Source of the DNA: Bradyrhizobium sp. CB2312
GTDB lineage: Bacteria > Pseudomonadota > Alphaproteobacteria > Rhizobiales > Xanthobacteraceae
Reading direction: 5' to 3'
Length of the DNA: 64,000 nucleotides
Assembly (NCBI RefSeq): GCF_029714425.1
Contig: NZ_CP121668.1
Location: 1,199,501 to 1,263,500 of the forward strand
The notes beneath the pieces are model-generated. The model did no database searches and had not been told where the DNA came from. It was given only the letters and a program-made list of their open reading frames with translations. This document shows positions 1 through 64,000 of this stretch, piece after piece. Made by a program: the position numbers and the translations under genes. The stretch's first letter is position 1. Every line of letters starts with the position of its first letter.

Positions 1-1
1 G

Positions 2-253
2 GGTGACGTCGCGGCGCTGAACTACTTTATCGCCGACAAATATATCAAGGCGTTCGGCCAGTTCGCGGATGCGCCGAACCAGAAGATCATCATGCTGCCG
101 ATGGAAGCGACCAGCATGCTCGGTTCGCTGGCCGGCATCGGCGAGATCGCCAAGGCGACGTTCGGGGAGAGTGCCGCATCGGCTGCGGCCGCGGCCCGTC
201 GCGGCGGCTCGGTGCCGTCGTCGGGTCCGACGCCGCCGGCCGTGCCGCAGTAA
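2..253 (+). CDS. SPFH/stomatin-like protein, C-terminal end (partial)
   Basis: Only the last 83 codons lie in the window; the gene begins upstream. The tail reads AALNYFIADKYIKAFGQFA, then PNQKIIMLPMEATSML, and ends in a low-complexity Ala/Arg/Ser/Pro stretch. This is the helical C-terminal end usual for SPFH/Band-7 (stomatin, HflK-like) proteins, which form oligomeric scaffolds in the inner membrane. The identification rests mainly on the next gene, an NfeD-type protein: stomatin and NfeD genes are commonly paired and act together in membrane quality control. The SPFH domain itself is not visible here, so the call is moderately sure. Confidence 0.75.
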   Translation, partial: GDVAALNYFIADKYIKAFGQFADAPNQKIIMLPMEATSMLGSLAGIGEIAKATFGESAASAAAAARRGGSVPSSGPTPPAVPQ

Positions 254-263
254 CGGGATTTGC

Positions 264-312
264 GCGCATGCCCAGGAAAAGTGGGTACCGGTTTTCCGAT
301 GAGGGCATGCGC
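264..312. repeat. Nested palindrome, GGAAAA/TTTTCC core (copy 1)
   Basis: Outer arms GCGCATGCCC (264-273) and GGGCATGCGC (303-312) pair perfectly over 10 bp. Inside them an inner pair GGAAAA / TTTTCC encloses about 11 bases. Two more copies with different outer arms but the same inner core lie at 21334-21378 and 22261-22308. The element fills the gap between the SPFH and NfeD genes, so it would be transcribed if they form one operon. Confidence 0.8.
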
Positions 313-332
313 CAATATGACGAGGTCGTGTC

Positions 333-776
333 ATGACCGACATGTTCGCATCGCTCGGCACCTGGAATTGGCTGATCTTCGGCTTCATCCTGATGGCGCT
401 GGAGACGATCGCGCCGGGCGTATTCCTGTTCTGGCTCGGGCTTGCGGCCTTGCTGGTAGGCCTGGTCTCGTTCGTCGTCGTGATGTCCTGGCAGATCCAG
501 CTCGTGATGTTCGCGATCTTCGCGGCAGCGGCCGTGCCGGTGTGGCGGCGCCTCGCCCGCCCGAAGCTGGACGCCAGCGCCAGCCCCTTCCTCAACAGGC
601 GCACCGAGGCGCTGCTCGGCCGTGAGTTCACGCTGGAGAAGCCGATCATCGACGGCTCCGGCACGGTCCGCATCGGCGACACCGTGTGGCGCGTCGCCGG
701 CCCCGACACGCCGGCGGGAACGCGCGTGAAGGTGGTGCAGGTGGATGGCGCGAATTTGACGGTCGCGGCGGCGTAG
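333..776 (+). CDS. NfeD family membrane protein
   Basis: 147 residues. Residues about 12-70 contain two or three hydrophobic segments (WLIFGFILMALETIAPGVF, then a second long stretch to FAAAAVPVW). The C-terminal part (about 88-147) has the short NfeD OB-fold pattern, with GSGTVRIGDTVWRVAG and GTRVKVVQVDGANLTV. NfeD proteins partner SPFH/stomatin proteins in the membrane, and that gene lies directly upstream, about 80 bp away. The ATG at 333 has a GAGG ribosome-binding site 7 bases before it. This is the short NfeD form without the ClpP-like serine protease domain, so a scaffold or partner role is inferred rather than proteolysis. Confidence 0.88.
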   Translation: MTDMFASLGTWNWLIFGFILMALETIAPGVFLFWLGLAALLVGLVSFVVVMSWQIQLVMFAIFAAAAVPVWRRLARPKLDASASPFLNRRTEALLGREFTLEKPIIDGSGTVRIGDTVWRVAGPDTPAGTRVKVVQVDGANLTVAAA

Positions 777-840
777 CCGCTCTTACCCCCTCCAGGCGGG
801 GCTATCGCATGCGGCTTGCACGATGCGGCATCGGCACTGG

Positions 841-978
841 GCTCCCTCTCCCGCTTGCGGGAGAGGGTTGGGGAGAGGGTGTCTCCACAACGGGACAATC
901 CCCAAGAGGAAAGAACCCTCACCCGCCGCGCTCTGCGAGCGCGTCGGCCTCTCCCGCAAGCGGGAGAGGCGGAGCAAG
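841..978. repeat. CTCTCCCGC/GCGGGAGAG repeat pair
   Basis: Two palindromes of the type CCTCTCCCGCTTGCGGGAGAGG face each other around a unique centre, one at about 845-868 and the other at about 949-970. This is a common extragenic palindromic element in Bradyrhizobium-like genomes. It fills most of the 270-base gap between the NfeD gene and the convergent HxlR regulator, and I see no gene in that gap. Confidence 0.75.
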
Positions 979-1048
979 CCCGCAGACAATCCTCGTGAAA
1001 TTCACATGCATTTGCCCTGCCCCTCCAGGAGAGGGAAAGCGAGAACTC

Positions 1049-1375
1049 TTACCTCTTCCACCGCTCCGCAAACCGGTGCAGCGGCATGAAGGTCTCGCAC
1101 AGGTCTCGCCCGAGCGGTGTCAGCCCGTAACCGCCGCCTTCGCCCAGCTCCACGAAACCGGCCTCGCGCAGCTCCGTCAGGCGCGCCTGCAGCACCGTGG
1201 GCGACGCCTCGTCGCAGGCCGTGCGCAAGCTGCGTGAGGTGAGGGGGGCGTCGCGCAATTCCCAGAGGATCCGTAAGGTCCAGCGCCGCCCGAGCAGATC
1301 GAGCAAGGCCATGATCGGCCGCCCGGTGCGCGAGCCGCGGACGCTGCGTGCCTTGGAGTCGGCCTGTCTTGCCAT
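1049..1375 (-). CDS. HxlR family transcriptional regulator
   Basis: 108 residues, the usual HxlR size. The winged helix spans about residues 20-105 with the family signature LLGRRWTLRILWELRD near 25-40, and EASPTVLQARLTELREAGF in the recognition region. The ATG at 1375 is chosen over a GTG at 1378 because GAGGG lies 5 bases before the ATG. It is divergent from a CMD-family gene 72 bp away. The space between them carries two palindromes with the same half-site, which probably mark its operators. HxlR proteins often sense aldehydes, quinones or redox stress; the signal here is unknown. Confidence 0.9.
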   Translation of the reverse strand: MARQADSKARSVRGSRTGRPIMALLDLLGRRWTLRILWELRDAPLTSRSLRTACDEASPTVLQARLTELREAGFVELGEGGGYGLTPLGRDLCETFMPLHRFAERWKR

Positions 1376-1394
1376 CACATCCCTCTTGCGCGAT

Positions 1395-1411
1395 GCTACA
1401 GAAAGTGTAGC
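1395..1411. promoter_or_regulatory. Operator candidate 1 (GCTACA-N5-TGTAGC)
   Basis: A perfect inverted repeat with 6-bp arms and a 5-base spacer, between the divergent HxlR gene (start 1375) and the CMD-family gene (start 1448). A second palindrome with the same GCTAC half-site lies 4 bases further on. The likely ligand is the HxlR protein encoded alongside. Confidence 0.6.
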
Positions 1412-1415
1412 GTAT

Positions 1416-1434
1416 TGCTACGATAAATGTAGCA
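1416..1434. promoter_or_regulatory. Operator candidate 2 (TGCTAC-N7-GTAGCA)
   Basis: Second inverted repeat with the GCTAC half-site, 6-bp arms and a 7-base spacer, ending 13 bases before the CMD-family start codon. Being so close to the start, bound protein would block transcription initiation or early elongation of the CMD gene. The spacer differs from copy 1 (7 against 5 bases). Confidence 0.6.
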
Positions 1435-1447
1435 AGGGAGACGGCCG

Positions 1448-1999
1448 ATGTCCCAGGCCACACCGCGCATCGCTCCGCTGGAGGCGCCTTATCCCCCGCA
1501 GATCCAGGCGCAGTTCGATCGCATCATGCGCGGGGCGCCGCCGCTGCTGCTGTTCCGGGTGATGGCGGGCCACGCCCGCGCCTGGGACAAGTTCCGCGCC
1601 GGCGGGCTTCTTGATCCGGGTCCACTCTCCCTGCGCCAGCGCGAGATCGTGATCGATCGCACCTGCGCGCTGACCCGATGCGAATATGAATGGGGCGTGC
1701 ACGTCGCGATCTTTGCCGGCCCGGCGCGGCTCACCGAGGACGAGATTCGCGCCACCGTCCAAGGCGATGCGGCCTCGCTGTGCTGGTCGCCGGCCGAGCA
1801 GGCGCTGATCGCGGCGGTCGATGCGCTGCATCACCGCGCGACCTTGAGTGACGACGAATTCGCCGCGCTCTCGGCGCATTACGATACGGCGCAGATCCTC
1901 GAGATCATGCTGCTGTGCGGCTTCTACCGCACAGTGTCCTATCTGGCGAACGGCCTGAAGCTGCCGCTCGAGGAGAAGGCGGCGCGGTTTCCGCAATAA
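1448..1999 (+). CDS. Carboxymuconolactone decarboxylase (CMD) family protein
   Basis: 183 residues. The central helical CMD/AhpD-like core includes SLRQREIVIDRTCALTRCEY followed by EWGVH, the usual [R]-x-x-YEWxxH pattern. Only one cysteine lies in the active-site helix, so the CxxC peroxidase motif of AhpD is missing. It is therefore more like the decarboxylase/isomerase-type members or proteins of unknown substrate. Start ATG follows a GGGAG site. It is divergent from an HxlR gene with two shared operator palindromes, which suggests induction by a small reactive compound (inference). Confidence 0.85.
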   Translation: MSQATPRIAPLEAPYPPQIQAQFDRIMRGAPPLLLFRVMAGHARAWDKFRAGGLLDPGPLSLRQREIVIDRTCALTRCEYEWGVHVAIFAGPARLTEDEIRATVQGDAASLCWSPAEQALIAAVDALHHRATLSDDEFAALSAHYDTAQILEIMLLCGFYRTVSYLANGLKLPLEEKAARFPQ

Positions 2000-2032
2000 A
2001 CGTTCTCTCCCGTAAAGCCGGGGGAAGTTGGC

Positions 2033-2980
2033 TCACCCGAACAGCGGCGTGCCCGGCACGAAGGCGTCGAAGGCGGCCCAGAACTGCGAGCGGTAGCGGT
2101 CCTGCTCCTGCAGGATCTCGTGCTTGGCCCCGGCGATCACGAGATGCGAGCCGGCGCGTAAGTGATAGGCGAACTCCTCGATCGCCGCGGTCGAGACCAC
2201 GGTGTCGTTGGAGGCCGCCAGCATCAGGATCGGCTGGCGGATCTCGGAGGGGTAGTTCATGCCCTTGAAGGTCTGCATCGCGCCGAACGCAGTGTCGGCC
2301 CAGGCGACCGTCGGCGAGGCCAGCCCCAGCGTCGGGTCCTCCTCCAGGATCGCGGCATTGCGCGCATAGCGCACGGGATCGCTGGTCACGGGATTGTTGA
2401 TGAAGGGATCGAGCCCGGTGAGGCGGTCGCTGCCGCCGGGGACGTAACGGCCGCCCTGCCCGAGCAGGCGCATCGTCTTGAGCAGCGCGCGCACCGGAAA
2501 CGAGGTGGTGCGGCCGGGCAGGTCGATCATCGGCGCCGACAGCACCATGCGGTCGAACCAGCGCTTGCCCGCATGCGCCACCCGCAGCAGCACGGTGCCG
2601 CCCATGGAGTGGGCGAGCGCGAAGAACGGCGGCGGACAGTCCGGCAGCACCACCTGCTGCACGAAGGCCTCGACGTCGATTTCGAAATCGGCGAAATCGC
2701 GCACATAGCCCTTGCGCGGATCGCGCAGGCGGCGCGCGGAATGGCCCTGACCGCGCCAGTCGATCATCGCCACCGCAAAGCCGCGGTCGCGCAGGTCGCG
2801 CACGGTCTCGAAATATTTCTCGATCTGCTCGCTGCGCCCGGTGAAGACGCAGACCGTGCCCTTGCGGTTCGCCGGCGGCGCCCAGCGCGCAAAGCGCAGC
2901 TCGACGCCGTCGGACGTCTTGATGGTGCCGCTGACGACGTCTTCGGGAACGGGGTTGGACGGAATCGAGACCAGCGTCAT
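2033..2980 (-). CDS. Alpha/beta hydrolase, lysophospholipase / monoacylglycerol lipase-like
   Basis: 315 residues of the serine aminopeptidase S33 (Hydrolase_4) fold, similar in layout to PldB and monoglyceride lipases. The nucleophile elbow is AHSMGG near residue 125. The acid is likely in AASNDTVVS near 257 and the histidine in GAKHEIL near 289. An early VFTGRSEQIEKY segment matches the lid and oxyanion region of this family. There is no signal peptide, so it is cytosolic. It stands alone, divergent from hsp20. Probable substrates are lysophospholipids or monoacylglycerols, known for the family but not shown here. Confidence 0.85.
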   Translation of the reverse strand: MTLVSIPSNPVPEDVVSGTIKTSDGVELRFARWAPPANRKGTVCVFTGRSEQIEKYFETVRDLRDRGFAVAMIDWRGQGHSARRLRDPRKGYVRDFADFEIDVEAFVQQVVLPDCPPPFFALAHSMGGTVLLRVAHAGKRWFDRMVLSAPMIDLPGRTTSFPVRALLKTMRLLGQGGRYVPGGSDRLTGLDPFINNPVTSDPVRYARNAAILEEDPTLGLASPTVAWADTAFGAMQTFKGMNYPSEIRQPILMLAASNDTVVSTAAIEEFAYHLRAGSHLVIAGAKHEILQEQDRYRSQFWAAFDAFVPGTPLFG

Positions 2981-3053
2981 GATGGGGCGTGCGTGGGCAC
3001 CAGGTGCTGCAAATCAAGGGGCGGGAGCGCCGAAAAGGGGCCAATGCCGCCCT

Positions 3054-3081
3054 CTTGAACGCCGTCTGGACTCACCCATAT
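3054..3081 (+). promoter_or_regulatory. RpoH (sigma-32) heat-shock promoter of hsp20
   Basis: CTTGAAC at 3054-3060 and ACCCATAT at 3074-3081 are separated by 13 bases. The heat-shock consensus is CTTGAAA, then 11-15 bases, then CCCCATNT, so only one base in each box deviates. Transcription would start near 3088 and give a leader of about 115 bases to the hsp20 start codon at 3203. Confidence 0.8.
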
Positions 3082-3087
3082 CACCTT

Positions 3088-3202
3088 CGTGCAGGCCGCT
3101 ACCAGTGTTTCGGAACCGGAACATCAGGCTGCACACAGACTAAAGCCCGGCCCGATTGGCGGGCGGGTTACCTGAACAGTCGCTCAATGGAGGACTTGAA
3201 CC
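3088..3202 (+). promoter_or_regulatory. ROSE-like RNA thermometer in the hsp20 leader
   Basis: The last hairpin, UCGCUCAAUGGAGGA (3180-3194), pairs U-A, C-G, then leaves a bulged G, then C-G, U-A, C-G around an AAUG loop. It hides the GGAGG ribosome-binding site. The UYGCU stretch with a bulged G opposite the Shine-Dalgarno site is the hallmark of ROSE elements of rhizobial small heat-shock genes. Two upstream hairpins are visible at 3106-3123 and 3146-3167 (CCCG-G-CCCG against CGGGCGGG). Leader length and position after an RpoH promoter fit ROSE as described in Bradyrhizobium. The 5' end is inferred. Confidence 0.75.
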
Positions 3203-3664
3203 ATGCGTACCTACGACCTCACCCCGTTTTATCGTTCCACCGTCGGCTTCGACCGCCTCTTCAACCTGCTCGACCAGGCCGGTTCGGACGGCAGCCCCGG
3301 TTATCCCCCCTACAACATCGAGCGTACCGGCGAGAACGCCTACCGCATCACCGTCGCGGTCTCGGGCTTCTCCAAGGATGAGCTCTCCATCGTCGCGAAG
3401 GAAAACACGCTGACGATCAAGGGCGAGAAAGTCGCCAACGAGAACAGCAAGTCCGAGGTGCTCTATCGCGGCATCGCGGCGCGGGCCTTCGAGCGCGCCT
3501 TCCAGCTTGCCGACTTCGTGCAGGTGAAGGACGCCTCGCTCGAGAACGGGCTGCTTCACGTCGATCTCGTGCGCGAGATTCCCGAAGCCAAGAAGCCGCG
3601 CCAGATCGCGATCAACGCCGCAACGCCGAAGGCGCAGGTGATCGAGAACTCGGCCGCCGCCTAA
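3203..3664 (+). CDS. Small heat-shock protein, Hsp20 / class A alpha-crystallin family
   Basis: 153 residues. The N-terminal arm (DLTPFYRSTVGFDRLFNLLD) is typical of IbpA-like class A rhizobial sHsps. The alpha-crystallin domain spans about 35-130 with PPYNIERTGENAYRITVAVS, ELSIVAKENTLTIKG and LENGLLHVDLVREIPE. An Ala-rich tail ends in VIENSAAA. It acts as an ATP-independent holdase chaperone in the cytosol. Expression is probably doubly heat-controlled, by an RpoH promoter and a ROSE-like leader, and it is followed by a strong terminator, so it is a single-gene unit. Several hsp paralogues usually exist, so no specific letter is given. Confidence 0.95.
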   Translation: MRTYDLTPFYRSTVGFDRLFNLLDQAGSDGSPGYPPYNIERTGENAYRITVAVSGFSKDELSIVAKENTLTIKGEKVANENSKSEVLYRGIAARAFERAFQLADFVQVKDASLENGLLHVDLVREIPEAKKPRQIAINAATPKAQVIENSAAA

Positions 3665-3690
3665 GACAAGCGACCTCCAGGTTGCGAAAA

Positions 3691-3716
3691 CGCCCCGGTG
3701 CCCCGGGGCGTTTTTT
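3691..3716 (+). terminator. Rho-independent terminator of hsp20
   Basis: CGCCCCGG (3691-3698), loop TGCC, CCGGGGCG (3703-3710), then six T. It lies 27 bases after the hsp20 stop codon. Four A residues precede the stem. Confidence 0.92.
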
Positions 3717-3812
3717 CATTTTGCCTCGCGTCACAGAACGGTGAGGACCGTAACGCCACGGCCTCACGCTCCGTCCTTTGGGCATCGCACCCTAACGAGA
3801 CGGAAGATGATC

Positions 3813-4583
3813 ATGTCACTTTGGCGCAGCCTTTTCGTCGCCGCGAGCCTGTTGGCGGCCCCGCTCAGCCTCGCTCACGCGCAGACGCCGCAAACCGTGA
3901 AGGCCAAGAACGTCGTGCTGGTGCACGGCGCCTGGGCCGACGGCTCGAGCTGGTCGGAAGTGATCCCGATCCTCCAGGCCGCCGGCCTGCATGTCACCGC
4001 CGTGCAGAACCCGCTGTCGTCGCTTGCGGACTCCGTCGAGGCGACCAAGCGCGAGCTCGCCGAGCAGGACGGACCGACCGTGCTGGTTGCGCATTCCTGG
4101 GGCGGCACCGTGATCAGCCAGGTCGGCACCGACCCGAAGGTCACCGGCCTCGTCTATGTCGCCGCCCGCGCGCCTGATGCGAACGAGGATTTCGTCGCGC
4201 TCTCGAAGCAATTCCCGACCGGCCCCGTGCGCGCGGGGATCGTCGAGCGCGACGGCTACACCAAGCTGTCGGAAGAGTCCTTCCTGAAGTATTTCGCCAA
4301 TGGCGTGAAGCCGGAGCAGGCGAGGGAGCTCTACGCCGTGCAATGGCCGACGGCCGCCTCGATCTTCGCCGGGCGCACCACGGAAGCCGCGTGGCGCTCC
4401 AAGCCGAGCTGGTACGCGGTGTCGAAGAACGACTACACCATCAATCCCGATCTCGAGCGCTTCCTCGCCAAGCGCATGAACGCCACCACGATCGAGCTCG
4501 ACGCCGGCCACCTCTCGCTGGTGTCGCATCCGAAGGACGTGGCGAATTTGATTCTGGAAGCTGCAGGGTATCCGCGGAGCTGA
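3813..4583 (+). CDS. Exported alpha/beta hydrolase (RutD/EstC-like fold)
   Basis: 256 residues from the ATG at 3813, which has GGAAG 6 bases upstream; an ATG at 3807 would be too close to it. A clear signal peptide (MSLWRSLFVAASLLAAPLSL, cleavage after AHAQ) predicts a periplasmic enzyme. The mature part has VLVHGAWADGSSW (oxyanion region), nucleophile elbow VAHSWGGT, an acid around KNDYTINPD and histidine in DAGHLSLVSHP. This is the pattern of the alpha/beta hydrolases annotated as esterase or salicylate-esterase/HNL-like. It is monocistronic, with terminators on both sides. The substrate is unknown. Confidence 0.88.
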   Translation: MSLWRSLFVAASLLAAPLSLAHAQTPQTVKAKNVVLVHGAWADGSSWSEVIPILQAAGLHVTAVQNPLSSLADSVEATKRELAEQDGPTVLVAHSWGGTVISQVGTDPKVTGLVYVAARAPDANEDFVALSKQFPTGPVRAGIVERDGYTKLSEESFLKYFANGVKPEQARELYAVQWPTAASIFAGRTTEAAWRSKPSWYAVSKNDYTINPDLERFLAKRMNATTIELDAGHLSLVSHPKDVANLILEAAGYPRS

Positions 4584-4600
4584 GGTGATTGCGTGAATGC

Positions 4601-4635
4601 AAAAGGCGCCTGCAATCTCAGGCGCCTTTTGTTTT
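4601..4635 (+). terminator. Rho-independent terminator
   Basis: AAAAGGCGCCTG (4601-4612), loop CAATCT, CAGGCGCCTTTT (4619-4630), followed by GTTTT. It is 18 bases after the hydrolase stop. The A and T flanks make it potentially active in both directions. Confidence 0.9.
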
Positions 4636-4654
4636 GCTCCACTATCTCCCCGCC

Positions 4655-4782
4655 GTCGTCCCTGCGAACGCAGGGACCCATAACCCCAGGGAGCAGTTTG
4701 GCGATGATTCGGAGTTCGGGACTCGCTCTTCATCCGCACCGATCAATCACGCGGTATGGGTCCCTGCGTTCGCAGGGACGAC
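4655..4782. repeat. Inverted pair of GTCGTCCCTGCG palindromic repeats
   Basis: A 28-base unit at 4655-4682 starting GTCGTCCCTGCGAACGCAGG is repeated in reverse orientation at 4755-4782. Each unit is itself palindromic (CCCTGCGaaCGCAGGG). The two together could form a large cruciform or a long hairpin in RNA. It separates two convergent genes. Confidence 0.85.
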
Positions 4783-4822
4783 ACCGTTTGTGTGGTCATC
4801 CCATCGCATCAAACGCGCAGCG

Positions 4823-5569
4823 CTAATCCAGTCCCTGCGCGGCCGGCATCTCCTGTGTCGGCAGGATGGTCGGAGCTGGCTTGGCCTGACCGACGGTGGG
4901 TGTGGCCGCTTCGGCGGGCTTGGCCTGCACGGCCACCGTCTGCTGCGCGGGCTGGGCCTGCTGTGGTGTCTGCTCAGCTGGCTTGGCGGCTGCCGCCGGC
5001 GCCTCGGCGCGCTGCGGGGCGGCCTTGGGGAGCGGCACGGTGCGGCTGGCGACATGCGGGATCGGGGCAGGCGGGCGCGGCGGGCCACCGCGGACCATGG
5101 TCGGCGGCGGCAGCGCACTTTGCGGACGGTAAGGTGCAACCGCGGGCTCATCATACGAAGGCGCCATGCCGTAGGCATCGGCGGCCGGCATGAAGCGGAT
5201 GATCCTGCCGTCGCGGGCGTCGATCACGAGCCGGCCGTCATCGCCGCGGCGGTCGATCACCGCGATGGTGTAGACGCTGCCGCGCAGGCGCGGGATGCCG
5301 AGCGGCGAGAAGCCGTTCTCCCGCAGCACGGCGTAAACCTCGGTGGGCGGCAGCAGGGCCGGGGCCGGACCGCGCTCCTCATAGCCGTAGCCATAGCCGT
5401 AACGCGGCGGCATTGGCGGTGCGGCGTCCGGCGGGGCATAGGGCCCGTCGAAATCCGACACGGCGATCATGGTTCCGCCGCCGCTTCCGTTCGCCGGAAC
5501 CTGCGCTTGCGCCCCGGTCGCAGCCATCGCCAGCGCGGCGGCGGCCACACATCCTGTGAAAAACTTCAT
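4823..5569 (-). CDS. Exported Pro/Ala-rich protein with a PepSY-like segment
   Basis: 248 residues from the ATG at 5569, preceded by AGGAG. The signal peptide is MKFFTGCVAAAALAMAATGA with cleavage near AQAQ. After a Pro/Tyr-rich stretch (YGYGYGYEE) comes a small folded region, residues about 80-130, with VYAVLRENGFSPLGIPRLRG and VIDARDGRIIRFMP. This resembles the PepSY-type pattern in which a protein interprets its own residue patch as DARDGRI. The last 100 residues are Pro/Ala/Gln/Lys-rich and probably disordered, as in proteins spanning the periplasm. I do not recognise a named family; function unknown. Confidence 0.75.
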   Translation of the reverse strand: MKFFTGCVAAAALAMAATGAQAQVPANGSGGGTMIAVSDFDGPYAPPDAAPPMPPRYGYGYGYEERGPAPALLPPTEVYAVLRENGFSPLGIPRLRGSVYTIAVIDRRGDDGRLVIDARDGRIIRFMPAADAYGMAPSYDEPAVAPYRPQSALPPPTMVRGGPPRPPAPIPHVASRTVPLPKAAPQRAEAPAAAAKPAEQTPQQAQPAQQTVAVQAKPAEAATPTVGQAKPAPTILPTQEMPAAQGLD

Positions 5570-6059
5570 GGTCGACACGCTCCTGTCAGGGCCCCGGATG
5601 CTCGCGCTCTTTCGCTTCTTGCGGCGTGGCGTGCCTTCCGAAGGGCCGATCCGAAGCTTCATTTGCGATTTCGGCGCCGCTTGGGCCGGATCAGGGCGCG
5701 TTTGCTTCAAAACCGGGGCTGCGCAACTTTCGGAAAGCGATTGATTGACTTATCGGGAATCGGGACTTCCACGCGCTTGTGTGCTAGACAAAAATTTGGC
5801 AAGGTGATGGTTAGGACAGGAAGACTGTCTCAATTTTGCTTGCGGTTCCGGCACAGGGATTGCAACGAAAGTCGGTGCTTCCGAGCACCATAAGGCAACA
5901 GGAAAAGCCGTTCTCGGGGACGAAGAACGCCTTGGCCTGAATTTAAGAAAATGCGGCTCGCAGCGGACGAGCGGTGACCCAGAGGCGGGTGCCGCGGAAC
6001 GCCCAAGGTGCGCCGAAGATGGCGGTGAGACAGCTTGCCGCACGGAGAGGACAGGAACA
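5570..6059 (+). other. gltB upstream region with possible structured leader
   Basis: 490 bases with no supportable gene. Several short perfect hairpins follow one another on the gltB side: GACAG/CTGTC (5815-5829), GGTGCT-TCCG-AGCACC (5874-5889), CGTTCT/AGAACG (5909-5929) and GCTCG/CGAGC (5956-5972). None is followed by a T run. I see no match to a riboswitch class I know, nor a convincing sigma-54 or sigma-70 promoter. A GGAGAGGACAGGA stretch just before 6060 serves as the gltB ribosome-binding site. Confidence 0.45.
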
Positions 6060-9000
6060 ATGAACGGGTCGCAATTCGAGCGCGCAAACATCGTGGCAGA
6101 ACAGCTGTCGGCGACGGTCGCCTCGAAACCGGCCGATCCGATTCAGGAGCACAACTCCCGTCCGGCCGCTGAAGGCCTCTACGATCCGAGCCTGGAGAAG
6201 GACAGCTGCGGCGTCGGCTTCATCGCCAACATCAAGGGCAAGAAGTCGCACGAGATCGTCTCGGACGCGCTCAGCATCCTCTGCAATCTCGAGCATCGCG
6301 GCGCGGTCGGCGCCGACCCGCGCGCCGGCGACGGTGCCGGCATTCTGGTGCAGATCCCGCACGCCTTCTTCAGCCGCAAGGCGAAGGAGCTCGGCTTCGC
6401 GCTGCCCAATCCCGGCGAATACGCCATCGGCGCGCTGTTCATGCCGCGCGACACCGCCTGGCGCAACGTCATCAAGAGCATCATCGCCGACCAGATCAAG
6501 GAAGAGGGCCTGACCCTGCTCGGCTGGCGCGACGTGCCGACCGACAATTCCTCGCTCGGCGTCACCGTGAAGCCGACCGAGCCCGCTTGCATGCAGGTGT
6601 TCATCGGCCGCAACGGGGTTGCCAAGACCGAGGACGAGTTCGAGCGCCGGCTCTACATCCTGCGCAAGTCGATCTCGCAGGCGATCTACCAGCGCCGCGA
6701 CCGCGGCCTTGCGGGCTACTATCCCTGCTCGATGTCCTGCCGCACCGTGATCTACAAGGGCATGTTCCTCGCCGACCAGCTCGGCAAGTACTATCCCGAT
6801 CTGCACGAGAAGGATTTTGAGAGCGCGCTCGCGCTGGTGCATCAGCGCTTCTCGACCAACACCTTCCCGGCGTGGTCGCTGGCGCATCCCTACCGCATGA
6901 TCGCGCATAACGGCGAGATCAACACGCTGCGCGGCAACACCAACTGGATGGCGGCGCGCCAGGCTTCGGTGAGCTCCGAGCTCTACGGCAAGGACATCAA
7001 CCGGCTCTGGCCGATCTCCTACGAAGGCCAGTCGGACACTGCCTGCTTCGACAACGCGCTCGAATTCCTGGTGCAGGGCGGCTACTCGCTGCCGCACGCC
7101 GTGATGATGATGATTCCGGAGGCGTGGGCCGGCAATCCCTTGATGGATGAGAAGCGCCGCGCCTTCTACGAATATCATGCCGCGCTGATGGAGCCGTGGG
7201 ACGGCCCCGCCGCGATCGCCTTCACCGACGGCCGCCAGATCGGCGCCACGCTCGACCGCAACGGCCTGCGGCCGGCGCGCTATCTCGTCACCAAGGACGA
7301 CCGCATCGTCATGGCGTCGGAGATGGGCGTGCTGACGATCCCCGAGGACCAGATCATCACCAAGTGGCGCCTGCAGCCCGGCAAGATGCTGCTGGTCGAC
7401 CTCGAGCAGGGCCGCCTGATCCCGGACGACGAGATCAAGGCCGAGCTCTCCAGGAGCCATCCCTACAAGGAGTGGCTGGAGCGGACCCAGATCGTGCTGG
7501 AAGAGCTGCCGAAGGTGCCGACCACCGGCGTGCGCTCCAACCTGTCGCTTTTGGATCGCCAGCAGGCGTTCGGCTACAGCCAGGAAGACATCAGCATCCT
7601 GATGACGCCGATGGCGGCCACGGGCGAGGAGGCAGCCGGCTCGATGGGCAACGACACGCCGATCTCGGCGCTGTCGGACAAGGCCAAGCCGCTGTTCACC
7701 TACTTCAAGCAGAACTTCGCGCAGGTCACCAACCCGCCGATCGACCCGATCCGCGAGGAGCTGGTGATGAGCCTCGTCTCGATCATCGGGCCGCGGCCGA
7801 ACCTGTTCGACCTCCAGGGCATGGCCACGACCAAGCGCCTCGAAGTGCGCCAGCCGATCCTGACCGATGCAGATCTGGAAAAGATCCGCTCGATCTCCGA
7901 CGTCGCCGAATCCCACTTCAAGTCGCGCACGCTGGACACCACCTTCCACGCCGGTCTCGGCGCGGCCGGCATGGACCAGGTGCTGGACGAGCTCTGCGCG
8001 CGCGCGGAGAGCGCGGTGCGTGAGGGCGTCAACATCATCATCCTGTCCGACCGCATGGTCGGCACCGACCGCGTGCCGATTCCGGCGCTGCTGGCCTGCG
8101 CCGCCGTGCATCATCATCTGATCCGCGTCGGACTGCGCACCTCGGTCGGCCTCGTCGTCGAATCGGGCGAGCCGCGCGAAGTCCATCACTTCGCCTGCCT
8201 CGCGGGTTACGGCGCCGAAGCGATCAATCCCTACCTCGCGTTCGAGACCATCATCGCGATGAAGGATCGCCTGCCCGGCTCGCTCGACGACTACGAGATC
8301 GTCAAGCGCTACATCAAGTCGATCGGCAAGGGCCTGCTCAAGGTCATGTCCAAGATGGGCATCTCGACCTACCAGTCCTATTGCGGCGCGCAGATCTTCG
8401 ACGCGGTCGGCCTCAAGGCGGACTTCGTGTCGAAGTTCTTTGCGGGCACGCATACCCGCGTCGAGGGCGTCGGCCTTGCCGAGATCGCCGAAGAGGCCGT
8501 GCGCCGCCATGCCGACGCGTTCGGCGAGGCGCAGGTCTACAAGACCTCACTCGATGTCGGCGGCGAATATGCCTATCGCAGCCGCGGCGAGGACCACGCC
8601 TGGACCGCCGAATCGGTGTCGCTGCTCCAGCACGCCGCGCGCGGCAACTCGCAGGAGCGCTACCGCGCCTTCGCAAAAATCCTCAACGAGCAGTCGGAGC
8701 GCCTGCTGACGCTGCGCGGCCTGTTCCGGATCAAGAACGCGGACGAAGAGAAGCGCAAGCCTGTAGCGCTCGACCAGGTCGAGCCCGCCAAGGACATCGT
8801 CAAGCGCTTCGCCACGGGTGCGATGAGCTTCGGCTCGATCTCGCGCGAGGCGCATACGACACTGGCGATCGCCATGAACCGGATCGGCGGCAAGTCGAAC
8901 ACCGGTGAAGGCGGCGAGGAAGCCGACCGCTTCAAGCCGATGCCAAACGGCGATTCCATGCGCTCGGCGATCAAGCAGGTCGCCTCGGGCCGCTTCGGCG

Positions 9001-10793
9001 TCACCACGGAGTATCTCGTCAACTCCGACATGATGCAGATCAAGATGGCGCAGGGTGCCAAGCCCGGCGAGGGCGGCCAGCTGCCCGGCCACAAGGTCGA
9101 CGCGACCATCGCCAAGGTCCGGCACTCGACGCCGGGCGTCGGCCTGATCTCGCCGCCGCCGCACCACGACATCTACTCGATCGAGGATCTGGCGCAGCTC
9201 ATCTACGACCTCAAGAACGTCAACCCGACGGGAGACGTCTCGGTCAAGCTCGTCTCCGAAATCGGCGTCGGCACGGTGGCCGCGGGCGTTGCCAAGGCGC
9301 GCGCCGACCATGTCACCATCGCCGGTTTCGAGGGCGGCACGGGCGCTTCGCCGCTGACCTCGATCAAGCATGCCGGCTCGCCCTGGGAGATCGGCCTTGC
9401 CGAAACCCACCAGACCCTGGTGCGCGAGCGGCTGCGCAGCCGCATCGTGGTCCAGGTCGACGGCGGCTTCCGCACGGGGCGTGACGTCGTGATCGGCGCG
9501 CTGCTCGGTGCCGACGAGTTCGGCTTCGCCACCGCGCCGCTGATCGCGGCCGGCTGCATCATGATGCGCAAGTGCCATCTCAACACCTGCCCGGTCGGCG
9601 TCGCCACCCAGGACCCCGTCCTGCGCAAGCGCTTCACCGGCCAGCCCGAGCACGTGATCAACTACTTCTTCTTCGTCGCGGAGGAAGTCCGCGAGATCAT
9701 GGCTTCGCTCGGCTTCCGCACCTTCAACGAGATGGTCGGCCAGGTTCAGCTGCTCGACCAGACCAGGCTGGTCGCGCACTGGAAGGCCAAGGGCCTCGAT
9801 TTCTCAAAACTGTTCGTCAAGCAGAAGGAAGAGAAGGGCCAGAAGATCTATCACTCCGAGCGCCAGAACCATCATCTGGAGGCGGTGCTCGACCGCACGC
9901 TGATCGAGAACGCGCAGCCCGCGCTCGACCGCGGCGCGCCGGTGAAGATCGAGGCCACGATCAACAGCACCAACCGTTCCGCCGGCGCCATGCTGTCGGG
10001 CGCGGTCGCCAAGATCTACGGCCATGCCGGTCTTCCGCACGACACCATCCATGTCGGCCTCAAGGGCACTGCCGGCCAGGCCTTCGGCGCCTGGCTCGCG
10101 CACGGCGTCACCTTCGGGCTCGAGGGCGAAGCCAACGACTATGTCGGCAAGGGCCTGTCGGGCGGCAAGATCATCGTCAAGCCGCCGCGCAACGGCGGCA
10201 TCGTGCCGGAAGAGAGCATCATCGTCGGCAACACCGTGATGTACGGCGCGATCGCGGGCGAGTGCTACTTCCGCGGCATCGCCGGCGAGCGCTTCGCCGT
10301 GCGCAACTCGGGCGCTGTCGCGGTGGTCGAGGGCGCGGGCGATCATTGCTGCGAATACATGACCGGCGGCATCGTGGTCGTGCTCGGCAAGACTGGGCGC
10401 AATTTCGCGGCCGGCATGTCGGGCGGCATCGCCTATGTGCTGGACGAGGCCGGCGATTTCGACAAGCTGTGCAACCTCAGCATGGTCGAGCTCGAGCCGG
10501 TTTTGTCGGAAGAGCTGATCAACGCCGGCACCTACAACCACTCCGGTGACCTCGAGGCGCATGGCCGGGTCGACGTGTTCAAGAACCTGCTCGACTCCGA
10601 CGTCGAGCGCCTGCACGTCCTGATCACGCGCCATGCGAAGGCGACCGGCTCCAGGCGCGCCGCCGAGATCCTTGCCAATTGGAAGGACTGGCTGCCCAAA
10701 TTCCGCAAGGTGATGCCGGTCGAATACCGGCGCGCACTGCGCGAGATGGCCGCCAATGCGGACGCCGAGCCGAAAATCGCGATCGGGGCGTAA
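6060..10793 (+). CDS. gltB: Glutamate synthase (NADPH) large subunit
   Basis: 1577 residues. It makes two glutamates from glutamine and 2-oxoglutarate and is the assimilatory partner of glutamine synthetase. A 49-residue leader precedes the catalytic Cys50 (DSCGVGF), which becomes the N-terminus after autocleavage. The class II amidotransferase domain reaches to about 450. It is followed by the central domain and the FMN domain with [16 protein letters not shown] and [10 protein letters not shown]. The 3Fe-4S ligands are Cys1166, Cys1172 and Cys1177 in C-x5-C-x4-C spacing. The C-terminal beta-helix starts near 1280 ([19 protein letters not shown]). Length and motifs are complete. gltD follows after a 141-base gap that contains a palindromic repeat. 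Confidence 0.98.
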
Positions 10794-10804
10794 TTCTCAC
10801 CTCG

Positions 10805-10900
10805 CGTCATTCCGGGGCGCGCGATGCGCGAACCCGGAATCTCGCAAAGATAACCTCCAGGTTCCGGGTCTGCGCGCCGCGCGCGCATCCCGGAACGACG
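10805..10900. repeat. CGTCATTCCGGG palindromic repeat inside gltBD
   Basis: The left arm begins CGTCATTCCGGGGCGCGCGA at 10805; the right arm ends CCCGGAACGACG at 10900; inner arms around a CTCCAG centre also pair. The same family occurs at 12392-12495 and 53626-53703. Here it sits between two cotranscribed genes and would form a strong hairpin in the operon mRNA. Confidence 0.85.
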
Positions 10901-10934
10901 GAAAGAAAACTAAGCGGCAGGGACTTCGGGTTTA

Positions 10935-12386
10935 ATGGGCAAGATCACGGGTTTTCTGGAAATCGAACGGCATGACCGCAAGTACACCCCGGTCACCGAG
11001 CGCGTGAAGCATTACAACGAGTTCGTCGTTCCCTTGAGCGAGAAGGAAGTGCGCGACCAGGCCGCGCGCTGCATGAACTGCGGCATTCCCTATTGCCACG
11101 GCACCGGCTCGGTCGCACCCGGTACGCCGGGCTGCCCGGTCAACAACCAGATCCCCGACTGGAACGACCTCGTCTATCAGGGCAATTGGGAAGAAGCCTC
11201 GCGCAACCTGCACTCGACCAACAATTTCCCCGAGTTCACCGGCCGCATCTGCCCGGCGCCGTGCGAAGCGTCCTGCACGCTCAACATCGACGACAACCCT
11301 GTCACCATCAAGACCATCGAATGCGCGATCGTCGACCGCGCCTGGGACAATGGCTGGCTGAAGCCCGAGGTCGCCGCCGAGAAGACCGGCAAGAAGGTCG
11401 CCGTGATCGGCTCGGGTCCGGCCGGCATGGCCTGCGCGCAGCAGCTCGCGCGCGCCGGCCACGACGTGCACCTGTTCGAGAAGTACGCCAAGGCCGGCGG
11501 CCTGCTGCGTTACGGCATCCCCGACTTCAAGATGGAGAAGGGCGTCATCGACCGCCGCGTCAAGCAGATGGAAGGCGAAGGCGTGACCTTCCACTACAAC
11601 AGCCATGTCGGCGCTGACGGCAATGTCGATCCGCGCGAGATGCTCAACGAGTATGACGCGATCGCGCTCACCGGCGGCGCGGAAGCCCCGCGCGATCTGC
11701 CGATCCCCGGCCGCGAGCTCGACGGCATCCACTACGCCATGGATTTCCTCCCGCAGCAGAACCGCCGCGTCTCCAACGAGCCGCTGGGCGGCGGCGCCGA
11801 CATCCTCGCCGGCGGCAAGCATGTCGTCGTCATCGGCGGCGGCGACACCGGATCTGACTGCATCGGCACCTCGATGCGTCAGGGCGCGCTGTCGGTGACC
11901 CAGCTCGAGATCATGCCCGCCCCGCCCGAGCGCGAGAACAAGGGCCTGACCTGGCCGAACTGGCCGCTGAAGATGCGCACCTCCTCCAGCCAGGCCGAAG
12001 GCGCCATCCGCGAATTCGCCGTACTGACCCAGAAGTTTTCCGGCGAGAACGGCAAGGTCAAGAAGCTGCACTGCGTCCGCGTCGACGACAAGTTCAAGCC
12101 GATCGCCGGCACCGAGTTCGAGCTCGACGCCGAGCTCGTGCTGCTCGCCATGGGCTTCGTGCACCCCGTGCACGAAGGCCTCTTGAAGCAGCTCGCGGTC
12201 GACCTCGACCCGCGCGGCAACGTCAAGGCCAACACGCTGGACTACCAGACCTCGCGTCCGAACGTGTTCTCCGCCGGCGACATGCGCCGCGGCCAGTCGC
12301 TGGTGGTGTGGGCGATCCGCGAGGGCCGGCTGTGCGCGCGGTCGATCGACACGTTCCTGATGGGGAAGACGGATCTGCCGCGCTAG
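10935..12386 (+). CDS. gltD: Glutamate synthase (NADPH) small subunit
   Basis: 483 residues, normal length. It oxidises NADPH through FAD and passes electrons through [4Fe-4S] clusters to GltB. The N-terminal cluster region holds [11 protein letters not shown] (about 48-58) and later CPAPCEASC near 108. The FAD site is [14 protein letters not shown] near 157. The NADPH site is [13 protein letters not shown] near 298, and [17 protein letters not shown] (about 450-466) closes the FAD domain. It follows gltB in the same direction and is almost surely its operon partner. Confidence 0.98.
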
Positions 12387-12391
12387 GTGCA

Positions 12392-12495
12392 GTCATTCCG
12401 GGGCGCGCGAAGCGCGAGCCCGGAATCCATTCATCCACAAACCCTGAGGCCCGATGGATTCCGGGTTCGCGCCAAGTGGCGCGCCCCGGAATGAC
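12392..12495. repeat. GTCATTCCGGGG palindromic repeat after gltD
   Basis: Outer arms GTCATTCCGGGGCGCGC and GCGCGCCCCGGAATGAC, and inner arms CCGGAATCCAT / ATGGATTCCGG. It is the same family as 10805-10900 and 53626-53703, and starts 5 bases after the gltD stop, where it may act as an mRNA 3' end stabiliser or attenuator. Confidence 0.88.
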
Positions 12496-12552
12496 CAGCG
12501 GAGAGAGCCGCGCCCACGCGCCTCGCCTGAGTAGACGCGCAGGCAAGCAGCG

Positions 12553-14310
12553 CTAATTCTGCAGCCTCACCCCCACCATCATCACAGTCCCCTGCGAGCT
12601 CGATCCCGCCTGGTTCGAGTCCAGGATGTCGTGCCGCAGCGTGCCCTTGACCCAGATGTTGCGGTTGAGCTTGTAGATCAGGTTGCCTTCGAGCGAGTAG
12701 GTTTTGTCGTTGCGGCCCTGGTTCTGGTAGTCGTAGGTGCCGTAGGTGAATTTGCCGACCGCGGTGAGCCAGCGGCGGAAGTCGTGGTCGACTTCGATCC
12801 CGTAGGTGTGCACCAGCACGCCGGAGGAGCCGGGGACGGTGGTCTCGGCGATCTGCGTGTCGGTGGCGAATTTCACCGTGGTCAGGCCGCTCGCATTCCA
12901 GATCAGCGAGCCCGCGGTGAGGAAGCCCGCGAGCTGGCTGAGGCGCGGGTCGACATAGTTGCGCGCGGAATAGCCGACCGAGATCTCGCCGATGAGGATG
13001 CGCGAGAACTCGAAGGACGAGCCGACCTTGGCATAGCCGCCGTTTGAATCGCGGAAGTAGCCGTTGCGGTCGGCGGCCTGGTCGTGCACGCGGGTGTCGC
13101 CCTCGATCTCGACGAACGGCTTCAGGCCCGGCTTGAGATCGTAGGAGAAGCGCCCGACGCCGCCATACTGGTTGAAGTCGCGATCGTTGTTGCTGAAGGT
13201 CGAGCCGTCGGTGAGCTTCGAATCCGTGTAGGCGGTGCGGTCGACGGTGGCGCCGGCGGCGACCTGGAAACGGTTGAAGGTCTGGTCGAAGCCGAGCGTC
13301 GTGCCGTAGGCGGCGTAGACAGGATATTTTTGCAGGCCGGCCTGCACGTTCGGGCTGCCTGGATTGTCGGTGGCGAGCCGCAGGCGCAGCTGCGAGGTCA
13401 GCTTGAAATCGCGGTCGACGTCGAGGCGGCCGTCGACATGGCCGGTGAAATCGGGCCGGTCGACCTCGACCGGCGAGGGCGAGGCAAAGCCGTCGATCGT
13501 CGCCGGCATGTTGTTGGTGTAGCCCGAGAACGAGCCGCGCAGATCCGCGACCAGCGCGTGGCGCTCCCAGTCGGACTGGACAAGAAGGTCGGGTGCGACG
13601 ACGTAGACCGGCGAGCCCACCGGCTTGTTCAGGCGTGCCGGATTGGTGTCGTAGCCGGCGGAGAGCTCGAGCCCGCCCCTGATCAGGAAGCTGCCGGCAT
13701 AATCGCCGACCGCACTGAAGGCGTCGTCATCGGCCTTGAGGCGGCGGCGCAGCGGCTGGCCCGGCACGTTGCCGGCCATCGCCGGGGCGACCGGCGTCTT
13801 GTGCGCGGTCTCGGACGGCGGCGGCGCGATGCGCGGCGGGCCGAGCGTCGTCACCGGCGTTGCGGGTGGGGGCGGCGAGCCGGGGCCGAGCGGGCGCTTC
13901 GGCTTGGCCTGGCCGGGATAGAGTTTTGGCTGCTGCCGCTTGCGATTGAGCGAGTCATAGCCCGAGCCGCTCGCGCCGTTCGCGGCCGGCAGGCCGTAGG
14001 TCGGGACCTGACCGGCTGTGTTTTGGCCGAGGCGCGAAGGCGCTGGCGTCTGCTGGCGCTTGCGCGGATCGGCACCCGGATCGGGCAGCGTCGGCAGCGC
14101 GTCTGAGGGGGCCTGCGGCACGCCCGCCGTGCGGCGGGTCGGCAGCGTGTCGGGCGCGACGAAGCCGCCGCGGTTGGGATTGAACAGGTCGGGCGTGAGG
14201 CTCTGGGCGGCCGCGGGCGCGCTTTCCAGCGCGGTCAGCAGCAGGCATGGCAAAGCGGCGCGGAAAGCGTATGCGCAGCTGCCCCGGCCTCTACCTGGAG
14301 GCGACCCCAC
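12553..14310 (-). CDS. Outer-membrane beta-barrel protein (BBP2-type porin-like)
   Basis: 585 residues. Residues 1-35 form a signal sequence with a hydrophobic core (ALPCLLLTALESAPAAAQ). Residues about 36-200 are Pro/Arg-rich and probably disordered. The remaining two thirds, from GGLELSAGYDTNPARLN on, alternate hydrophobic and polar residues, with repeated turns such as GRFSYDLKPGLKPFVEIEG and HDFRRWLTAVGKFTYGTYD, as in transmembrane beta strands. SAGYDTNP and VGYSARNY are typical of the putative beta-barrel porin 2 family (PF10082). It ends GVRLQN, so the usual terminal Phe is absent. The start is uncertain, because in-frame ATGs are far apart. Confidence 0.82.
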   Translation of the reverse strand: MGSPPGRGRGSCAYAFRAALPCLLLTALESAPAAAQSLTPDLFNPNRGGFVAPDTLPTRRTAGVPQAPSDALPTLPDPGADPRKRQQTPAPSRLGQNTAGQVPTYGLPAANGASGSGYDSLNRKRQQPKLYPGQAKPKRPLGPGSPPPPATPVTTLGPPRIAPPPSETAHKTPVAPAMAGNVPGQPLRRRLKADDDAFSAVGDYAGSFLIRGGLELSAGYDTNPARLNKPVGSPVYVVAPDLLVQSDWERHALVADLRGSFSGYTNNMPATIDGFASPSPVEVDRPDFTGHVDGRLDVDRDFKLTSQLRLRLATDNPGSPNVQAGLQKYPVYAAYGTTLGFDQTFNRFQVAAGATVDRTAYTDSKLTDGSTFSNNDRDFNQYGGVGRFSYDLKPGLKPFVEIEGDTRVHDQAADRNGYFRDSNGGYAKVGSSFEFSRILIGEISVGYSARNYVDPRLSQLAGFLTAGSLIWNASGLTTVKFATDTQIAETTVPGSSGVLVHTYGIEVDHDFRRWLTAVGKFTYGTYDYQNQGRNDKTYSLEGNLIYKLNRNIWVKGTLRHDILDSNQAGSSSQGTVMMVGVRLQN

Positions 14311-14503
14311 GATGGAATAACTCCAACGAAATCAAGCACTTTCACGATTGCCCCCGCCGGACGGCCGGAACCATCGTTAATGGACTTAAAACAATTATGG
14401 TTAATGACCGGTTGAGGGCATTTGCGGCCGCGTCGCGTCACCCGCCCGGGCGTGCTAAGCAGGCGGCAACGGGCGAACGCCCACCCCTTCCTTGGACCTG
14501 ATC

Positions 14504-15511
14504 ATGCCGAGTTCGAAACCGCTGATGACCCAATCATCCGGCTCCACCCCCGCCAGCGTCGAATCCGCGCTCCGCACCCTGGAGACAGGCAGCGCAGGCA
14601 TCAACGCACTCTCGGCGGCGCTGCGCGGCCCGTTAAGCACGACCTTCGCGGCGGCCGTCGATCTGATCCGCCAGGCCAAGGGCCGCGTCGTCGTCACCGG
14701 GCTCGGCAAGTCCGGCCATATCGGGCGCAAGATTGCAGCGACGCTCGCCTCCACCGGCACGCCGGCTTTCTTCGTCCACGCCGCCGAAGCCGGCCATGGC
14801 GATCTCGGCATGATCACGCCCGACGACGTCATCATGGCGCTGTCCTGGTCCGGCGAGCAGCCGGAGTTGAAGAACCTCGTCAACTATTCGGCGCGGTTTG
14901 CCATCCCGATGATCGCGGTGACGTCGAACGCCGCGTCCTCGCTCGGGCAGGCCGCCGACATCGTGATCGAGCTGCCGAAAGCACGGGAGGCCTGCCCGCA
15001 CAATCTGGCGCCGACCACCTCGACGTTGATGCAGGCCGCGATCGGCGACGCCATCGCGATCGCGCTGCTCGAAGGCCGCGGCTTCACCGCGCTGGAATTC
15101 GCGCATTTCCACCCCGGTGGCAAGCTGGGGGCGATGCTGAAATTCGTCCGCGACTACATGCGCACCGGCGCGGAGATCCCGGTCAAGCCGCTCGGCACCG
15201 AGATGTCGGAGGCCGTGGTCGAGATGTCGGCCAAGGGTCTTGGCTGCGTCTGTATCGTCGATGAGGCCGGCGCCATCGCGGGCATCATCACCGACGGCGA
15301 CCTGCGCCGTCACATGCGCCCCGATCTGCTGACGGTATCCGTCGACGAGATCATGACCAGGCAGCCCAAGACCGTGCCGCCCTCGATGCTCGCGACCGAA
15401 ATGATCGAGGTGCTGAACACGCGCAAGATCACGACGCTGGTCGTGACCGAGGCCGACAAGGTGGTCGGCATCGTGCATCTGCACGACCTGCTGCGCGCCG
15501 GCGTGGCGTAG
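14504..15511 (+). CDS. kdsD: Arabinose-5-phosphate isomerase (KpsF/GutQ/KdsD family)
   Basis: 335 residues from the ATG at 14504. The enzyme interconverts ribulose-5-phosphate and arabinose-5-phosphate, the first step to Kdo for lipopolysaccharide. The SIS domain (about 30-175) has VVTGLGKSGHIGRKIAATLA, FVHAAEAGHGDLGMI and the ALSWSGEQPEL phosphosugar loop. LAPTTSTLMQAAIGDAIAI and FHPGGKLGA are strongly conserved in the family. Two CBS domains fill about 200-335 (CIVDEAGAIAGIITDGDLRR and TLVVTEADKVVGIVHLHDLL). A TTG at 14492 or an ATG at 14525 are other possible starts. It appears to stand alone. Confidence 0.95.
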   Translation: MPSSKPLMTQSSGSTPASVESALRTLETGSAGINALSAALRGPLSTTFAAAVDLIRQAKGRVVVTGLGKSGHIGRKIAATLASTGTPAFFVHAAEAGHGDLGMITPDDVIMALSWSGEQPELKNLVNYSARFAIPMIAVTSNAASSLGQAADIVIELPKAREACPHNLAPTTSTLMQAAIGDAIAIALLEGRGFTALEFAHFHPGGKLGAMLKFVRDYMRTGAEIPVKPLGTEMSEAVVEMSAKGLGCVCIVDEAGAIAGIITDGDLRRHMRPDLLTVSVDEIMTRQPKTVPPSMLATEMIEVLNTRKITTLVVTEADKVVGIVHLHDLLRAGVA

Positions 15512-15519
15512 TCCTCGCG

Positions 15520-15552
15520 CCGCCGGGCCCGGGACAAGCCCGGGCACGACGA
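15520..15552. repeat. GGCCCGGGACAAGCCCGGGC palindrome
   Basis: A short palindromic unit, CCCGGGACAAGCCCGGGCACGACGAC, right after the kdsD stop and between convergent genes. It matches half of the longer elements at 31907-32029 and 47339-47423. Confidence 0.7.
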
Positions 15553-15565
15553 CGGGCAGCCGGCA

Positions 15566-18349
15566 TCACAGCGTCTTCAGATACTCGATCAGCTGATAGC
15601 GCTCGTCGTCGTCCTTGAACATGCGGCCGATCACGCCGTCGCGTCGCGGCTCGCCGTCCCTGAGCTCGAACGAATGGCCGCGCACGCTGTTGCCCTGGAT
15701 CGGCTTGCCGTCCGACCCGGTCATCGAGAACTGCGTCTCACCCGTCTTGCAGCGCTCGTCGGCGGTGACGGCGAAGCCGACGGTCACGGGATCGTAGTCG
15801 CGGCGGCCCATACAGAATTTGGTCGGGCGTTCGTTCTGCGGCTTCAGCAGCCAGTACAGCGAAGGCACCGAACCGTTGTGCAAATAGGGCGCCGTCGCCC
15901 AGATGCCGTTCAGCGGGCGCGCGCGATAGCGTGCTCCCCCCGCCGGGTTGAGGCAGTTCTTGCGCGCGAGATTCCACAGCTTCGCCCGCTCGGCGTCCGA
16001 CAGCTTCTCGTCGTCCATCCATTTGCGGGCGACGAGATCGACCACCGTCATCAGGCCGAGCGCATAGACCATCTCGTTGGGCGAGGCGCTCGCGGTCGGG
16101 ACCTCGCATTGCCACCATGTCTGCAGGTCGGCGGTATTGACCTTCAGGAAGCCGGGCACGTCGATGATCCTGTTGCTGAGCACGAGCGTCTGCTCGGGGT
16201 CGGTGTTGATCTCCTTGAGGGGAATCGTGACCGCGTTCAGCACCTTGCTGTCGCCGCTCGGCTCCCAGCGTCCTGACGACCAGAACGCCGGGGTGTCGAT
16301 CGCCGGCAGATGGCATCCAGAACACATCTCGGTGTAGATCTTGCGGCCCTTCTCGGCCTTGTCCCTGTCGATCCTCCAGGCATCGCCGAGGATCTGCGAG
16401 GGCCATTTCGGCGACAGCAGGCCGCCGAATTTCGGACCGGTGGCGGCATCGGCCGACTTGAAGGGATCGGGACCCCTCAGCATGTCCTCGATCCAGCCGA
16501 GCGTGTTGACGTGAACCGAGGACCGCCAAATCCTGTCGCCGGGATAGGCGTCGGACAGGTTGAGCAGCGCCGTCACGCCGAGCGCTTCGCCGGCGTTGCG
16601 GATCAGCGGCTGCTCGATCGAGGCGTCGTATTGCGCGAACTTGAACCACGGCACGGTCCAGATCGGGGGATAGCTCACCGGCGCGTCCTGGGCGTGCAGA
16701 TTCTTCTCGAAGCCCTTGAGCCCACTCAGCGCAAGATCCTGCGAGAAGACCTGGTTGCCGATGCGGTTGAGGGCGTCGAGGCGGCCGAACCCTTCCTCGG
16801 TGTCCTTCTGCTGCCTGCCGTCCCAGGTCTTCTTGCCTTCGATCGTCTCGTTGTACTTCTCCTGCCAGCCGATCAGGAACTTGCCGATCGCGCTGAGCTT
16901 CTGCTTGAGCGCGTCGCGATCCGCCTTGCCGGCGTCGGCGCCGAGCACGCGATCGGCGAAGCGGTCGAAGCGGAACGGGACGTAGAGCGTGTAGGCGATC
17001 GACAGGCCGGTGGCGAGCTCGAGCTTCTTCAAGTCGGTCATGGCCGGGCCGCCGTCGAAGCGGACATCGATGCCCTGGTAATGGATCTGGCCGGTGTGAC
17101 ACGCCGCGCAGGTCAGCCCGATCTTGTCCTCCTCGCGTCGGCCGCTCGCGGGATCGACGACGCCGGTCATCCGTGCAAAGCCGACCGGCAGGCCGTCGAC
17201 GTTCTCGGCTGGCGTCCATCGCGTCGACCAGTCGGACACCTGCGTCGTGTCATAGACATTGGCGTAGCCGAAGCGGCGCAGCGTCGTCGCGTCGGTCTGG
17301 ACCGACTGCGGGCTCGGGATGAAGCCGAAACTTTCGAGATAGGCGCTGTCCTTCATCATGCCCGGCTTCGAGAACAGACGCAGGCGCGGCTGCTCCAGCG
17401 CCACGAACCACTCATAGGGTACCGGGAAGGTCGCAGTGCCCTGGCTCGCATGGTGAAACCAGTGCCGGTCCTTCAGCGACCAGTTTTGCTCGAGCCAGAA
17501 CGCGGCCTTCGTGTCCGGCACTGCGGGGAGGGGCGGCGGCAGGAGCTGCGCGAGGATTCCCTTCTGCGGCAGCATGGCGCGGACCTGGTTGGGGAATTCG
17601 GCCACCGCAACGAGCGCGGCGAGAGCGCCGGCGAGGACGAGCCCCGCGATCCCGAGAGCCCAGCGAAACCTGAGGGCGCAGGATGACAGCAGCGGCTGTG
17701 ACACGATCCGCTGGGTGATCCGCTCGGGGAATTTGCGCTCGTTGAACAGCGTGCGCACCTCGGCCACGCTGAGATAGAGCTCCGTCTTCTTGCCGTCGAC
17801 CTTGCCCTTGCCCATGATCTTCAGCAGCACGGGCCATTCGAACTGCATCAGCACCGGGTAGTACCAGCGCGCAGCGCTGCCGGCGCGCTCGAGATTGTCG
17901 CGCATGAAAGTCTTGATTTCCGCGGCGTTGAGGCCAGGCTCGCTGACGCCGGTGTTCGGATCGGTGTAGATCCGGCCGAAGCTCTGGAGGCGCGCGATCT
18001 CGTCCTCGTTGACCTTGCCGTCGACGCCGAGGATGCGGGAGCCGGCGCCCAGCTTGTCCAGCGGGCCGCCGCGCAGCGCGTCGAGCTGTGGGCCGGTCCA
18101 GATGCTCTTCAGGATGTGACTGAAACCGTTGGCGATCGTCGCGACGCCGCGGACCTGGATGCGGGCCCAGATCTTCTTCAGCCCGGTCTCGCCGCTCGCA
18201 TTCGCGATGGTCTGCGACAGCGTGTTGAGCGGGACGGTCCCGCCGTCGACAAAACCTTCGCCGACGAGGCCGCGCAGGAACGGGCAGGGATTGTCCGGCG
18301 AGACTGGGATCGAGGGGTCGAAGGGCGGCTTCGAAGCGGGGTCGTGCAT
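15566..18349 (-). CDS. Membrane-anchored di-haem cytochrome c, RoxA / c-peroxidase-like
   Basis: 927 residues from the ATG at 18349. Two c-type haem motifs are visible: CAACH at 414-418 and CSGCH at 676-680. NGIWATAPYLHNGSVPSLY near 820 is the signature of the di-haem oxygenase/peroxidase group that includes RoxA. A single membrane helix lies about 222-250 (WALGIAGLVLAGALAALVAV), so the haem part is periplasmic. The 220 residues before the helix would be cytosolic; they begin with NPCPFLRGLVGEGFVDGG and include GVDGKVNEDEI, a calcium-loop-like piece. There is no cleavable signal. The exact reaction is unknown. It stands alone between kdsD and the cyclase gene, with no c-type maturation genes nearby. 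Confidence 0.82.
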   Translation of the reverse strand: MHDPASKPPFDPSIPVSPDNPCPFLRGLVGEGFVDGGTVPLNTLSQTIANASGETGLKKIWARIQVRGVATIANGFSHILKSIWTGPQLDALRGGPLDKLGAGSRILGVDGKVNEDEIARLQSFGRIYTDPNTGVSEPGLNAAEIKTFMRDNLERAGSAARWYYPVLMQFEWPVLLKIMGKGKVDGKKTELYLSVAEVRTLFNERKFPERITQRIVSQPLLSSCALRFRWALGIAGLVLAGALAALVAVAEFPNQVRAMLPQKGILAQLLPPPLPAVPDTKAAFWLEQNWSLKDRHWFHHASQGTATFPVPYEWFVALEQPRLRLFSKPGMMKDSAYLESFGFIPSPQSVQTDATTLRRFGYANVYDTTQVSDWSTRWTPAENVDGLPVGFARMTGVVDPASGRREEDKIGLTCAACHTGQIHYQGIDVRFDGGPAMTDLKKLELATGLSIAYTLYVPFRFDRFADRVLGADAGKADRDALKQKLSAIGKFLIGWQEKYNETIEGKKTWDGRQQKDTEEGFGRLDALNRIGNQVFSQDLALSGLKGFEKNLHAQDAPVSYPPIWTVPWFKFAQYDASIEQPLIRNAGEALGVTALLNLSDAYPGDRIWRSSVHVNTLGWIEDMLRGPDPFKSADAATGPKFGGLLSPKWPSQILGDAWRIDRDKAEKGRKIYTEMCSGCHLPAIDTPAFWSSGRWEPSGDSKVLNAVTIPLKEINTDPEQTLVLSNRIIDVPGFLKVNTADLQTWWQCEVPTASASPNEMVYALGLMTVVDLVARKWMDDEKLSDAERAKLWNLARKNCLNPAGGARYRARPLNGIWATAPYLHNGSVPSLYWLLKPQNERPTKFCMGRRDYDPVTVGFAVTADERCKTGETQFSMTGSDGKPIQGNSVRGHSFELRDGEPRRDGVIGRMFKDDDERYQLIEYLKTL

Positions 18350-18545
18350 GGCCCAAATCCTGAAAACAGCGAATCGTGAAATGACGCGCGCCGATAGAGC
18401 GCGAAAAGTCCTAACAAACCGGCAGCACACTATACTACTTCAGCGTGTGGCGAAGTGTGTCCGAATTCACTGTCGTGTCAACACGGCCCAGGCGCGTGGT
18501 CGGGGAAAACCCTGAGGGGATCGCAAGCGGCCGCCGCCTGCCTTT

Positions 18546-20342
18546 TCAGGACTCGGCGGCGCGTTTGACGTCGCTCTGGACCAGGGTCAGCTTGCCCAGC
18601 GGCACGCCCGCATTCAGGAGTCCCTCGCGGTAATGGGCGAGGTCCTCGGGCCGCTTCCAGTGGAAATTGCGCAGGTGACGGTCGACATTCAGGGTCGGGT
18701 AATTGGCCATCAGCACGGCTGTGGCCTCCGCGGCCTCATCGTCCCGGCGCAACTGTGCCAGCGCCGCGGCGCGGATCGCCAGCGCCTGCATGTGGTTCGG
18801 GTTTATGTAGAGCTGCTCGCGGGCCCATGACAGCGTCGCGTCGTATTGTCTCAACAGATAATGGCTGAAGGCGTTCAGCGCGGCCCATTGATAGCGCGGG
18901 TCACTATTGTCGCGTTGGGCGGCCATCGAGAACAGCTCGATCGCCTCGCGGTGCTCGCCGATGACGAAATGGCAGATGCCGAGCACGCCGCGCGCGCCCA
19001 TGTCGTAGGGATTGAGTGCGACCGCGCGTTTGGCCGCGTCCATCGCGGCCTCGTAATGGGCTTCCATCGCATGCGCCCAGGACAGGATCGAGAACGCAAA
19101 GGAGGAACGCGGGTCGAGCCGGACGCTGGTCTCGGCGAGGTTCATCGCCTCGGCCCACATCTCGCGCGTGCCCTTGACCCAGCCGAACTGGATGCTCTGG
19201 ATCTGGATCGTGGCGAGATAGGCGTGCGCGATCGACAGTTTGGGATCGAGCCTGATGGCCTCCCGGAACAGGTCGACGGCGGTGGCGAGGTCCTCCTTGG
19301 TCTGCCGGTAGTAATGCGACAGCCCCTTGAGGAAGCGGTCCCAGGCGGTCACGTCGGTGGAGGGCCGCGCCGGCGCCGAGGCTTCCGCGCGGACGATCTC
19401 GGTGGCGATGGCGGCGGACAGGTTGGTGGTGATCTCGTCCTGCATCGCGAAGAGGTCGCCGATGTCGCGGTCGTAGCGGCCGGTCCAGAGCTGCTCGCCG
19501 GTCTCCGGCGCGATCAGCTCGGCGGTGACGCGGATTTTTGCGCCGGCGCGCCGTACCGAGCCCTGGATCAGATAGGTGGCGTCGATCTCGCGCGCGATCA
19601 GGCGGGTCGAGACATTCTTGCCCTTGAAGGCGAAGGTCGAATTGCGGCTCAGCACGCGATAGAACGATTGCAGCGCCAGCGCGTGGATCAGGTCCTCGGT
19701 CAGGCCGTCGGAGAAATATTCGTCCTGGGCGTCGCTGAGATTGGCGAAGGGCAGCACGCCGACGATCGCGGTGCGGTACTGCTGCGACAGGACGGACGCC
19801 TCCCGCACCTCGGGGACGAGCGCCGGTGCGTTCTCGGGCGTCCAGGTGAAGACCCCGACCGAGTCCTTGATGTTCTTGAAGCGATGGTTGCCGGCATCGG
19901 TCAGCGGCACCTGGAGATGCTTGCTCGCCTCTCTGTAGGCCTTGGCCGAGATCGCGAAGCCGCCGGGGCTCGCCACCGCTTCGAGGCGAACGGCGATGTT
20001 GACGTCGTCGCCGAAGACCTCGTCCTCGTCGGCGATGACGTCACCCATGTGGATGCCGAGCCGGAATTGCATGGCGCGGTCGGCCGGCAGATGGTGGTTG
20101 CGCTCCGCCATCAGCGTCTGCATCGCGATCGCGGCCTCAGTGGCGCCGACGATCGAGGCGAATTCCAGCAGGAAGCCGTCGCCAGTGTTTTTGACGACGC
20201 GGCCGCCGTGATTGAGGATAATGGGATGAATCGCGCTGCGATGGGCCTTGAAGGCGGCGTGGGTGCCGGCCTCGTCGCTGCCCATCATGCGCGAATAGCC
20301 GGCGACATCGGCGCAGACGATGGCGGCCAGACGTCTTTCCAT
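18546..20342 (-). CDS. Class III adenylate/guanylate cyclase with TolB-like and TPR domains
   Basis: 598 residues from the ATG at 20342 (GGAG 10 bases before; an upstream in-frame ATG at 20405 is possible). The cyclase domain, residues 1-170, has metal ligand Asp12 in VCADVAGYSR, KNTGDGFLLEF for the second metal, and DDVNIAVRLEAVA carrying the catalytic Asn and Arg. Residues about 195-320 are TolB/FlgO-like (VLPFANLSDAQDEYFSDGLT, then ATYLIQGSVRRAGAKIRVTA). The rest is a TPR array to the end. This layout is a large rhizobial family whose partners are mostly unknown. There is no membrane segment, so it is likely cytosolic. It is a single gene. Confidence 0.9.
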   Translation of the reverse strand: MERRLAAIVCADVAGYSRMMGSDEAGTHAAFKAHRSAIHPIILNHGGRVVKNTGDGFLLEFASIVGATEAAIAMQTLMAERNHHLPADRAMQFRLGIHMGDVIADEDEVFGDDVNIAVRLEAVASPGGFAISAKAYREASKHLQVPLTDAGNHRFKNIKDSVGVFTWTPENAPALVPEVREASVLSQQYRTAIVGVLPFANLSDAQDEYFSDGLTEDLIHALALQSFYRVLSRNSTFAFKGKNVSTRLIAREIDATYLIQGSVRRAGAKIRVTAELIAPETGEQLWTGRYDRDIGDLFAMQDEITTNLSAAIATEIVRAEASAPARPSTDVTAWDRFLKGLSHYYRQTKEDLATAVDLFREAIRLDPKLSIAHAYLATIQIQSIQFGWVKGTREMWAEAMNLAETSVRLDPRSSFAFSILSWAHAMEAHYEAAMDAAKRAVALNPYDMGARGVLGICHFVIGEHREAIELFSMAAQRDNSDPRYQWAALNAFSHYLLRQYDATLSWAREQLYINPNHMQALAIRAAALAQLRRDDEAAEATAVLMANYPTLNVDRHLRNFHWKRPEDLAHYREGLLNAGVPLGKLTLVQSDVKRAAES

Positions 20343-20561
20343 ATCCCCGGAGCTCCAAGGGATCGAGGACCGGCCACGGCGTGGCAGTCGCCTCGAATCC
20401 CGCATTTCAAGAACCCTGCCTTTATAGAACAGATGCGGCCGAGCGAAAGTATGATCCGCATTGCAAATTCGAGGTAAATTTGACGCATGCCGGCGGTGGA
20501 CGCCGGCGGGCGAACCGATTAAGCCCACCTTTTGTGGCAGGCGGTCGGGCGGGCACCTCAC

Positions 20562-21194
20562 ATGCTGGGCATTCACGAGATCTGGCTCTTCATCCTGTCG
20601 GGCATATTGCTCAACATCACGCCGGGGCCGGATACCGTCTATGTGATCGGCCGCAGCATGCAGATGGGCTGGCGGGGCGGCGCCGCGGCCGCGCTCGGCA
20701 TCAGCTGCGGCTGCTTTTTCCACGTCGCAGGCGCCGCGATCGGCCTTTCGGCCTTGCTGATGGCCTCGTCCACCGCGTTTTCGATCCTGAAGCTGGTCGG
20801 CGCTGCCTATCTCATCGTCACCGGGCTTCAGATGCTGTGGTCGCGTCCGGCGCTGGCGCCGGCCATCGACGAGCCGGCGCGGAGCTCGCTGCGACTTGTG
20901 TTCCTCCAGGGCGTCTTCACCAATGCGCTCAATCCCAAGGTCGCGCTGTTCTTCCTGGCCTTCCTGCCGCAATTCGTCGCAGCCGATTCCGCTCACAAGC
21001 CGCTCGCCTTCCTGACGCTCGGCCTGATCTTCATCTCCACGGGAACGCTGTGGTGCCTGGTGCTGGCGGCGTTCGCGGCCAAGGCCGCGCACCGCTTGCG
21101 GAGCTCCGAAGGCGCGATCGCCTGGGTCAACCGCGCGCTCGGCGGCCTCTTCATCTATCTCGGCATCCGCGTCGCCATGCTGGAGACGCGGTAG
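20562..21194 (+). CDS. LysE family amino-acid exporter
   Basis: 210 residues from the ATG at 20562, with the usual LysE/RhtB size and six hydrophobic segments. The N-terminal signature is ILLNITPGPDTVYVIGRSM (about 14-32). The second conserved piece, GVFTNALNPKVALFFLAFLP, lies near 125-145. Members pump amino acids or homoserine lactones out through the inner membrane. No regulator is adjacent, so the substrate cannot be inferred. The start codon at 20532 used by a longer reading has no extra conserved sequence. Confidence 0.93.
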   Translation: MLGIHEIWLFILSGILLNITPGPDTVYVIGRSMQMGWRGGAAAALGISCGCFFHVAGAAIGLSALLMASSTAFSILKLVGAAYLIVTGLQMLWSRPALAPAIDEPARSSLRLVFLQGVFTNALNPKVALFFLAFLPQFVAADSAHKPLAFLTLGLIFISTGTLWCLVLAAFAAKAAHRLRSSEGAIAWVNRALGGLFIYLGIRVAMLETR

Positions 21195-21219
21195 CTCATC
21201 CGAACGGATGACACGCAAC

Positions 21220-21316
21220 TGCGGAGGGTAGGCAAAGGCGCAAAGCGCCGTGCCCACGCTTTGGCGATCCGGACGGTCAGGAATGGTGGGCACGCTCCGC
21301 TTTGCCCACCCTACGA
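21220..21316. repeat. GTGGGCAAAG-type inverted repeat
   Basis: GGGTAGGCAAAGGCGCAAAG with GCCGTGCCCAC on the left is mirrored by GTGGGCACGCTCCGCTTTGC and CCACCCTAC on the right. It is a separate repeat family from the CCGGAAT elements and lies directly before the second nested palindrome. Confidence 0.7.
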
Positions 21317-21333
21317 TCTGCTTCTGTCCTAAA

Positions 21334-21378
21334 GCATGATCCGGAAAAGTGCGCAGCGGTTTTCCGAAAAGATCATGC
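21334..21378. repeat. Nested palindrome, GGAAAA/TTTTCC core (copy 2)
   Basis: Outer arms GCATGATC (21334-21341) and GATCATGC (21371-21378); inner GGAAAA / TTTTCC. It has the same organisation as 264-312 and 22261-22308 but different outer-arm bases that still pair. Confidence 0.82.
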
Positions 21379-21429
21379 GCAAACAACAAGCTTAAGCGCG
21401 ATGACGATTCATCCTGATCTCATCGCGCT

Positions 21430-22182
21430 TTAGACGAACTCTTTCGCGAGCGCGCTGCCGGCGAGATACAGCCCCAGCAAAATCATCGCGATCAAAAACC
21501 AGCGGCGGAACGCTTCGGCCGGCATCCGCGCCCGCACCGACTGGCCGATGAACATGCCGGCAAAGGCCATCGCCATCGCGACGGCGCCCGGCGCGGCATT
21601 GGCCGGCGTCAGCAATCCGCCAGCGGTGAGATTGAAGGCGAGCGCCAATGTCGCGGTGGTGAAGAACACGCCGAGCGCCTGCACCAGCTCGTCCTTCTCC
21701 ATGCCAATCGCCTGCATGAACGGCATCGAGGGGATCACCTGCACGCCCGTCGAGGCCGAGATCACGCCGGTGATCACGCCGACCACGCCGCCGACCCATT
21801 TCTCGTTCTGCGGCGCGACGCGGAACTTGAATTTGCTGAGACCGATGATCGCGTAGATCACCAGGAGAACGCCAAGCACCACGGTGCCGTAGCGCGCATG
21901 GGGGCCGGTGAGCGCGCCGGCATTGAGCCAGCAGCCGATCACGGTGCCGATCATCAGCGGCCATAGCCGCTTCAGGATGTCGCGCAAATGGGGGCCGACA
22001 AAGGTCTGCCAGATGTTGGTGACGATGGCGGGCACGATCACGATGGCGATCGCGCGGCTGGGTGCCATGCTCACCGCGAGCAGACCCATGGACACGGTCG
22101 GCAGGCCGAGCCCGACCACGCCCTTGACGAATCCGGCGATCAGGAACACGGCGGCGATGACAATGAGAAGCGGGTCGATCAT
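21430..22182 (-). CDS. TSUP family permease (TauE/SafE sulfite exporter-like)
   Basis: 250 residues from the ATG at 22182. About eight hydrophobic segments fill the protein. The repeated family motif appears as FVKGVVGLGLPTVSMGLLAV in the first half and GVITGVISASTGVQVIPSMP in the second half, the two pseudo-repeats expected of TauE/SafE. It transports small sulfur- or carboxyl-containing anions across the inner membrane; the substrate is not evident. It is divergent from a LysR gene 150 bp away, with an inverted repeat between them that fits a LysR site, so it is probably the target of that regulator. Confidence 0.92.
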   Translation of the reverse strand: MIDPLLIVIAAVFLIAGFVKGVVGLGLPTVSMGLLAVSMAPSRAIAIVIVPAIVTNIWQTFVGPHLRDILKRLWPLMIGTVIGCWLNAGALTGPHARYGTVVLGVLLVIYAIIGLSKFKFRVAPQNEKWVGGVVGVITGVISASTGVQVIPSMPFMQAIGMEKDELVQALGVFFTTATLALAFNLTAGGLLTPANAAPGAVAMAMAFAGMFIGQSVRARMPAEAFRRWFLIAMILLGLYLAGSALAKEFV

Positions 22183-22236
22183 GCCGCCCACATTGACCGA
22201 AGCCGCATCCCGGCACAATCTGGAGGATACGGAGAT

Positions 22237-22259
22237 AGCCTTCGCCAGCTACGAAGGCT
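22237..22259. promoter_or_regulatory. LysR-type operator candidate (AGCCTTCG-N7-CGAAGGCT)
   Basis: Perfect inverted repeat with 8-bp arms; its centre gives T-N11-A, the LysR box. It lies between the TSUP permease gene (start 22182) and the divergent LysR gene (start 22333), 55 and 74 bases from their starts. Confidence 0.65.
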
Positions 22260-22260
22260 G

Positions 22261-22308
22261 GAGCACGATCCGGAAAAATGTGGAGCGGTTTTCCGAAAGA
22301 TCGTGCTC
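22261..22308. repeat. Nested palindrome, GGAAAA/TTTTCC core (copy 3)
   Basis: Outer arms GAGCACGATC and GATCGTGCTC pair over 10 bp; the inner pair GGAAAA / TTTTCC is conserved. It sits in the LysR promoter region, 25 bases before the LysR start codon and one base after the operator candidate. Confidence 0.82.
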
Positions 22309-22332
22309 AATCAACAAGGTTGGAGACCTGCC

Positions 22333-23223
22333 ATGCGTTTTGATCTCGTCGATCTCCAGCTCTTCATCGCTGTCGCCGACCAGCGCAGCATCACCCGCGG
22401 GGCCGAGCGGTCACATCTCGCCTTGGCTTCCGCCAGCGCGCGCATCAAGGGGCTCGAGGACGCGCTCGGGGTGGCGCTGCTCAAGCGCGGGCGTCGCGGC
22501 GTCGAATTGACCGCGGCCGGCGAAAGCCTGCTCGATCATGCACGGCTCGTCATCCACCAGATCGATGCCATGCGCGGCGATCTCGCCGGCTTTGCCAGCG
22601 GCGTGCGCGCCAGCGTTCATTTCCTGGTCAATACCTCGGGGCTGTCGGAGCATCTTCCGAAGGCGCTGGCCGGATTCCTGCACGAGCATCGCGATGTCGC
22701 CGTCGACATCGAGGAGCGCGAAAGCACCGACATCGCGGCCGCGATCACCGCGGGCGCCGCCGATCTCGGCTTCGCCGCCGAGCACGCGCTGCCCGATCAT
22801 ATCGAGCGCTTCGTCTTCAGCGAGGATCATTTGACGCTGGTGACGTCGCGGCGCGGCCCGTTCGCGGGCCGCCGCCAGATCGATTTCCAGGAGGCGGGCG
22901 CTTGCGATTTCGTCGGGCTCACGAGCGCGACCGCGCTCCAGATGCACATTTCGAAGCACGCCGCCCGGCTCGGCATGCGCCCGCATTATCGCGCGCGCAT
23001 GCGCGATTTCGACGCGATCTGCCAGATGGTCGCCGCCGACGTCGGCGTTGCCCTGGTGCCGATCTCCGCCGCCCGCCGCTGCGCCAAGCTGATGCCGCTC
23101 GCCATGGTCCGCCTGCGCGATGCCTGGGCCAACCGCAAGCTCGTGATCTGCGCGCGCAGCTTCAAGACGCTGCCGCGCCCGGCCAAGATGCTGGTGGAGC
23201 ATTTGCGGGCGGAGGCGGTGTGA
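22333..23223 (+). CDS. LysR family transcriptional regulator
   Basis: 296 residues. The N-terminal winged helix has DLQLFIAVADQRSITRGAER, SASARIKGLEDALGVALLKR and the GRRGVELTAAGESLLDHARL wing. The effector domain from about 90 on is the type 2 periplasmic-binding fold, with DLGFAAEHALPDHIERFVF and VAADVGVALVPISAARR. It probably controls the divergent TSUP permease through the inverted repeat at 22237-22259 and represses itself, as is usual for LysR pairs. The effector is unknown. Confidence 0.93.
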   Translation: MRFDLVDLQLFIAVADQRSITRGAERSHLALASASARIKGLEDALGVALLKRGRRGVELTAAGESLLDHARLVIHQIDAMRGDLAGFASGVRASVHFLVNTSGLSEHLPKALAGFLHEHRDVAVDIEERESTDIAAAITAGAADLGFAAEHALPDHIERFVFSEDHLTLVTSRRGPFAGRRQIDFQEAGACDFVGLTSATALQMHISKHAARLGMRPHYRARMRDFDAICQMVAADVGVALVPISAARRCAKLMPLAMVRLRDAWANRKLVICARSFKTLPRPAKMLVEHLRAEAV

Positions 23224-23279
23224 GGGGGCTGTTGCCGCGAACTGGCGTGAGCCCGCGTCATAGCCGCGAACTCAACTGC

Positions 23280-23430
23280 GCTCCCTCCCCCCTTGCGGGG
23301 GAGGGCGGGGGAGAGGAATGGCCCGGCAAAAGGTGTGACTGTCGTGAAGAAGTTTCTTTGCGCGATCGATGGAGTCCCCGTGTGAACCCCTCTCCCTAGC
23401 CCTCCCCCGCAAGGGGGGAGGGAACGCACC
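23280..23430. repeat. Long modular repeat (order A then B)
   Basis: Module A (from 23280, CTCCCTCCCCCCTTGCGGGG, ending in CCCGGCAAAAGGTG) is followed by module B (from about 23373, GAGTCCCCGTGTGAACCCCT, ending in GGGAACGCACC). The same two modules occur at 33751-33950 and 35398-35608, but in the order B then A. The element separates two convergent genes. Confidence 0.85.
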
Positions 23431-23464
23431 TGTTGTGTTGTGAGGTCGTTCGCCTATCGCTTCG

Positions 23465-24442
23465 CTACTTCGCCGTCTCCACCCCGGCGTCCTTGATCAC
23501 CTGCGCCCACTTCCTGGTCTCATCGGCGATGAACTGCCGGAAATGCTCCGGCTCATCGCCGACAAGCGTCGCGCCTTGGGCCGCGAGCTTCTCCTTCACC
23601 GCGGGATCCGCCATCGCCTTGGTCGCGAGGCCATGCAGCGCGGTGACGATCTCCTTCGGCGTGCCCTTGGGCGCCACCATGCCGTACCAGTTCTCGATGC
23701 GCAGATCGGGAAAGCCCGCTTCCTTCGTGGTCGGCACGTCGGGCGCGGTTGGGGCGCGCTCGACTGATCCGACGGCAATCGGCTTCAACGCGCCGGCCTT
23801 GACCTGCGGCAGCAAGACGGGGAGATCGAGGAACGTCATCTGCACCTGCTGGCCCAGGAGATCGTTCACCGCAGGAGCTGCGCCGCGATAGGGCACGTGC
23901 ACGATGTCGATCTTGGCCGTCAGCTTGAACAATTCACCGGCGAGATGCGGCAGGCTGCCGGGGCCGGAGGAGGCGAAGTTGAGCTTTCCTGGCTGCGCCT
24001 TGGCGAGCGCGATCAGCTCGCCGATGTCCTTTGCGGGCACGTTGGTGGCGACCACCAGCATCTCCGGCACGGTCGCAACCAGCGTGACCGGCGTGAGGTC
24101 GACCTGCGTGTCGTAGGCGACGCGCTCCATGCTCGGGCTGATCGCGAGCGCGCCGGCCGAGGAGATCGCGATGGTGTAGCCGTCGGGCGCGGCCTTGGAC
24201 ACCGCATCGGTGCCGAGCACGCCGCCCTGGCCGCCGCGATTGTCGATCAGCACCGGCTGGCCCGACAGTTCCGACATGCGCTGGCCGATCACGCGGGCGA
24301 TGATGTCGTTGGGCCCGCCGGCCGGGAACGGCACGATCAGCTTGATCGGTTTTGCGGGAAAATTCTGCGCCGATGCCAATGACGGCAGCAGCAGGAACAA
24401 TCCCAAAACCAATTCAACGAGCAGCCTGCGTGAGATGGTCAT
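23465..24442 (-). CDS. Bug-type (TctC) tripartite tricarboxylate transporter binding protein
   Basis: 325 residues from the ATG at 24442. A signal peptide (RRLLVELVLGLFLLLPSLAS, cleavage after AQN) sends it to the periplasm. The mature protein starts with the family's FPAKPIKLIVPFPAGGPNDI and continues with NRGGQGGVLGTDAVSKAAPD, LNFASSGPGSLPHLAGELF and HVPYRGAAPAVNDLL, all diagnostic of Bug proteins. These capture carboxylates or other small organic acids. No TctA/TctB membrane genes adjoin, so it is an orphan receptor, a common situation in this group. The ligand is unknown. hisN follows upstream on the same strand, 22 bp away. Confidence 0.93.
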   Translation of the reverse strand: MTISRRLLVELVLGLFLLLPSLASAQNFPAKPIKLIVPFPAGGPNDIIARVIGQRMSELSGQPVLIDNRGGQGGVLGTDAVSKAAPDGYTIAISSAGALAISPSMERVAYDTQVDLTPVTLVATVPEMLVVATNVPAKDIGELIALAKAQPGKLNFASSGPGSLPHLAGELFKLTAKIDIVHVPYRGAAPAVNDLLGQQVQMTFLDLPVLLPQVKAGALKPIAVGSVERAPTAPDVPTTKEAGFPDLRIENWYGMVAPKGTPKEIVTALHGLATKAMADPAVKEKLAAQGATLVGDEPEHFRQFIADETRKWAQVIKDAGVETAK

Positions 24443-24464
24443 GCAAGCCTCCCGCTCGCGTTTG

Positions 24465-25247
24465 TTATTGGTTGAGCAGCTTGAGTGCTTCTTCGTGAAC
24501 TCTTGTATCGCCGGCGGCAACGATGCGGCCACCGCCCTGCGCCGGCTTGCCTTCCCAGGTGGTGACGACGCCGCCGGCGCCAGTCACGATCGGGATCAGG
24601 GCTGCGATGTCGTAAGGTTTCAGCTCGGTCTCGACCACGAGGTCGACATGGCCGGCCGCCAGCATGCAATAGGAATAGCAATCGCCGCCATAGCGCGACA
24701 GCCGCGCGCCCTGCTCGATCCGGCCGAAAATGGCGCGATCGCGCTCGTTCATCAGCAGCGGGGAGGTGGTGTAGGTGGTCGCCTCCGACAGCGAGGCACA
24801 GCGGCGGACCTGGAGCCGGCGCTCGCCGGAGGGACCCTTGTAATTGGCCGAGCCGTTGTCGCCGGAGAAGCGTTCGCCGATGAAGGGCTGGTGCATCATG
24901 CCGTAGACCGGCGTGCCCTTGTGCAGCAGCGCGATCAGCGTGCCCCAGATCGGAAAGCCGCCGATGAAGGATTTCGTGCCGTCGATGGGATCGAGCACCC
25001 AGACATAGTCGGCGTCCTCGCGCTCATTGCCGAATTCCTCGCCGACGATGCCGTGCTGGGGGAAGCTCGCCTTGATCAGCCGCCGCATCACCGCCTCGGC
25101 GGCGCGGTCGGCTTCGGTGACGGGATCGAAATCCTTGGTCTTGCTCTTGTCGTCGATCGACAGCGAGGTGCGGAAGAACGGCAGGATGGTTTCGCCGGAG
25201 GCGGTGGCGAGCCGTCCGATGAAGGCGGAGAAGTCGATCACCGTCAC
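24465..25247 (-). CDS. hisN: Inositol monophosphatase-family phosphatase, histidinol-phosphatase-like
   Basis: 260 residues. Metal ligands are visible: Glu in GEEFG near 71, then DPIDGTKSFI near 86-95, and Asp in KPYDIAALIPIV near 210. DGTKSF rather than DGTTNF favours the histidinol-phosphatase (HisN) branch over the inositol-phosphatase branch (SuhB). It would remove phosphate from histidinol phosphate in histidine synthesis. The cytosolic protein lacks a signal. It precedes the Bug protein gene on the same strand. A candidate sRNA of the suhB/mmgR type lies 340 bp upstream on the opposite strand, a neighbour pair seen in rhizobia. Confidence 0.85.
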   Translation of the reverse strand: MTVIDFSAFIGRLATASGETILPFFRTSLSIDDKSKTKDFDPVTEADRAAEAVMRRLIKASFPQHGIVGEEFGNEREDADYVWVLDPIDGTKSFIGGFPIWGTLIALLHKGTPVYGMMHQPFIGERFSGDNGSANYKGPSGERRLQVRRCASLSEATTYTTSPLLMNERDRAIFGRIEQGARLSRYGGDCYSYCMLAAGHVDLVVETELKPYDIAALIPIVTGAGGVVTTWEGKPAQGGGRIVAAGDTRVHEEALKLLNQ

Positions 25248-25548
25248 GGCGTGTCCTCAAAACGAAAGTGGGGTGAAGCTTGCATCTGCCTAGCTCAAAT
25301 CGCCTCTCGCGTGCAGCGCTGTCTTGATTTGCACCCTGGTATTTTGAATGCAGAGGGCCGTCGCCTCATTCGAGTCATCCGCTGGCCAAATATCGATCAC
25401 AGAGTTGAAAACTTAGTTCCGAGTATGCCTCGTTCGTATGCAAATGACTATCAACCCATTGAAATTCCTTATCAAAGAAACTGAATCTGGGTTTCTCTAG
25501 AAGCAATTGAGCCATGTGCATATTGCATGGGAAACGGCTCAAAAGGCC
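25248..25548. other. AT-richer gap upstream of hisN
   Basis: About 300 bases of lower GC than the surroundings, with no supportable gene on either strand. It must hold the hisN promoter (reverse strand) and the sRNA control region (forward strand). No clear repeats or operators are visible. Confidence 0.5.
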
Positions 25549-25577
25549 TTGCACTTTGTGCGTCGCGGCCGCATATT
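25549..25577 (+). promoter_or_regulatory. Promoter candidate of the sRNA
   Basis: TTGCAC (25549-25554) and CATATT (25572-25577) are spaced by 17 bases. Each matches the sigma-70-type consensus only moderately (3 and 4 of 6 bases), but the spacing is ideal. The predicted start, near 25584, falls just before the first hairpin of the sRNA. Confidence 0.45.
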
Positions 25578-25583
25578 GTTGCG

Positions 25584-25672
25584 GTGCGGTAGCGCTTCGC
25601 GTTACCGCTGCCCTCCTTGGGCGTTTCCTCCCTAGACTTGGGCCGCTTCTTCATTAGAAGCGGCCCTTTTTT
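25584..25672 (+). ncRNA. suhB/mmgR-like small RNA (alpha-r8 type)
   Basis: About 90 nt. Hairpin 1 is GCGGTAGCG / CGTTACCGC (25586-25608). Hairpin 2 is GCCC-TCCTT-GGGC (25610-25622) with CCUCC in and beside its loop. A single-stranded UUUCCUCCC (25624-25632) follows. The terminator GGGCCGCTTCT / AGAAGCGGCCC (25640-25666) ends in six T. Two exposed anti-Shine-Dalgarno CCUCC motifs before a GGGCCGC terminator are what is known of the suhB (mmgR) RNAs of rhizobia. That family was named for its position near an inositol-monophosphatase-type gene, and hisN of that family is the divergent neighbour here. The family assignment is from memory of the motif; 5' end inferred. Confidence 0.65.
25640..25672 (+). 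terminator. Rho-independent terminator of the sRNA
   Basis: An 11-bp perfect stem GGGCCGCTTCT / AGAAGCGGCCC with loop TCATT, then TTTTTT. There is no protein-coding gene on this strand upstream for more than 1 kb, which itself indicates a non-coding transcript. Confidence 0.93.
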
Positions 25673-25772
25673 CTTTGGGCCTCGGTTTTCATTTTGGCGC
25701 GCGCAAGCGGCGAAGCGAAAACGCGTTCGCACCCAGCGCGCGCGACGCGATCATCCGAAGAAAAGCTGCCGT

Positions 25773-26663
25773 CTATTCTGCTGCGGCCTGGAACGGGCCG
25801 AGATCGCCGAACGGGATCGTCGTCGCCAGCACGTCGGCGAGCACGCCGAAGTCGGACGCCACTTGCGCAAAGCGCGGGCCGCGCTCGCGCCGCCGCTCGT
25901 CCATGTAGATCGCGCGATTGAGCTCGAGCTGCACGGCATGCAGGCCGCTTGCGGGGTTGCCGTAATGCTCGGTGATGAAGCCGCCAGCATAGGGCTTGTT
26001 GCGGCCGATCGAATAGCCGAGCCCGCCCAGGGTCTCCTCGATCCTGTCAGGCAACAGCGGCGTGCAACTGGTGCCGTAGCGATCGCCGATCACGACGTCG
26101 GGCCGGCGCGGCTCGTCTCTGCTGACGCCGACCGACGGCATCGAGTGACAGTCGACCAGCACCACGGTGCCGAATATCTGGTGCACCTTGTTGATCAGCC
26201 GGCGCAGCGCGCGGTGATAGGGCTTGTAGAGCGTCTCGATCCGCGCCAGCGCATCGTCGACCAGGATGCGTTCGCGATAGATCTCCTGGCCGTCGCCGAC
26301 CACGCGCGGAATGGTCCCTAGGCCGCCCGCGACCCGCATCGAACGGGTGTTGGCGAAGCTAGGCAGGCGGCCGGAGAACATGCGGGGATCGAGCTCATAG
26401 GGCTCGCGATTGACGTCGACATAGGAGCGGGGAAAGTTGACCCGCACGGTCGGAAAGCCGCGCGCGCTCAAATGTCCGATCAGCTCGTCCATGAAGGAAT
26501 CTTCGGACCGCCGCAGCGTCGTCAGGTCGATCCGCGATGCGCTGAGGAATTCGTCCGGATAGGTCGAGCCGGAATGGGGCGAGTTGAAGATGACTGGCGC
26601 GCGCCATTCGGCGGGCTCCACGATCTCGAAGGCTGGCGACACCTCGCCGTCAAACCGCGTCAT
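25773..26663 (-). CDS. N-formylglutamate amidohydrolase (HutG-type)
   Basis: 296 residues, a full-length match to the FGase family. It hydrolyses N-formylglutamate (or related N-acyl amino acids) to glutamate and formate, the last step of one histidine-degradation route. Conserved features are VIFNSPHSGSTYPDEFL near 24-40, the EDSFMDELI segment, PRSYVDVNREPYELDPRMF, VLVDCHSMPSVGV with the metal-binding His near 168, and HYGNPASGLHAVQLELNRAI with catalytic residues near 240. No other hut genes are in the window. A 9-bp-arm palindrome 28 bases before the start could be its operator. Confidence 0.92.
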   Translation of the reverse strand: MTRFDGEVSPAFEIVEPAEWRAPVIFNSPHSGSTYPDEFLSASRIDLTTLRRSEDSFMDELIGHLSARGFPTVRVNFPRSYVDVNREPYELDPRMFSGRLPSFANTRSMRVAGGLGTIPRVVGDGQEIYRERILVDDALARIETLYKPYHRALRRLINKVHQIFGTVVLVDCHSMPSVGVSRDEPRRPDVVIGDRYGTSCTPLLPDRIEETLGGLGYSIGRNKPYAGGFITEHYGNPASGLHAVQLELNRAIYMDERRRERGPRFAQVASDFGVLADVLATTIPFGDLGPFQAAAE

Positions 26664-26990
26664 CTTCTCAGGCTTCGTCCCTTCGCCGCACGATCCGGGC
26701 CCCCGGATCGAATGATTCGGCCGGTCGAGCGGCTCTTATGTGTCGTCATTGTCCGGAATCGCAACCATTCTGCCAAGCGAAAAGATGTGACGGGCACTGG
26801 AACTTGTCTTAACCGTGCGGGCATCGAGGTGGGGATGGGCGCGACCGGCTCGATTGATTCGCAGCCCCTTCGGGTTCACAAAGGTCCGGCAGCGCGAGCC
26901 GGCGCGGGTTAAGATTTTCACCCCAAATTTACCGTCTGTCGGGCTTAGTGATTGCTGCTGATATCCTCTGGGGATTCGACGTTTCCTGCC
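26664..26990. other. Gap between divergent amidohydrolase and cpdR genes
   Basis: 327 bases without a supportable gene. Apart from the palindrome at 26691-26710, I see two isolated TTAA half-sites (26809 and 26909) but no full TTAA-N7-TTAA CtrA box, and no confident promoter. Confidence 0.4.
26691..26710. promoter_or_regulatory. Palindrome upstream of N-formylglutamate amidohydrolase
   Basis: CGATCCGGG-CC-CCCGGATCG, perfect 9-bp arms with a 2-base spacer, 28 bases upstream of the amidohydrolase start codon. It could be a repressor operator, though GC-rich palindromes are frequent in this genome. Confidence 0.4.
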
Positions 26991-27350
26991 ATGCCAAAGA
27001 TCCTGCTCGCCGAAGACGACAACGACATGCGCCGTTTCCTAGTCAAGGCGCTGGAAAACGCCGGTTTTCAGGTCTCGTCCCATGACAACGGTATGGCCGC
27101 CTATCAGCGGCTCCGGGAAGAGCCGTTCGAGATGCTGCTGACCGACATCGTGATGCCGGAAATGGACGGGATCGAGCTCGCCCGCCGGGCCTCGGAACTC
27201 GACCCCGACATCAAGATCATGTTCATCACGGGTTTTGCCGCGGTCGCCCTGAACTCGGATTCGGACGCCCCCAAGAACGCCAAGGTGCTGTCCAAGCCCG
27301 TGCATCTGCGCGAATTGGTCAGCGAAGTGAACAAGATGCTGGCGGCCTAA
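26991..27350 (+). CDS. cpdR: CpdR-like single-domain response regulator
   Basis: 119 residues from the ATG at 26991; the upstream in-frame ATG at 26952 adds nothing conserved. It is a bare receiver domain: acidic pocket AEDDND at 7-12, phosphoacceptor Asp52 in LLTDIVMPEMDG, and the Lys of LSKPVHLRELV near 105. The beginning MPKILLAEDDNDMRRFLVKA and the conserved FITGFAAVAL segment are characteristic of CpdR. In Caulobacter and rhizobia CpdR in its unphosphorylated form directs ClpXP to the pole to degrade cell-cycle proteins such as CtrA; its partner is the CckA-ChpT phosphorelay. It precedes tRNA-Val. Confidence 0.9.
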   Translation: MPKILLAEDDNDMRRFLVKALENAGFQVSSHDNGMAAYQRLREEPFEMLLTDIVMPEMDGIELARRASELDPDIKIMFITGFAAVALNSDSDAPKNAKVLSKPVHLRELVSEVNKMLAA

Positions 27351-27425
27351 ATCAGGCCCGTTCCGTCCTTGCGCACGCTCCCTTGAGCCGTTATAGGGAC
27401 CCCACCCGACGTAAGTGGACTTTTA

Positions 27426-27500
27426 GGGCACGTAGCTCAGCGGGAGAGCACTACCTTGACATGGTAGGGGTCACAGGTTCGATCCCTGTCGTGCCCACCA
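27426..27500 (+). tRNA. tRNA-Val (anticodon GAC), CCA encoded
   Basis: 75 nt. Acceptor stem GGGCACG / CGTGCCC, D arm GCTC-AGCGGGA-GAGC, anticodon arm CTACC-TTGACAT-GGTAG giving anticodon GAC, T arm ACAGG-TTCGATC-CCTGT, then ACCA. All four arms pair completely. Confidence 0.97.
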
Positions 27501-27645
27501 CGCTTCGCCAAAAGGCTTCGCGTGGCGCAGCCACGCCCCAATAAGGGCAGAAGCGTGTCCGGCGTAGCTCGCAGAGCGAAGACGGACTGTCGCGTCTAGC
27601 TCCACTCCCCTGGAACACGCCACCGCCATCCGGCATTGTTCCGCC

Positions 27646-27873
27646 ATGCCGAAAGCCTCCACAAAAACCTTCAAGCGCGGCGACCACGTCAGCTGGAATT
27701 CCGAGGCCGGCCGGGTGCGCGGCCATATCCTGCGCGTCCACACGGAGGACGTCGACTACAAGGGCTACACGCACCACGCGAGCCCGGACGATCCGCAATA
27801 CGAGATCAAGAGCGACAAGACCGACCACGTCGCCCTGCACAAGGGCCGGGCGTTGCGACTGCTGCGCAGCTGA
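27646..27873 (+). CDS. DUF2945 (HVA1 / Tudor-like) small protein
   Basis: 75 residues. The whole protein is one small domain beginning KTFKRGDHVSWNSEAGRVRG, with HTEDVDYKGYTHHASPDDPQ and YEIKSDKTDHVALHKGRALR. This is the usual DUF2945 form, described as a Tudor-like fold and often labelled hypervirulence-associated protein. The molecular role is not known. It is a single gene located shortly after the tRNA. Confidence 0.9.
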   Translation: MPKASTKTFKRGDHVSWNSEAGRVRGHILRVHTEDVDYKGYTHHASPDDPQYEIKSDKTDHVALHKGRALRLLRS

Positions 27874-27884
27874 GCGGCACATAC

Positions 27885-27917
27885 GTAGCCGGATTACGCT
27901 GCGCGCCATCCGGGCTA
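27885..27917. repeat. CGTAGCC-GGAT / ATCCGGGCTACG palindrome
   Basis: An imperfect palindrome of the family CGTAGCC(C)GGAT ... ATCCGGGCTACGG, seen again at 61323-61407. It lies between convergent genes. Confidence 0.65.
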
Positions 27918-27941
27918 CGGCGCCGCTTGCGGGATCCCCGC

Positions 27942-28466
27942 CTATTTCAGTTCCGTATTCGCTACCGGCATGATCGAGGCGACGTGCCAGCCGGTCGCGT
28001 CCTGAACATAGGTCTGGCTGATCAGAAACGTATTCTGCTGGGGCGGCTTGCCCGGAAGCGCGCGCGTGAAAACGATGGGGACGAGGATCTGCATGATCTC
28101 GTGCGAGAGCACGGCGACGTGGAATTTCGACATGTCGGGCTCGAGGTGCCAGGTACCCTCGTAATAGGTCTTGAACCGGGCCGCGACGTCATCGCGGCCG
28201 CGCGTCTCGATGCCTCTGGCAAACAGCAGCGTGCCGGGCGAATTCAGGAGCATGGCCTTCACCGCGTCCGCATCATGCGCATTCTGCGCCGTGATGAATC
28301 TTTCGAAGATGGCTCGTGCCTCGGCGTCATTCGCGGCAGCGCGCGCGCTTTCGGCTGACCAGAACGTTGCGGCGAGAAACAGCGCTGCGGTCACCGCCGC
28401 GACATGACGGCTTCGTAAAGATCGTCGTGGCCTGATGGTGCTTGGAGACGCTTCGGGCCGGGTCAT
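27942..28466 (-). CDS. Exported NTF2-like (SnoaL/DUF4440 type) protein
   Basis: 174 residues from the ATG at 28466, with AGAGG 5 bases before; a GTG at 28472 is less likely. After a basic start comes a hydrophobic segment (HVAAVTAALFLAATFWSAES, cleavage near ARAA), so it is likely periplasmic. The mature part is a cone-shaped NTF2-like domain with AIFERFITAQNAHDADAVKA, FARGIETRGRDDVAARFKTY and YVQDATGWHVASIMPV, as in the SgcJ/EcaC or SnoaL-like groups. No enzyme function can be assigned. Confidence 0.8.
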   Translation of the reverse strand: MTRPEASPSTIRPRRSLRSRHVAAVTAALFLAATFWSAESARAAANDAEARAIFERFITAQNAHDADAVKAMLLNSPGTLLFARGIETRGRDDVAARFKTYYEGTWHLEPDMSKFHVAVLSHEIMQILVPIVFTRALPGKPPQQNTFLISQTYVQDATGWHVASIMPVANTELK

Positions 28467-28605
28467 GTTCACCTCTGGTCATTGGGCAGGCATCATTTGA
28501 ATGGTGATCGTCATACCATTGATGGTCGCATCGACGTTTTCAGGAATGCACGATCGGCGGTAACCCCGACATCACGGAAGGGTTAGTCGAGGCCTTCGGG
28601 TGTGG

Positions 28606-28621
28606 TGGCACGCACCGCGCA
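28606..28621 (+). promoter_or_regulatory. Weak sigma-54-like promoter
   Basis: TGGCACG-CACC-GCGCA compared with consensus TGGCACG-N4-TTGCA: the -24 half is perfect, the spacing is right, and GC at -12 is present, but two T are missing. It is 85 bases before the ATC-hydrolase-like gene at 28706. Confidence 0.3.
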
Positions 28622-28705
28622 AGCTCTCGCCGCCAACACCGAGTTGAGTTATCGTCCGGTGATCCATCGGGGCTACGATCACCCCCTTCAGGCGCGAGGC
28701 CGCCC

Positions 28706-29179
28706 ATGAGCGTGTCCGTCATCGAGCAAGCAAAGATCCAGGCGCAGGTGCTGGTGCCGCTGGTCAAGGCACTCCAGGCCGAGCTCGGCGAGGCGCGCGC
28801 CAACGCGCTGGTGCGCAGGGCGCTCGGCGATCTCTACCGCGGTTTCGGTGAGGAGTTCTGGAAGGCCAAGAATGAGAGCGATCTCGGTAAGGCCGTGTCC
28901 TCGGCGTTCAGGACTTATGCCCGCGACGACGCGCTCGCCTATGACGTCATCGAGCAGACGGCGGACGCCTTTGCGTTCGACGTGACGCGCTGCGCCTATG
29001 CCGAGTTCTACAAGGCGCTCGGCGAACCGGAGCTCGGCTTCCTCCTGGTCTGCACCGCGGATTTTGCGACCGCGGAAGGGTTCGGCGCCGACGTCAAGCT
29101 CACGCGCACCCAGACGATCATGCAGGGCGCCTCTCATTGCAATTTCCGCTACCGGCGCGATGGAGGCAGGTCACAGTGA
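28706..29179 (+). CDS. L-2-amino-thiazoline-4-carboxylate hydrolase-like protein
   Basis: 157 residues matching the ATC-hydrolase family over its length. Characteristic parts are the N-terminal helical region (QAQVLVPLVKALQAELGEAR, then ALVRRALGDLYRG), FAFDVTRCAYAEFYKALGEP near 92-111, LLVCTADFATAEGF and the closing GASHCNFRYR. The named member opens the thiazoline ring on the way to L-cysteine in Pseudomonas; most homologues have no tested substrate. Cys97 in VTRCAYA and Cys in SHCNF near 148 are possible functional residues. A weak sigma-54-like promoter lies upstream. A small exported protein follows. Confidence 0.85.
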   Translation: MSVSVIEQAKIQAQVLVPLVKALQAELGEARANALVRRALGDLYRGFGEEFWKAKNESDLGKAVSSAFRTYARDDALAYDVIEQTADAFAFDVTRCAYAEFYKALGEPELGFLLVCTADFATAEGFGADVKLTRTQTIMQGASHCNFRYRRDGGRSQ

Positions 29180-29190
29180 AGGAACTGCAT

Positions 29191-29436
29191 ATGATGCGGT
29201 CGAGTTGTCTGGCCGCGGCGGTGCTGGCGCTGATGGCGCCGCGCGCCAAGGCTACGATCATCGACTGGCAGGCCGAGCTCCAGCGCTGCCGTGAGCTGCG
29301 CCAGAACGTGGCACCGCTGCTGCAGGCCGGCGAGGGCATATCCGCCGTCGGCCGCTCCAACAGGTCCGTCCGTCGCTGCATCTGGATCCAGCGCATTGCG
29401 GTGCGGAAGAAAATACCGGGGGCGGAGGTGTGGTAG
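29191..29436 (+). CDS. Small protein with N-terminal signal-like segment, hypothetical
   Basis: 81 residues from the ATG at 29191, with AAGGA 8 bases before. It starts MMRSSCLAAAVLALMAPRAK, a likely signal sequence, followed by about 60 residues containing two cysteines (ELQRCRELRQ and VRRCIWIQR) that could form a disulfide in the periplasm. It starts 11 bases after the preceding stop, so it may be cotranscribed with the hydrolase. I do not recognise a family. Codon composition is compatible with a gene, but the evidence is modest. Confidence 0.5.
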   Translation: MMRSSCLAAAVLALMAPRAKATIIDWQAELQRCRELRQNVAPLLQAGEGISAVGRSNRSVRRCIWIQRIAVRKKIPGAEVW

Positions 29437-29512
29437 CGCCCGCCATGACGATTCCATAACCGTCACCTTGAGGCGCTCGCCTCGCGCCACTCGCGCCTCC
29501 AGCGACAACCGC

Positions 29513-30010
29513 TTAGCGGTTGCGCGGGGATGACGGAATTGAAACCTTCGTCTTGTCCCTGCGCACGAGCAGTACATCCTTCAGCCCGGTCGGATAAAGA
29601 CTCGGACCGTCTCCGACCTCGAGATCGGCAAGGTCGAACCAGCGCGCGACGATTTGCTCTCCATTATCCTCGCGAAAGTCGATGCGGTCCTCGCCGCCGA
29701 ACGCGCCGTCCGGGAACGAGACGTCCGCGATGAACATCACCTCGTGCCCGGTCGATCCCTCGTGCGCGAAAATGTTCTCCAGCACCAGCGGCTCGCTCGT
29801 GATAGTGACCTCGATGCCAAGCTCTTCCTTGAATTCCCGCACCAGCGCAGCGCGCCAGCTCTCGCCGAACTCGATCTCGCCGCCGAGCGGGCGCACGCCC
29901 TTGATCCGCCCCGCATCGTCGCGCACCTCGGCCGCCAGCAGCCGCCCGTCGCGCCAGTGCAGGCCGATCGCGACGACGCGGATGTGAGGATGGGGACGCC
30001 ATGTGGTCAT
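29513..30010 (-). CDS. Nudix hydrolase
   Basis: 165 residues. The Nudix box, residues 43-65, is complete: GGEIEFGESWRAALVREF followed by KEELGI, with Gly43, Glu50, Arg58, Glu62 and Glu63 in the G-x5-E-x7-REUxEExGU order. The rest of the protein (RVVAIGLHWRDGRLLAAEVR before, ALVLENIFAHEG after) is a single Nudix fold. Members hydrolyse nucleoside diphosphates linked to another moiety; the residues here do not tell the substrate. It is a single gene, cytosolic. Confidence 0.93.
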   Translation of the reverse strand: MTTWRPHPHIRVVAIGLHWRDGRLLAAEVRDDAGRIKGVRPLGGEIEFGESWRAALVREFKEELGIEVTITSEPLVLENIFAHEGSTGHEVMFIADVSFPDGAFGGEDRIDFREDNGEQIVARWFDLADLEVGDGPSLYPTGLKDVLLVRRDKTKVSIPSSPRNR

Positions 30011-30223
30011 GGGAAATCGTTATCGCGCGCACCGCCGCCGTGCAATGCGCGCAGGCGAGGACTTGTCGGGCTGGATCTGCGCCGCCTTCGCAGCCTTGAT
30101 CCATGACTCGCCGCCTGCCATTGTCCGGTCACCCACCATGGCAACGACCTTGGTGCGATCGAATTATGGCGTTCGGCGAAATGCGTCGCTCCGCCGGATG
30201 TGAAAAGAAGGCAGGCTGGCAAG

Positions 30224-30646
30224 ATGAGCAGTGTGAACAAGCCCGGCGGCAACTACCTGCCGGTGATCATCCATGGTGGAATTGCGTATGTGAGTGGTCA
30301 GCTGCCGCGTCGCGGCGAAGACCTGCTGTATGCGGGCAAGGTCGGCGCAGGCGTCGATATCGCGGCCGCGCAAGAGGCTGCGTCCCTCTGCGCCGATCTA
30401 TGTATTGCGGCCATCAACCACGCAACAGGCGGAGAGGACAAGATCGTCCAGGTCTTGCAGGTCGTGGGATATGTCGCCTCAGTGCCTGGATTTACCCAAC
30501 AGTCGCAAGTCATGAACGGTGCTTCCGACCGGCTGATCGAACGCCTCGGCGATCGCGGCCGTCATACGCGTACGTCCGTCGGCGTCGCCGAGTTGCCGCG
30601 AGGGGCGCCGGTCGAACTGAGCATGGTTGCCGCTGTTCGGCCGTAG
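30224..30646 (+). CDS. RidA family (YjgF/UK114) protein
   Basis: 140 residues from the ATG at 30224; a GTG at 30200 is possible. The RidA fold is shown by IIHGGIAYVSGQLPRRGED, CADLCIAAINHATGGEDKIV, VVGYVASVPGFTQQSQVMNG, ASDRLIERLGDRGRHTRTSV and LPRGAPVELSMVAAV. Typical RidA deaminates reactive enamine/imine intermediates; the key Arg occurs in GRHTRTSVG. The overall length and LIERLGDRGRHTR favour the larger, less studied branch (Rid2-7-like), so an enamine deaminase role is not certain. It is convergent with an enolase-superfamily gene. Confidence 0.88.
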   Translation: MSSVNKPGGNYLPVIIHGGIAYVSGQLPRRGEDLLYAGKVGAGVDIAAAQEAASLCADLCIAAINHATGGEDKIVQVLQVVGYVASVPGFTQQSQVMNGASDRLIERLGDRGRHTRTSVGVAELPRGAPVELSMVAAVRP

Positions 30647-30647
30647 G

Positions 30648-30670
30648 CCCGTCGATCGGTGATCGACGGG
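30648..30670. terminator. Hairpin between convergent ridA-like and enolase-family genes
   Basis: CCCGTCGATC-GGT-GATCGACGGG, a perfect 10-bp stem with a 3-base loop, starts 2 bases after the RidA stop and ends 14 bases before the end of the convergent gene. No T run follows on either side, so it may be a Rho-associated or stabilising 3' end rather than a classic terminator. Confidence 0.55.
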
Positions 30671-30683
30671 GCGACAGGCGGCC

Positions 30684-31772
30684 TTATGTAACGAGATATT
30701 TTGCGACCGCCGCCTCGTCCCACGCGATCCCGTTCCCCGGCTCCTCGCTCGGCAGCGCAAAGCCGTCCTTGATCTTCAGCCGGCTCGCCAGCACCGCGTC
30801 GGCCCAGTCGACATATTCCAGCCAGTGCGCGGTCGGCGTCACGCAGAGCAGGTGCGCACTGACCTCCGAAAACAGATGCGTCGACATCTCGATGCCGGCG
30901 GCATGCGCGAGCGCGGCGGCGCGCAGCCAGCCGGTGACGCCGCCGATGCGCTGCACGTCAGGCATCACGTAATCGGACGCCTCGGCGGCCAGCGCCGCCT
31001 GCATCGAGAAGGCGCTGTCAAAATTCTCGCCGATCTGGACGGGGGTGCGCAGCGCGTCCGCGATGCGCGCATTGCCCTCATAGTCATCGTGACGGATCGG
31101 TTCCTCGATCCAGGTGAGGCCCTCGTCGTCGAGCATCTCGCCGCGGCGGATCGCTTCGGTGACCGTCAGCGCCTGGTTGTAGTCGCACATCAGCGTCACG
31201 TCGTCGCCGACGGCCTTGCGCACCGCACGCACCACGGCGAGATCGTCCCGCGCATCGGGCCGGCCGACGCGGATCTTTGCGGCGTGAAAGCCTTCGGCCA
31301 GCAGCTTGTGCGCCTCGTCCACAGCGGCGCCCGCCGGCATGATGCCGAGCCCCTTCGAATTGTACGCGCGCACCGGTTTCGGCGCGCCGCCGAGCAGGCG
31401 TGCCAGCGGCAGGCCCTTGCTGCGGGCCAGCGCATCCCATGCTGCCATGTCGATGCCGGACTGCGCGAGGCGCTGCAGGCCGGCAAGGCCAAGCAGCGTG
31501 AAGCGCTGGGTCAGCTTGCGCTCGATCTCGAACGGCTGCAGCGGATCGCCGGCGACGAGCTCTGACATTTCCGTGACCATCGCGGTCAGCGGCTTCAACG
31601 CCGAGGGGGTGATCGAGAACAGATAGGCGTGCCCGACGGCGCCCTGGTCGGTCTCGCAGTCGATCAGCACCAGCGGCGCCTTGACGACCGCGCCGGTCGA
31701 GGTCTGGAGCGGCAGGTTCATCGGCACGATCACGGGGCGCGCATGGAAGCGCTTGATGCGGATATCGGTCAT
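30684..31772 (-). CDS. Mandelate racemase / muconate-lactonizing enzyme family protein
   Basis: 362 residues of the enolase superfamily. The N-terminal capping domain is 1-125. Catalytic and metal residues of the barrel are Lys166/Arg168 (AAKIRVG), Asp197 (CDYNQ), Glu223 (IEEP), Glu249 (IGEN), Asp272 and His299 (MSTHLFSE). A KxR end on beta strand 2 and a His on strand 7 place it in the mandelate-racemase subgroup, which abstracts a proton next to a carboxylate in acid-sugar or mandelate-type substrates. No transporter or sugar gene is adjacent. It is a single gene. Confidence 0.92.
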   Translation of the reverse strand: MTDIRIKRFHARPVIVPMNLPLQTSTGAVVKAPLVLIDCETDQGAVGHAYLFSITPSALKPLTAMVTEMSELVAGDPLQPFEIERKLTQRFTLLGLAGLQRLAQSGIDMAAWDALARSKGLPLARLLGGAPKPVRAYNSKGLGIMPAGAAVDEAHKLLAEGFHAAKIRVGRPDARDDLAVVRAVRKAVGDDVTLMCDYNQALTVTEAIRRGEMLDDEGLTWIEEPIRHDDYEGNARIADALRTPVQIGENFDSAFSMQAALAAEASDYVMPDVQRIGGVTGWLRAAALAHAAGIEMSTHLFSEVSAHLLCVTPTAHWLEYVDWADAVLASRLKIKDGFALPSEEPGNGIAWDEAAVAKYLVT

Positions 31773-31906
31773 TCGGAGGGTCTCCCGGCGGCGTGAATGC
31801 AGGTTCAGGCCGATCTTAAACCTTCATCATGAAACGAAAAGCTGCCTGCCGCGACCACTATAGATGCAATCAGGTGACAACGGTTGGGGCACCGATACCT
31901 CAACAT

Positions 31907-32029
31907 CGTCATGGCCGGGCATAGCCGTCCGAAGGACGGCGTCGCTTCCGCTCGCCTATGTCCCGGCCATCCACGCCTTTCGTCGTGGTACGAAGAACGT
32001 GGATGCCCGGGACAAGCCCGGGCATGACG
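31907..32029. repeat. GTCATGGCCGGGC / GCCCGGGCATGAC repeat
   Basis: The left end is CGTCATGGCCGGGC, the right end GCCCGGGCATGACG. Inner arms include GTCCGAAGGAC and a GTGGATGCCCGGGACAAG unit. It is the same family as 47339-47423 and 15520-15552. It fills the 396-base gap between the enolase-family gene and the cyclase gene; I see no gene in that gap. Confidence 0.85.
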
Positions 32030-32168
32030 ACCTCCGCATTCGCATGAGCGATGACCCTCCCATAAAATGGGGTTGCGCGAGCCTGTGTTTATTGGCTCTG
32101 TGCAGCCGAAGGCTGCGCCGCAAGTCCCGAGAGATTTGCGACAAAATCGCACACAACGGAGCCACAGA

Positions 32169-33731
32169 GTGAAACAAGAGATCTCCGAAGAGCAGCGCAA
32201 GAGCGGCCTCTTGACGGGCGCCGCGATCGCTTTCCTCCTGCTCGCGCTGCCGCTTGCGGTCTGGCTGGACCTGACCGAGCTGAGCAAGACGGCGCTTCGC
32301 CGGCAGGCCGCCGATCTCAATTCGGTGATCACGAGCGTGCGCAGCTATTACGCCTCCAACGTGGTCGGGCGGATCCTGGCCAATCCCAACGGCACTACCA
32401 GGGTGGTGCACAATTACGAATCCGTTCCGGGCGCGATCCCGATCCCCGCGACATTGTCGCTCGAGCTCGGGCGGGTGATCGGCGCGCAGCAGGAGAACAT
32501 CACCTATCGTTTCGTCTCCGACTTCCCGTTCCAGAACCGCGCCCCGCACCAGCTCGACAAATTCGAGAAGGACGCGCTCGATGCGCTCAGGAAGGACCCC
32601 GAGCAGAAGATCGTCGACACCGAGACCTCGCTGTTCTCCGACAAGGTCCGTCTGGTCGCGCCCGTCACGATGGGCCCGGCCTGCGTCAGCTGCCACAACA
32701 GCCATCCCGAGAGCCCGAAGAAGGACTGGAAGGTCGGGGATATCAGAGGCATCCAGGAAGTCATCATCGCCCAGCCGATCGCGGCCAACATCTTCTCGTT
32801 CAAGTTCCTGCTGGCCTATTTCTTGATCGCCGCCGGCAGCGGCCTCTCGTTCCTCTCACTGCAGCGCCGGCAGGCGAGCCGCATCAAGACTATGAACAAG
32901 GAGCTCGAATCCGCCAACGACTTCCTCGCCTCGCTGTCGATGAAGATCTCGCGCTACATCCCGCCTCAGGTCTACAAGAGCATCTTCTCCGGCCAGAAGG
33001 ACGTCACCATCCACACCGAGCGCAAGAAGCTCACCATCTTCTTCTCCGACATCCAGAACTTCACCGCGACCACCGAGCGGCTTCAGCCTGAATTGCTGAC
33101 CCAGCTGCTCAACGAATATTTCACGGAGATGTCGGCGATCGCGCATGAGCACGGCGGCACCGTCGACAAGTTCATCGGCGATGCCATGCTGATCTTCTTC
33201 GGCGATCCCGAGACCAAGGGCGACCGCGCCGACGCGCAGGCCTGCCTCCAGATGGCCTGGCGCATGCAGCAGCGCCTCGCCGAGCTCAACGCGAAATGGC
33301 GGGCGTCCGGCATCGAGCAGCCGTTCCGCTCGCGCATGGGCATCAATTCCGGCTATTGCAATGTCGGCAATTTCGGCAGCAGCGACCGCATGGACTACAC
33401 CATCATCGGCGCCGAAGCGAACCTCGCCGCGCGCTTGCAATCGATCGCCGAGCCCGGCGGCATCGTGCTGAGCTATGAGACTTTCGCGCTCGTCAGCGAC
33501 ATTGTCCGCGCCCACGCGCTGCCGGCGATCACGATGAAGGGCATCAGCCGCGAGGTGATTCCCTATTCGGTCGACGCGCTCAATGATGCCGCAGCCGAAA
33601 GCAGCGGCATCATCACCGAACGCGCGCCCGGCCTCGAGCTCTATCTCGATCCCGCCGTGGTGAAGTCAGGCGATGCCGCCCGCGTGCGAACGCTGCTGGA
33701 GAACGCGCTCGCCTCGCTGAAGCCGGCGTGA
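32169..33731 (+). CDS. Membrane class III cyclase with periplasmic haem-c sensor (DUF3365/Tll0287-like)
   Basis: 520 residues from a GTG at 32169 with CGGAG 7 bases before. A membrane helix (about 13-33) precedes a periplasmic domain with CVSCH at 172-176 and PESPKKDWKVGDIRG after it: the Tll0287/DUF3365 haem-c sensor type. A second helix lies near 210-235. A HAMP-like coiled linker (TMNKELESANDFLASLSMKI) follows, then SRYIPPQVYKSIFSGQ. The cyclase domain begins near 285 with TIFFSDIQNFTATTERL (metal Asp) and continues with VDKFIGDAMLIFFGDP and IIGAEANLAARLQSIA. It should make cAMP (or cGMP) in response to haem redox state or a gas. It is a single gene. Confidence 0.92.
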   Translation: MKQEISEEQRKSGLLTGAAIAFLLLALPLAVWLDLTELSKTALRRQAADLNSVITSVRSYYASNVVGRILANPNGTTRVVHNYESVPGAIPIPATLSLELGRVIGAQQENITYRFVSDFPFQNRAPHQLDKFEKDALDALRKDPEQKIVDTETSLFSDKVRLVAPVTMGPACVSCHNSHPESPKKDWKVGDIRGIQEVIIAQPIAANIFSFKFLLAYFLIAAGSGLSFLSLQRRQASRIKTMNKELESANDFLASLSMKISRYIPPQVYKSIFSGQKDVTIHTERKKLTIFFSDIQNFTATTERLQPELLTQLLNEYFTEMSAIAHEHGGTVDKFIGDAMLIFFGDPETKGDRADAQACLQMAWRMQQRLAELNAKWRASGIEQPFRSRMGINSGYCNVGNFGSSDRMDYTIIGAEANLAARLQSIAEPGGIVLSYETFALVSDIVRAHALPAITMKGISREVIPYSVDALNDAAAESSGIITERAPGLELYLDPAVVKSGDAARVRTLLENALASLKPA

Positions 33732-33750
33732 GGGGACGATTGACGCGCTG

Positions 33751-33950
33751 CTGATCGAGAGAGTCCCCGTGTGAACCCCTCTCCCTAGCCCTCCCCCGCA
33801 AGGGGGGAGGGAACGCACCTTTGTTGTGACGAATAACTCGACTCAAAACGCGCAAGCGATGAGCCCAGCTCTTGCCGCGTAGCACGCTGAGCTCCCTCCC
33901 CCCTTGCGGGGGAGGGCGGGGGAGAGGGGTAGCCCAGCAAAAGGTGCCTG
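33751..33950. repeat. Long modular repeat (order B then A)
   Basis: Module B starts GAGTCCCCGTGTGAACCCCT (33760) and ends GGGAACGCACC; module A begins near 33892 and ends CCCAGCAAAAGGTG. It lies just after the cyclase gene and just before the binding-protein gene (on its 3' side). Confidence 0.85.
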
Positions 33951-33994
33951 TTGAACGCCGTGCCGTACCAACGCCACCTCCACGCGGGGGCAAT

Positions 33995-35218
33995 TCACCT
34001 CGCCGCGCCCTCCGTGAACGCCGTCTCGATCACGTCGCCAAACGGCTGCCAGGAGCGGCCGTCGAATTGCACCAGCCGCATCTGCCGGATCGGCAGATAG
34101 CTGTCCGCCGAGGTGTTCATCCTGATGTCGGGCAGCGCGACGGAGGGTTGATAGGCCTTCAGCGATGCGGCCTGCCGCATGATGTTCTCGCGCGAGAAAT
34201 CGTCGCCGCATTGCTTCAGCACCTTCGTCAGCGCCTCGGCCGCGGCGTAGCCGTAGACTGCCGCGCTGTTGTTGGTGCTTTCGATCTGATGGTACTTGTC
34301 CATGAAGGCGAACCAGTCCTTCATGCCGGCATCCTCCTTCCAGGCGGGATCGCTCGGATCCTTCAGGAACGCCGCCGAGATCACGCCGGATGAATTTTCG
34401 AGGCCCGCGGGCGCCATCGCATTGGCGATCGAGGCGGAGGCATCGTTCACGATGAAGACCGGGCGCCATTTCATTGACGCCGCCAGCTTGATCACCTTGG
34501 ACGCCGTCGACGGCACGCCGAGAAAGACGAAGATGTCGGCGCCCGCGCGCTTGAGGATCGAGACGTGGCCGTCGAGATGCTCGTCATTGATGTCGAAGGC
34601 GATGTCGACGAGGACCTGACGGTTCAGATCGCCGAGCCCTTCCTGGATGCCCTTGTACAGCATGCGCCCGAACTGATCGTTCTGCCAGAGCACCACGATC
34701 TTCTTCCGGGGGTAGTAGGCCTGGATGTAGTTGGCGTAGATGCGCCCCTCGGAGCGGAACGACGGCTGCCAGCCCATGGTCCAGGGAAATGCCTTGGCCT
34801 GGCTCAGCTCCTCGTCGCCGGAGGCGACGAACAGCTGCGGGATTTTCTTCTCGTTCAGATACCAGCGCGTGGCGATATTGCCGGGCGTACCGAACGAGCC
34901 GAACATCAGCTGCACGCCGTCCTTCTCGACTAGGTTGCGGGTCAGGTCCAGCGCGGTCGCCGGATCGGAATTGTCATCGCGCGTGATGAAGCGGATCTTG
35001 CGGCCGTTGATCCCGCCGCGCGCATTGACCATGTCGAAATAGGCGGCCTCCGCGGTGCCGATCGCGCCGAACTCCGAGAGCGGCCCCGAATACGGCATGA
35101 CATTGCCGATGCGGATTTCCTTGTCGGTCGCGGGTTGTTCGGTGTGTTGCTGCGACATCGCCCCGAGCGAGGCGAAAGCAATCATCGAAACGAACAGCAG
35201 TCTGCCGGTGACGCGCAT
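33995..35218 (-). CDS. ABC transporter substrate-binding protein (LivJ / branched-chain amino-acid type)
   Basis: 407 residues from the ATG at 35218. A signal peptide (RLLFVSMIAFASLGAMS) gives a periplasmic protein. The mature part is the type I bilobed receptor: IRIGNVMPYSGPLSEFGAIG, YFDMVNARGGINGRKIRFIT, FGTPGNIATRWYLNEKKIPQ, and a second lobe with FVFLGVPSTASKVIKLAASM and NSAAVYGYAAAEALTKVL. Family members bind branched-chain amino acids, amides or aromatic acids. No permease or ATPase genes adjoin. It is bounded on both sides by copies of the same long repeat. Confidence 0.93.
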   Translation of the reverse strand: MRVTGRLLFVSMIAFASLGAMSQQHTEQPATDKEIRIGNVMPYSGPLSEFGAIGTAEAAYFDMVNARGGINGRKIRFITRDDNSDPATALDLTRNLVEKDGVQLMFGSFGTPGNIATRWYLNEKKIPQLFVASGDEELSQAKAFPWTMGWQPSFRSEGRIYANYIQAYYPRKKIVVLWQNDQFGRMLYKGIQEGLGDLNRQVLVDIAFDINDEHLDGHVSILKRAGADIFVFLGVPSTASKVIKLAASMKWRPVFIVNDASASIANAMAPAGLENSSGVISAAFLKDPSDPAWKEDAGMKDWFAFMDKYHQIESTNNSAAVYGYAAAEALTKVLKQCGDDFSRENIMRQAASLKAYQPSVALPDIRMNTSADSYLPIRQMRLVQFDGRSWQPFGDVIETAFTEGAAR

Positions 35219-35397
35219 GTTCGACACCTTGTCGTTGGCCCCCAACGAGGTCGGCCCGATCCGCTCCAAGGCCGCTTGATCTAGGTCAAGCGTTTGGCAT
35301 TCCTATGGCCGGGCAGCCCGCTTCAATGCGACGCATGGTCCTGAAGCGAAACGGCAGGCGTGTTGACGCGCCGCTCTGGCGACGTGTCGATTCCGCA

Positions 35398-35608
35398 ATC
35401 GAGAGAGTCCCCGTGTGGCGCCCCTCTCCCTAACCCTCCCCCGCAAGGGGGAGGGAACGCACCTGTGCTTGTGGTTGGGGGGCGGAGGCCGCAAGCCGCA
35501 TTGAGTTTTCGCTTCGAGTCTTAAAACCGGCTGTCGCCGTGCGGCACACTGCGCTCCCTCCCCCCTTGCGGGGGAGGGCGGGGAGAGGGGTGGCCCAGCA
35601 AAAGGTGC
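35398..35608. repeat. Long modular repeat (order B then A)
   Basis: Module B from about 35403 (GAGTCCCCGTGTGGCGCCCC) and module A from about 35552, ending CCCAGCAAAAGGTGCG. With the copy at 33751-33950 it brackets the binding-protein gene. It fills most of the 413-base gap between that gene and the esterase-like gene. Confidence 0.85.
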
Positions 35609-35631
35609 GAGTGGATGGTCCGAGCGCAACC

Positions 35632-36561
35632 CTACGGCAGCCCGCGTGCCTCGAGCTGATGCACCAGCAGCAGCGTCGGCTCGGCGAGACTGTCGCCCGA
35701 ACCATCGAGCCCGAACGCGGCGGCGATGCCGGCGCGGCTGCGCAGCAGCGCACTGCGCGGACAGTGGCCGGCGCCGCAGAGCGTCTTTTTCAGCGTCTCG
35801 CCTTGCGCGACCAGATTGGCCGCATCGTCCGCGGCCCAGGCCAGCACGATCGGCACATCGACATTGAGGATCCCGGGGTAGACCGACCGCTTGTCGTACT
35901 GGGCGGCGTCGGAGCCGAGATAGGCCTTCACGCTGTCGCTCGGGTCCTTGCCGGCGCGGTAGATCCCGGACACCAGCACCACGGCGGCGACCTCGGCGCG
36001 ATCGGTCTGGAGCTCGGGATGTGCCAGCAGCGTCGCGACATGGAAGGCGCCGGCGCCGTAGCCCACCGCGACGATCTCGCGGGCATCGCCATTGAACAGA
36101 TCGATATTGCCGTGGACCCAGGACAGCGCCGCCGCCACGTCCGTGGCGCCGACCGGCCAGGCCGCCGACGGCGCCAGCCGATAATTGACTCGCACCCCGA
36201 TCATGTCGTTGCGCGCGGCAAAGCACATGGCCTGGTCCTGGATCTCGCGCGACAGGTCCGGCGCCGCGCGGTCGCCGGTGAAGGTGTCGCCGGTCACGAA
36301 CACCAGCACCGGCCGCGGCGTCGTCGCCTTGGTCGTGCTGGCGGCGACGTCGAGCACGTTGGCTTCGCTCTCGCCATAGCGCAGGCCGCGCGAGAAGGTG
36401 ACATCCTCGCACAGCCGAGCGGTGCCGCCGGCGGTCGTGTCGGAATCGGTGAGGCCTGTCAGGACGAGATCGGACGGGGGAAGCAGCCGCGCAGGCATCG
36501 GGCCATGCGCGGAGGCGGTCGTGACGGTCAGAAGCAGGAATAATGCGAGATAATTCTTCAT
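35632..36561 (-). CDS. Esterase-like alpha/beta hydrolase lacking the nucleophile serine
   Basis: 309 residues from the ATG at 36561. A signal peptide (MKNYLALFLLLTVTTASAHG) predicts a periplasmic protein. The layout follows the BD-FAE/lipase subgroup: VLVFVTGDTFTGDRAAPD in place of the HGG oxyanion region, MIGVRVNYRLAPSAAWPVGA, DVAAALSWVHGNIDLFNGD, then the elbow position. The elbow reads GYGAG instead of GxSxG; the codon at the nucleophile is GGC, so Ser is replaced by Gly. The acid (AWAADDAANL) is plausible, and the C-terminal His may be in GAGHCPRS. It is probably catalytically inactive or uses another residue; a binding role is inference. Confidence 0.82.
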   Translation of the reverse strand: MKNYLALFLLLTVTTASAHGPMPARLLPPSDLVLTGLTDSDTTAGGTARLCEDVTFSRGLRYGESEANVLDVAASTTKATTPRPVLVFVTGDTFTGDRAAPDLSREIQDQAMCFAARNDMIGVRVNYRLAPSAAWPVGATDVAAALSWVHGNIDLFNGDAREIVAVGYGAGAFHVATLLAHPELQTDRAEVAAVVLVSGIYRAGKDPSDSVKAYLGSDAAQYDKRSVYPGILNVDVPIVLAWAADDAANLVAQGETLKKTLCGAGHCPRSALLRSRAGIAAAFGLDGSGDSLAEPTLLLVHQLEARGLP

Positions 36562-36683
36562 ATTGGTGCCGGCCTTGCGCGCCTCATCATGGGTCGCCGG
36601 TTTGGCCTGTCTTTTCAATTCGCCTTATTAGTTAGCTGGGCTTGAGGCGATTTCGCGGCGGCGTGGCTGGTTCTCGGGCGCGC

Positions 36684-37178
36684 TCAATTCCCCGGCTGGA
36701 ACGTGCAGTCCGCCCCGCTGCCGTCCTTCCGCCTGATCGCGTTGGGGTCGATCGTGCAGCTCAGCTTGCTCAGGCTCTCGAAATTCGATCCGGCCGCACC
36801 GTCAGGCGGAATGCCCGCCAGCGCTTCCGTGGCGAAGATCTCGTTGGCGGTGGAGCCGTTCACGGTCTTGGTCTTCTTGCCGAAGCTCACCTCGCAGTTG
36901 CGGACGGTGATATCGACATTGCCGGTGCGGCAGACGATCTTGTCCGCCGTCACCACGATCGGCTTCTTGTAGGGAATGTCGGCATTGGCGGCGAACAGCA
37001 TCGCCACCGCCTTCTTCTCGGGCCCCGTCAGGTCCGGCGACAGCGGTGCGATCACGCCCGCGAGCGCCAGCGCCGTCGCGCCCGAGACTTTTGCAGGCGC
37101 GGCGCCTGAGGCGCCGGTGGCACCTTGCGCGCAGGCGGCAACGAGGCCGCAGGCGAGGATCGATCGAACGGATTTCAT
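36684..37178 (-). CDS. Possible lipoprotein, hypothetical
   Basis: 164 residues from the ATG at 37178. The N-terminus MKSVRSILACGLVAACAQGA has a lipobox-like VAAC near 13-16, so it may be a lipoprotein. An Ala/Gly/Pro-rich linker follows. The C-terminal part (about 65-164) has DIPYKKPIVVTADKIVCRTG, VDITVRNCEVSFGKKTKTVN and TANEIFATEALAGIPPDGAA, with four cysteines in the mature region that could form two disulfides. I do not recognise a family. It lies upstream of the convergent repeat region and downstream of the DUF3606 gene on the same strand, 23 bp away, so the two may be cotranscribed. Confidence 0.65.
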   Translation of the reverse strand: MKSVRSILACGLVAACAQGATGASGAAPAKVSGATALALAGVIAPLSPDLTGPEKKAVAMLFAANADIPYKKPIVVTADKIVCRTGNVDITVRNCEVSFGKKTKTVNGSTANEIFATEALAGIPPDGAAGSNFESLSKLSCTIDPNAIRRKDGSGADCTFQPGN

Positions 37179-37201
37179 CTTTGCTCCACCGACCTGGCGT
37201 T

Positions 37202-37618
37202 TCAGGCGGCTTTCTTGCGCGTAGCAGCCTTCTTGGCGGCTTTCTTCACGGTCTTCTTGGCTTTTTTCTTCTTCGCCGCCTTCTGCGCCGCGAGATAGGC
37301 CTCGACCTTCTTGGATGAATGGCCGGCTGCGCCTACCACGAGCCTCAGCTTGGCCGGGGTGATCTTGAACTTCTTCGACCAGTAGCGAACCTCGTAGGGC
37401 TCGCTGAGGGCGATCCGGCTCTTGTCGGCGGCGCGGTGCTTCTGGAGCTTGATGTACTCCTCGACCTTCCTGGCGGAATGGCCGACCTTCTCGACGGCGT
37501 ATTTCAGCTTGGCCGGCGTCACCTTGAACTTCTTCGACCAGTAGGCGACTTCGTATTTCTCGGTGAGCGCGATCAGCGCCCGATCGGCTCCGCCGCGCTT
37601 CGCCTTGTTGTCGGCCAT
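37202..37618 (-). CDS. Tandem DUF3606 protein with histone-H1-like lysine tail
   Basis: 138 residues. Two copies of one 45-residue unit follow each other: residues about 13-57 (RALIALTEKYEVAYWSKKFK, then VTPAKLKYAVEKVGHSARKV) and 67-112 (SRIALSEPYEVRYWSKKFKI, then TPAKLRLVVGAAGHSSKKVE). Each copy resembles the short rhizobial DUF3606. The last 25 residues are nearly all Lys and Ala (AAKKKKAKKTVKKAAKKAAT), like bacterial histone-H1/AlgP-type tails, which bind DNA. Most DUF3606 proteins are single-unit and about 60 residues. Function unknown; nucleoid or nucleic-acid binding is inferred from charge. Confidence 0.8.
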   Translation of the reverse strand: MADNKAKRGGADRALIALTEKYEVAYWSKKFKVTPAKLKYAVEKVGHSARKVEEYIKLQKHRAADKSRIALSEPYEVRYWSKKFKITPAKLRLVVGAAGHSSKKVEAYLAAQKAAKKKKAKKTVKKAAKKAATRKKAA

Positions 37619-37821
37619 GCTTCCCTCCTGCCCTGGATGGCATCCAGTCTAGCATGCAACCGGATTTGGAAGGCAAGATGCCAATCCCGCATCGAATGCG
37701 CGGCCCGGCCGTTTAGCACCGATGTGTCAGCCGTTTGTCGCGCGTGACCCCCGCTTCAAGCCGGCCGAGGCTTGCTACTGTGCATGGGGTTGTTTTCGCA
37801 GTTTTTGTTTGGGCCGACCTG

Positions 37822-38391
37822 TCACGCCCGCTTCATGGTCCGGAAGGTGATGGAATAGCGGCGTGCCTCGACCGGCGGGATGCTGTGCTCCCATTGCGAG
37901 CGCGCCTCGCCGTCCATCATGTAGAGCGAGCGCGGCAGGGCCTCGAGCGTATGGCGCTGCCATTTGTCGCCGCTGCGGCGGCGGAAGCGGAATTTGCAAG
38001 GCGAGCCCAGCGACAGGCCGAGCACCTTGTCGAAATGCGGCTTGTCGCGATGCCAGCCGATGCCGACGCCGGCCTCGTACTCGGTGCACAGCACCTGCCG
38101 CACGCTGCCCTCAGTGAGGCCGGCCCATGCCTCGACCCGGCGCGCGACCGGCAGCACCCACACGGGGATCGGCTCGGACTCGGCGAGCCGTTGCAGCGTG
38201 TAGTCGTAGCGGTAGCCGAACGAGGCCACCCGGCGGTTGCCCTCGAAGGCGCCGAACTGGAAGCGCTGGAGCGGCAATGCTGCGATGCGGCCGATCAGCT
38301 CCTGCTCAGCGGCGGCATCGATAAAATTCTCCGCATAGCGAAGCCCGGCGGGACCGCTGTCCGGATTGGTGAACAAACCAAGCTGCGTCAT
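37822..38391 (-). CDS. alkB: AlkB-type 2-oxoglutarate/Fe(II)-dependent DNA/RNA demethylase
   Basis: 189 residues. It removes alkyl groups from N1-adenine and N3-cytosine by oxidation. The iron ligands are His114 and Asp116 (GWHRDKPHF) and His169 (WEHSIPPVEARRYSITF); Arg178/Arg184 bind 2-oxoglutarate. SFGYRYDY near 58-63 and YEAGVGIGWHRD fit the nucleotide-recognition lid and barrel of the AlkB group closer to plant/animal ALKBH homologues than to the E. coli protein. It stands alone; no ada gene is next to it. Confidence 0.93.
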   Translation of the reverse strand: MTQLGLFTNPDSGPAGLRYAENFIDAAAEQELIGRIAALPLQRFQFGAFEGNRRVASFGYRYDYTLQRLAESEPIPVWVLPVARRVEAWAGLTEGSVRQVLCTEYEAGVGIGWHRDKPHFDKVLGLSLGSPCKFRFRRRSGDKWQRHTLEALPRSLYMMDGEARSQWEHSIPPVEARRYSITFRTMKRA

Positions 38392-38472
38392 TTCCTCGCA
38401 TTTCCGTGATGGAACCTAATGGCGGCTGATGCGACTTATCTATTGACGCGGGAAGTAACGTGCGAGGCTGTC

Positions 38473-38613
38473 ATGGCAGAGAAGCATACCGCCGATCCAG
38501 CAGAGATCATGCGGGCCACCGGTCATCCCGAGCTGGAATACGCCGCCGGCTGGACCATCGCCGGTCTCGTCACCATCGGCACCATCGTCGCGGCCTGGGT
38601 GTTCGCGATCTAG
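38473..38613 (+). CDS. Small single-pass membrane protein, hypothetical
   Basis: 46 residues from the ATG at 38473 (GAGG 5 bases before). A polar N-terminal half (MAEKHTADPAEIMRATGHPE) is followed by a membrane helix (WTIAGLVTIGTIVAAWVFAI). Its end overlaps the end of the convergent histidine kinase gene by 4 bases. The clear two-part design and the ribosome-binding site support a real gene. I do not recognise a family. Confidence 0.55.
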   Translation: MAEKHTADPAEIMRATGHPELEYAAGWTIAGLVTIGTIVAAWVFAI

Positions 38614-40196
38614 GCGATTGGAAACTGAAGCTCGAAGGCCGCCCCTTGGTCCGTCGGCTTGAGCCTGATCGAGCCACCATGGCTCGCCATCACCGCGCGC
38701 GCGATGGCGAGGCCCATCCCGGTACCGCCTTGGTCCCGCCGGGTGGTGAAGAACGCATCAAAAATCCTGTCGCGGTTCGGCGCCGAGATCGGCTCGCCGT
38801 CATTGCTGACCGTCACAAGCAGGGTCGTCCGTGCGTCCACCGCCTCCAGCCGGATTGTCCCCGCCTTGTGCCGCACCGCGTTATCGGTGAGATGCGACAA
38901 TACGATCAGCGCCTTCTCTGACGACATCCCGATCGCCCGGTCGAGGCTGCCGCTGGCTTCGATGCAGCTTGCCGGAAACCGGCTTTTGAGGTCGGCGATC
39001 ACGGGCGCCAGCTCCGTCCGCTCGTTCTGCGGCAGGCTCTCGGCCCGCGCCAGCTCGCGCAGCCGCTGCGCCATTGCTTCGAGCCGCTGGGTGTCGGACA
39101 GGATGTTGGCGATGAACGTCTTCTGCTCGGCCGGCGTCAGGCTGCCCGCCTTGCCTTGAACCGAATCCTGCAACAGCTCGGCCGCGCCCTTGATCGAGGT
39201 CAGCGGCGATTTCAGCTCATGGGTGAGATGGGCCGAGAACGTCGCGATGTAGTCGGAGCGCCTGGCGAGCTGCTCTGCCATGCCGAGGAAGCTGTGCGAG
39301 AGCTGGGCGAACTCGCGGGTGCCATAGTGCCGCAGCGGCCGAAATGCCTCGCGGTCGCCGCGGCCAATTCTGGCGGCACGGTCGATCAATTCGCGCATCG
39401 GCAGCGTGATGGTGCGGGAGAACACGAGGCCGATCGCGATCGTGCCGAGGATCACCGCGAGCCCGGCCAGCACGAACTTTGCCCGCTCCTGGTAGAGGTG
39501 ATCGAAGATGTTGCTCGGCGTACGCGTGGTGTAGATCACTCCGGCGACGCGGTTATTTACGATCACGGGCATTGCCGAGAACACGTGAACGCCGAGGCCG
39601 CGGCTGAAGGAATAGATCGGTGGCGGCGGCTTGTCCGGCACGCGGTTGCGCAGGGTGGCGCGGTACTGCCCGTGCAGCGCGTCCGCGACCTCCTCGATAT
39701 GGGCGAGCGACTGCCCGACCTCGTAGCGCCCGGCGATCACGACGCCCTGCGGATCGAGGATGCGAAAGCCCGCCAGCGTCACCTTCTGCGTCTCGCGGAT
39801 GATCGGCGTCATCCTCGCGCCGATCTCGACGTAAGCGGGCTGAGCCGGCTGGGATGCAGGCAGCGCATCCGGCCGCCGCCTGAGCAGATCGTTGGCGGTG
39901 AGGTCGAGCGCGGGGCGGATCGGGGTGACCGGGTCGCCGGGGTCAGGCAGCATGTTCGGCGGCACCTCGGCGCCGAGCACCAGGCCGCTGCCAAGCCTCG
40001 CCGTAACCTCCTGCGCATAGATCGTTGCCAGCACGCGGCTCTGCGCGATCAGCTCGGCCTGGGTCTGGCGGATCAGCTGGTTGTCGTAGAGGCGGAAGAA
40101 GAACAGGCCGACCAGCGGCAGCACGCCGACCGTCGCCAGCACCGTGAAGATCACGAGGGTGAGCGATGGCCGCCATTTGTCGGGCGCCGCGCTCAT
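38610..40196 (-). CDS. Sensor histidine kinase (CreC-like layout)
   Basis: 528 residues from the ATG at 40196. First membrane helix about 13-33 (LVIFTVLATVGVLPLVGLFF), periplasmic sensor domain to about 240 (AGFRILDPQGVVIAGRYEVG, then GVHVFSAMPVIVNNRVAGVI), second helix about 245-265, HAMP (SRTITLPMRELIDRAARIGR). The HisKA domain has the phosphoacceptor His326 in SAHLTHELKSPLTSIKG. The ATPase has the N box SHLTDNAVRHKAGTI and the G box GGTGMGLAIAR. Its start overlaps the stop of the response-regulator gene (ATGA), so they are translationally coupled. The operon order is DUF4173 protein, regulator, kinase. Confidence 0.93.
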   Translation of the reverse strand: MSAAPDKWRPSLTLVIFTVLATVGVLPLVGLFFFRLYDNQLIRQTQAELIAQSRVLATIYAQEVTARLGSGLVLGAEVPPNMLPDPGDPVTPIRPALDLTANDLLRRRPDALPASQPAQPAYVEIGARMTPIIRETQKVTLAGFRILDPQGVVIAGRYEVGQSLAHIEEVADALHGQYRATLRNRVPDKPPPPIYSFSRGLGVHVFSAMPVIVNNRVAGVIYTTRTPSNIFDHLYQERAKFVLAGLAVILGTIAIGLVFSRTITLPMRELIDRAARIGRGDREAFRPLRHYGTREFAQLSHSFLGMAEQLARRSDYIATFSAHLTHELKSPLTSIKGAAELLQDSVQGKAGSLTPAEQKTFIANILSDTQRLEAMAQRLRELARAESLPQNERTELAPVIADLKSRFPASCIEASGSLDRAIGMSSEKALIVLSHLTDNAVRHKAGTIRLEAVDARTTLLVTVSNDGEPISAPNRDRIFDAFFTTRRDQGGTGMGLAIARAVMASHGGSIRLKPTDQGAAFELQFPIA

Positions 40197-40897
40197 GCCT
40201 CTTTCTCGCAGCGGCCGAGCTTGAAGCCGACGCCGTGGATGGTCTCGATCACGTTCTCGCAATTCTGCGCCGCGAGCTTGGCGCGGATATTGCGGATGTG
40301 GCTGTCGATGGTGCGGTCGGAGACCTGGATGTTGAGCTGGTAGGCCGCGCGCATCAGCTGCTCGCGGTTGAACACCGAGGTCGGCCGGGTCAGGAACGCG
40401 CGCAAAATGCCGAACTCGATCGCGGTCAGTTTCAGCGGCGTGCCGGCGAAGGTCGCGACATGCTGCTCGGGATCGATCAGCAGGCCGCCTTGCGTGAGTG
40501 CCGAAGGCCCGGCCTTGGCCTCGCCGTTGCGCGGGCTGAGGCGCCGCAGGATGACATTGACCCGCGCCACCAGCTCGCGCGGGCTGAACGGCTTTGTCAC
40601 GTAGTCGTCGCCGCCGATCTCGAGGCCGAGAATGCGGTCGATCTCCTCGTCGCGCGCCGACAGGAACAGGATCGGCACGTCGGACGTCTTGCGGATCTCG
40701 CGGCAGACGTCGAGGCCGTCGAATTCGGGCATGCCGATGTCGAGCACGATCAGGTCGGGCCTGTCGGCGGCAAAGCGGGCGAGCGCCTCCTTGCCGTCGC
40801 GCGCCTCGATCACGTCCATGCCGGCCTTCTTCAGGGCGACGCGGATGACCTCGCGGATGTGGCCCTCGTCGTCGACGATGAGAATGCGATGCGCCAA
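40193..40897 (-). CDS. OmpR-family response regulator
   Basis: 234 residues. Receiver domain 1-120: acidic pocket VDDEG at 8-12, phosphoacceptor Asp53 in LIVLDIGMPEFDG, Lys in VTKPFSPREL near 105. The C-terminal winged helix is about 140-230 (FGILRAFLTRPTSVFNREQL, then QVSDRTIDSHIRNIRAKLAA). The cognate kinase gene overlaps its stop codon by 4 bases. The DUF4173 membrane gene is 12 bp upstream, so the regulator may control this operon and the divergent GH3 gene. Confidence 0.95.
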   Translation of the reverse strand: MAHRILIVDDEGHIREVIRVALKKAGMDVIEARDGKEALARFAADRPDLIVLDIGMPEFDGLDVCREIRKTSDVPILFLSARDEEIDRILGLEIGGDDYVTKPFSPRELVARVNVILRRLSPRNGEAKAGPSALTQGGLLIDPEQHVATFAGTPLKLTAIEFGILRAFLTRPTSVFNREQLMRAAYQLNIQVSDRTIDSHIRNIRAKLAAQNCENVIETIHGVGFKLGRCEKEA

Positions 40898-40909
40898 GAA
40901 TCTCTCCGC

Positions 40910-42406
40910 TCACCCGGCCGGCTGGCTGCTGGATTTGCTCCTTGCGCCGGCATCGAGCTTGCGCTGCAGACGCCAGCTCCGAAACCCCCAGGCACGCCAG
41001 GTCATGTCCAGGCGCTGAGCCTCCAGAAGTCGGTCACGTCCGACAAGATCATATTCTGGGCGAGACGGCATCACTTTCTCAATTGCGGGCAAAGCCTGTG
41101 GTCCAAGTTGCATAAGGTAGGCGATATCGACCGGCTCGCCGAACCCGATAACTTGCCGACTGTGCGCAACATTATAGTCGGCAATGAACGCGTCGAAGTT
41201 CACCAGCGAACAGCTATACAGTACGATCGTTAACGCGATCAGATTGGCACCGACGAGCCACCGGTTGGACCGCTTGAGCGCGATGCGGGCGACGATCAGG
41301 ATCAGCCCGAGAGCCACCAGCCCCATCCAGATGAAGGCCGCGATGCGCCAATAGGTCAGCATGTAGATGTCGACGTAAAGATCGAGCCGGAGAATGGACG
41401 AGGCGACAAGCAGCACGTTTTGCCCGACCCAGAGATAGACCAGCGGCCGGATCACCCTGGATTTCTCGGCCGGCCCACCGGGGCGCATCGCGACCATAAC
41501 GAAAGCGGCAGCGAGCAGGGCGGTTGCGATCAGCGGATAGGCGCCGCGATGGGCATAGGCCGCATAGGTCATGTTGGCCGGCAGCGCCACATGACCCCAG
41601 AGATAGATGCCGTCGAGGACCGACTGGGCCGCGAACAGCAGATTGAACAGGATCAGCGAGCGCAGAATCGTCGAGGCTCCCAGGAACTCCGCCGAGACCA
41701 TGGGTGGCAGCGCCGGCGGCACGAGGACAGCGGTGACATCGGTGGTGACAACGGTCCTGCGCCGCCAGCGCACATGGATGAACGGCCAGACCAGCGCCAG
41801 CATCATGGTCCAGAACAGCACGCGCGGAATGCTGACATGATCGAAGATGAGCCTCGGATTGAGCAGCGACACCCATTGCTCGATCACGGGATTGGCGGCA
41901 GCGAACAGCGCGACGAACACGGTGCCGAGCGCCGCCGGCAATAGCCACAGCGCGATGCCGCGGGTGAAGGCCGACATGTTGAAGACCTGGAGCGCCTCGG
42001 GGAAGAATCTGAAGGGGCCGAACAGGACAAAGTTGCGCAGCGCGCGGGCGCGGTCGGCAAGGCCGGTCGTTTCAGGATTGGTCGCGAGCAGCAGGGCAAT
42101 CGTCAGCGAGGTGACGAGGATCAGGAAGGACAGCGTGTTGAGCTCCTCGACCGCTGGCATGAGGCCGGCAACGAGAACGGCTGCGCCGATCCCCGCCCGC
42201 CGCAGGTCGAGTGAAGCTTGATTGAACAGCACCGACACGCACACAATCGCGAGCGCAAACAGCGTCAGCGACAGCCCGGTGCGCTGGGCGTAGAACAGCC
42301 AGTCCGCGAGGGCGGCCAGCGCCAGTGTGAGGCCGACCTTGGCCGGGATCGAGGAATGCCTGATCGGCTGGATGTCCGCTGCGATCGTCGAAGCCAGGCT
42401 CGTCAT
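40910..42406 (-). CDS. DUF4173 membrane protein
   Basis: 498 residues from the ATG at 42406 (AAAGG 10 bases before); another ATG in frame at 42436 would add MPPITKGVLD. About 12 hydrophobic segments fill residues 20-420. GIYLWGHVALPANMTYAAYA and YAHRGAYPLIATALLAAAFV are the conserved DUF4173 core, and VNFDAFIADYNVAHSRQ begins the soluble C-terminal region (to 498). The family has no assigned activity. It sits in front of a two-component system and is divergent from a membrane-anchored GH3 hydrolase, so an envelope-sensing role is inferred. Confidence 0.9.
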   Translation of the reverse strand: MTSLASTIAADIQPIRHSSIPAKVGLTLALAALADWLFYAQRTGLSLTLFALAIVCVSVLFNQASLDLRRAGIGAAVLVAGLMPAVEELNTLSFLILVTSLTIALLLATNPETTGLADRARALRNFVLFGPFRFFPEALQVFNMSAFTRGIALWLLPAALGTVFVALFAAANPVIEQWVSLLNPRLIFDHVSIPRVLFWTMMLALVWPFIHVRWRRRTVVTTDVTAVLVPPALPPMVSAEFLGASTILRSLILFNLLFAAQSVLDGIYLWGHVALPANMTYAAYAHRGAYPLIATALLAAAFVMVAMRPGGPAEKSRVIRPLVYLWVGQNVLLVASSILRLDLYVDIYMLTYWRIAAFIWMGLVALGLILIVARIALKRSNRWLVGANLIALTIVLYSCSLVNFDAFIADYNVAHSRQVIGFGEPVDIAYLMQLGPQALPAIEKVMPSRPEYDLVGRDRLLEAQRLDMTWRAWGFRSWRLQRKLDAGARSKSSSQPAG

Positions 42407-42419
42407 GTCCAGAACACCT

Positions 42420-42442
42420 TTCGTGATGGGTGGCATCACGAA
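42420..42442. promoter_or_regulatory. Inverted repeat TTCGTGATG-N5-CATCACGAA upstream of the DUF4173 operon
   Basis: A perfect 9-bp-arm inverted repeat 13 bases before the DUF4173 start codon. On the coding strand it would also form an RNA hairpin ending just before the AAAGG ribosome-binding site. It may be an operator or a translational control element. Confidence 0.5.
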
Positions 42443-42595
42443 GTCTGCACGGCGCTTGCGCAGAAGCCGGGGCCTTCGTCTGCACGGTTTCAGGAGTCTT
42501 TTGCAGTTTTCGTGCAGGTGCGCTTTTGCCTCTCGCGCAGCGCAGATCGCCTTGATAGGTGCGAAGCATTCGCCACTCCTAGCGCGTGACGCATC

Positions 42596-43939
42596 ATGCA
42601 ATTCCTCAATCGCCTCGGTCTCATCCTGCTCTGGCTTGCCGCGCCACTCGTCGCATTCGCGGCTGCGAACAAGAACGATCCCTATCTGCTCGTGCTGCGC
42701 GACACCGGAAACATCGCGCTTGTCGTCGCAAGCATCCTGATCGTCATCGTCCTGCTGCGGAGAGGACGCTGGCGCAGCATCGCGGGCAAGCTGCTCGTCA
42801 TGCTCTGGTGCCTGCCGCCGCTGCTGATGTCGGCGGCGCATCTGAAATTCGAGCTGCGCAAGCGCGACGTCCTCACCGCCAGCGCTGCCGAGACGCGTCA
42901 GCTCGGGCCTCACTTCATGGTCGGCTATTCCTCCTTTCCCGAGATCGCGCGCCTTGCCGAGCAGGGATTGATCGGCGGCGTCTACGTCACCAGGCCCAAT
43001 ATCCGCGGGCGGACCATCGAGGCACTGCGCGCCGAGATCGCGGCACTTCAGGACAAGCGGCGCGCCGCCGGTCTGCCGCCGTTGGTCGTAGCCGCGGATC
43101 AGGAGGGCGGCATTGTCGGGCATCTGGCGCCGCCGCTGACCAAGGTGCCGGCGCTGGCGACGCTCACGGGACTCGCCCCTGACGACCAGCAGGCCAAAGC
43201 CGAAGAGTTCGGCCGTATCCACGGGCGCGAGCTCGCAGATCTCGGCGTCAACCTCAATCTCGCGCCGGTGCTCGATCTGAAGCCGCCGCAGCGGCGCAAC
43301 CGCCTCGACTTTCACACGCTGATCGGCCGGCGCGCGATCGCGAGCGATCCCGTCGTCGTCAGCACGATCGCGAGCGCCTATGTCCGCGGGCTGGAAGTGT
43401 CAGGCGTCGGCGCCACGCTCAAGCACTTTCCCGGCATCGGTCGCGTGCGCACCGACACGCATCATTTCAGCGCCAATCTCGACACCCCTGTCAAGGAACT
43501 GGAGGCAACCGACTGGCTCCCGTTCCGCGAGGTGCTGTCGCATTCGCGCAGCGCGCTGATGGTCGGCCATGTCACGCTCACGGCGGTCGATCCTGATCGC
43601 GCCGCTTCGCATTCGAAGCGCGTTGTCCAGGGCATCATCCGCGACAAATGGGGCTATCAGGGCGTTGTCATGACCGACGACCTCGTGATGGGCGCGATCT
43701 ATCAGAACGACGTCTGCAAGGCCGTGGTCGAGGCGATCAATGCCGGCGTCGACCTGCTGCTGGTCGCCTATGATGGCGCGCAATTCTACCGGATCTTTGC
43801 CTGCGCCCTGGAGGGATCACGGCTGGGCAGGCTCGATGCGGCGATGTTGCATGCGAGCGCGGCGCGGCTGGAGCGCGGTTTTCCGGCCGAGCAGGCGCGA
43901 GCTTCTTCAGGCGCAATCAGCGTCGCGCGTCGGAACTAG
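42596..43939 (+). CDS. Glycoside hydrolase family 3 protein, membrane-anchored (NagZ-like)
   Basis: 447 residues. Residues 1-80 carry three hydrophobic segments (IVASILIVIVLLRRGRW, then LLVMLWCLPPLLMSAAHL) and anchor it in the inner membrane. The GH3 barrel starts near 95. FMVGYSSFPEIARLAEQGLI, LVVAADQEGGIVGHLAP, GATLKHFPGIGRVRTDTHH and VVMTDDLVMGAI are the family landmarks; the nucleophile is Asp361 or Asp362. NagZ-type members cut N-acetylglucosamine from muropeptides. The extra membrane region is unusual, as NagZ is cytosolic. It is divergent from the DUF4173-regulator-kinase operon, a hint that envelope turnover is sensed by that system (inference). Confidence 0.87.
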   Translation: MQFLNRLGLILLWLAAPLVAFAAANKNDPYLLVLRDTGNIALVVASILIVIVLLRRGRWRSIAGKLLVMLWCLPPLLMSAAHLKFELRKRDVLTASAAETRQLGPHFMVGYSSFPEIARLAEQGLIGGVYVTRPNIRGRTIEALRAEIAALQDKRRAAGLPPLVVAADQEGGIVGHLAPPLTKVPALATLTGLAPDDQQAKAEEFGRIHGRELADLGVNLNLAPVLDLKPPQRRNRLDFHTLIGRRAIASDPVVVSTIASAYVRGLEVSGVGATLKHFPGIGRVRTDTHHFSANLDTPVKELEATDWLPFREVLSHSRSALMVGHVTLTAVDPDRAASHSKRVVQGIIRDKWGYQGVVMTDDLVMGAIYQNDVCKAVVEAINAGVDLLLVAYDGAQFYRIFACALEGSRLGRLDAAMLHASAARLERGFPAEQARASSGAISVARRN

Positions 43940-45558
43940 CCCTTCGCAAACTGGCGGTAGTCCGGCTCGCGGTGAAACCAGAATTCGTAGCCGGTGATGG
44001 CCTTCTGCATGGCGACGTCGTGGATCGGCTGATTGAGCGGGACGACCGGAACATCACGCATGCAGAGTGCGATGAAATCCTTCACCGTCTTATCGTACTC
44101 CGCTGCATCCGCGGTGAAGCGCGCCTTATCGATCAGCGCGTCCATCTCCTTGTTCTGGTAGGAGGAGATGTTGAAGATCGAATTGTTGCCGTGAAAATTC
44201 CAATAGAAGTAATATTCGGGATAATCCAGCCAGCCGCTGAAGCGGTTGAGCGCGAGCGGCAGCTCCTTCTTGTTGAGCGTCGTGCGCCAGTTTGCGCCGG
44301 GGATTTTTTCGATTGACGCCTTGATGCCGATCTTGGCGAGGCTCTCCTGAATCAGGATGGCGGTCGGTTCGCCGACGGTCGCAGTGCCCGCGTCGAGCGA
44401 CAAGGTCGTCTCCAGACCGGACTCGAAGCCTGCTTCCTTCATCAGCGCCTTGGCTTTGTCGAGATCGGTGACATAGGGAAATGGCTGCGGCCAGACCGGT
44501 TTTGAGACTTCGGCAGCTCCGCCGTACATGGGAACGGCGCGCCCGAAGAACGCGCTACTCTGGATCTGTTCATAGGGCATCGCCCAGGCGATGGCCTGTC
44601 GCAATTTCACATTGTCGAATGGCGGTTTTGCCGTGTTCAGCGCGACGTACCAGAGCGCATTCGGGATCGGCACGCCGGAGACCTTGACCTTGCCCTCCCT
44701 GATGATCTGCTCGAAGTCGCGCGGCGCAAAACCGCTGGAAATATCGGCATCGCCGCGCTCCAGCATGGCGCGGCGCGTGCCGGCCGAGGGCACGTCGCGC
44801 GCGATGACGCGCTTGACCTTCGGCAGCGGCCCGCTCTTCCAGTCGTCGAAGCGTGCCAGCACGGTCTCGCTGCCGGGCTTCCAGCTCTCGATCCTGTAGG
44901 CACCGCCGCCGGCCTCGTTGTTCTTCAGCCAGGCCAGCGCCCAGGGGTCCTCGGCGGTCGCGTTCTTCTTCGCAAGCTCGGAGTTGATGATGAAGGGCAC
45001 GACGACGGCGACGTTGAACAGCAGCATCTTGTCCTTGCGCACATAGTCGATGCGGAAGGTATGGTCGTCGACCACCACGAACTGCTCGGGCTTCTCCAGC
45101 GATCCCGCGGATATCTGGAAGGTCGGAAAGCCGCCGACTTTCACCGCGCGATCGAACGACCATTTGACGTCCTTGGCGGTCACAGGCGTGCCGTCGTGGA
45201 ATTTCGCGTCCTTGCGAAGCTTGAAGGTGCAGGACATGCCGTCGGCCGCGACCTCCCAGCTTTCCGCGAGCTCAGGGGCGAGCTTCTCGCGGTCGTACGA
45301 GACCGTCCCATCCGGCAGCGTCTTCGAGGCATAGGTGAGCAGGCGGTCGTAGCAATTCCAGGACAGGCCGTTCACGGTCTGGTTGGAGCCGACGCCCTGC
45401 ATGTCGAGCGAGTTCGGCCCGAGCTCCTGCACCACCAGAAGCGTCTCGCTGCGTCCCTGCGCAGAGGCCAAGCGGGGAGCGAGTGTTGTCATTCCGGCGA
45501 TGCCGAGGCCGCCGAGCATCAAATTGCGGCGAGTGATGTCAAAAGGTGATGCGCTCAT
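43936..45558 (-). CDS. ABC transporter peptide-binding protein (SBP_bac_5, DppA/OppA-like)
   Basis: 540 residues from the ATG at 45558. The N-terminus has a twin-arginine signal (ITRRNLMLGGLGIAGMTTLA), suggesting Tat export. Family landmarks are LAESWEVAADGMSCTFKLRK, DGTPVTAKDVKWSFDRAV, GGGAYRIESWKPGSETVLAR, RAMLERGDADISSGFAPRDF and NVKLRQAIAWAMPYEQI. It would bind short peptides or similar solutes for import. No permease genes follow in this window. A LysR gene lies 88 bp upstream on the same strand. The stop overlaps the end of the convergent GH3 gene by 4 bases. Confidence 0.94.
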   Translation of the reverse strand: MSASPFDITRRNLMLGGLGIAGMTTLAPRLASAQGRSETLLVVQELGPNSLDMQGVGSNQTVNGLSWNCYDRLLTYASKTLPDGTVSYDREKLAPELAESWEVAADGMSCTFKLRKDAKFHDGTPVTAKDVKWSFDRAVKVGGFPTFQISAGSLEKPEQFVVVDDHTFRIDYVRKDKMLLFNVAVVVPFIINSELAKKNATAEDPWALAWLKNNEAGGGAYRIESWKPGSETVLARFDDWKSGPLPKVKRVIARDVPSAGTRRAMLERGDADISSGFAPRDFEQIIREGKVKVSGVPIPNALWYVALNTAKPPFDNVKLRQAIAWAMPYEQIQSSAFFGRAVPMYGGAAEVSKPVWPQPFPYVTDLDKAKALMKEAGFESGLETTLSLDAGTATVGEPTAILIQESLAKIGIKASIEKIPGANWRTTLNKKELPLALNRFSGWLDYPEYYFYWNFHGNNSIFNISSYQNKEMDALIDKARFTADAAEYDKTVKDFIALCMRDVPVVPLNQPIHDVAMQKAITGYEFWFHREPDYRQFAKG

Positions 45559-45646
45559 CGGTGTCTCTTTTGCGGGAAATCTACGCCCTAAAGAGGCAAG
45601 GCGCATGCCATCGGCCGCGCTTCACGGCGTCGCATCCGCTCCAGGC

Positions 45647-46528
45647 CTATCTCAACTCCTCCGCCAGGAAATCGACCAGGGCACGCACCTTGGTCGAGGG
45701 ACGCGGACCCGCGGGGAACACGGCGTAGACGTCGACAGGTGCGAGCTTGTAGCTCTTCAGCACAGGCACCAGCGCACCCGCCTTGATCTCGGGACCGGCC
45801 ATCACCGGCGAGGTCATCGCGATGCCGAGACCGGCCAGCACGCTCGCGAACACGCCGGGGCCGGAATCGGTGGTGATGCGGCCGCGGACATCGACGGAGG
45901 TCTCGGCACCGTTGCGGGTGAACGACCACGTGGTGTGGCCGAACAGGCCGGGACCGAAGATGCAATCATGCGAGGCGAGATCGGCCGGCGTCTTCGGCGT
46001 GCCGCGTTTGGTCAGATAGGGCGGCGCCGCGACGAGAAAGCGCGGCAGGGTCGCAAGCTTGCGTGCACCGAAGCCGGAGTCGCTCAGCGGGCCGAGCCTG
46101 ATCGCGACGTCGGTGCCTTCCACGACGAGATTATGCCGCTCGTCGGCAACCGACAGCTCGACGCGCAGCATGGGATGCGAATCAAGGAATTTCGGCAGGC
46201 GCGGAATAATGTGCCTCGTGCCGTAGACGATCGGCATCGTGATACGCAGCGTGCCGCGAAGCGAGTCGACGCCGCGCGCGGCGTCCTCGGCATCCTCGAT
46301 GTCGGCAAGCACTTCGCGGGCCCGGGTCAGGAACAGCGCGCCGGCATCGGTGACGGTGATGCGGCGCGTGGTGCGCAACAGCAGCTTGACGGCGAGTCGG
46401 GTCTCCAGTTCGCCAATGATGCGCGACACCGAGGGCTGCGACAGGCCGAGCTCGCGCGCAGCCTTCGAAAAACTGCCGCTTTCCGCCGCCCGGACGAAAA
46501 CGGCCAATTCCTGAAGCCGGTCACTCAT
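45647..46528 (-). CDS. LysR family transcriptional regulator
   Basis: 293 residues. Winged helix at 5-65 with QELAVFVRAAESGSFSKAAR and LSQPSVSRIIGELETRLAVK, then effector domain with LRITMPIVYGTRHIIPRLPK and DVAIRLGPLSDSGFGARKLA. The wording is of the CrgA/AaeR-type subgroup that controls divergent metabolic genes. A perfect 14-bp palindrome lies between it and the divergent peroxiredoxin-like gene. Control of that gene, possibly also of the peptide-binding gene downstream, is inferred. Confidence 0.93.
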   Translation of the reverse strand: MSDRLQELAVFVRAAESGSFSKAARELGLSQPSVSRIIGELETRLAVKLLLRTTRRITVTDAGALFLTRAREVLADIEDAEDAARGVDSLRGTLRITMPIVYGTRHIIPRLPKFLDSHPMLRVELSVADERHNLVVEGTDVAIRLGPLSDSGFGARKLATLPRFLVAAPPYLTKRGTPKTPADLASHDCIFGPGLFGHTTWSFTRNGAETSVDVRGRITTDSGPGVFASVLAGLGIAMTSPVMAGPEIKAGALVPVLKSYKLAPVDVYAVFPAGPRPSTKVRALVDFLAEELR

Positions 46529-46571
46529 TTGGAGCTCGAATAAATCTTGTCCGCCATCGCCGTATACCCCT

Positions 46572-46585
46572 TCATTTGCAAATGA
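46572..46585. promoter_or_regulatory. Operator candidate, 14-bp palindrome TCATTTGCAAATGA
   Basis: A perfect 14-bp palindrome located 44 bases from the LysR start (46528) and 41 bases from the peroxiredoxin-like start (46626). It is AT-rich in a GC-rich genome and sits at the centre of the divergent promoter region. Confidence 0.6.
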
Positions 46586-46625
46586 TCCAGATAGAGCGGG
46601 CCAACAGCCAAAGATGGAGCTTCTC

Positions 46626-47303
46626 ATGGCCCTGCAAGACAAACTCGACGCCTTCAAAGCCGATTTCGAAGGTGGCCGCTTTCCGATCAAACCGACGAAG
46701 GAGGCGCTGGACACCATGCATCGTGCCACCGCTGAATTGATCGCCAGCGGCCAGGCCCAGCGCGCGAAGAAGGCCGGCGACAGCGCGCCGGAATTCACCC
46801 TGATGGACCCCGACGGCAAGCCGGTCGCCTCGCGCGACCTGCTCGCGAAAGGACCGCTGATCGTGTCGTTCTATCGTGGCGTCTGGTGCCCCTATTGCAA
46901 CCTCGAGCTCCAGGCCCTCCAGGAGGCGCTGCCGGAGATCGCCACGCGCGGCGCCAGCCTGGTTGCGATCTCGCCGCAGACCGCGCCGAACAGCCGCAAG
47001 TCGCAGCGCGACAACAAGCTGTCATTCCCGATCCTGAGCGACGTCAGGAGCGAGATCGCCGATGCCTTCGGGATCCGCTTTGCGCTGCCGCCGCACCTCG
47101 TCTCGCTCTACAGGTCCTTCAAGAACGACCTGCCGACGTTCAACGACAATCCGTCATGGGTGTTGCCGATGCCCGCGCGCTACGTCATCGGCCGCGACGG
47201 CGTCATCGCCTATGCCGAGGTGAACCCGGACTACACCCAGCGCCCCGATCCGTCCGAGCTGCTGCCGGTGCTCGACCGGCTGCGGGCGGGCAAGGCGGCC
47301 TGA
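46626..47303 (+). CDS. Peroxiredoxin-like (AhpC/TSA family) protein
   Basis: 225 residues from the ATG at 46626, which has GGAG 6 bases before; a start at 46614 lies inside that site. The thioredoxin-fold part begins near 50 (GDSAPEFTLMDPDGKPVASR). The redox motif is Cys88-Pro-Tyr-Cys91 in YRGVWCPYCNLEL, typical of the bacterial peroxiredoxin-like branch with a CxxC-like site. LVAISPQTAPNSRKSQRDNK and LPMPARYVIGRDGVIAYAEV complete the fold. The first 45 residues are a helical extension. It would reduce peroxides with thioredoxin-type donors. It is divergent from a LysR gene. Confidence 0.9.
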   Translation: MALQDKLDAFKADFEGGRFPIKPTKEALDTMHRATAELIASGQAQRAKKAGDSAPEFTLMDPDGKPVASRDLLAKGPLIVSFYRGVWCPYCNLELQALQEALPEIATRGASLVAISPQTAPNSRKSQRDNKLSFPILSDVRSEIADAFGIRFALPPHLVSLYRSFKNDLPTFNDNPSWVLPMPARYVIGRDGVIAYAEVNPDYTQRPDPSELLPVLDRLRAGKAA

Positions 47304-47338
47304 GGGACTACCGATCGAGGTGAATACCTGCAAGTGAT

Positions 47339-47423
47339 CGTCATGCCCGGGCTTGTCCCGGGCATCTACGTTCTTTGTGCCGCGTGACAGGCGTGGATGG
47401 CCGGGACAAGCCCGGCCATGACG
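47339..47423. repeat. CGTCATGCCCGGGC repeat
   Basis: Two units CGTCATGCCCGGGCTTGTCC and GGGACAAGCCCGGCCATGAC face each other with a CTACGTTCTTTGTGCC centre. It is the same family as 31907-32029 and 15520-15552, placed between convergent genes. Confidence 0.85.
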
Positions 47424-47429
47424 GGAGTG

Positions 47430-48884
47430 CTACGGCGTGACCGCGCCGCGTGCGACCGCGCGCGGGGCGGTCAGCTCCTTCCAGGTCGAGTTCGCCACGT
47501 GCACCGGCGAAAATGCCGGGCGCTCCACATACCGGCCATCGCCCGCCTCGGCGCGCAGATCGCCATCCTTCCAGACGATGCGGCCGCGCGACAAAGTTGC
47601 GGCCGGCCCGCCGGTGCAGGCAAAGCCTTCGAACACGTTGTAGTCAATCCGGCTCATCTGCCGCTTGGCGCTGATGGTCTTGCTCGCCTTGGGATCCCAC
47701 ACCACGACATCGGCATCCGAGCCGACCGCGACCGCGCCCTTGCGCGGATAGATGTTGAGAATGCGCGCGATGTTCGCCGAGGTGACCGCGACGAACTCTT
47801 CCTTCGTCAGCCGCCCCGTGGCAACGCCCGCGGTCCAGAGCAGCGCAAGGCGATCTTCGAGGCCGCCGGTGCCGTTCGGGATTTTTCTGAAATCACCGAG
47901 CCCGAACCGCTTCTGCTTCGTCGTGAAGGCGCAGTGGTCGGTCGCGACCACCTGGAGCGAGCCGGCTTGCAGGCCCGCCCACAGACTGTCCTGGTGCGAC
48001 TTGTCGCGGAACGGCGGCGACATCACGCGCTGAGCGGAATGATCCCAGTCCTTGTTCTGGTATTCATCGGCGTCCAGCAGCAGATGCTGTATCAGCGGCT
48101 CGCCGTAGACGCGCTTGCCCGCCGCGCGTGCCCGCGCGATCGCCTCATGCGCCTCGCGGCAGCTCGTGTGCACGATATAGACCGGCGTGCCGGTCATATC
48201 GGCGATCATGATGGCGCGGTTGGTGGCTTCGCCCTCGACCTCCGGCGGCCGAGAGTAAGCATGGCCTTCGGGGCCGGTGACGCCGCGCGCGATCAGCGCA
48301 TCCTGCATCAACGCGACGACATCGCCGTTCTCCGCATGGACCACGGGCATGGCGCCGAGATGGGCGCAGCGCGCGAACGAGTTGTAGAGCTCGTCGTCGT
48401 TCACCATCAGCGCGCCCTTGTAGGCCATGAAATGCTTGAAGGTGTTGATCCCGTAGGTTTTGACCACGGTCTCCATCTCGTCATGGATCTGCTTCGACCA
48501 TGACGTCACCGCCATGTGGAAGCCGTAGTCGGTTGCCGCCTTCTCGGATTTGTGCCGCCACTCCTGATAGGCCGCGAGCATCGACTGGCCGGGATCGGGC
48601 AGGCAGAAATCCACCACCATCGTGGTGCCACCGGCCAACGCCGCCTTCGTTCCCGATTCGAAATCGTCGGCGGTCACCGTACCCATGAACGGCATTTCGA
48701 GATGGGTGTGCGGATCGATTCCGCCCGGCATGACGTAGGCGCCGCCGGCGTCGACGATTTCGGCGCCAGTGGGCGCCTCGAGCGACGTGCCCATCGCCAC
48801 GATCGTCTCGCCGTCGATCAGCACATCCGCGCGGCGCGAATGATCGTGATTGACGACGGTGCCGCCGCGGATGAGGAGGGGCAT
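47430..48884 (-). CDS. hydA: D-hydantoinase / dihydropyrimidinase
   Basis: 484 residues, the usual length. It opens cyclic imides such as hydantoins, dihydrouracil or dihydrothymine. All metal ligands match the known numbering: His59 and His61 (DPHTHLEM), Lys150 for carboxylation (FKHFMAYK), His183 (VVHAENGD), His239 (YIVHTSC) and Asp315 (ATDHCAF). No carbamoylase or transporter gene is adjacent in this window. Upstream lies a TetR gene on the same strand. The protein is cytosolic with no signal. The precise substrate cannot be told from sequence. Confidence 0.95.
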   Translation of the reverse strand: MPLLIRGGTVVNHDHSRRADVLIDGETIVAMGTSLEAPTGAEIVDAGGAYVMPGGIDPHTHLEMPFMGTVTADDFESGTKAALAGGTTMVVDFCLPDPGQSMLAAYQEWRHKSEKAATDYGFHMAVTSWSKQIHDEMETVVKTYGINTFKHFMAYKGALMVNDDELYNSFARCAHLGAMPVVHAENGDVVALMQDALIARGVTGPEGHAYSRPPEVEGEATNRAIMIADMTGTPVYIVHTSCREAHEAIARARAAGKRVYGEPLIQHLLLDADEYQNKDWDHSAQRVMSPPFRDKSHQDSLWAGLQAGSLQVVATDHCAFTTKQKRFGLGDFRKIPNGTGGLEDRLALLWTAGVATGRLTKEEFVAVTSANIARILNIYPRKGAVAVGSDADVVVWDPKASKTISAKRQMSRIDYNVFEGFACTGGPAATLSRGRIVWKDGDLRAEAGDGRYVERPAFSPVHVANSTWKELTAPRAVARGAVTP

Positions 48885-48994
48885 GGGGGGACTCCGGAGC
48901 GAGACGAGGGGACGTTTCGCCGCGAAGGCTAAGCGCGGTGTGCGCCATGCGACAGGCGAAATTTTAGTCAGCCGGTCGTTTTGCCGCGCACTCT

Positions 48995-49603
48995 CTACGC
49001 CGCATGGGCGATCAGTCCGTCGATCATCGCACGCACGAGGCCTGCGATCTCCTTGCGCAGCGCCGGCAAGGGAACGGCGACCAGCTTCTGCTCCAGCCCC
49101 AGTGCCACCATGCCATGCACGGCCGAGAACAGGCTGCGCGCGGTGATGCCGAGCTCCTCAGGGCTGCGCTTCGGAAACAGGACGGCCAGCGGCTGGTAGA
49201 TGTGGCGGAACAGCTGCATCTGGTCGTCGATCGACCAATCGGGCACGGCCTTGTCGGCCTCCATGCGGTGCTCGAACAGCGCGCGCCAGAGTTCGAGATT
49301 CTCGGCGGCGAAATCGCAATAGGCAATCGCGATGCGAACCAGCGTCTCCTGCGGCGATGGTTCGCCCGCGCTCTCCGCCGCGCTGAGTACTTCGTCGAGC
49401 CGAAGCAGCGTGCGCGAGCCGACGCGGAGGATCAGCTCGTCCACATCGGCCACGAGATTGTAGACAGCGCCATTGGCGCAGCCGATCTCGCGAGCGAGAT
49501 CGCGGGTTTTCAGGCCGGCCAATCCGCGGCTTGCGATCATCCGTTCCGCCGCCAGGATCAAGTCGGCCCGAAGTTTCTCTCGACGTTCCAAGGCTTTAGA
49601 CAT
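48995..49603 (-). CDS. TetR/AcrR family regulator of the pspA-yiaA operon
   Basis: 202 residues. The helix-turn-helix near 20-50 reads MIASRGLAGLKTRDLAREIG and ANGAVYNLVADVDELILRV. The ligand domain is C-terminal (about 85-200), including CDFAAENLELWRALFEHRME and ITARSLFSAVHGMVALGLEQ. It is divergent from pspA. The 100 bp between the two genes carry three copies of TGAGC-N3-GCTCA, probably its operators, so it likely represses pspA-yiaA and itself. Confidence 0.93.
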   Translation of the reverse strand: MSKALERREKLRADLILAAERMIASRGLAGLKTRDLAREIGCANGAVYNLVADVDELILRVGSRTLLRLDEVLSAAESAGEPSPQETLVRIAIAYCDFAAENLELWRALFEHRMEADKAVPDWSIDDQMQLFRHIYQPLAVLFPKRSPEELGITARSLFSAVHGMVALGLEQKLVAVPLPALRKEIAGLVRAMIDGLIAHAA

Positions 49604-49619
49604 TTGTTAACCAAAACCG

Positions 49620-49632
49620 TGAGCGCTGCTCA
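49620..49632. promoter_or_regulatory. TetR operator copy 1 (TGAGC-GCT-GCTCA)
   Basis: First of three 13-base palindromes with TGAGC/GCTCA arms, 17 bases from the TetR start. It lies over the TetR promoter side. Confidence 0.75.
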
Positions 49633-49641
49633 AATTTATCT

Positions 49642-49654
49642 TGAGCAACGCTCA
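49642..49654. promoter_or_regulatory. TetR operator copy 2 (TGAGC-AAC-GCTCA)
   Basis: Second copy; one base further on each side also pairs (TTGAGCAACGCTCAA). TTGAGC (49641-49646) and TACAAA (49663-49668), spaced 16 bases, form a plausible -35/-10 for pspA, so bound repressor would cover the -35. Confidence 0.78.
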
Positions 49655-49676
49655 AGATGTGCTACAAAAGCACCTG

Positions 49677-49689
49677 TGAGCAACGCTCA
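49677..49689. promoter_or_regulatory. TetR operator copy 3 (TGAGC-AAC-GCTCA)
   Basis: Third copy, identical to copy 2 in its core, just downstream of the proposed pspA promoter and 16 bases before the start codon. A bound repressor here would block elongation. Confidence 0.75.
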
Positions 49690-49705
49690 TAACAGGGAGC
49701 AGCCA

Positions 49706-50401
49706 ATGTTCAAGACCGTAGTGACACTTTTCCGCGGCAGCGTGGCCGCTGCGGGCGAGGAGCTGGAGGACCGGACGGCCCTTCTGATCCTCGACCAGCA
49801 GATGCGCGATGCGGCCGCGGCCGTCGAGCGCAGCAAGCGGACGCTGGCGCTGGCGATCGCCCAGGACCAGCAGGAAGGCCGCAAGCTCGAAGCGACGATC
49901 GCCCGTATTGCCGATCTCGAGACGCGCGCGGTTGCGGCGCTCGATGGCGGCCGCGAGGATCTCGCCAAGGAAGCGGCCGAAGCCATCGCAGGGCTCGAGG
50001 CCGACCGCGATGCGGCGCTGACGGCATGCGCGCTGTTCGCGTCCGAGATCGCCAGGCTGAAGCGGCACGTCGCGAATGCGCAGGCCCGCATCACCGAGCT
50101 CGATCGCGGCCGTCGCGTTGCCCGCGCTTCGGAAGCAGTGCGCTCGCTCCGCCGCAGCGGCATCGAGGCAGCCCGCCCTTACGAATCCACGCTGCCGGAG
50201 GCGGAGAGCACCTTGCGGCGCCTGCGCGAGCGCCAGATCGAAGCCCAGGCGGCCGATGATGCGCTGGTCGAGCTCGACGCGGCCACCGGTCCGCTCGCCA
50301 CCGCCGAGAAACTCGCCGAGCAGGGCTTTGGCCCCCGGCTCAAGACGACCGCGGACGACGTGCTGGCGCGGTTGAAGTCCAAGCGCATGCCGACGGCCTG
50401 A
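49706..50401 (+). CDS. PspA/IM30 family membrane-stress protein
   Basis: 231 residues. It starts MFKTVVTLFRGSVAAAGEEL, the amphipathic helix that binds membranes. Nearly all of the protein is a predicted helical coiled coil rich in Ala, Glu, Arg and Leu (LILDQQMRDAAAAVERSKRT, LKRHVANAQARITELDRGRR), which is how PspA/IM30/Vipp1 rods form. It protects the inner membrane under stress. It is followed by a YiaA-family gene, and its promoter carries three TetR operators in place of the PspF control used in enterobacteria. Confidence 0.88.
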   Translation: MFKTVVTLFRGSVAAAGEELEDRTALLILDQQMRDAAAAVERSKRTLALAIAQDQQEGRKLEATIARIADLETRAVAALDGGREDLAKEAAEAIAGLEADRDAALTACALFASEIARLKRHVANAQARITELDRGRRVARASEAVRSLRRSGIEAARPYESTLPEAESTLRRLRERQIEAQAADDALVELDAATGPLATAEKLAEQGFGPRLKTTADDVLARLKSKRMPTA

Positions 50402-50455
50402 TCTCAAACCCGATCTCTCAAACCCCATCATCATTCGAACCGATAGGAGACCATC

Positions 50456-50731
50456 ATGAACCAGAACGGCCAACCCCACAGCGGCGCCTGGGTGACCTTC
50501 ACTTACGCGTCCTTCGCAGCCTCCGCCTTCCTCGTCGCGCTCGGCGTCTTCTTCCTGCCGATCGACCTCTGGATGAAGGGCTATCTCACCATGGGCATCG
50601 TGATGCTGATCCAGACCTGCGTCACTCTCACCAAGACCGTGCGCGACAATCACGAGAGCAGCCGGCTGGTGAACCGCATCGAGGATGCCAAGGCCGAGCG
50701 TCTGCTGATGGAGGTCTCCAAGGCGGCTTGA
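50456..50731 (+). CDS. YiaA/YiaB family inner-membrane protein
   Basis: 91 residues. Two membrane helices (FTYASFAASAFLVALGVFFL and MKGYLTMGIVMLIQTCVTLT) and a charged tail (TVRDNHESSRLVNRIEDAKA) match the YiaA/YiaB family. The ribosome-binding site AGGAGA is 5 bases before the ATG. It follows pspA by 54 bp and is probably cotranscribed under the same TetR control, so a shared membrane-stress role is likely. The biochemical function is not known. Confidence 0.9.
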   Translation: MNQNGQPHSGAWVTFTYASFAASAFLVALGVFFLPIDLWMKGYLTMGIVMLIQTCVTLTKTVRDNHESSRLVNRIEDAKAERLLMEVSKAA

Positions 50732-50996
50732 GGAGCGCGCGCCGAAGCGCGAGGCCATCTGCAGCACGGAGCGGTGGGTGCCGAAGCATCCACCGTTCGC
50801 GTCGTGGAGCCATCCCCTGATCGAAGCGCCGCCTCGCGCGATGTGATCGTTTAGGTTTATATCGCGCCTGCGAAATGCAACCGAGCCATGACGGATCGCG
50901 CGGGCGCGCGCCCTTGCGCGCCGAAGCGGGCAGGGGCACTCTGCGCATGCGGCGCGCACACAAAACGCCGCCAATAAGATTGCGCGAGGAAGCTCC
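50732..50996. other. Gap before the amidohydrolase operon
   Basis: 265 bases with no supportable gene, terminator with a T run, or clear palindrome. It should hold the promoter of the amidohydrolase-Rieske operon; a TTTATAT stretch near 50855 is the only AT-rich feature. Confidence 0.4.
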
Positions 50997-52061
50997 ATGG
51001 CGGCGACGCGGATCGACTGCGACATCCACCCGGCGGTTGGTGGCACGCGCACCACGCTGCTTCCCTATCTCAGCGATCACTGGAAAGAACAGGTGGTGAG
51101 CCGCGCCATCGACGGGCTCGATCTCACCTCCTATCCGCCGAGTATGCCGTTTTCGGGCCGCGCCGACTGGCGCCTGGCCAATGGCGCAAAGCCCGGCTCT
51201 GATCTCGCGATGGTGCAGAAGGGCGCGTTCGAGCAGCTCGGTGCCAGCCACGCCATTCTCAACGTGCTCTACGGTGCGCAGGCCGTGTTCGACGCCTACA
51301 TGGCGGCCGACTTCTGCAAGGCCATCAACGACTGGATCGCCGCCGAATGGCTGGCACGCGATCCGCGCCTGCGCGCCTCCATCGTGGTGCCGATGCAGGC
51401 GCCTGATCTCGCCATCGAGGAGATCGAGCGCCGCGCCGGCGACAACCGCTTCGTCTCCATCCTGGTGCTGGCGCAGGGCGAGACGCTGCTGGGACGGCGG
51501 CATTTCTGGCCGGTCTACCAGCTCGCCGAGAAGTACAAGCTGCCGCTCGCGATCCACGCCGGCACGCAATATCGGCAGGCGCCGAGCTCGGCCGGCTGGC
51601 CGTCGCATCGCTACGAATATTACTTCGTCGAGGCGCAGGCGTTTCAGGCGCAGATCTTGAGCCTGATCTATGAGGGCGTGTTCGGCAAGTTCCCTAATCT
51701 CAAGGTCGTGCTGATGGAATCGGGCGTGAGCTGGCTCCCAGCCTTCATGTGGCGTGCCAACAAGACCTGGCGCGGCGTGCGCGTCGAGGTGCCCTGGGTC
51801 GAGCGCGAGCCGGCTGCGATCATTCGCGAGAATTTTCGCGTCACCATGCAGCCGTTCGATGCGCCTGGGGACGCCAGAAGCGTCGAGGAGATCATCGACC
51901 AGATCGGCTCCGAGAAGATGTTCCTGTTCGCGTCCGACTATCCGCACTGGCAGTTCGACGGCGACGATCCGATCCCGCCGAACCTGCCAAAGAGCATCAT
52001 CGCGAAAATGTGCGTCGACAATCCGCTGGAGACGTTTCCGCGGCTGTCGCTCGCCAACTAG
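50997..52061 (+). CDS. Amidohydrolase-2 (ACMSD-like) family protein, first copy
   Basis: 354 residues of the metal-dependent TIM-barrel amidohydrolase-2 family. The first metal pair is visible as DCDIHPAV near 7-14. Later ligands are His in LPLAIHAGTQYRQ near 185 and Asp in FASDYPHWQFDGDD near 310; MESGVSWLPAFMWR near 240 is also a family landmark. Members do decarboxylation or hydrolysis of aromatic or lactone substrates. GAGGAAG lies before the ATG. The next gene is a paralogue 15 bp downstream, and a Rieske protein follows, so the set is one operon. Confidence 0.92.
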   Translation: MAATRIDCDIHPAVGGTRTTLLPYLSDHWKEQVVSRAIDGLDLTSYPPSMPFSGRADWRLANGAKPGSDLAMVQKGAFEQLGASHAILNVLYGAQAVFDAYMAADFCKAINDWIAAEWLARDPRLRASIVVPMQAPDLAIEEIERRAGDNRFVSILVLAQGETLLGRRHFWPVYQLAEKYKLPLAIHAGTQYRQAPSSAGWPSHRYEYYFVEAQAFQAQILSLIYEGVFGKFPNLKVVLMESGVSWLPAFMWRANKTWRGVRVEVPWVEREPAAIIRENFRVTMQPFDAPGDARSVEEIIDQIGSEKMFLFASDYPHWQFDGDDPIPPNLPKSIIAKMCVDNPLETFPRLSLAN

Positions 52062-52076
52062 TTCCGGAGGTTTCGC

Positions 52077-53189
52077 ATGAGTGAAGTCATCGACCGTCCG
52101 CTGCGCGACGACGAGAAGCCCGCCGGAACACGTTTGCGCATCGTGGATTGCGACGTGCATCCGAGCCTGCATTCACTCGACGACCTCAACGAGTTCCTGC
52201 CCAAACGCTGGCAACAGCATCTGAGGGAATATGGCAGCCATCTGCGCACGCCGTATCTATTCACCACACCCTACCCGCGCTCCTCGCCGCTGATCGCGCG
52301 GCGCGACGCCTGGCCGCCGACCGGCGGGCCGCCCGGCTCCGATCTCACCTTCATGCAGAAACAGCATCTCGATCCGCTCGACGTCGAGTTCGGGATTCTG
52401 CAGGTCCTCGACCTCTTCATCTTCTCGCAGCAGAACCTGGAATTCGGCGCCGCGATCCAGCGCGCGATCAACGACTGGCAGTTGGCCTTCTGGTCGCACC
52501 GGGATCCGCGCCTGAAGGCCTCGATCCTGGTCGGGCAGGATGGGGTAGACCTCGCCATCGCCGAGATCGAGCGCTGCGCGAAGATCGGCGAATACATCCA
52601 GATCAACGTCTCGCCGCGCGCCAACGAGCCGCTTGGCCGCCGCCGGTACTGGCCGATCTACGAGCGTGCCGAGGCGCTCGACCTGCCGCTCGGCATCCAT
52701 GTCGGCGGTTATGGCGGCCACGCGCCAACCGGCGGCGGCTGGCCGTCTTATTATGTCGAGGAGCACCAGTCGAACGCGCACACCATCGCGGCGCAGCTTG
52801 CGAGCCTCGTCATCGAGGGCGTGCCGGAGCGGTTTCCGAAGCTGAAGATCGTCTTCATCGAGGGCGGCTTTGGCTGGATCCCGTCGGCGGTGTGGCGGAT
52901 GGACCAGCACTTCGAGCGCTTCCGCAGCGAAGTGCCACATCTCAAGCGCAAGCCGTCGGAATATGTCCGCGAGCATTTCTGGTTCACGACGCAGCCGATC
53001 GACGAGCCCGACGAGGCGCGGCATCTGCGCGCGCTGATCGAATGGGTCGGCGTCGACCGTCTGTTGTTCTCGTCGGACTATCCGCACTGGGATTTCGACG
53101 ATCCGCGCTTTGCCTTCAAGACGCCGCTGACCGAGGCCGAGCGGAAGAAGATCTTCAGCAGCAATGCCCGCGCGGTCTACAAGTTCTGA
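52077..53189 (+). CDS. Amidohydrolase-2 family protein, second copy
   Basis: 370 residues, a paralogue of the previous protein with the same landmarks: VDCDVHPSLHS near 24-33, LPLGIHVGGYGGHAPTGG near 205, FIEGGFGWIPSAVWRMD near 265, and FSSDYPHWDFDDPRF near 335. It has a longer N-terminus and an extra insertion. Two paralogues side by side suggest a hetero-oligomer or two successive steps on one substrate. It lies between the first copy and the Rieske gene with 15-bp gaps. Confidence 0.92.
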   Translation: MSEVIDRPLRDDEKPAGTRLRIVDCDVHPSLHSLDDLNEFLPKRWQQHLREYGSHLRTPYLFTTPYPRSSPLIARRDAWPPTGGPPGSDLTFMQKQHLDPLDVEFGILQVLDLFIFSQQNLEFGAAIQRAINDWQLAFWSHRDPRLKASILVGQDGVDLAIAEIERCAKIGEYIQINVSPRANEPLGRRRYWPIYERAEALDLPLGIHVGGYGGHAPTGGGWPSYYVEEHQSNAHTIAAQLASLVIEGVPERFPKLKIVFIEGGFGWIPSAVWRMDQHFERFRSEVPHLKRKPSEYVREHFWFTTQPIDEPDEARHLRALIEWVGVDRLLFSSDYPHWDFDDPRFAFKTPLTEAERKKIFSSNARAVYKF

Positions 53190-53204
53190 AGGTTTCGAGA
53201 GGAC

Positions 53205-53618
53205 ATGGCCCGTCACATTGTCGCACGCACCACGGAGATCCCGCCCGGCGGCAACAAGGTCGTCGATATCGCCGGGCGCGATATCGTCGTGTTCCATGTC
53301 AATGGCGAGTTCTTCGCCCTTCTGAACCGATGCCCACACGAAGGCGCGCCGCTGGAGAAGGCGGCCTGCGTGGCGCGGCTGACCTCGCCGGAGCCGGGCG
53401 TCTACGAGCGCTCGCGCGTCGGCGAGATGCTGCGCTGTCCCTGGCATGGCTGGGAGTTCGACATGCGCAACGGCCAGTCCTGGTTCGATCCGAAACGCGT
53501 CAAGATCCGGTCATATCCGGTCGCGGTGGAACGCGGCGAGGAGTTGCAGAAGGGCCCGTATGTGGCCGAGACGTTTGCGGTGCATGTCGAAGACAGTTAT
53601 GTGATCGTCGAGGTCTGA
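53205..53618 (+). CDS. Rieske [2Fe-2S] ferredoxin-type protein
   Basis: 137 residues. The cluster ligands are CPHEG (Cys and His near 44-46) and CPWHGWEF (Cys and His near 82-85), the two-box Rieske pattern with 34 residues between. The insertion between the boxes (LTSPEPGVYERSRVGEML) and the C-terminal strand SYVIVEV fit a small ferredoxin that feeds electrons to a ring-hydroxylating oxygenase. No oxygenase gene is adjacent in this window, so the partner must lie elsewhere. It is the third gene of the amidohydrolase operon. Confidence 0.93.
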   Translation: MARHIVARTTEIPPGGNKVVDIAGRDIVVFHVNGEFFALLNRCPHEGAPLEKAACVARLTSPEPGVYERSRVGEMLRCPWHGWEFDMRNGQSWFDPKRVKIRSYPVAVERGEELQKGPYVAETFAVHVEDSYVIVEV

Positions 53619-53625
53619 CGCGCTT

Positions 53626-53703
53626 GTCATTCCGGGGCGCGCGAAGCGCCAACCCGGAATCTCGAGATTCCGGGTTCGATGCTGCGCATCGCCCCGGAAT
53701 GAC
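53626..53703. repeat. GTCATTCCGGGG palindromic repeat
   Basis: Outer arms GTCATTCCGGGGC and GCCCCGGAATGAC; inner arms CCCGGAATCTCG / CGAGATTCCGGG. It starts 8 bases after the Rieske stop. The same family occurs at 10805-10900 and 12392-12495. Confidence 0.88.
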
Positions 53704-53796
53704 TCTCTTGATTGCGCAGCGATCTCGCCATTGCCGATTGAGATTCCAACGCAGGTGCGATATGGCTCTCGCGCTTTCCAGAGGCGGAGATGAGCT

Positions 53797-54003
53797 TTGT
53801 CGAAACAATCCCTGCGTGAGGAGGCCGAGCGCCTGATCCGCGAATCGATGGAAAAGAAGACCATCGTCGTCAAGCAGGGCACGACCCGCATCGAGGCCGT
53901 CTGCGGCAAGTGCGGCGCGCCGAACCGGGTCCAGGCGGAAAAAGGCCAGACCCGCGTCAAGTTCGCCTGCAAGAATTGCGGGCACAAGCAGGAGACGCTG
54001 TGA
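53797..54003 (+). CDS. Small zinc-ribbon protein
   Basis: 68 residues from a TTG codon at 53797, which has GGAG 7 bases before; no ATG fits. The helical N-terminus (MSKQSLREEAERLIRESMEK) precedes a treble-clef ribbon: CGKCGAP near 36-42 and CKNCGHK near 58-64, two CxxC pairs that would bind one zinc. Such small ribbons usually bind nucleic acid or another protein. I cannot name the family. It is a single gene, not cotranscribed with the preceding operon because a repeat and about 180 bases intervene. Confidence 0.75.
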   Translation: MSKQSLREEAERLIRESMEKKTIVVKQGTTRIEAVCGKCGAPNRVQAEKGQTRVKFACKNCGHKQETL

Positions 54004-54024
54004 CAGCTCGGGCGAGTGGCGCCA

Positions 54025-55562
54025 CTAGCGCCGGATCGCCCTGAGGATGGCCGAACCTGCCTTCAGGCCCGACTGGAGCGCACCCTCCATGTAGCCGTAA
54101 TAGGCAAAGCAGGTGTGCTCGCCCGCAAAATACATCCGCTTGTGAAACGCGCTGTTGAGCAGCGGTCCGGCTCGCGTGACTTCGCCGGGCGCGGGACAGG
54201 AATAGCCGGCGCCGGTCCAGGGATCGGCGGGCCACGGAATGAAGTCGGGGGCTGGGAGAGATTGTCCTCATAGCCGCGATACACCTGGCCGATCCGCGAG
54301 GCGTAGAATGCATCGACAGCGGACTTGCCGCCGCGCTCCCATTGTCGAAGGGCCTGCTGTGCCGGTCTGCTGCCGGCGAACAGGCTGAGCTCGACCTCGC
54401 GACCGCGCGGCGCGATCTGGTTGTCGGTGCCTTCCCATGTGACGCCGAACCGGCTCGAGGTCGCGGCCGGCGCCAGCCCGTGATCGATCCAGAAGCGGCG
54501 CTTGACCGGACTGAGGTATTTCACGGCGGTGCCCATCGAGATGTAGTGGTCGGGCGTGAGTTGCGGCGTGATGTTGATCCTGGCGAAGCGACCGCCCGGC
54601 CACAGGCTCGGCGGAATCGCGAGCACGACGTAATCGGCGACATGCGGAGCTGCACCCTCCGGCGTGACGGTCACCCCCTCCTTGTCGATGTCGATCGCGA
54701 TGACCGGCGAGGACAAATGGACCACGCCTCCGACCTTCCTGATCTCCTCGGCAAGGTGCTCGGCCAGCGATTGATTGCCCTCCGAGCAGCGCAGCGTTTC
54801 GGTCTGGGTGAAAAAGGCGCTCGGATGCCCCTTGAGTGCGCCGCCGTGGACGACCGCGAAATTGGCGAGCAGGCTTTGTCGTTCGACGGGCTGACCGGCG
54901 TCGTTGCTGAACTGCTCCTTCATCGCGAGCTTGGCGAGAGGCGAGCAGTGTTCGTCCTTTATCCAATCGGCCATGGATTGCTGGTCCAGCGCGTCGGCGC
55001 CGTGAGTTCGCCAGGGGGCATGCTTGTGGACATGCCGCGCACGCTTGGCCATCCGTCCGAACGATTCCTCCATCTGCTCGAACAGCGTCTTGAGCGCGAG
55101 CGGGTTCGAGATCTTTCGACCGTCGAGATAGATCGGCATGTCGAGATCGAGTGCGTCGAAATTCGAGTCCAGTGTGAACAGCGAGAGGCCCAGCCGGAAC
55201 TGGCGCGCCAGGGCCAGCCACAGCGGATGATTGTAGCCGATCAGCTCACCGCCCGCTTCGACCACGCCGCTCGCCTTGTTCTTGCTCCAGACGCGGCCGC
55301 CGACGCGTTCGCGCGCCTCGAAAATCGTCACGTCGCAGCAATGGGCGAGCGTGTAGCCGGCCATCAGGCCGCCGAGTCCCGCTCCGACGATCGTGACACG
55401 CGGCCGTCGCGCCACCCGCGCCGGGCGCGGCATGTCGCGGGGAGGTGTGGCCGCCGTGACGACCATGGCGTTCGCGAGCGTCGCACTGACCAGCTTCTGA
55501 CGGTCGAAGCCGATGAACTTCTTGCCGTAGCGGCGATTGAGCCGTGCGTAAATCGAGCGCAT
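54025..55562 (-). pseudogene. Flavin amine oxidase gene with a frameshift
   Basis: The ATG at 55562 (GAGG 8 bases before) opens a flavin monoamine-oxidase-like protein: FAD site VTIVGAGLGGLMAGYTLA near 57-74, ARERVGGRVWSKNK, then VVLAIPPSLWPGG. The frame breaks in a run of five G (54247-54251 on the plus strand). Past it, the original frame gives unrelated sequence. A neighbouring frame carries the true C-terminus, DFIPWPADPWTGAGYSC, RMYFAGEHTCFAYYGYMEGA and SAILRAIRR, ending at 54025. One extra base in the run would restore a protein of about 512 residues. It is a true pseudogene or a sequencing error in a homopolymer. Confidence 0.85.
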
Positions 55563-55719
55563 GAGCAAATCCTCGGATCACAATCAGATCGAATAAAAAT
55601 GGTCGGGGTTGCTCGACGCGGCTGGCTGGGCCAACCCGCGGGGCTCCCGGTAAATTGACGCATTATGCGATCAACGATAGCCTGCAACCTTCGGTCGTGT
55701 CTAGGGCGGGGGCTTAGGT

Positions 55720-57411
55720 ATGGCATCAGTCGCAAAAGCAAGGACTCGTGCCGGCAAGCGTGCGGCCGGCAAGACTGCAAAGCGTGGAGCCAAAGCCGCG
55801 GTCGGCGCCACTAAGCCCGTCGTCGTTCCCGGCAGCACTCGTCCGCCGACTGCGGGCGCCAAACGTCTGCGCGCCGAGAAGCCGGGTAAACGCGTCGAGA
55901 TCACCCTGACGCTGCGCGGACCGAAGCTGCCGGATGCCAGACGGCTCGGAGGCCGGGCGCTGTCGCGAGCCCAGTTCAAGGCGAGGTACGGTGCATCGAA
56001 GAGCGACGCAGATAAGGTGTCGCGCGTGTTGAAGACGTTCGGCCTGAAAATCGAAGGCGTGTCGCTCGAGACGCGAAGCATGCGTGTGAGCGGGACCGTC
56101 GCGCAGATGGAGACGGCATTTCAGCCGCGTCTCGGCGTCTATTGGAGCGAGGACCAGGGCGAATTTCGCGATCGCGAGCACGATTACAAGATTCCTGTAT
56201 CGCTCAAGAAGATCGTGACCGCGCTGATTGGATTTGGTCAGCGGCGCGTGATGTGGAGGAGCAGGGCAAGGATCGGCGCCGGGCTGACGCCGCTCAGTCC
56301 CTCAGCTTTGGAAGCACTGTATCACTTTCCGCCCGGAGACGGCGCGGGCCAGCAGATCGCAATCGCCGAGTTTGGAGGCGGCTATTTCGCCGAGGACCTC
56401 GCGCTCTATTGCAGGAAATTCGGGCGCAAGAAGCCGAAGGTCGAGATTGTCTCGATTGACTGGACGGTTCGCAACCGCAGGCAAATCGAGCGATTGCCGC
56501 GAGACGATCGCAAGGACGCGCTTGGCGATACCGGCGAAGTGATGATGGATGTCGAAGTGGTCGCGGGTCTGGCGCCGGGAGCCAGGCTGTCGGTCTACTT
56601 CGCGAATTTCGATCAGAAGGGCTGGATCGATCTGTTGAATCGCGTGATCATCGACCGACCGGTGGCACTTTCGGTAAGCTGGGGCTCTGCGGAGGATTCC
56701 ACTGATTGGTCGCCGGCCGCGCGCACGGCCATCAACGAACGGCTTCAGGCGGCTGCGGCGCTTGGCATCACGATCTGTGGGGCGTCGGGTGACGACGGCA
56801 CCGGTGACGAGGAGGCGGACGGGGCCGCACATGTCGATTTTCCGAGTTGCAGTCCGTTCGTTCTTGCGGTCGGCGGCACCATGATGACGCGGCTCGCGGG
56901 CGAGGTGACGGAGCAGGTGTGGTGGGAGACGCCGGGACGCCGCATGAAAGCGGGCGGAGGTTCAACCGGCGGCGGAATCAGCGAGATATTTCCCCGGCCG
57001 GCGTGGCAACGCGGCATCGATATCAGGTCCCTGAACAGCGGGCGGCACGGTCGTGTCGTGCCTGACATCGCGGCGCTCGCGGGTCCACCGGGTTACGCAA
57101 TGATCTTCCGGGGCAAGCCGGATTATGGTGGCGGGACCAGTGCATCCGCGCCGCTCCTCGCCGCACTCATCGCACGCGTCAACGCGCTATTGCCACCAGA
57201 GAAGCGGCAGCGCTTTCTGGCGCCGTTGCTTTACCGCAGGTCACCCCTGCTTCGACGTCCGATGGGGGAGTTCGTCTGCCACGACATAACGGTCGGTCAC
57301 AACGCATCGCGGCCAAAGCCGGGCGTCGGATATGAAGCGAAGCGAGGGTTTGACGCGGTATCCGGCTGGGGCGTGCCAATCGGAAGCGCGCTCCTGCTGG
57401 CTTTGGGGTGA
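55720..57411 (+). CDS. Sedolisin (S53 serine-carboxyl peptidase) with basic histone-like N-terminus
   Basis: 563 residues. The first 60 residues are Lys/Arg/Ala-rich (KARTRAGKRAAGKTAKRGAK) with no signal peptide, resembling a histone tail. Residues about 60-170 form the pro-kumamolisin activation domain (LRGPKLPDARRLGGRALSRA, then LETRSMRVSGTVAQMETAFQ). The catalytic domain has Glu273 and Asp277 (DTGEVMMDVEVVAGLAPGA), oxyanion Asp358 (GASGDDG) and Ser474 (YGGGTSASAPLL). The triad is complete. Family members are usually secreted acid proteases, so the missing signal and basic tail are odd. It is divergent from the amine-oxidase gene. Confidence 0.92.
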   Translation: MASVAKARTRAGKRAAGKTAKRGAKAAVGATKPVVVPGSTRPPTAGAKRLRAEKPGKRVEITLTLRGPKLPDARRLGGRALSRAQFKARYGASKSDADKVSRVLKTFGLKIEGVSLETRSMRVSGTVAQMETAFQPRLGVYWSEDQGEFRDREHDYKIPVSLKKIVTALIGFGQRRVMWRSRARIGAGLTPLSPSALEALYHFPPGDGAGQQIAIAEFGGGYFAEDLALYCRKFGRKKPKVEIVSIDWTVRNRRQIERLPRDDRKDALGDTGEVMMDVEVVAGLAPGARLSVYFANFDQKGWIDLLNRVIIDRPVALSVSWGSAEDSTDWSPAARTAINERLQAAAALGITICGASGDDGTGDEEADGAAHVDFPSCSPFVLAVGGTMMTRLAGEVTEQVWWETPGRRMKAGGGSTGGGISEIFPRPAWQRGIDIRSLNSGRHGRVVPDIAALAGPPGYAMIFRGKPDYGGGTSASAPLLAALIARVNALLPPEKRQRFLAPLLYRRSPLLRRPMGEFVCHDITVGHNASRPKPGVGYEAKRGFDAVSGWGVPIGSALLLALG

Positions 57412-57420
57412 TCAGCCCGG

Positions 57421-58266
57421 CTAGCTTCCGTCCACGAACCTCTTGAACGCCTCCGCATAGTCCGGATGCCATCGCGACAGCGGCGGGCGGTTCTCGACGA
57501 TGTCGCCGGCGGCCCACAGCATGCGCTTCTCGTCCAGTGCCCGCGGTACGTCGTTGTCCGGGCACAGGATATAGAAGTCGCCGGCCTCCAGCCGCGTCAG
57601 CATGAAATCCACCGTCTGCTCTGGCGTCCAGGCGCCCGCCGGCTTCTCGGTGCGACCCTTCGCGGTGAGGCCGGTGAAGACGAAGCCGGGGATCAACAGA
57701 TGCGCGGTGATCTTGCAATCCCTGGTGTTGCGGAGCTCGTGCTGGAGCGCTTCCGTGAACGCCTTCACGCCGGCCTTGGAGACGTTGTAGGCGGGATCGC
57801 CGGGCGGCGTGGTGATGCCTTGCTTGGAGCCGGTGTTGATGATGAGGCCCGCCTTGCGGCGCGCGATCATGTTCGGCGCGAAGATCCGCGAGCCGTTGAT
57901 GATGCCCCACATGTTGACGCCGATGATCCGCTGCCAGTTGTCGGGCTCGGCGAACAGCGTACTGCCGGGCTGAATGCCGGCATTGTTCATGAGGATGTCG
58001 GTGCCGCCAAAGCGCTCGCCCACGGCGCGCTCGAGTTCCGCCACGCTCTCGGTCTTGCCGACATCGACGGCGAACGTCATCACATGTGTGGCGGACGTGA
58101 TGGATGACAGTTTTGTTCCGGATTCCGCCAGCCGTGCCTGATCGACATCGGCGATGCACACCTTCATGCCGGCGCGCGCAAAGGCCGTGGCGGCGGCTAG
58201 TCCAATGCCGGATGCGCCGCCCGTGATCACGGCAACATTGTCTTTGACGATGGCGGAATGTGGCAT
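57421..58266 (-). CDS. Short-chain dehydrogenase/reductase
   Basis: 281 residues from the ATG at 58266. The cofactor motif is TGGASGIG at 15-22, an Asp near 42 (IADVDQ) indicates NAD(H) preference, NNAG near 96, and the catalytic YNVSK with its Tyr and Lys lies near 163-167, with Ser in INTGSKQG before it. The C-terminal part is longer than in classic SDRs. It probably oxidises or reduces a secondary alcohol or a carbonyl. It is divergent from an aldehyde dehydrogenase gene 185 bp away, so the two may act on the same pathway. Confidence 0.9.
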   Translation of the reverse strand: MPHSAIVKDNVAVITGGASGIGLAAATAFARAGMKVCIADVDQARLAESGTKLSSITSATHVMTFAVDVGKTESVAELERAVGERFGGTDILMNNAGIQPGSTLFAEPDNWQRIIGVNMWGIINGSRIFAPNMIARRKAGLIINTGSKQGITTPPGDPAYNVSKAGVKAFTEALQHELRNTRDCKITAHLLIPGFVFTGLTAKGRTEKPAGAWTPEQTVDFMLTRLEAGDFYILCPDNDVPRALDEKRMLWAAGDIVENRPPLSRWHPDYAEAFKRFVDGS

Positions 58267-58450
58267 GGTTGGTCTCCGGAGCAGGGGGTGGGCCGAGCTA
58301 TAACATGGCGCCCATTCGACCCTGCACAAGTCGGCATGGCAGGGCTTCGTTCCGCGCTGACTTTACGCCTTTCCGGCAGCGCTGTATTCTCTTCGACCTA
58401 ACGATCCCGCGCAGATCGAACCAATCAATCATTTGACAGGGAGTGCAGCC

Positions 58451-59947
58451 ATGGCTGTGTCGCAGGCTATTCCGATCACGCGCCATCCGTTCGCCAACGG
58501 GTCCTACAAGCAGATGCTGATCGACGGCAAATGGGTCGATGCGGCCTCCGGCAAGCGCTTCGAGACTCACAACCCTGCCACCGGCGAGCTGCTCGCAACC
58601 GTCGCGGAGGGCGACAAGGAAGACATCGACCGTGCGGTCGCTGCCGCCCGCCGCGCCTTCGAAGGCCCGTGGAGCAAGATCAAGCCGTTCGAGCGGCAGA
58701 ACCTGCTGCTCAAGCTCGCCGACCTCGTCGAGAAGAATTTCGACGAATTGTCGCAGCTCGACACGCTCGACATGGGCGCGCCTCTCAGCCGCACCCGTGC
58801 CTATCGCCTGCGCGCCGTCGGCATGCTGCGCTATTATGCCGGCCAGACCACCGCGATCCATGGCGAGACCATCGAGAACTCGCTGCCCGGCGAGATCTTC
58901 TCCTACACGCTGAAGGAGCCGATCGGCGTCGTCGGCGCCATCATCCCCTGGAACGGTCCGCTCACGGCGACGATCTGGAAGATTGGCCCTGCGATCGCGA
59001 CCGGCTGCACCGTGGTGCTCAAGCCCGCCGAAGAAGCGCCGCTGACCTCGCTGCGCATCGCCGAGCTCGCGATGGAAGCCGGCATTCCGCCCGGCGTCGT
59101 CAACGTCGTGCCCGGCTATGGCGAGACCGCGGGTGCCGCGCTCGCCTCGCATCCTGACGTCGACAAGGTCGCCTTCACCGGCTCGCACATCACGGGACAG
59201 TCGATCATCCGCGCCTCCGCCGGCAACCTCAAGCGCGTCTCGCTCGAGCTCGGCGGCAAGTCGCCGGACATCGTGTTCGCCGACGCCGATCTCGATGCCG
59301 CAGTTCCCGGCGCAGCGATGGCGGTGTTCGCCAATTCGGGCCAGATCTGCAGCGCCGGCACCCGCCTGTTCGTCGAGCAGTCGATCTACGAGGAGTTCGT
59401 TGGCCGCGTCGCCGAGTTCGGCAAGAAACTCCAGGTCGGCAACGGCCTCGATCCCAACACCCAGATCGGCCCGCTGGTCTCTGAGCAGCAGCTCGAGCGC
59501 GTCACCGGCTATCTCGACATCGGCCAGAAGGAAGGCGCACGCGCGCTCGCCGGCGGCGGCCGCGTCACCGAAGGCGCGCTGTCGAAGGGCTTCTTCGTCT
59601 CGCCGACGGTGTTTGCGGGCGTCCAGGACAACATGCGCATCGCGCAGGAGGAGATCTTCGGCCCGGTCATCTCCGCGATCGCGTTCAAGGACATGGACGA
59701 GCTGGTCAAGCGCGCCAACAACACCACCTTCGGCCTCGGCTCCGGCCTGTGGACGCGCGACGTCAGCAAGGCCCATGCGGTTGCGAAAAGCTTGCGCGCC
59801 GGCTCGGTGTGGGTGAACTGCTACCAGGCGATGGACCCGGCGGTGCCGTTCGGTGGCTACAAGATGAGCGGCTACGGCCGTGAATCCGGCAAGCAGCACG
59901 TCGAGGAATATCTCAACGTGAAGTCGGTCTGGATCAAGACCGCGTAA
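58451..59947 (+). CDS. Aldehyde dehydrogenase (NAD-dependent, ALDH superfamily)
   Basis: 498 residues from the ATG at 58451, with GGGAG 8 bases before; a TTG at 58433 is less likely. Landmarks are PWNGPLTATIWKIGPAIATG (NAD region), the general-base Glu in LELGGKSP near 269, the catalytic Cys in NSGQICSAGTRLFV near 302, EEIFGPVISAIAF near 398 and PFGGYKMSGYGRE near 475. It oxidises aldehydes to acids; the substrate is not evident. It is divergent from an SDR gene. Confidence 0.95.
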   Translation: MAVSQAIPITRHPFANGSYKQMLIDGKWVDAASGKRFETHNPATGELLATVAEGDKEDIDRAVAAARRAFEGPWSKIKPFERQNLLLKLADLVEKNFDELSQLDTLDMGAPLSRTRAYRLRAVGMLRYYAGQTTAIHGETIENSLPGEIFSYTLKEPIGVVGAIIPWNGPLTATIWKIGPAIATGCTVVLKPAEEAPLTSLRIAELAMEAGIPPGVVNVVPGYGETAGAALASHPDVDKVAFTGSHITGQSIIRASAGNLKRVSLELGGKSPDIVFADADLDAAVPGAAMAVFANSGQICSAGTRLFVEQSIYEEFVGRVAEFGKKLQVGNGLDPNTQIGPLVSEQQLERVTGYLDIGQKEGARALAGGGRVTEGALSKGFFVSPTVFAGVQDNMRIAQEEIFGPVISAIAFKDMDELVKRANNTTFGLGSGLWTRDVSKAHAVAKSLRAGSVWVNCYQAMDPAVPFGGYKMSGYGRESGKQHVEEYLNVKSVWIKTA

Positions 59948-59954
59948 GACTTTC

Positions 59955-60108
59955 TCCCTCTTCGCCTCTCCCCGCGTGCGGGAGAGGCCGGAATTCAAAC
60001 GCAGTTTGAATTCCGGGTGAGGGGGAGTCTCCGCGAGCCCAACTCTCGGCATTTTCCCGGAGGCAGCCCCTCACCCCGACCCTCTCCCCGTAAGAACTGG
60101 GAGAGGGA
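59955..60108. repeat. CTCTCCCCG/CGGGAGAGG palindromic repeats
   Basis: Several facing arms: CTCTCCCCGCGTGCGGGAGAGG, CCGGAATTCAAAC / GTTTGAATTCCGG, and CCCTCTCCCCG / GGGAGAGGG at the far end. It fills the gap between the ALDH gene and the old-yellow-enzyme gene. Confidence 0.75.
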
Positions 60109-60184
60109 GAAGAGCTGTGGTCTTTTCAGATCGCCGCCCCTCGCTATATGATCCACGTCCTTCCATAGCCATTTCGGGGCCAGC

Positions 60185-61312
60185 ATGAAATTCGAGGCGT
60201 TGTTTCAACCGTTGCAGGTCGGTCCGTACAAGCTCGCGCATCGCGTCGTGATGGCGCCGCTGACGCGCATGCGTGCCGAGCGCGAGAGCTTTTCGCCGCG
60301 GCCGCTCAACGCCGAATATTACGGCCAGCGCGCAACGAAGGGCGGCCTGATCATCGCCGAAGCCTCGCCGGTGCTCTCGCACGGCCGCGGCAACCCGGCG
60401 ACACCGGGCATCTATTCGGAGACGCAGATCGCGGGATGGCGTAAGGTGACGGATGCCGTGCATGCCAAGGGCGGCATCATCTTCCTCCAGCTCTGGCATG
60501 TCGGTCGCGTCTCGCATTCCTCCTTCCATGGCGGTGAGCTGCCGGTCTCGGCTTCGGCGATTGCGATCAAGGCCGAAGGCATGAAGGCGATGACCGCCGA
60601 CGGCAAGATTTCCGAGTACGAGACGCCGCGCGCGCTGGAGACCGACGAGGTCAAGGACATCGTCGAGGCCTTCCGGCAGGGCGCCAAGAACGCGCTTGCC
60701 GCCGGCTTCGACGGCGTCGAGATTCACGGCGCCAACGGCTATCTGCTCGAGCAGTTCCTGCAATCGCGCAGCAACCAGCGTACCGACCAGTATGGCGGCT
60801 CGATCGAGAACCGCGCGCGGCTGCTGCTCGAGGTCACGCAGGCCGCGATCGACGTCTGGGGCGCGAACCGCGTCGGCGTGCGGCTGTCGCCGCACGGCAT
60901 CGCCAATGATTCCGGCGAGCCCGATCCGATGCCGCTCTACACCCATGTCGTGAAGGCGCTCGACAAGCTCGGCCTTGCCTATCTGCACTTCATCGAGCCC
61001 CGCTCCAGCGGCGCCGGCCGCGCCGACGTCCACTGGGAGAACGTGCCTTCCGCGATGGTGCTGTTCCGCCCGCACTACAGCGGCGTGCTGATGACCGCAG
61101 GCGGTTTCACCGGCGAGACGGCGAATGCCGCGATCGCCGATGGCCACGCCGACATCATCGCCTTCGGCCGTATCTTCATCTCCAACCCCGATCTGCCGTA
61201 CCGCCTTGCGCACGACTACCCGATCACGCCGTACAACCGCGCGACGTTCTACGGCGGCGAGGAGAAGGGATATACGGATTATCCTGTTTATGATGAGCTG
61301 ACGCCGGCGTAA
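60185..61312 (+). CDS. Old yellow enzyme family ene-reductase (NemA-like)
   Basis: 375 residues of the FMN-dependent OYE barrel. It has KLAHRVVMAPLTRMRAERES near 17-36 and QLWHVGRVSHSSFHGGELPV near 101-120. The substrate-anion-binding HGAN pair, His with Asn, is in VEIHGANGYLLEQFLQ near 181-196, followed by QYGGSIENRARLLLE with the conserved Tyr side. The C-terminal FMN phosphate region is DIIAFGRIFISNPDLPYRLA. It reduces activated double bonds, nitroesters or N-ethylmaleimide-type compounds with NADPH. It is a single gene downstream of ALDH. Confidence 0.94.
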   Translation: MKFEALFQPLQVGPYKLAHRVVMAPLTRMRAERESFSPRPLNAEYYGQRATKGGLIIAEASPVLSHGRGNPATPGIYSETQIAGWRKVTDAVHAKGGIIFLQLWHVGRVSHSSFHGGELPVSASAIAIKAEGMKAMTADGKISEYETPRALETDEVKDIVEAFRQGAKNALAAGFDGVEIHGANGYLLEQFLQSRSNQRTDQYGGSIENRARLLLEVTQAAIDVWGANRVGVRLSPHGIANDSGEPDPMPLYTHVVKALDKLGLAYLHFIEPRSSGAGRADVHWENVPSAMVLFRPHYSGVLMTAGGFTGETANAAIADGHADIIAFGRIFISNPDLPYRLAHDYPITPYNRATFYGGEEKGYTDYPVYDELTPA

Positions 61313-61322
61313 GTCGCTGCCG

Positions 61323-61407
61323 TAAGCCGGATGGAGCGTAGCGAAATCCGGGATTTTTCCCCGCGTCGAGAATCCCGGATTGCGCTTCGCTCCATCCGGG
61401 CTACGGG
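61323..61407. repeat. GTAAGCCGGATGGAGCGTAG-type inverted repeat
   Basis: GCCGGATGGAGCGTAGCGAA and ATCCGGGATTTTTC on the left mirror GAATCCCGGATTGCGCTTCG, CTCCATCCGGGC and CTACGG on the right. It is related to the unit at 27885-27917. Confidence 0.8.
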
Positions 61408-61442
61408 GCTATTGCGTCGCCCCGACTGACACCACAAACTCC

Positions 61443-61523
61443 GTCATTGCGAGCGCAGCGAAGCAATCCAGAATCTTGCGGCGGCGGCAGTCTGGATTGC
61501 TTCGCTGCGCTCGCAATGACGAC
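61443..61523. repeat. CGTCATTGCGAGCGCAGCGA inverted repeat
   Basis: CGTCATTGCGAGCGCAGCGA and AGCAATCCAGA on the left mirror TCTGGATTGCTTCGCTGCGC and TCGCAATGACG on the right, with a GCGGCGGCGGCA centre. It lies 12 bases before the start codon of the GFA-like gene. Confidence 0.9.
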
Positions 61524-61535
61524 GGAGAGACTACC

Positions 61536-62042
61536 ATGGCCAAAGCCGCAGTCGCCGCAGGAACCGCCACCGGCCAATGCCTCTGCGGCAAGGTCACCTT
61601 TGAGATCGACGTTCCCGCGCGCTGGGCCTGGCATGACCATTCCGCCGCCAGCCGCCGCGCCCATGGCGCGGCCTACGCCACCTATGTCGGCAGCTGGAAG
61701 AAGCGGTTCCGCGTCACGTCAGGCAAGACCGCGCTGACCCGCTACGAGGACAAGGCGACCAGGACCACGCGCAGCTTCTGCTCGCATTGCGGCACGCCCA
61801 TCGCCTATGAGCGGCCTCGTGGCCCGCACATGGTCAACATCCCCCGCGCGCTGTTCAAAGAGCGCACCGGCCGCCAGCCGCTCTACCACATCGCGATCGA
61901 GGAGCTGCAGGAATGGGCCTATACCGGCGAGCCCTTGGTGCCCCTGAAGGGCTTTCCCGGCGTGGTCTGGCAGCGCTCGAAAAAGAAGAAGCGCGCTAGC
62001 GGCGAGAACCCGTTCGAGCTTGGCCGCGAGGAGGCGATTTAG
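61536..62042 (+). CDS. GFA-family (Mss4-like) protein with incomplete cysteine set
   Basis: 168 residues from the ATG at 61536, preceded by GGAGAG. It has the CENP-V/GFA landmarks TGQCLCGKVTFEID near 10-23 and FCSHCGTPIAYER near 85-97. However, the middle cluster CHCxxC, which in GFA enzymes binds the second zinc, is replaced by AWHDHSAASRRAHG with no cysteine. Only the structural zinc could remain, so formaldehyde-glutathione activity is doubtful. The C-terminus is Lys-rich (RSKKKKRASGENP). Its last 47 bases overlap the convergent TfoX-like gene. Confidence 0.85.
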   Translation: MAKAAVAAGTATGQCLCGKVTFEIDVPARWAWHDHSAASRRAHGAAYATYVGSWKKRFRVTSGKTALTRYEDKATRTTRSFCSHCGTPIAYERPRGPHMVNIPRALFKERTGRQPLYHIAIEELQEWAYTGEPLVPLKGFPGVVWQRSKKKKRASGENPFELGREEAI

Positions 62043-62421
62043 CCTTCGCGCTGGCCGACGTCGCCGAGCGCGGCGCGGCCCTCTTCGCTGGCGGCTTGGC
62101 CGGCATCGTCGCCACGAAATCGAGCGCGCGCTTCACCCAGATTTTGAGCCCGGCATCGGTGCGCGTGCCCTCATCAGAGACCCTCACGAACCCCGTCATG
62201 ATGCGCCCGCGCATTTCCATTGGGCTCGTGTGCGGCTCCTTCAGCATCCGCGCATGCGCCTCTGGGCCGACGCGAAACAGCATGCCGCCGCGGCCGCTGA
62301 TGGTGCAGCACATCACGTTGTCCACCATGAAACAAAGCCCGCCCATCATCTTTTCCGCGACGTGGCGTTGGCGCGCCAGCAACTTGCGAACCCGCGCGGC
62401 GGTGCCTTCGTCGTAGGCCAT
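61996..62421 (-). CDS. TfoX/Sxy N-terminal domain protein
   Basis: 141 residues. The TfoX-N domain covers 1-105, with EKMMGGLCFMVDNVMCCTIS near 23-42, GRGGMLFRVGPEAHARML and RGRIMTGFVRVSDEG. The remaining 36 residues are a Pro/Ala/Lys/Arg tail. TfoX/Sxy controls competence in gammaproteobacteria; alphaproteobacterial homologues lack the second domain and have no assigned role. The 3' end overlaps the GFA-like gene on the opposite strand by 47 bases. Confidence 0.88.
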   Translation of the reverse strand: MAYDEGTAARVRKLLARQRHVAEKMMGGLCFMVDNVMCCTISGRGGMLFRVGPEAHARMLKEPHTSPMEMRGRIMTGFVRVSDEGTRTDAGLKIWVKRALDFVATMPAKPPAKRAAPRSATSASAKAKSPPRGQARTGSRR

Positions 62422-62564
62422 GACGGTCCCTCCGGCTTCCGCCTATCCTTCCAGCTTCTCCTCGCGCGCGCAAGGCAGCCATGACAGCGCTTCCTTGCGC
62501 GCCTGCCAAGACTTCGGCCATCATGCTTTCCGTCCTTGCGGCAACGTCCGCTCCTGGAGGAAAC

Positions 62565-64000
62565 ATGAAGAACAAGATCGCCGGCCGCTCCGCCTTTCTC
62601 GCGCTGCTCAAGGACGAGGGCATCACGCATCTGTTCGGCAATCCCGGGACCACCGAGCTGCCGATCATGCATGCGCTGAAGGACCATCCTGACCTGACCT
62701 ATGTGATGGCGATGCAGGAGAGCCTAGTGGTGGCGATCGCCGACGGTTACAGCCGCGCCTCGGGAAAACTCGTCGCCTGCAACGTTCATGTCGCGCCGGG
62801 CCTCGGCAATGCGATGGGCTCGCTCTACAACGCCCAGTTCACGGGCACGCCGATGATCTTGACCGCGGGTCAGCAGGAGCAGGGCCACGGCCTGATGGAG
62901 CCGGTGCTGTACGGTCCCTTGGTGCGCATGGCCGAGCCGCTGGTGAAATGGGCGGTCGAGGTGACGCGGCTGGAGGATTTGCCGCGCATCGTGCGCCGCG
63001 CCGCCAAGGTCGCGATGACGCCGCCGACCGGGCCGGTGTTCATCTCGCTGCCCGGCGACATTCTCAACAGCGAGGCGGGCATCGATCTCGGCCGCTCGAC
63101 CCGTATCGACGCGCGCACAAAGCCTTCGGACGAGGTGTTGAAGGCGTTCGCTGCGCGGCTGCTAAAGGCCGAGCGGCCCGCGATCGTCACGATGGACGAG
63201 GTGGTCAAGAGCGACGCGCTGAAGGAGGCAGCCGAACTCGCCGAGTTGCTCGGCGCCGCTGCCTACCAGTCCTCGACGCCCTATGGCGCGCACTTCCTGT
63301 CGGAGAGCCCGAGCTTCGTCGGCACGCTCGCGCGCGTGCAGAAAGTCGCACGCGATACGCTGGCGCCGCACGATCTGCTGGTCGCGCTCGGCGGCGATCC
63401 CCTGCGGATGTCGGTCTATAGCGAGGTCGATGCGCTGCCTGATGGGCTTGGCATCGTGCAGATCGGGCTCGTCGATTGGGAGATCGCCAAGAACTACGGC
63501 GCCGAGATCGCGCTGAAGGCGGACGTCAAGGAAACGCTGCGCGCACTGATCCCGGTGCTGAAGGAGATGGGCGGCGCGGCGCTCGCGAGGCGCGCCAGGG
63601 AGCATCTCGCTGAGCTCGCGCCGAAGAATTGGACCGCGCGCCGCGCCGCTTTGGTCGAGCAGATCGGCAAGAGCGCGAGCCGCAACCCCATCGATCCCGA
63701 TTATCTCGTGCTGCAAATGGTCGAGGCCATGCCCGACCATGCTATCCTGGTCGACGAAGGCCTCACCTCCAGCCGTCAGATCACCAATCTGCGTCCGCAT
63801 CGCGACCGCTATGGCTATCACGGCCTTGCCTCGGGCGGCATCGGCTGGGGCCTGCCGGCCTCGGTCGGCGCCAGCATCGCCAATCCGGATCGTCCCGTGG
63901 TGTGCTTCTCCGGCGACGGCAGCGCGATGTATTCGATCCAGTCGCTGTGGACGGCGGCGCATCACAAGCTGCCGCTCAACGTCGTCATCGCCAACAATGG
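62565..64000 (+). CDS. mdlC: Benzoylformate decarboxylase-like ThDP enzyme (partial, runs off the window)
   Basis: The first 478 residues are in the window. The ATG has GGAGG 4 bases before. NPGTTELPIMHAL near 26 and MQESLVVAIADGYSRASGK near 49-67 hold the ThDP-activating Glu; CNVHVAPGLGNAMG near 72 carries a His as in benzoylformate decarboxylase. The central domain is 190-340. VDEGLTSSRQI and GDGSAMYSIQSLWTAAHH with NVVIANNG give the ThDP/Mg motif near 450-478. It would decarboxylate a 2-oxo acid such as benzoylformate. The remaining 50 or so residues lie beyond the end. The substrate is inferred from family resemblance. Confidence 0.85.
   Translation, partial: MKNKIAGRSAFLALLKDEGITHLFGNPGTTELPIMHALKDHPDLTYVMAMQESLVVAIADGYSRASGKLVACNVHVAPGLGNAMGSLYNAQFTGTPMILTAGQQEQGHGLMEPVLYGPLVRMAEPLVKWAVEVTRLEDLPRIVRRAAKVAMTPPTGPVFISLPGDILNSEAGIDLGRSTRIDARTKPSDEVLKAFAARLLKAERPAIVTMDEVVKSDALKEAAELAELLGAAAYQSSTPYGAHFLSESPSFVGTLARVQKVARDTLAPHDLLVALGGDPLRMSVYSEVDALPDGLGIVQIGLVDWEIAKNYGAEIALKADVKETLRALIPVLKEMGGAALARRAREHLAELAPKNWTARRAALVEQIGKSASRNPIDPDYLVLQMVEAMPDHAILVDEGLTSSRQITNLRPHRDRYGYHGLASGGIGWGLPASVGASIANPDRPVVCFSGDGSAMYSIQSLWTAAHHKLPLNVVIANN

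Follow-up and report, generated by a model that had tools for sequence, protein, structure and literature searches.

A predicted MmgR/alpha-R8 small RNA gene with two PhaR-type promoter boxes at the canonical locus of Bradyrhizobium sp. CB2312

Known alpha-R8 RNAs and the CB2312 locus

MmgR of S. meliloti is the alpha-R8 RNA linked to PHB, and it is reported to have no direct base-pairing target identified so far (PMC12559287). Deletion of the MmgR core raises PhaP1 and PhaP2 and gives 20% more PHB (PMC8401924). The mmgR gene is repressed by AniA (PhaR) and activated by NtrC (PMC7143759, PMC8401924), and PhaR, which represses its targets, is drawn off by PHB granules (PMC12542648). The S. meliloti PhaR site, YGCRNYGCR, was tested by EMSA with the mmgR promoter included (one site listed); PhaR shifted the mmgR promoter, and tested promoters with palindromes removed or mutated gave no shift (PMC12542648). 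For B. diazoefficiens, the PhaR consensus is TGCRNYGCASMA, from footprints and promoter alignment (PMC6201568), and phaP1 has two PhaR boxes (PMC10888616). In most species, an alpha-R8 copy adjoins an FGase gene, as does Caulobacter SisA (PMC12559287).

We compared these systems with a locus of Bradyrhizobium sp. CB2312; coordinates refer to the window, the whole 64-kb stretch of DNA analysed. The CB2312 element shares with S. meliloti MmgR the RF00519 model, three stem-loops, the UUUCCUCCCU core and a PhaR-type box (published CAATTGTGCACCGCAGCATTA), whereas the SL1 sequences differ, and S. meliloti reportedly has MmgR as its only alpha-R8 copy (PMC12559287), with one listed PhaR site, while CB2312 has five copies. 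Ensifer locus L105 likewise has a box just after its CTTGAC -35, but only that one, whereas CB2312 has a second box over the predicted start. Caulobacter crescentus SisA-D, also alpha-R8, have in common with CB2312 the family core, the FGase linkage (SisA) and dispersed siblings with unrelated promoters; a feature of the Caulobacter RNAs is their antagonism by the sponge CrfA (PMC12559287). Two PhaR boxes around one promoter also occur at B. diazoefficiens phaP1 and S. meliloti phaP1 and phaP2 (PMC10888616, PMC6201568, PMC12542648). However, the boxes at these phasin promoters flank the -35 (in B. diazoefficiens 17 nt apart, the proximal one overlapping the -10), whereas those of CB2312 flank the -10 and lie 12 nt apart, and the predicted product is an sRNA.

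Searching the window with Rfam covariance models, we found RF00519 (suhB/mmgR, alpha-r8; current Rfam description, Makes More Granules Regulator RNA, mmgR) at 25603-25680 (+) with 75.1 bits relative to a gathering score of 41 (E = 1e-13, search space the whole 64-kb window). This search had been proposed by the first-pass annotation, which called the element a suhB/mmgR-type sRNA, and the call stands. Judged from its sequence, the stretch is very probably the gene of a regulatory sRNA of the known MmgR/suhB type. The gene and its neighbours are as follows.

25584..25672, + strand: predicted MmgR/alpha-R8 sRNA (RF00519; fold z -7.65; conserved 5' hairpin from 25586; 5' end inferred)
24465..25247, - strand: hisN, divergent neighbour, inositol-monophosphatase family (TIGR02067, 350.2 bits, cut-off 275.15; PF00459)
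25773..26663, - strand: FGase gene (N-formylglutamate amidohydrolase family), convergent neighbour and canonical alpha-R8 marker (PF05013, 249.2 bits)

The FGase gene does not reach the cut-off of TIGR02017, a stricter model. Since the sRNA gene adjoins this published alpha-R8 marker, it is the canonical copy. The first-pass annotation had relied on the inositol-monophosphatase-family neighbour; hisN was correctly named (350.2 bits against 275.15) and is linked in all 30 genus loci counted, but the marker given in the literature is the FGase gene on the opposite side (PMC12559287). The annotation also placed gltBD in the window, where we found gltB at 6060-10793 and gltD at 10935-12386. With considerable confidence, we read the element as the FGase-linked (canonical) alpha-R8/MmgR sRNA gene, whose anti-Shine-Dalgarno RNA would be repressed by PhaR until PHB titrates PhaR away. 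The gene is ordinary, being clearly one more member of a known family in its canonical position; its specialist interest lies in the double PhaR-type operator and in siblings embedded at alanine dehydrogenase (ald) genes.

Elsewhere at the locus, a CGATCAC block upstream of hisN (25394-25400) is conserved in the alignment of genus loci and is perhaps, as a guess, part of the hisN promoter. A gene for the response regulator CpdR lies at 26952-27350 (NF046022 over cut-off), with a relative beside the sRNA in 71/81 and 42/51 FGase-linked loci, and a tRNA gene was found by Rfam at 27426-27497 (+). The CB2312 genome has 9.78 Mb and a nodC gene over cut-off.

PhaR-type boxes at the sRNA promoter

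The promoter-like pair of the first-pass annotation is present in the sequence (TTGCAC at 25549-25554 and CATATT at 25572-25577, spaced 17 bp). It had been described as a weak promoter; the pair holds, but the region is more than a weak generic promoter, because it carries two conserved PhaR-type boxes. The promoter features are as follows.

25523..25534, + strand: upstream element TTGCATGGGAAA, mostly conserved across the genus (about 60-99% at each position, 30 loci)
25548..25553, + strand: -35 element CTTGCA (CTTGC, 25548-25552, invariant in 30 genus loci; TTGCAC of the earlier annotation is 25549-25554)
25559..25567, + strand: PhaR-type box 1, TGCGTCGCG, between -35 and -10 (YGCRNYGCR; in 30/30 genus loci)
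25572..25577, + strand: -10 element CATATT (invariant in 30 genus loci)
25580..25588, + strand: PhaR-type box 2, TGCGGTGCG, spanning the predicted start and 21 bp from box 1 (no variation among 30 genus loci)

Among the 30 aligned genus loci, the A and C at 25553-25554 vary and box 1 keeps the form YGCRNYGCR throughout. With a matrix built from 24 B. diazoefficiens sites published as PhaR-repressed, the majority of which were consensus predictions, box 2 ranked 3rd and box 1 19th of the 127,978 positions in the window, and the PhaR gene is present in the CB2312 genome. Hence a candidate promoter PhaR (AniA) site, a feature of alpha-R8 membership as in S. meliloti mmgR, is found here. A dyad conserved in the -35/-10 spacer of mmgR promoters has already been published (PMC8401924) and is probably box 1. 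No sRNA is mentioned in the main texts of the B. diazoefficiens PhaR papers (PMC10888616, PMC6201568), the terms 'tandem' and 'two binding sites' are absent from the main text of PMC12542648 (figures apart), and the titles and abstract openings of the literature searched gave nothing on a double operator at mmgR.

To follow the boxes across relatives, we counted pairs 18-22 bp apart within 120 bp. FGase-linked loci had the pair in 30/30 (genus), 22/27 (family) and 20/24 (order, best-scoring) cases, groups made up of the top-scoring matches in each draw and biased towards close relatives, and in 18/50 further order loci hand-picked from the remaining best matches listed (total 90/131). At least one box between -80 and -30 from the core was found in 30/30, 27/27, 23/24 and 44/50, respectively (total 124/131). 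Hence, in the fourth group, the pair thins out and one box mostly stays. These counts exclude L014 (a short locus that has both boxes), L177 (lacking upstream sequence) and the loci at which no FGase was found (10/91 in one set and 9/60 in another). In comparison, copies without FGase had the pair in 0/63 and any box in that band in 2/63, and random windows, drawn from the same loci, mostly coding and unmatched in composition, had 5/3296 and 191/3296, respectively. The pair in 30/30 genus loci and at least one box in 124/131 across the order suggest a widespread role of PHB sensing as an input to the canonical copy, one that the siblings have escaped. Thus the boxes may tie the sRNA to the carbon reserve of the cell, and the comparison of loci makes the open point of the MmgR-PHB link testable.

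RF00519 was over cut-off in 60/60 genus, 78/80 family and 115/150 order genomes, in draws that overlap and with stricter filters for searches of more than 40 genomes. PhaR was present in 112/115 order genomes with an over-cut-off suhB relative to 16/35 without (tally 112/3/16/19, with 16 under-cut-off genomes inferred from E-values), a comparison confounded by clades lacking both. Of the three genomes with suhB and without PhaR, two have a completeness of just 56% and 67%. In the remaining one, the complete genome G159, the best copy (L176) lacks a box, as absence of PhaR would predict; but L176 was found to have no FGase and no hisN beside it, so it may not be the canonical copy. In family f23, no box was found at L178 (FGase-linked) or L190 (HisN-linked), though both genomes have PhaR. 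Given the linkage of L176 and these boxless loci of the same family with PhaR, the co-occurrence of PhaR and suhB is not clean support.

An unlikely alternative is that the sRNA is real but its TGC-rich boxes serve another regulator, for example of the nitrogen system, with PhaR control minor here. S. meliloti mmgR is also NtrC-activated (PMC7143759, PMC8401924), a review ties NtrC as well as AniA control to the conserved dyad between -35 and -10 (PMC8401924), the further conserved element at 25523-25534 lies upstream of the promoter, and f23 lacks boxes despite PhaR. However, both boxes fit the matrix from published PhaR sites and match the palindrome type EMSA-tested in S. meliloti (PMC12542648), and, subject to the same confounding by clades lacking both, PhaR accompanies suhB in the order genomes (112/115 against 16/35). 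We therefore prefer PhaR as the regulator acting on the boxes.

With PhaR as the regulator, the gene would be off when PHB is scarce, as PhaR would occupy box 1, within the promoter, and box 2, at the start site; the two boxes may allow tighter repression. Once PHB granules titrate PhaR, sRNA production would begin and further storage would be restrained. Transcription would start at about 25584-25585 and end at the terminator near 25672. With the help of Hfq, UUUCCUCCCU (and the CCUCC of SL2) in the RNA would base-pair with ribosome-binding sites and block translation. For the CB2312 genome, we infer expression, PhaR repression through the two boxes, the Hfq role and the targets.

Phasins are one target that we do not claim. 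A usable start was available at 10 of 11 phasin loci, and there the core paired with the ribosome-binding sites at a mean of -17.2 kcal/mol; the mean of 40 background genes was -16.4 kcal/mol (p = 0.22). Hence, since the core pairs no better than with background genes, a phasin target is unsupported in silico. A PhaR-type box was found within 300 bp of the chosen start at 4/10 phasin promoters, two of which have two boxes; this is weak, since the background rate would give about 0.36 boxes in 300 bp, and we place no weight on it.

RNA structure and 5' end

Folding 25584-25672 gave -48.4 kcal/mol (z = -7.65), with 0/200 shuffles equally stable, and recovered the three hairpins claimed from the sequence as SL1, SL2 and a terminator hairpin. 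The RNA features are as follows.

25586..25608, + strand: SL1, 5' hairpin of 9 or 10 bp (fold; the Rfam match begins within its 3' arm)
25610..25622, + strand: SL2, 4-bp hairpin with CCUCC 25612-25616 in its loop and 5' arm (fold)
25624..25633, + strand: family core UUUCCUCCCU, single-stranded anti-Shine-Dalgarno seed (sequence; unpaired in the MFE and centroid; follows a weak hairpin)
25640..25672, + strand: SL3 and T tract, intrinsic (Rho-independent) terminator (hairpin 25640-25666, 11 pairs; T tract 25667-25672)

The 10-mer named for alpha-R8 in PMC12559287 is identical to UUUCCUCCCU. A strong terminator had been predicted, and the fold agrees, with 11 pairs at 25640-25666 followed by the T tract at 25667-25672. 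The coordinates of the first-pass annotation hold, but the two CCUCC motifs that it called exposed fared unequally: the second (25627-25631) is fully single-stranded in the model, but the first (25612-25616) is partly exposed, its first two C paired in SL2 and the remainder in the loop.

We found the region upstream of SL2 to be structured across 132 FGase-linked loci (median fold z about -3.4; z < -2 in 122/132; mononucleotide shuffles, 100 per locus). Base-pair changes were counted in 27 of 41 distinct genus and family sequences, picked by eye for similar SL1 length and offset, a choice that leans towards structure. In these 27, SL1 had 99.2% of cells paired, and the outer 8 pairs of the terminator formed in 27/27. 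The whole structure had 9 cells changed on both sides relative to 1.3 in shuffles (0/500 as high), with two SL1 pairs holding 6 of the 9. Counted as pairs, 3 were changed on both sides, a number matched by 28/500 shuffles, and slides of -1 and +3 columns also gave 3 such pairs (with 5 and 4 cells, respectively). These statistics are support, not proof, of a conserved 5' hairpin. SL2 is without covariation evidence because it is invariant in the 27 sequences.

The conserved SL1 places the RNA start at or before 25586, in agreement with the -10 element at 25572-25577. Hence, the predicted transcript would run from about 25584/5 to 25672 (88-89 nt), within the 85-95 nt of the earlier annotation. 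A trait of the family is expression as an Hfq-bound RNA of ~77-90 nt. The hairpin also suggests that the Rfam model could be extended by about 20 nt at its 5' end to include SL1. The present analysis establishes directly the family membership, the structure, the canonical locus, the conservation of both boxes and the PhaR gene.

It is very improbable that conservation is limited to the terminator and hairpins, forming a 3' end in the hisN-FGase interval with no separate sRNA. The element does sit between two minus-strand genes, hisN and FGase, but its T tract and model match are on the plus strand. Moreover, the -10 element, box 2 and the single-stranded core are as conserved as the hairpins in the genus, and RNAs of this family have been detected in S. 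meliloti and Caulobacter (PMC7143759, PMC12559287). The claim that no gene lies in between also holds, as the ORFs listed there are only mechanical, antisense to the element or overlapping it. One of them, the plus-strand ORF 25617-26321, was rejected as a gene: it begins within SL2, crosses the terminator and is antisense to FGase.

Four other sRNA models matched the same strand below their own cut-offs (score/cut-off): NmsRb 25.2/52, RcsR1 20.2/60, sbrA 19.4/45 and SorY 18.8/111. Membership in another anti-Shine-Dalgarno family, AbcR (alpha-r15) or NmsR-like, is ruled out by the Rfam scores and deserves next to no credence, for while AbcR is partly homologous to suhB, with three stem-loops and two CU-rich motifs (PMC7143759), and NmsR (RF02877) spans 25584-25671 with 25.2 bits, that score is under its gathering cut-off of 52, suhB leads by about 50 bits, and the locus and 10-mer are those of alpha-R8.

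Sibling copies and the alanine dehydrogenase 3' UTR

The CB2312 genome has five RF00519 copies, all over cut-off, within a range of 1 to 12 matches per genus genome. No PhaR-type box was found in the 90 bases before the match in the four other CB2312 copies. Two of these siblings (L132:3046-3120 and L134:2855-2929) follow an alanine dehydrogenase gene (TIGR00518), with one base between its TGA and the family match; a third CB2312 alanine dehydrogenase gene over cut-off (L238) has no such element after its stop. Counting these two and 14 loci of other genomes, we found exactly this arrangement at 16 loci from 13 genomes, among 64 loci taken from the matches listed (one, L129, FGase-linked). All 13 genomes are among the 32/60 with nodC over cut-off (hypergeometric P 7e-5; loci hand-chosen among the matches listed). 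Genomes with nodC average 5.6 matches relative to 2.7 without (p = 5e-7, uncorrected for genome size or kinship).

The ald-linked copies look like 3'-UTR-derived sRNAs, going by their position; the RNA would need release from the ald mRNA or a start inside the ald gene. This suggests the ald 3' UTR as a place to look for sRNA. The arrangement is absent from the available account of SisA-D in PMC12559287, and the titles and abstract openings of the literature searched held nothing on it. In the 11 of 16 loci with a settable start, no sigma-54 or NifA site was found upstream of the ald genes with a 3' alpha-R8 copy, and a PhaR-type box, TGCGTCGCA/G, was found within 70 bases upstream in 9/11. 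Because these loci are close relatives, the evidence from conservation is weak and the ald-upstream box is a lead only. It lies 60-61 bases before ald at L132, L210, L212, L215, L223-L225, L232 and L233, and is absent at L134 and L197.

It is possible, though we lean slightly against it, that two alpha-R8 circuits have arisen in the nodulating relatives: in one, the core copy described here would sense the PHB store by way of a double PhaR operator; in the other, siblings in the ald mRNA 3' UTR would yield an anti-Shine-Dalgarno sRNA each time ald is expressed. If true, the same RNA seed would receive input from both carbon storage and alanine metabolism.

Two further sibling classes were seen. 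One, with TTGCTCGGGCG or a close form before the core, recurs in the genus (L133:2975-3048, L214, L216, L217, L219, L220, L222, L226-L229, L231 and L236); its CB2312 member, L133, lies near what reads like cytochrome oxidase genes. The other has the terminator stretch GTGGCAACGCAGGCGGCC (L112-L115, L117, L118, L121, L125-L128 and L135), with several copies in some genomes. Two identical copies of the GTGGCAACGCAGGCGGCC class are on the second contig of G010, and spread by mobile DNA is possible.
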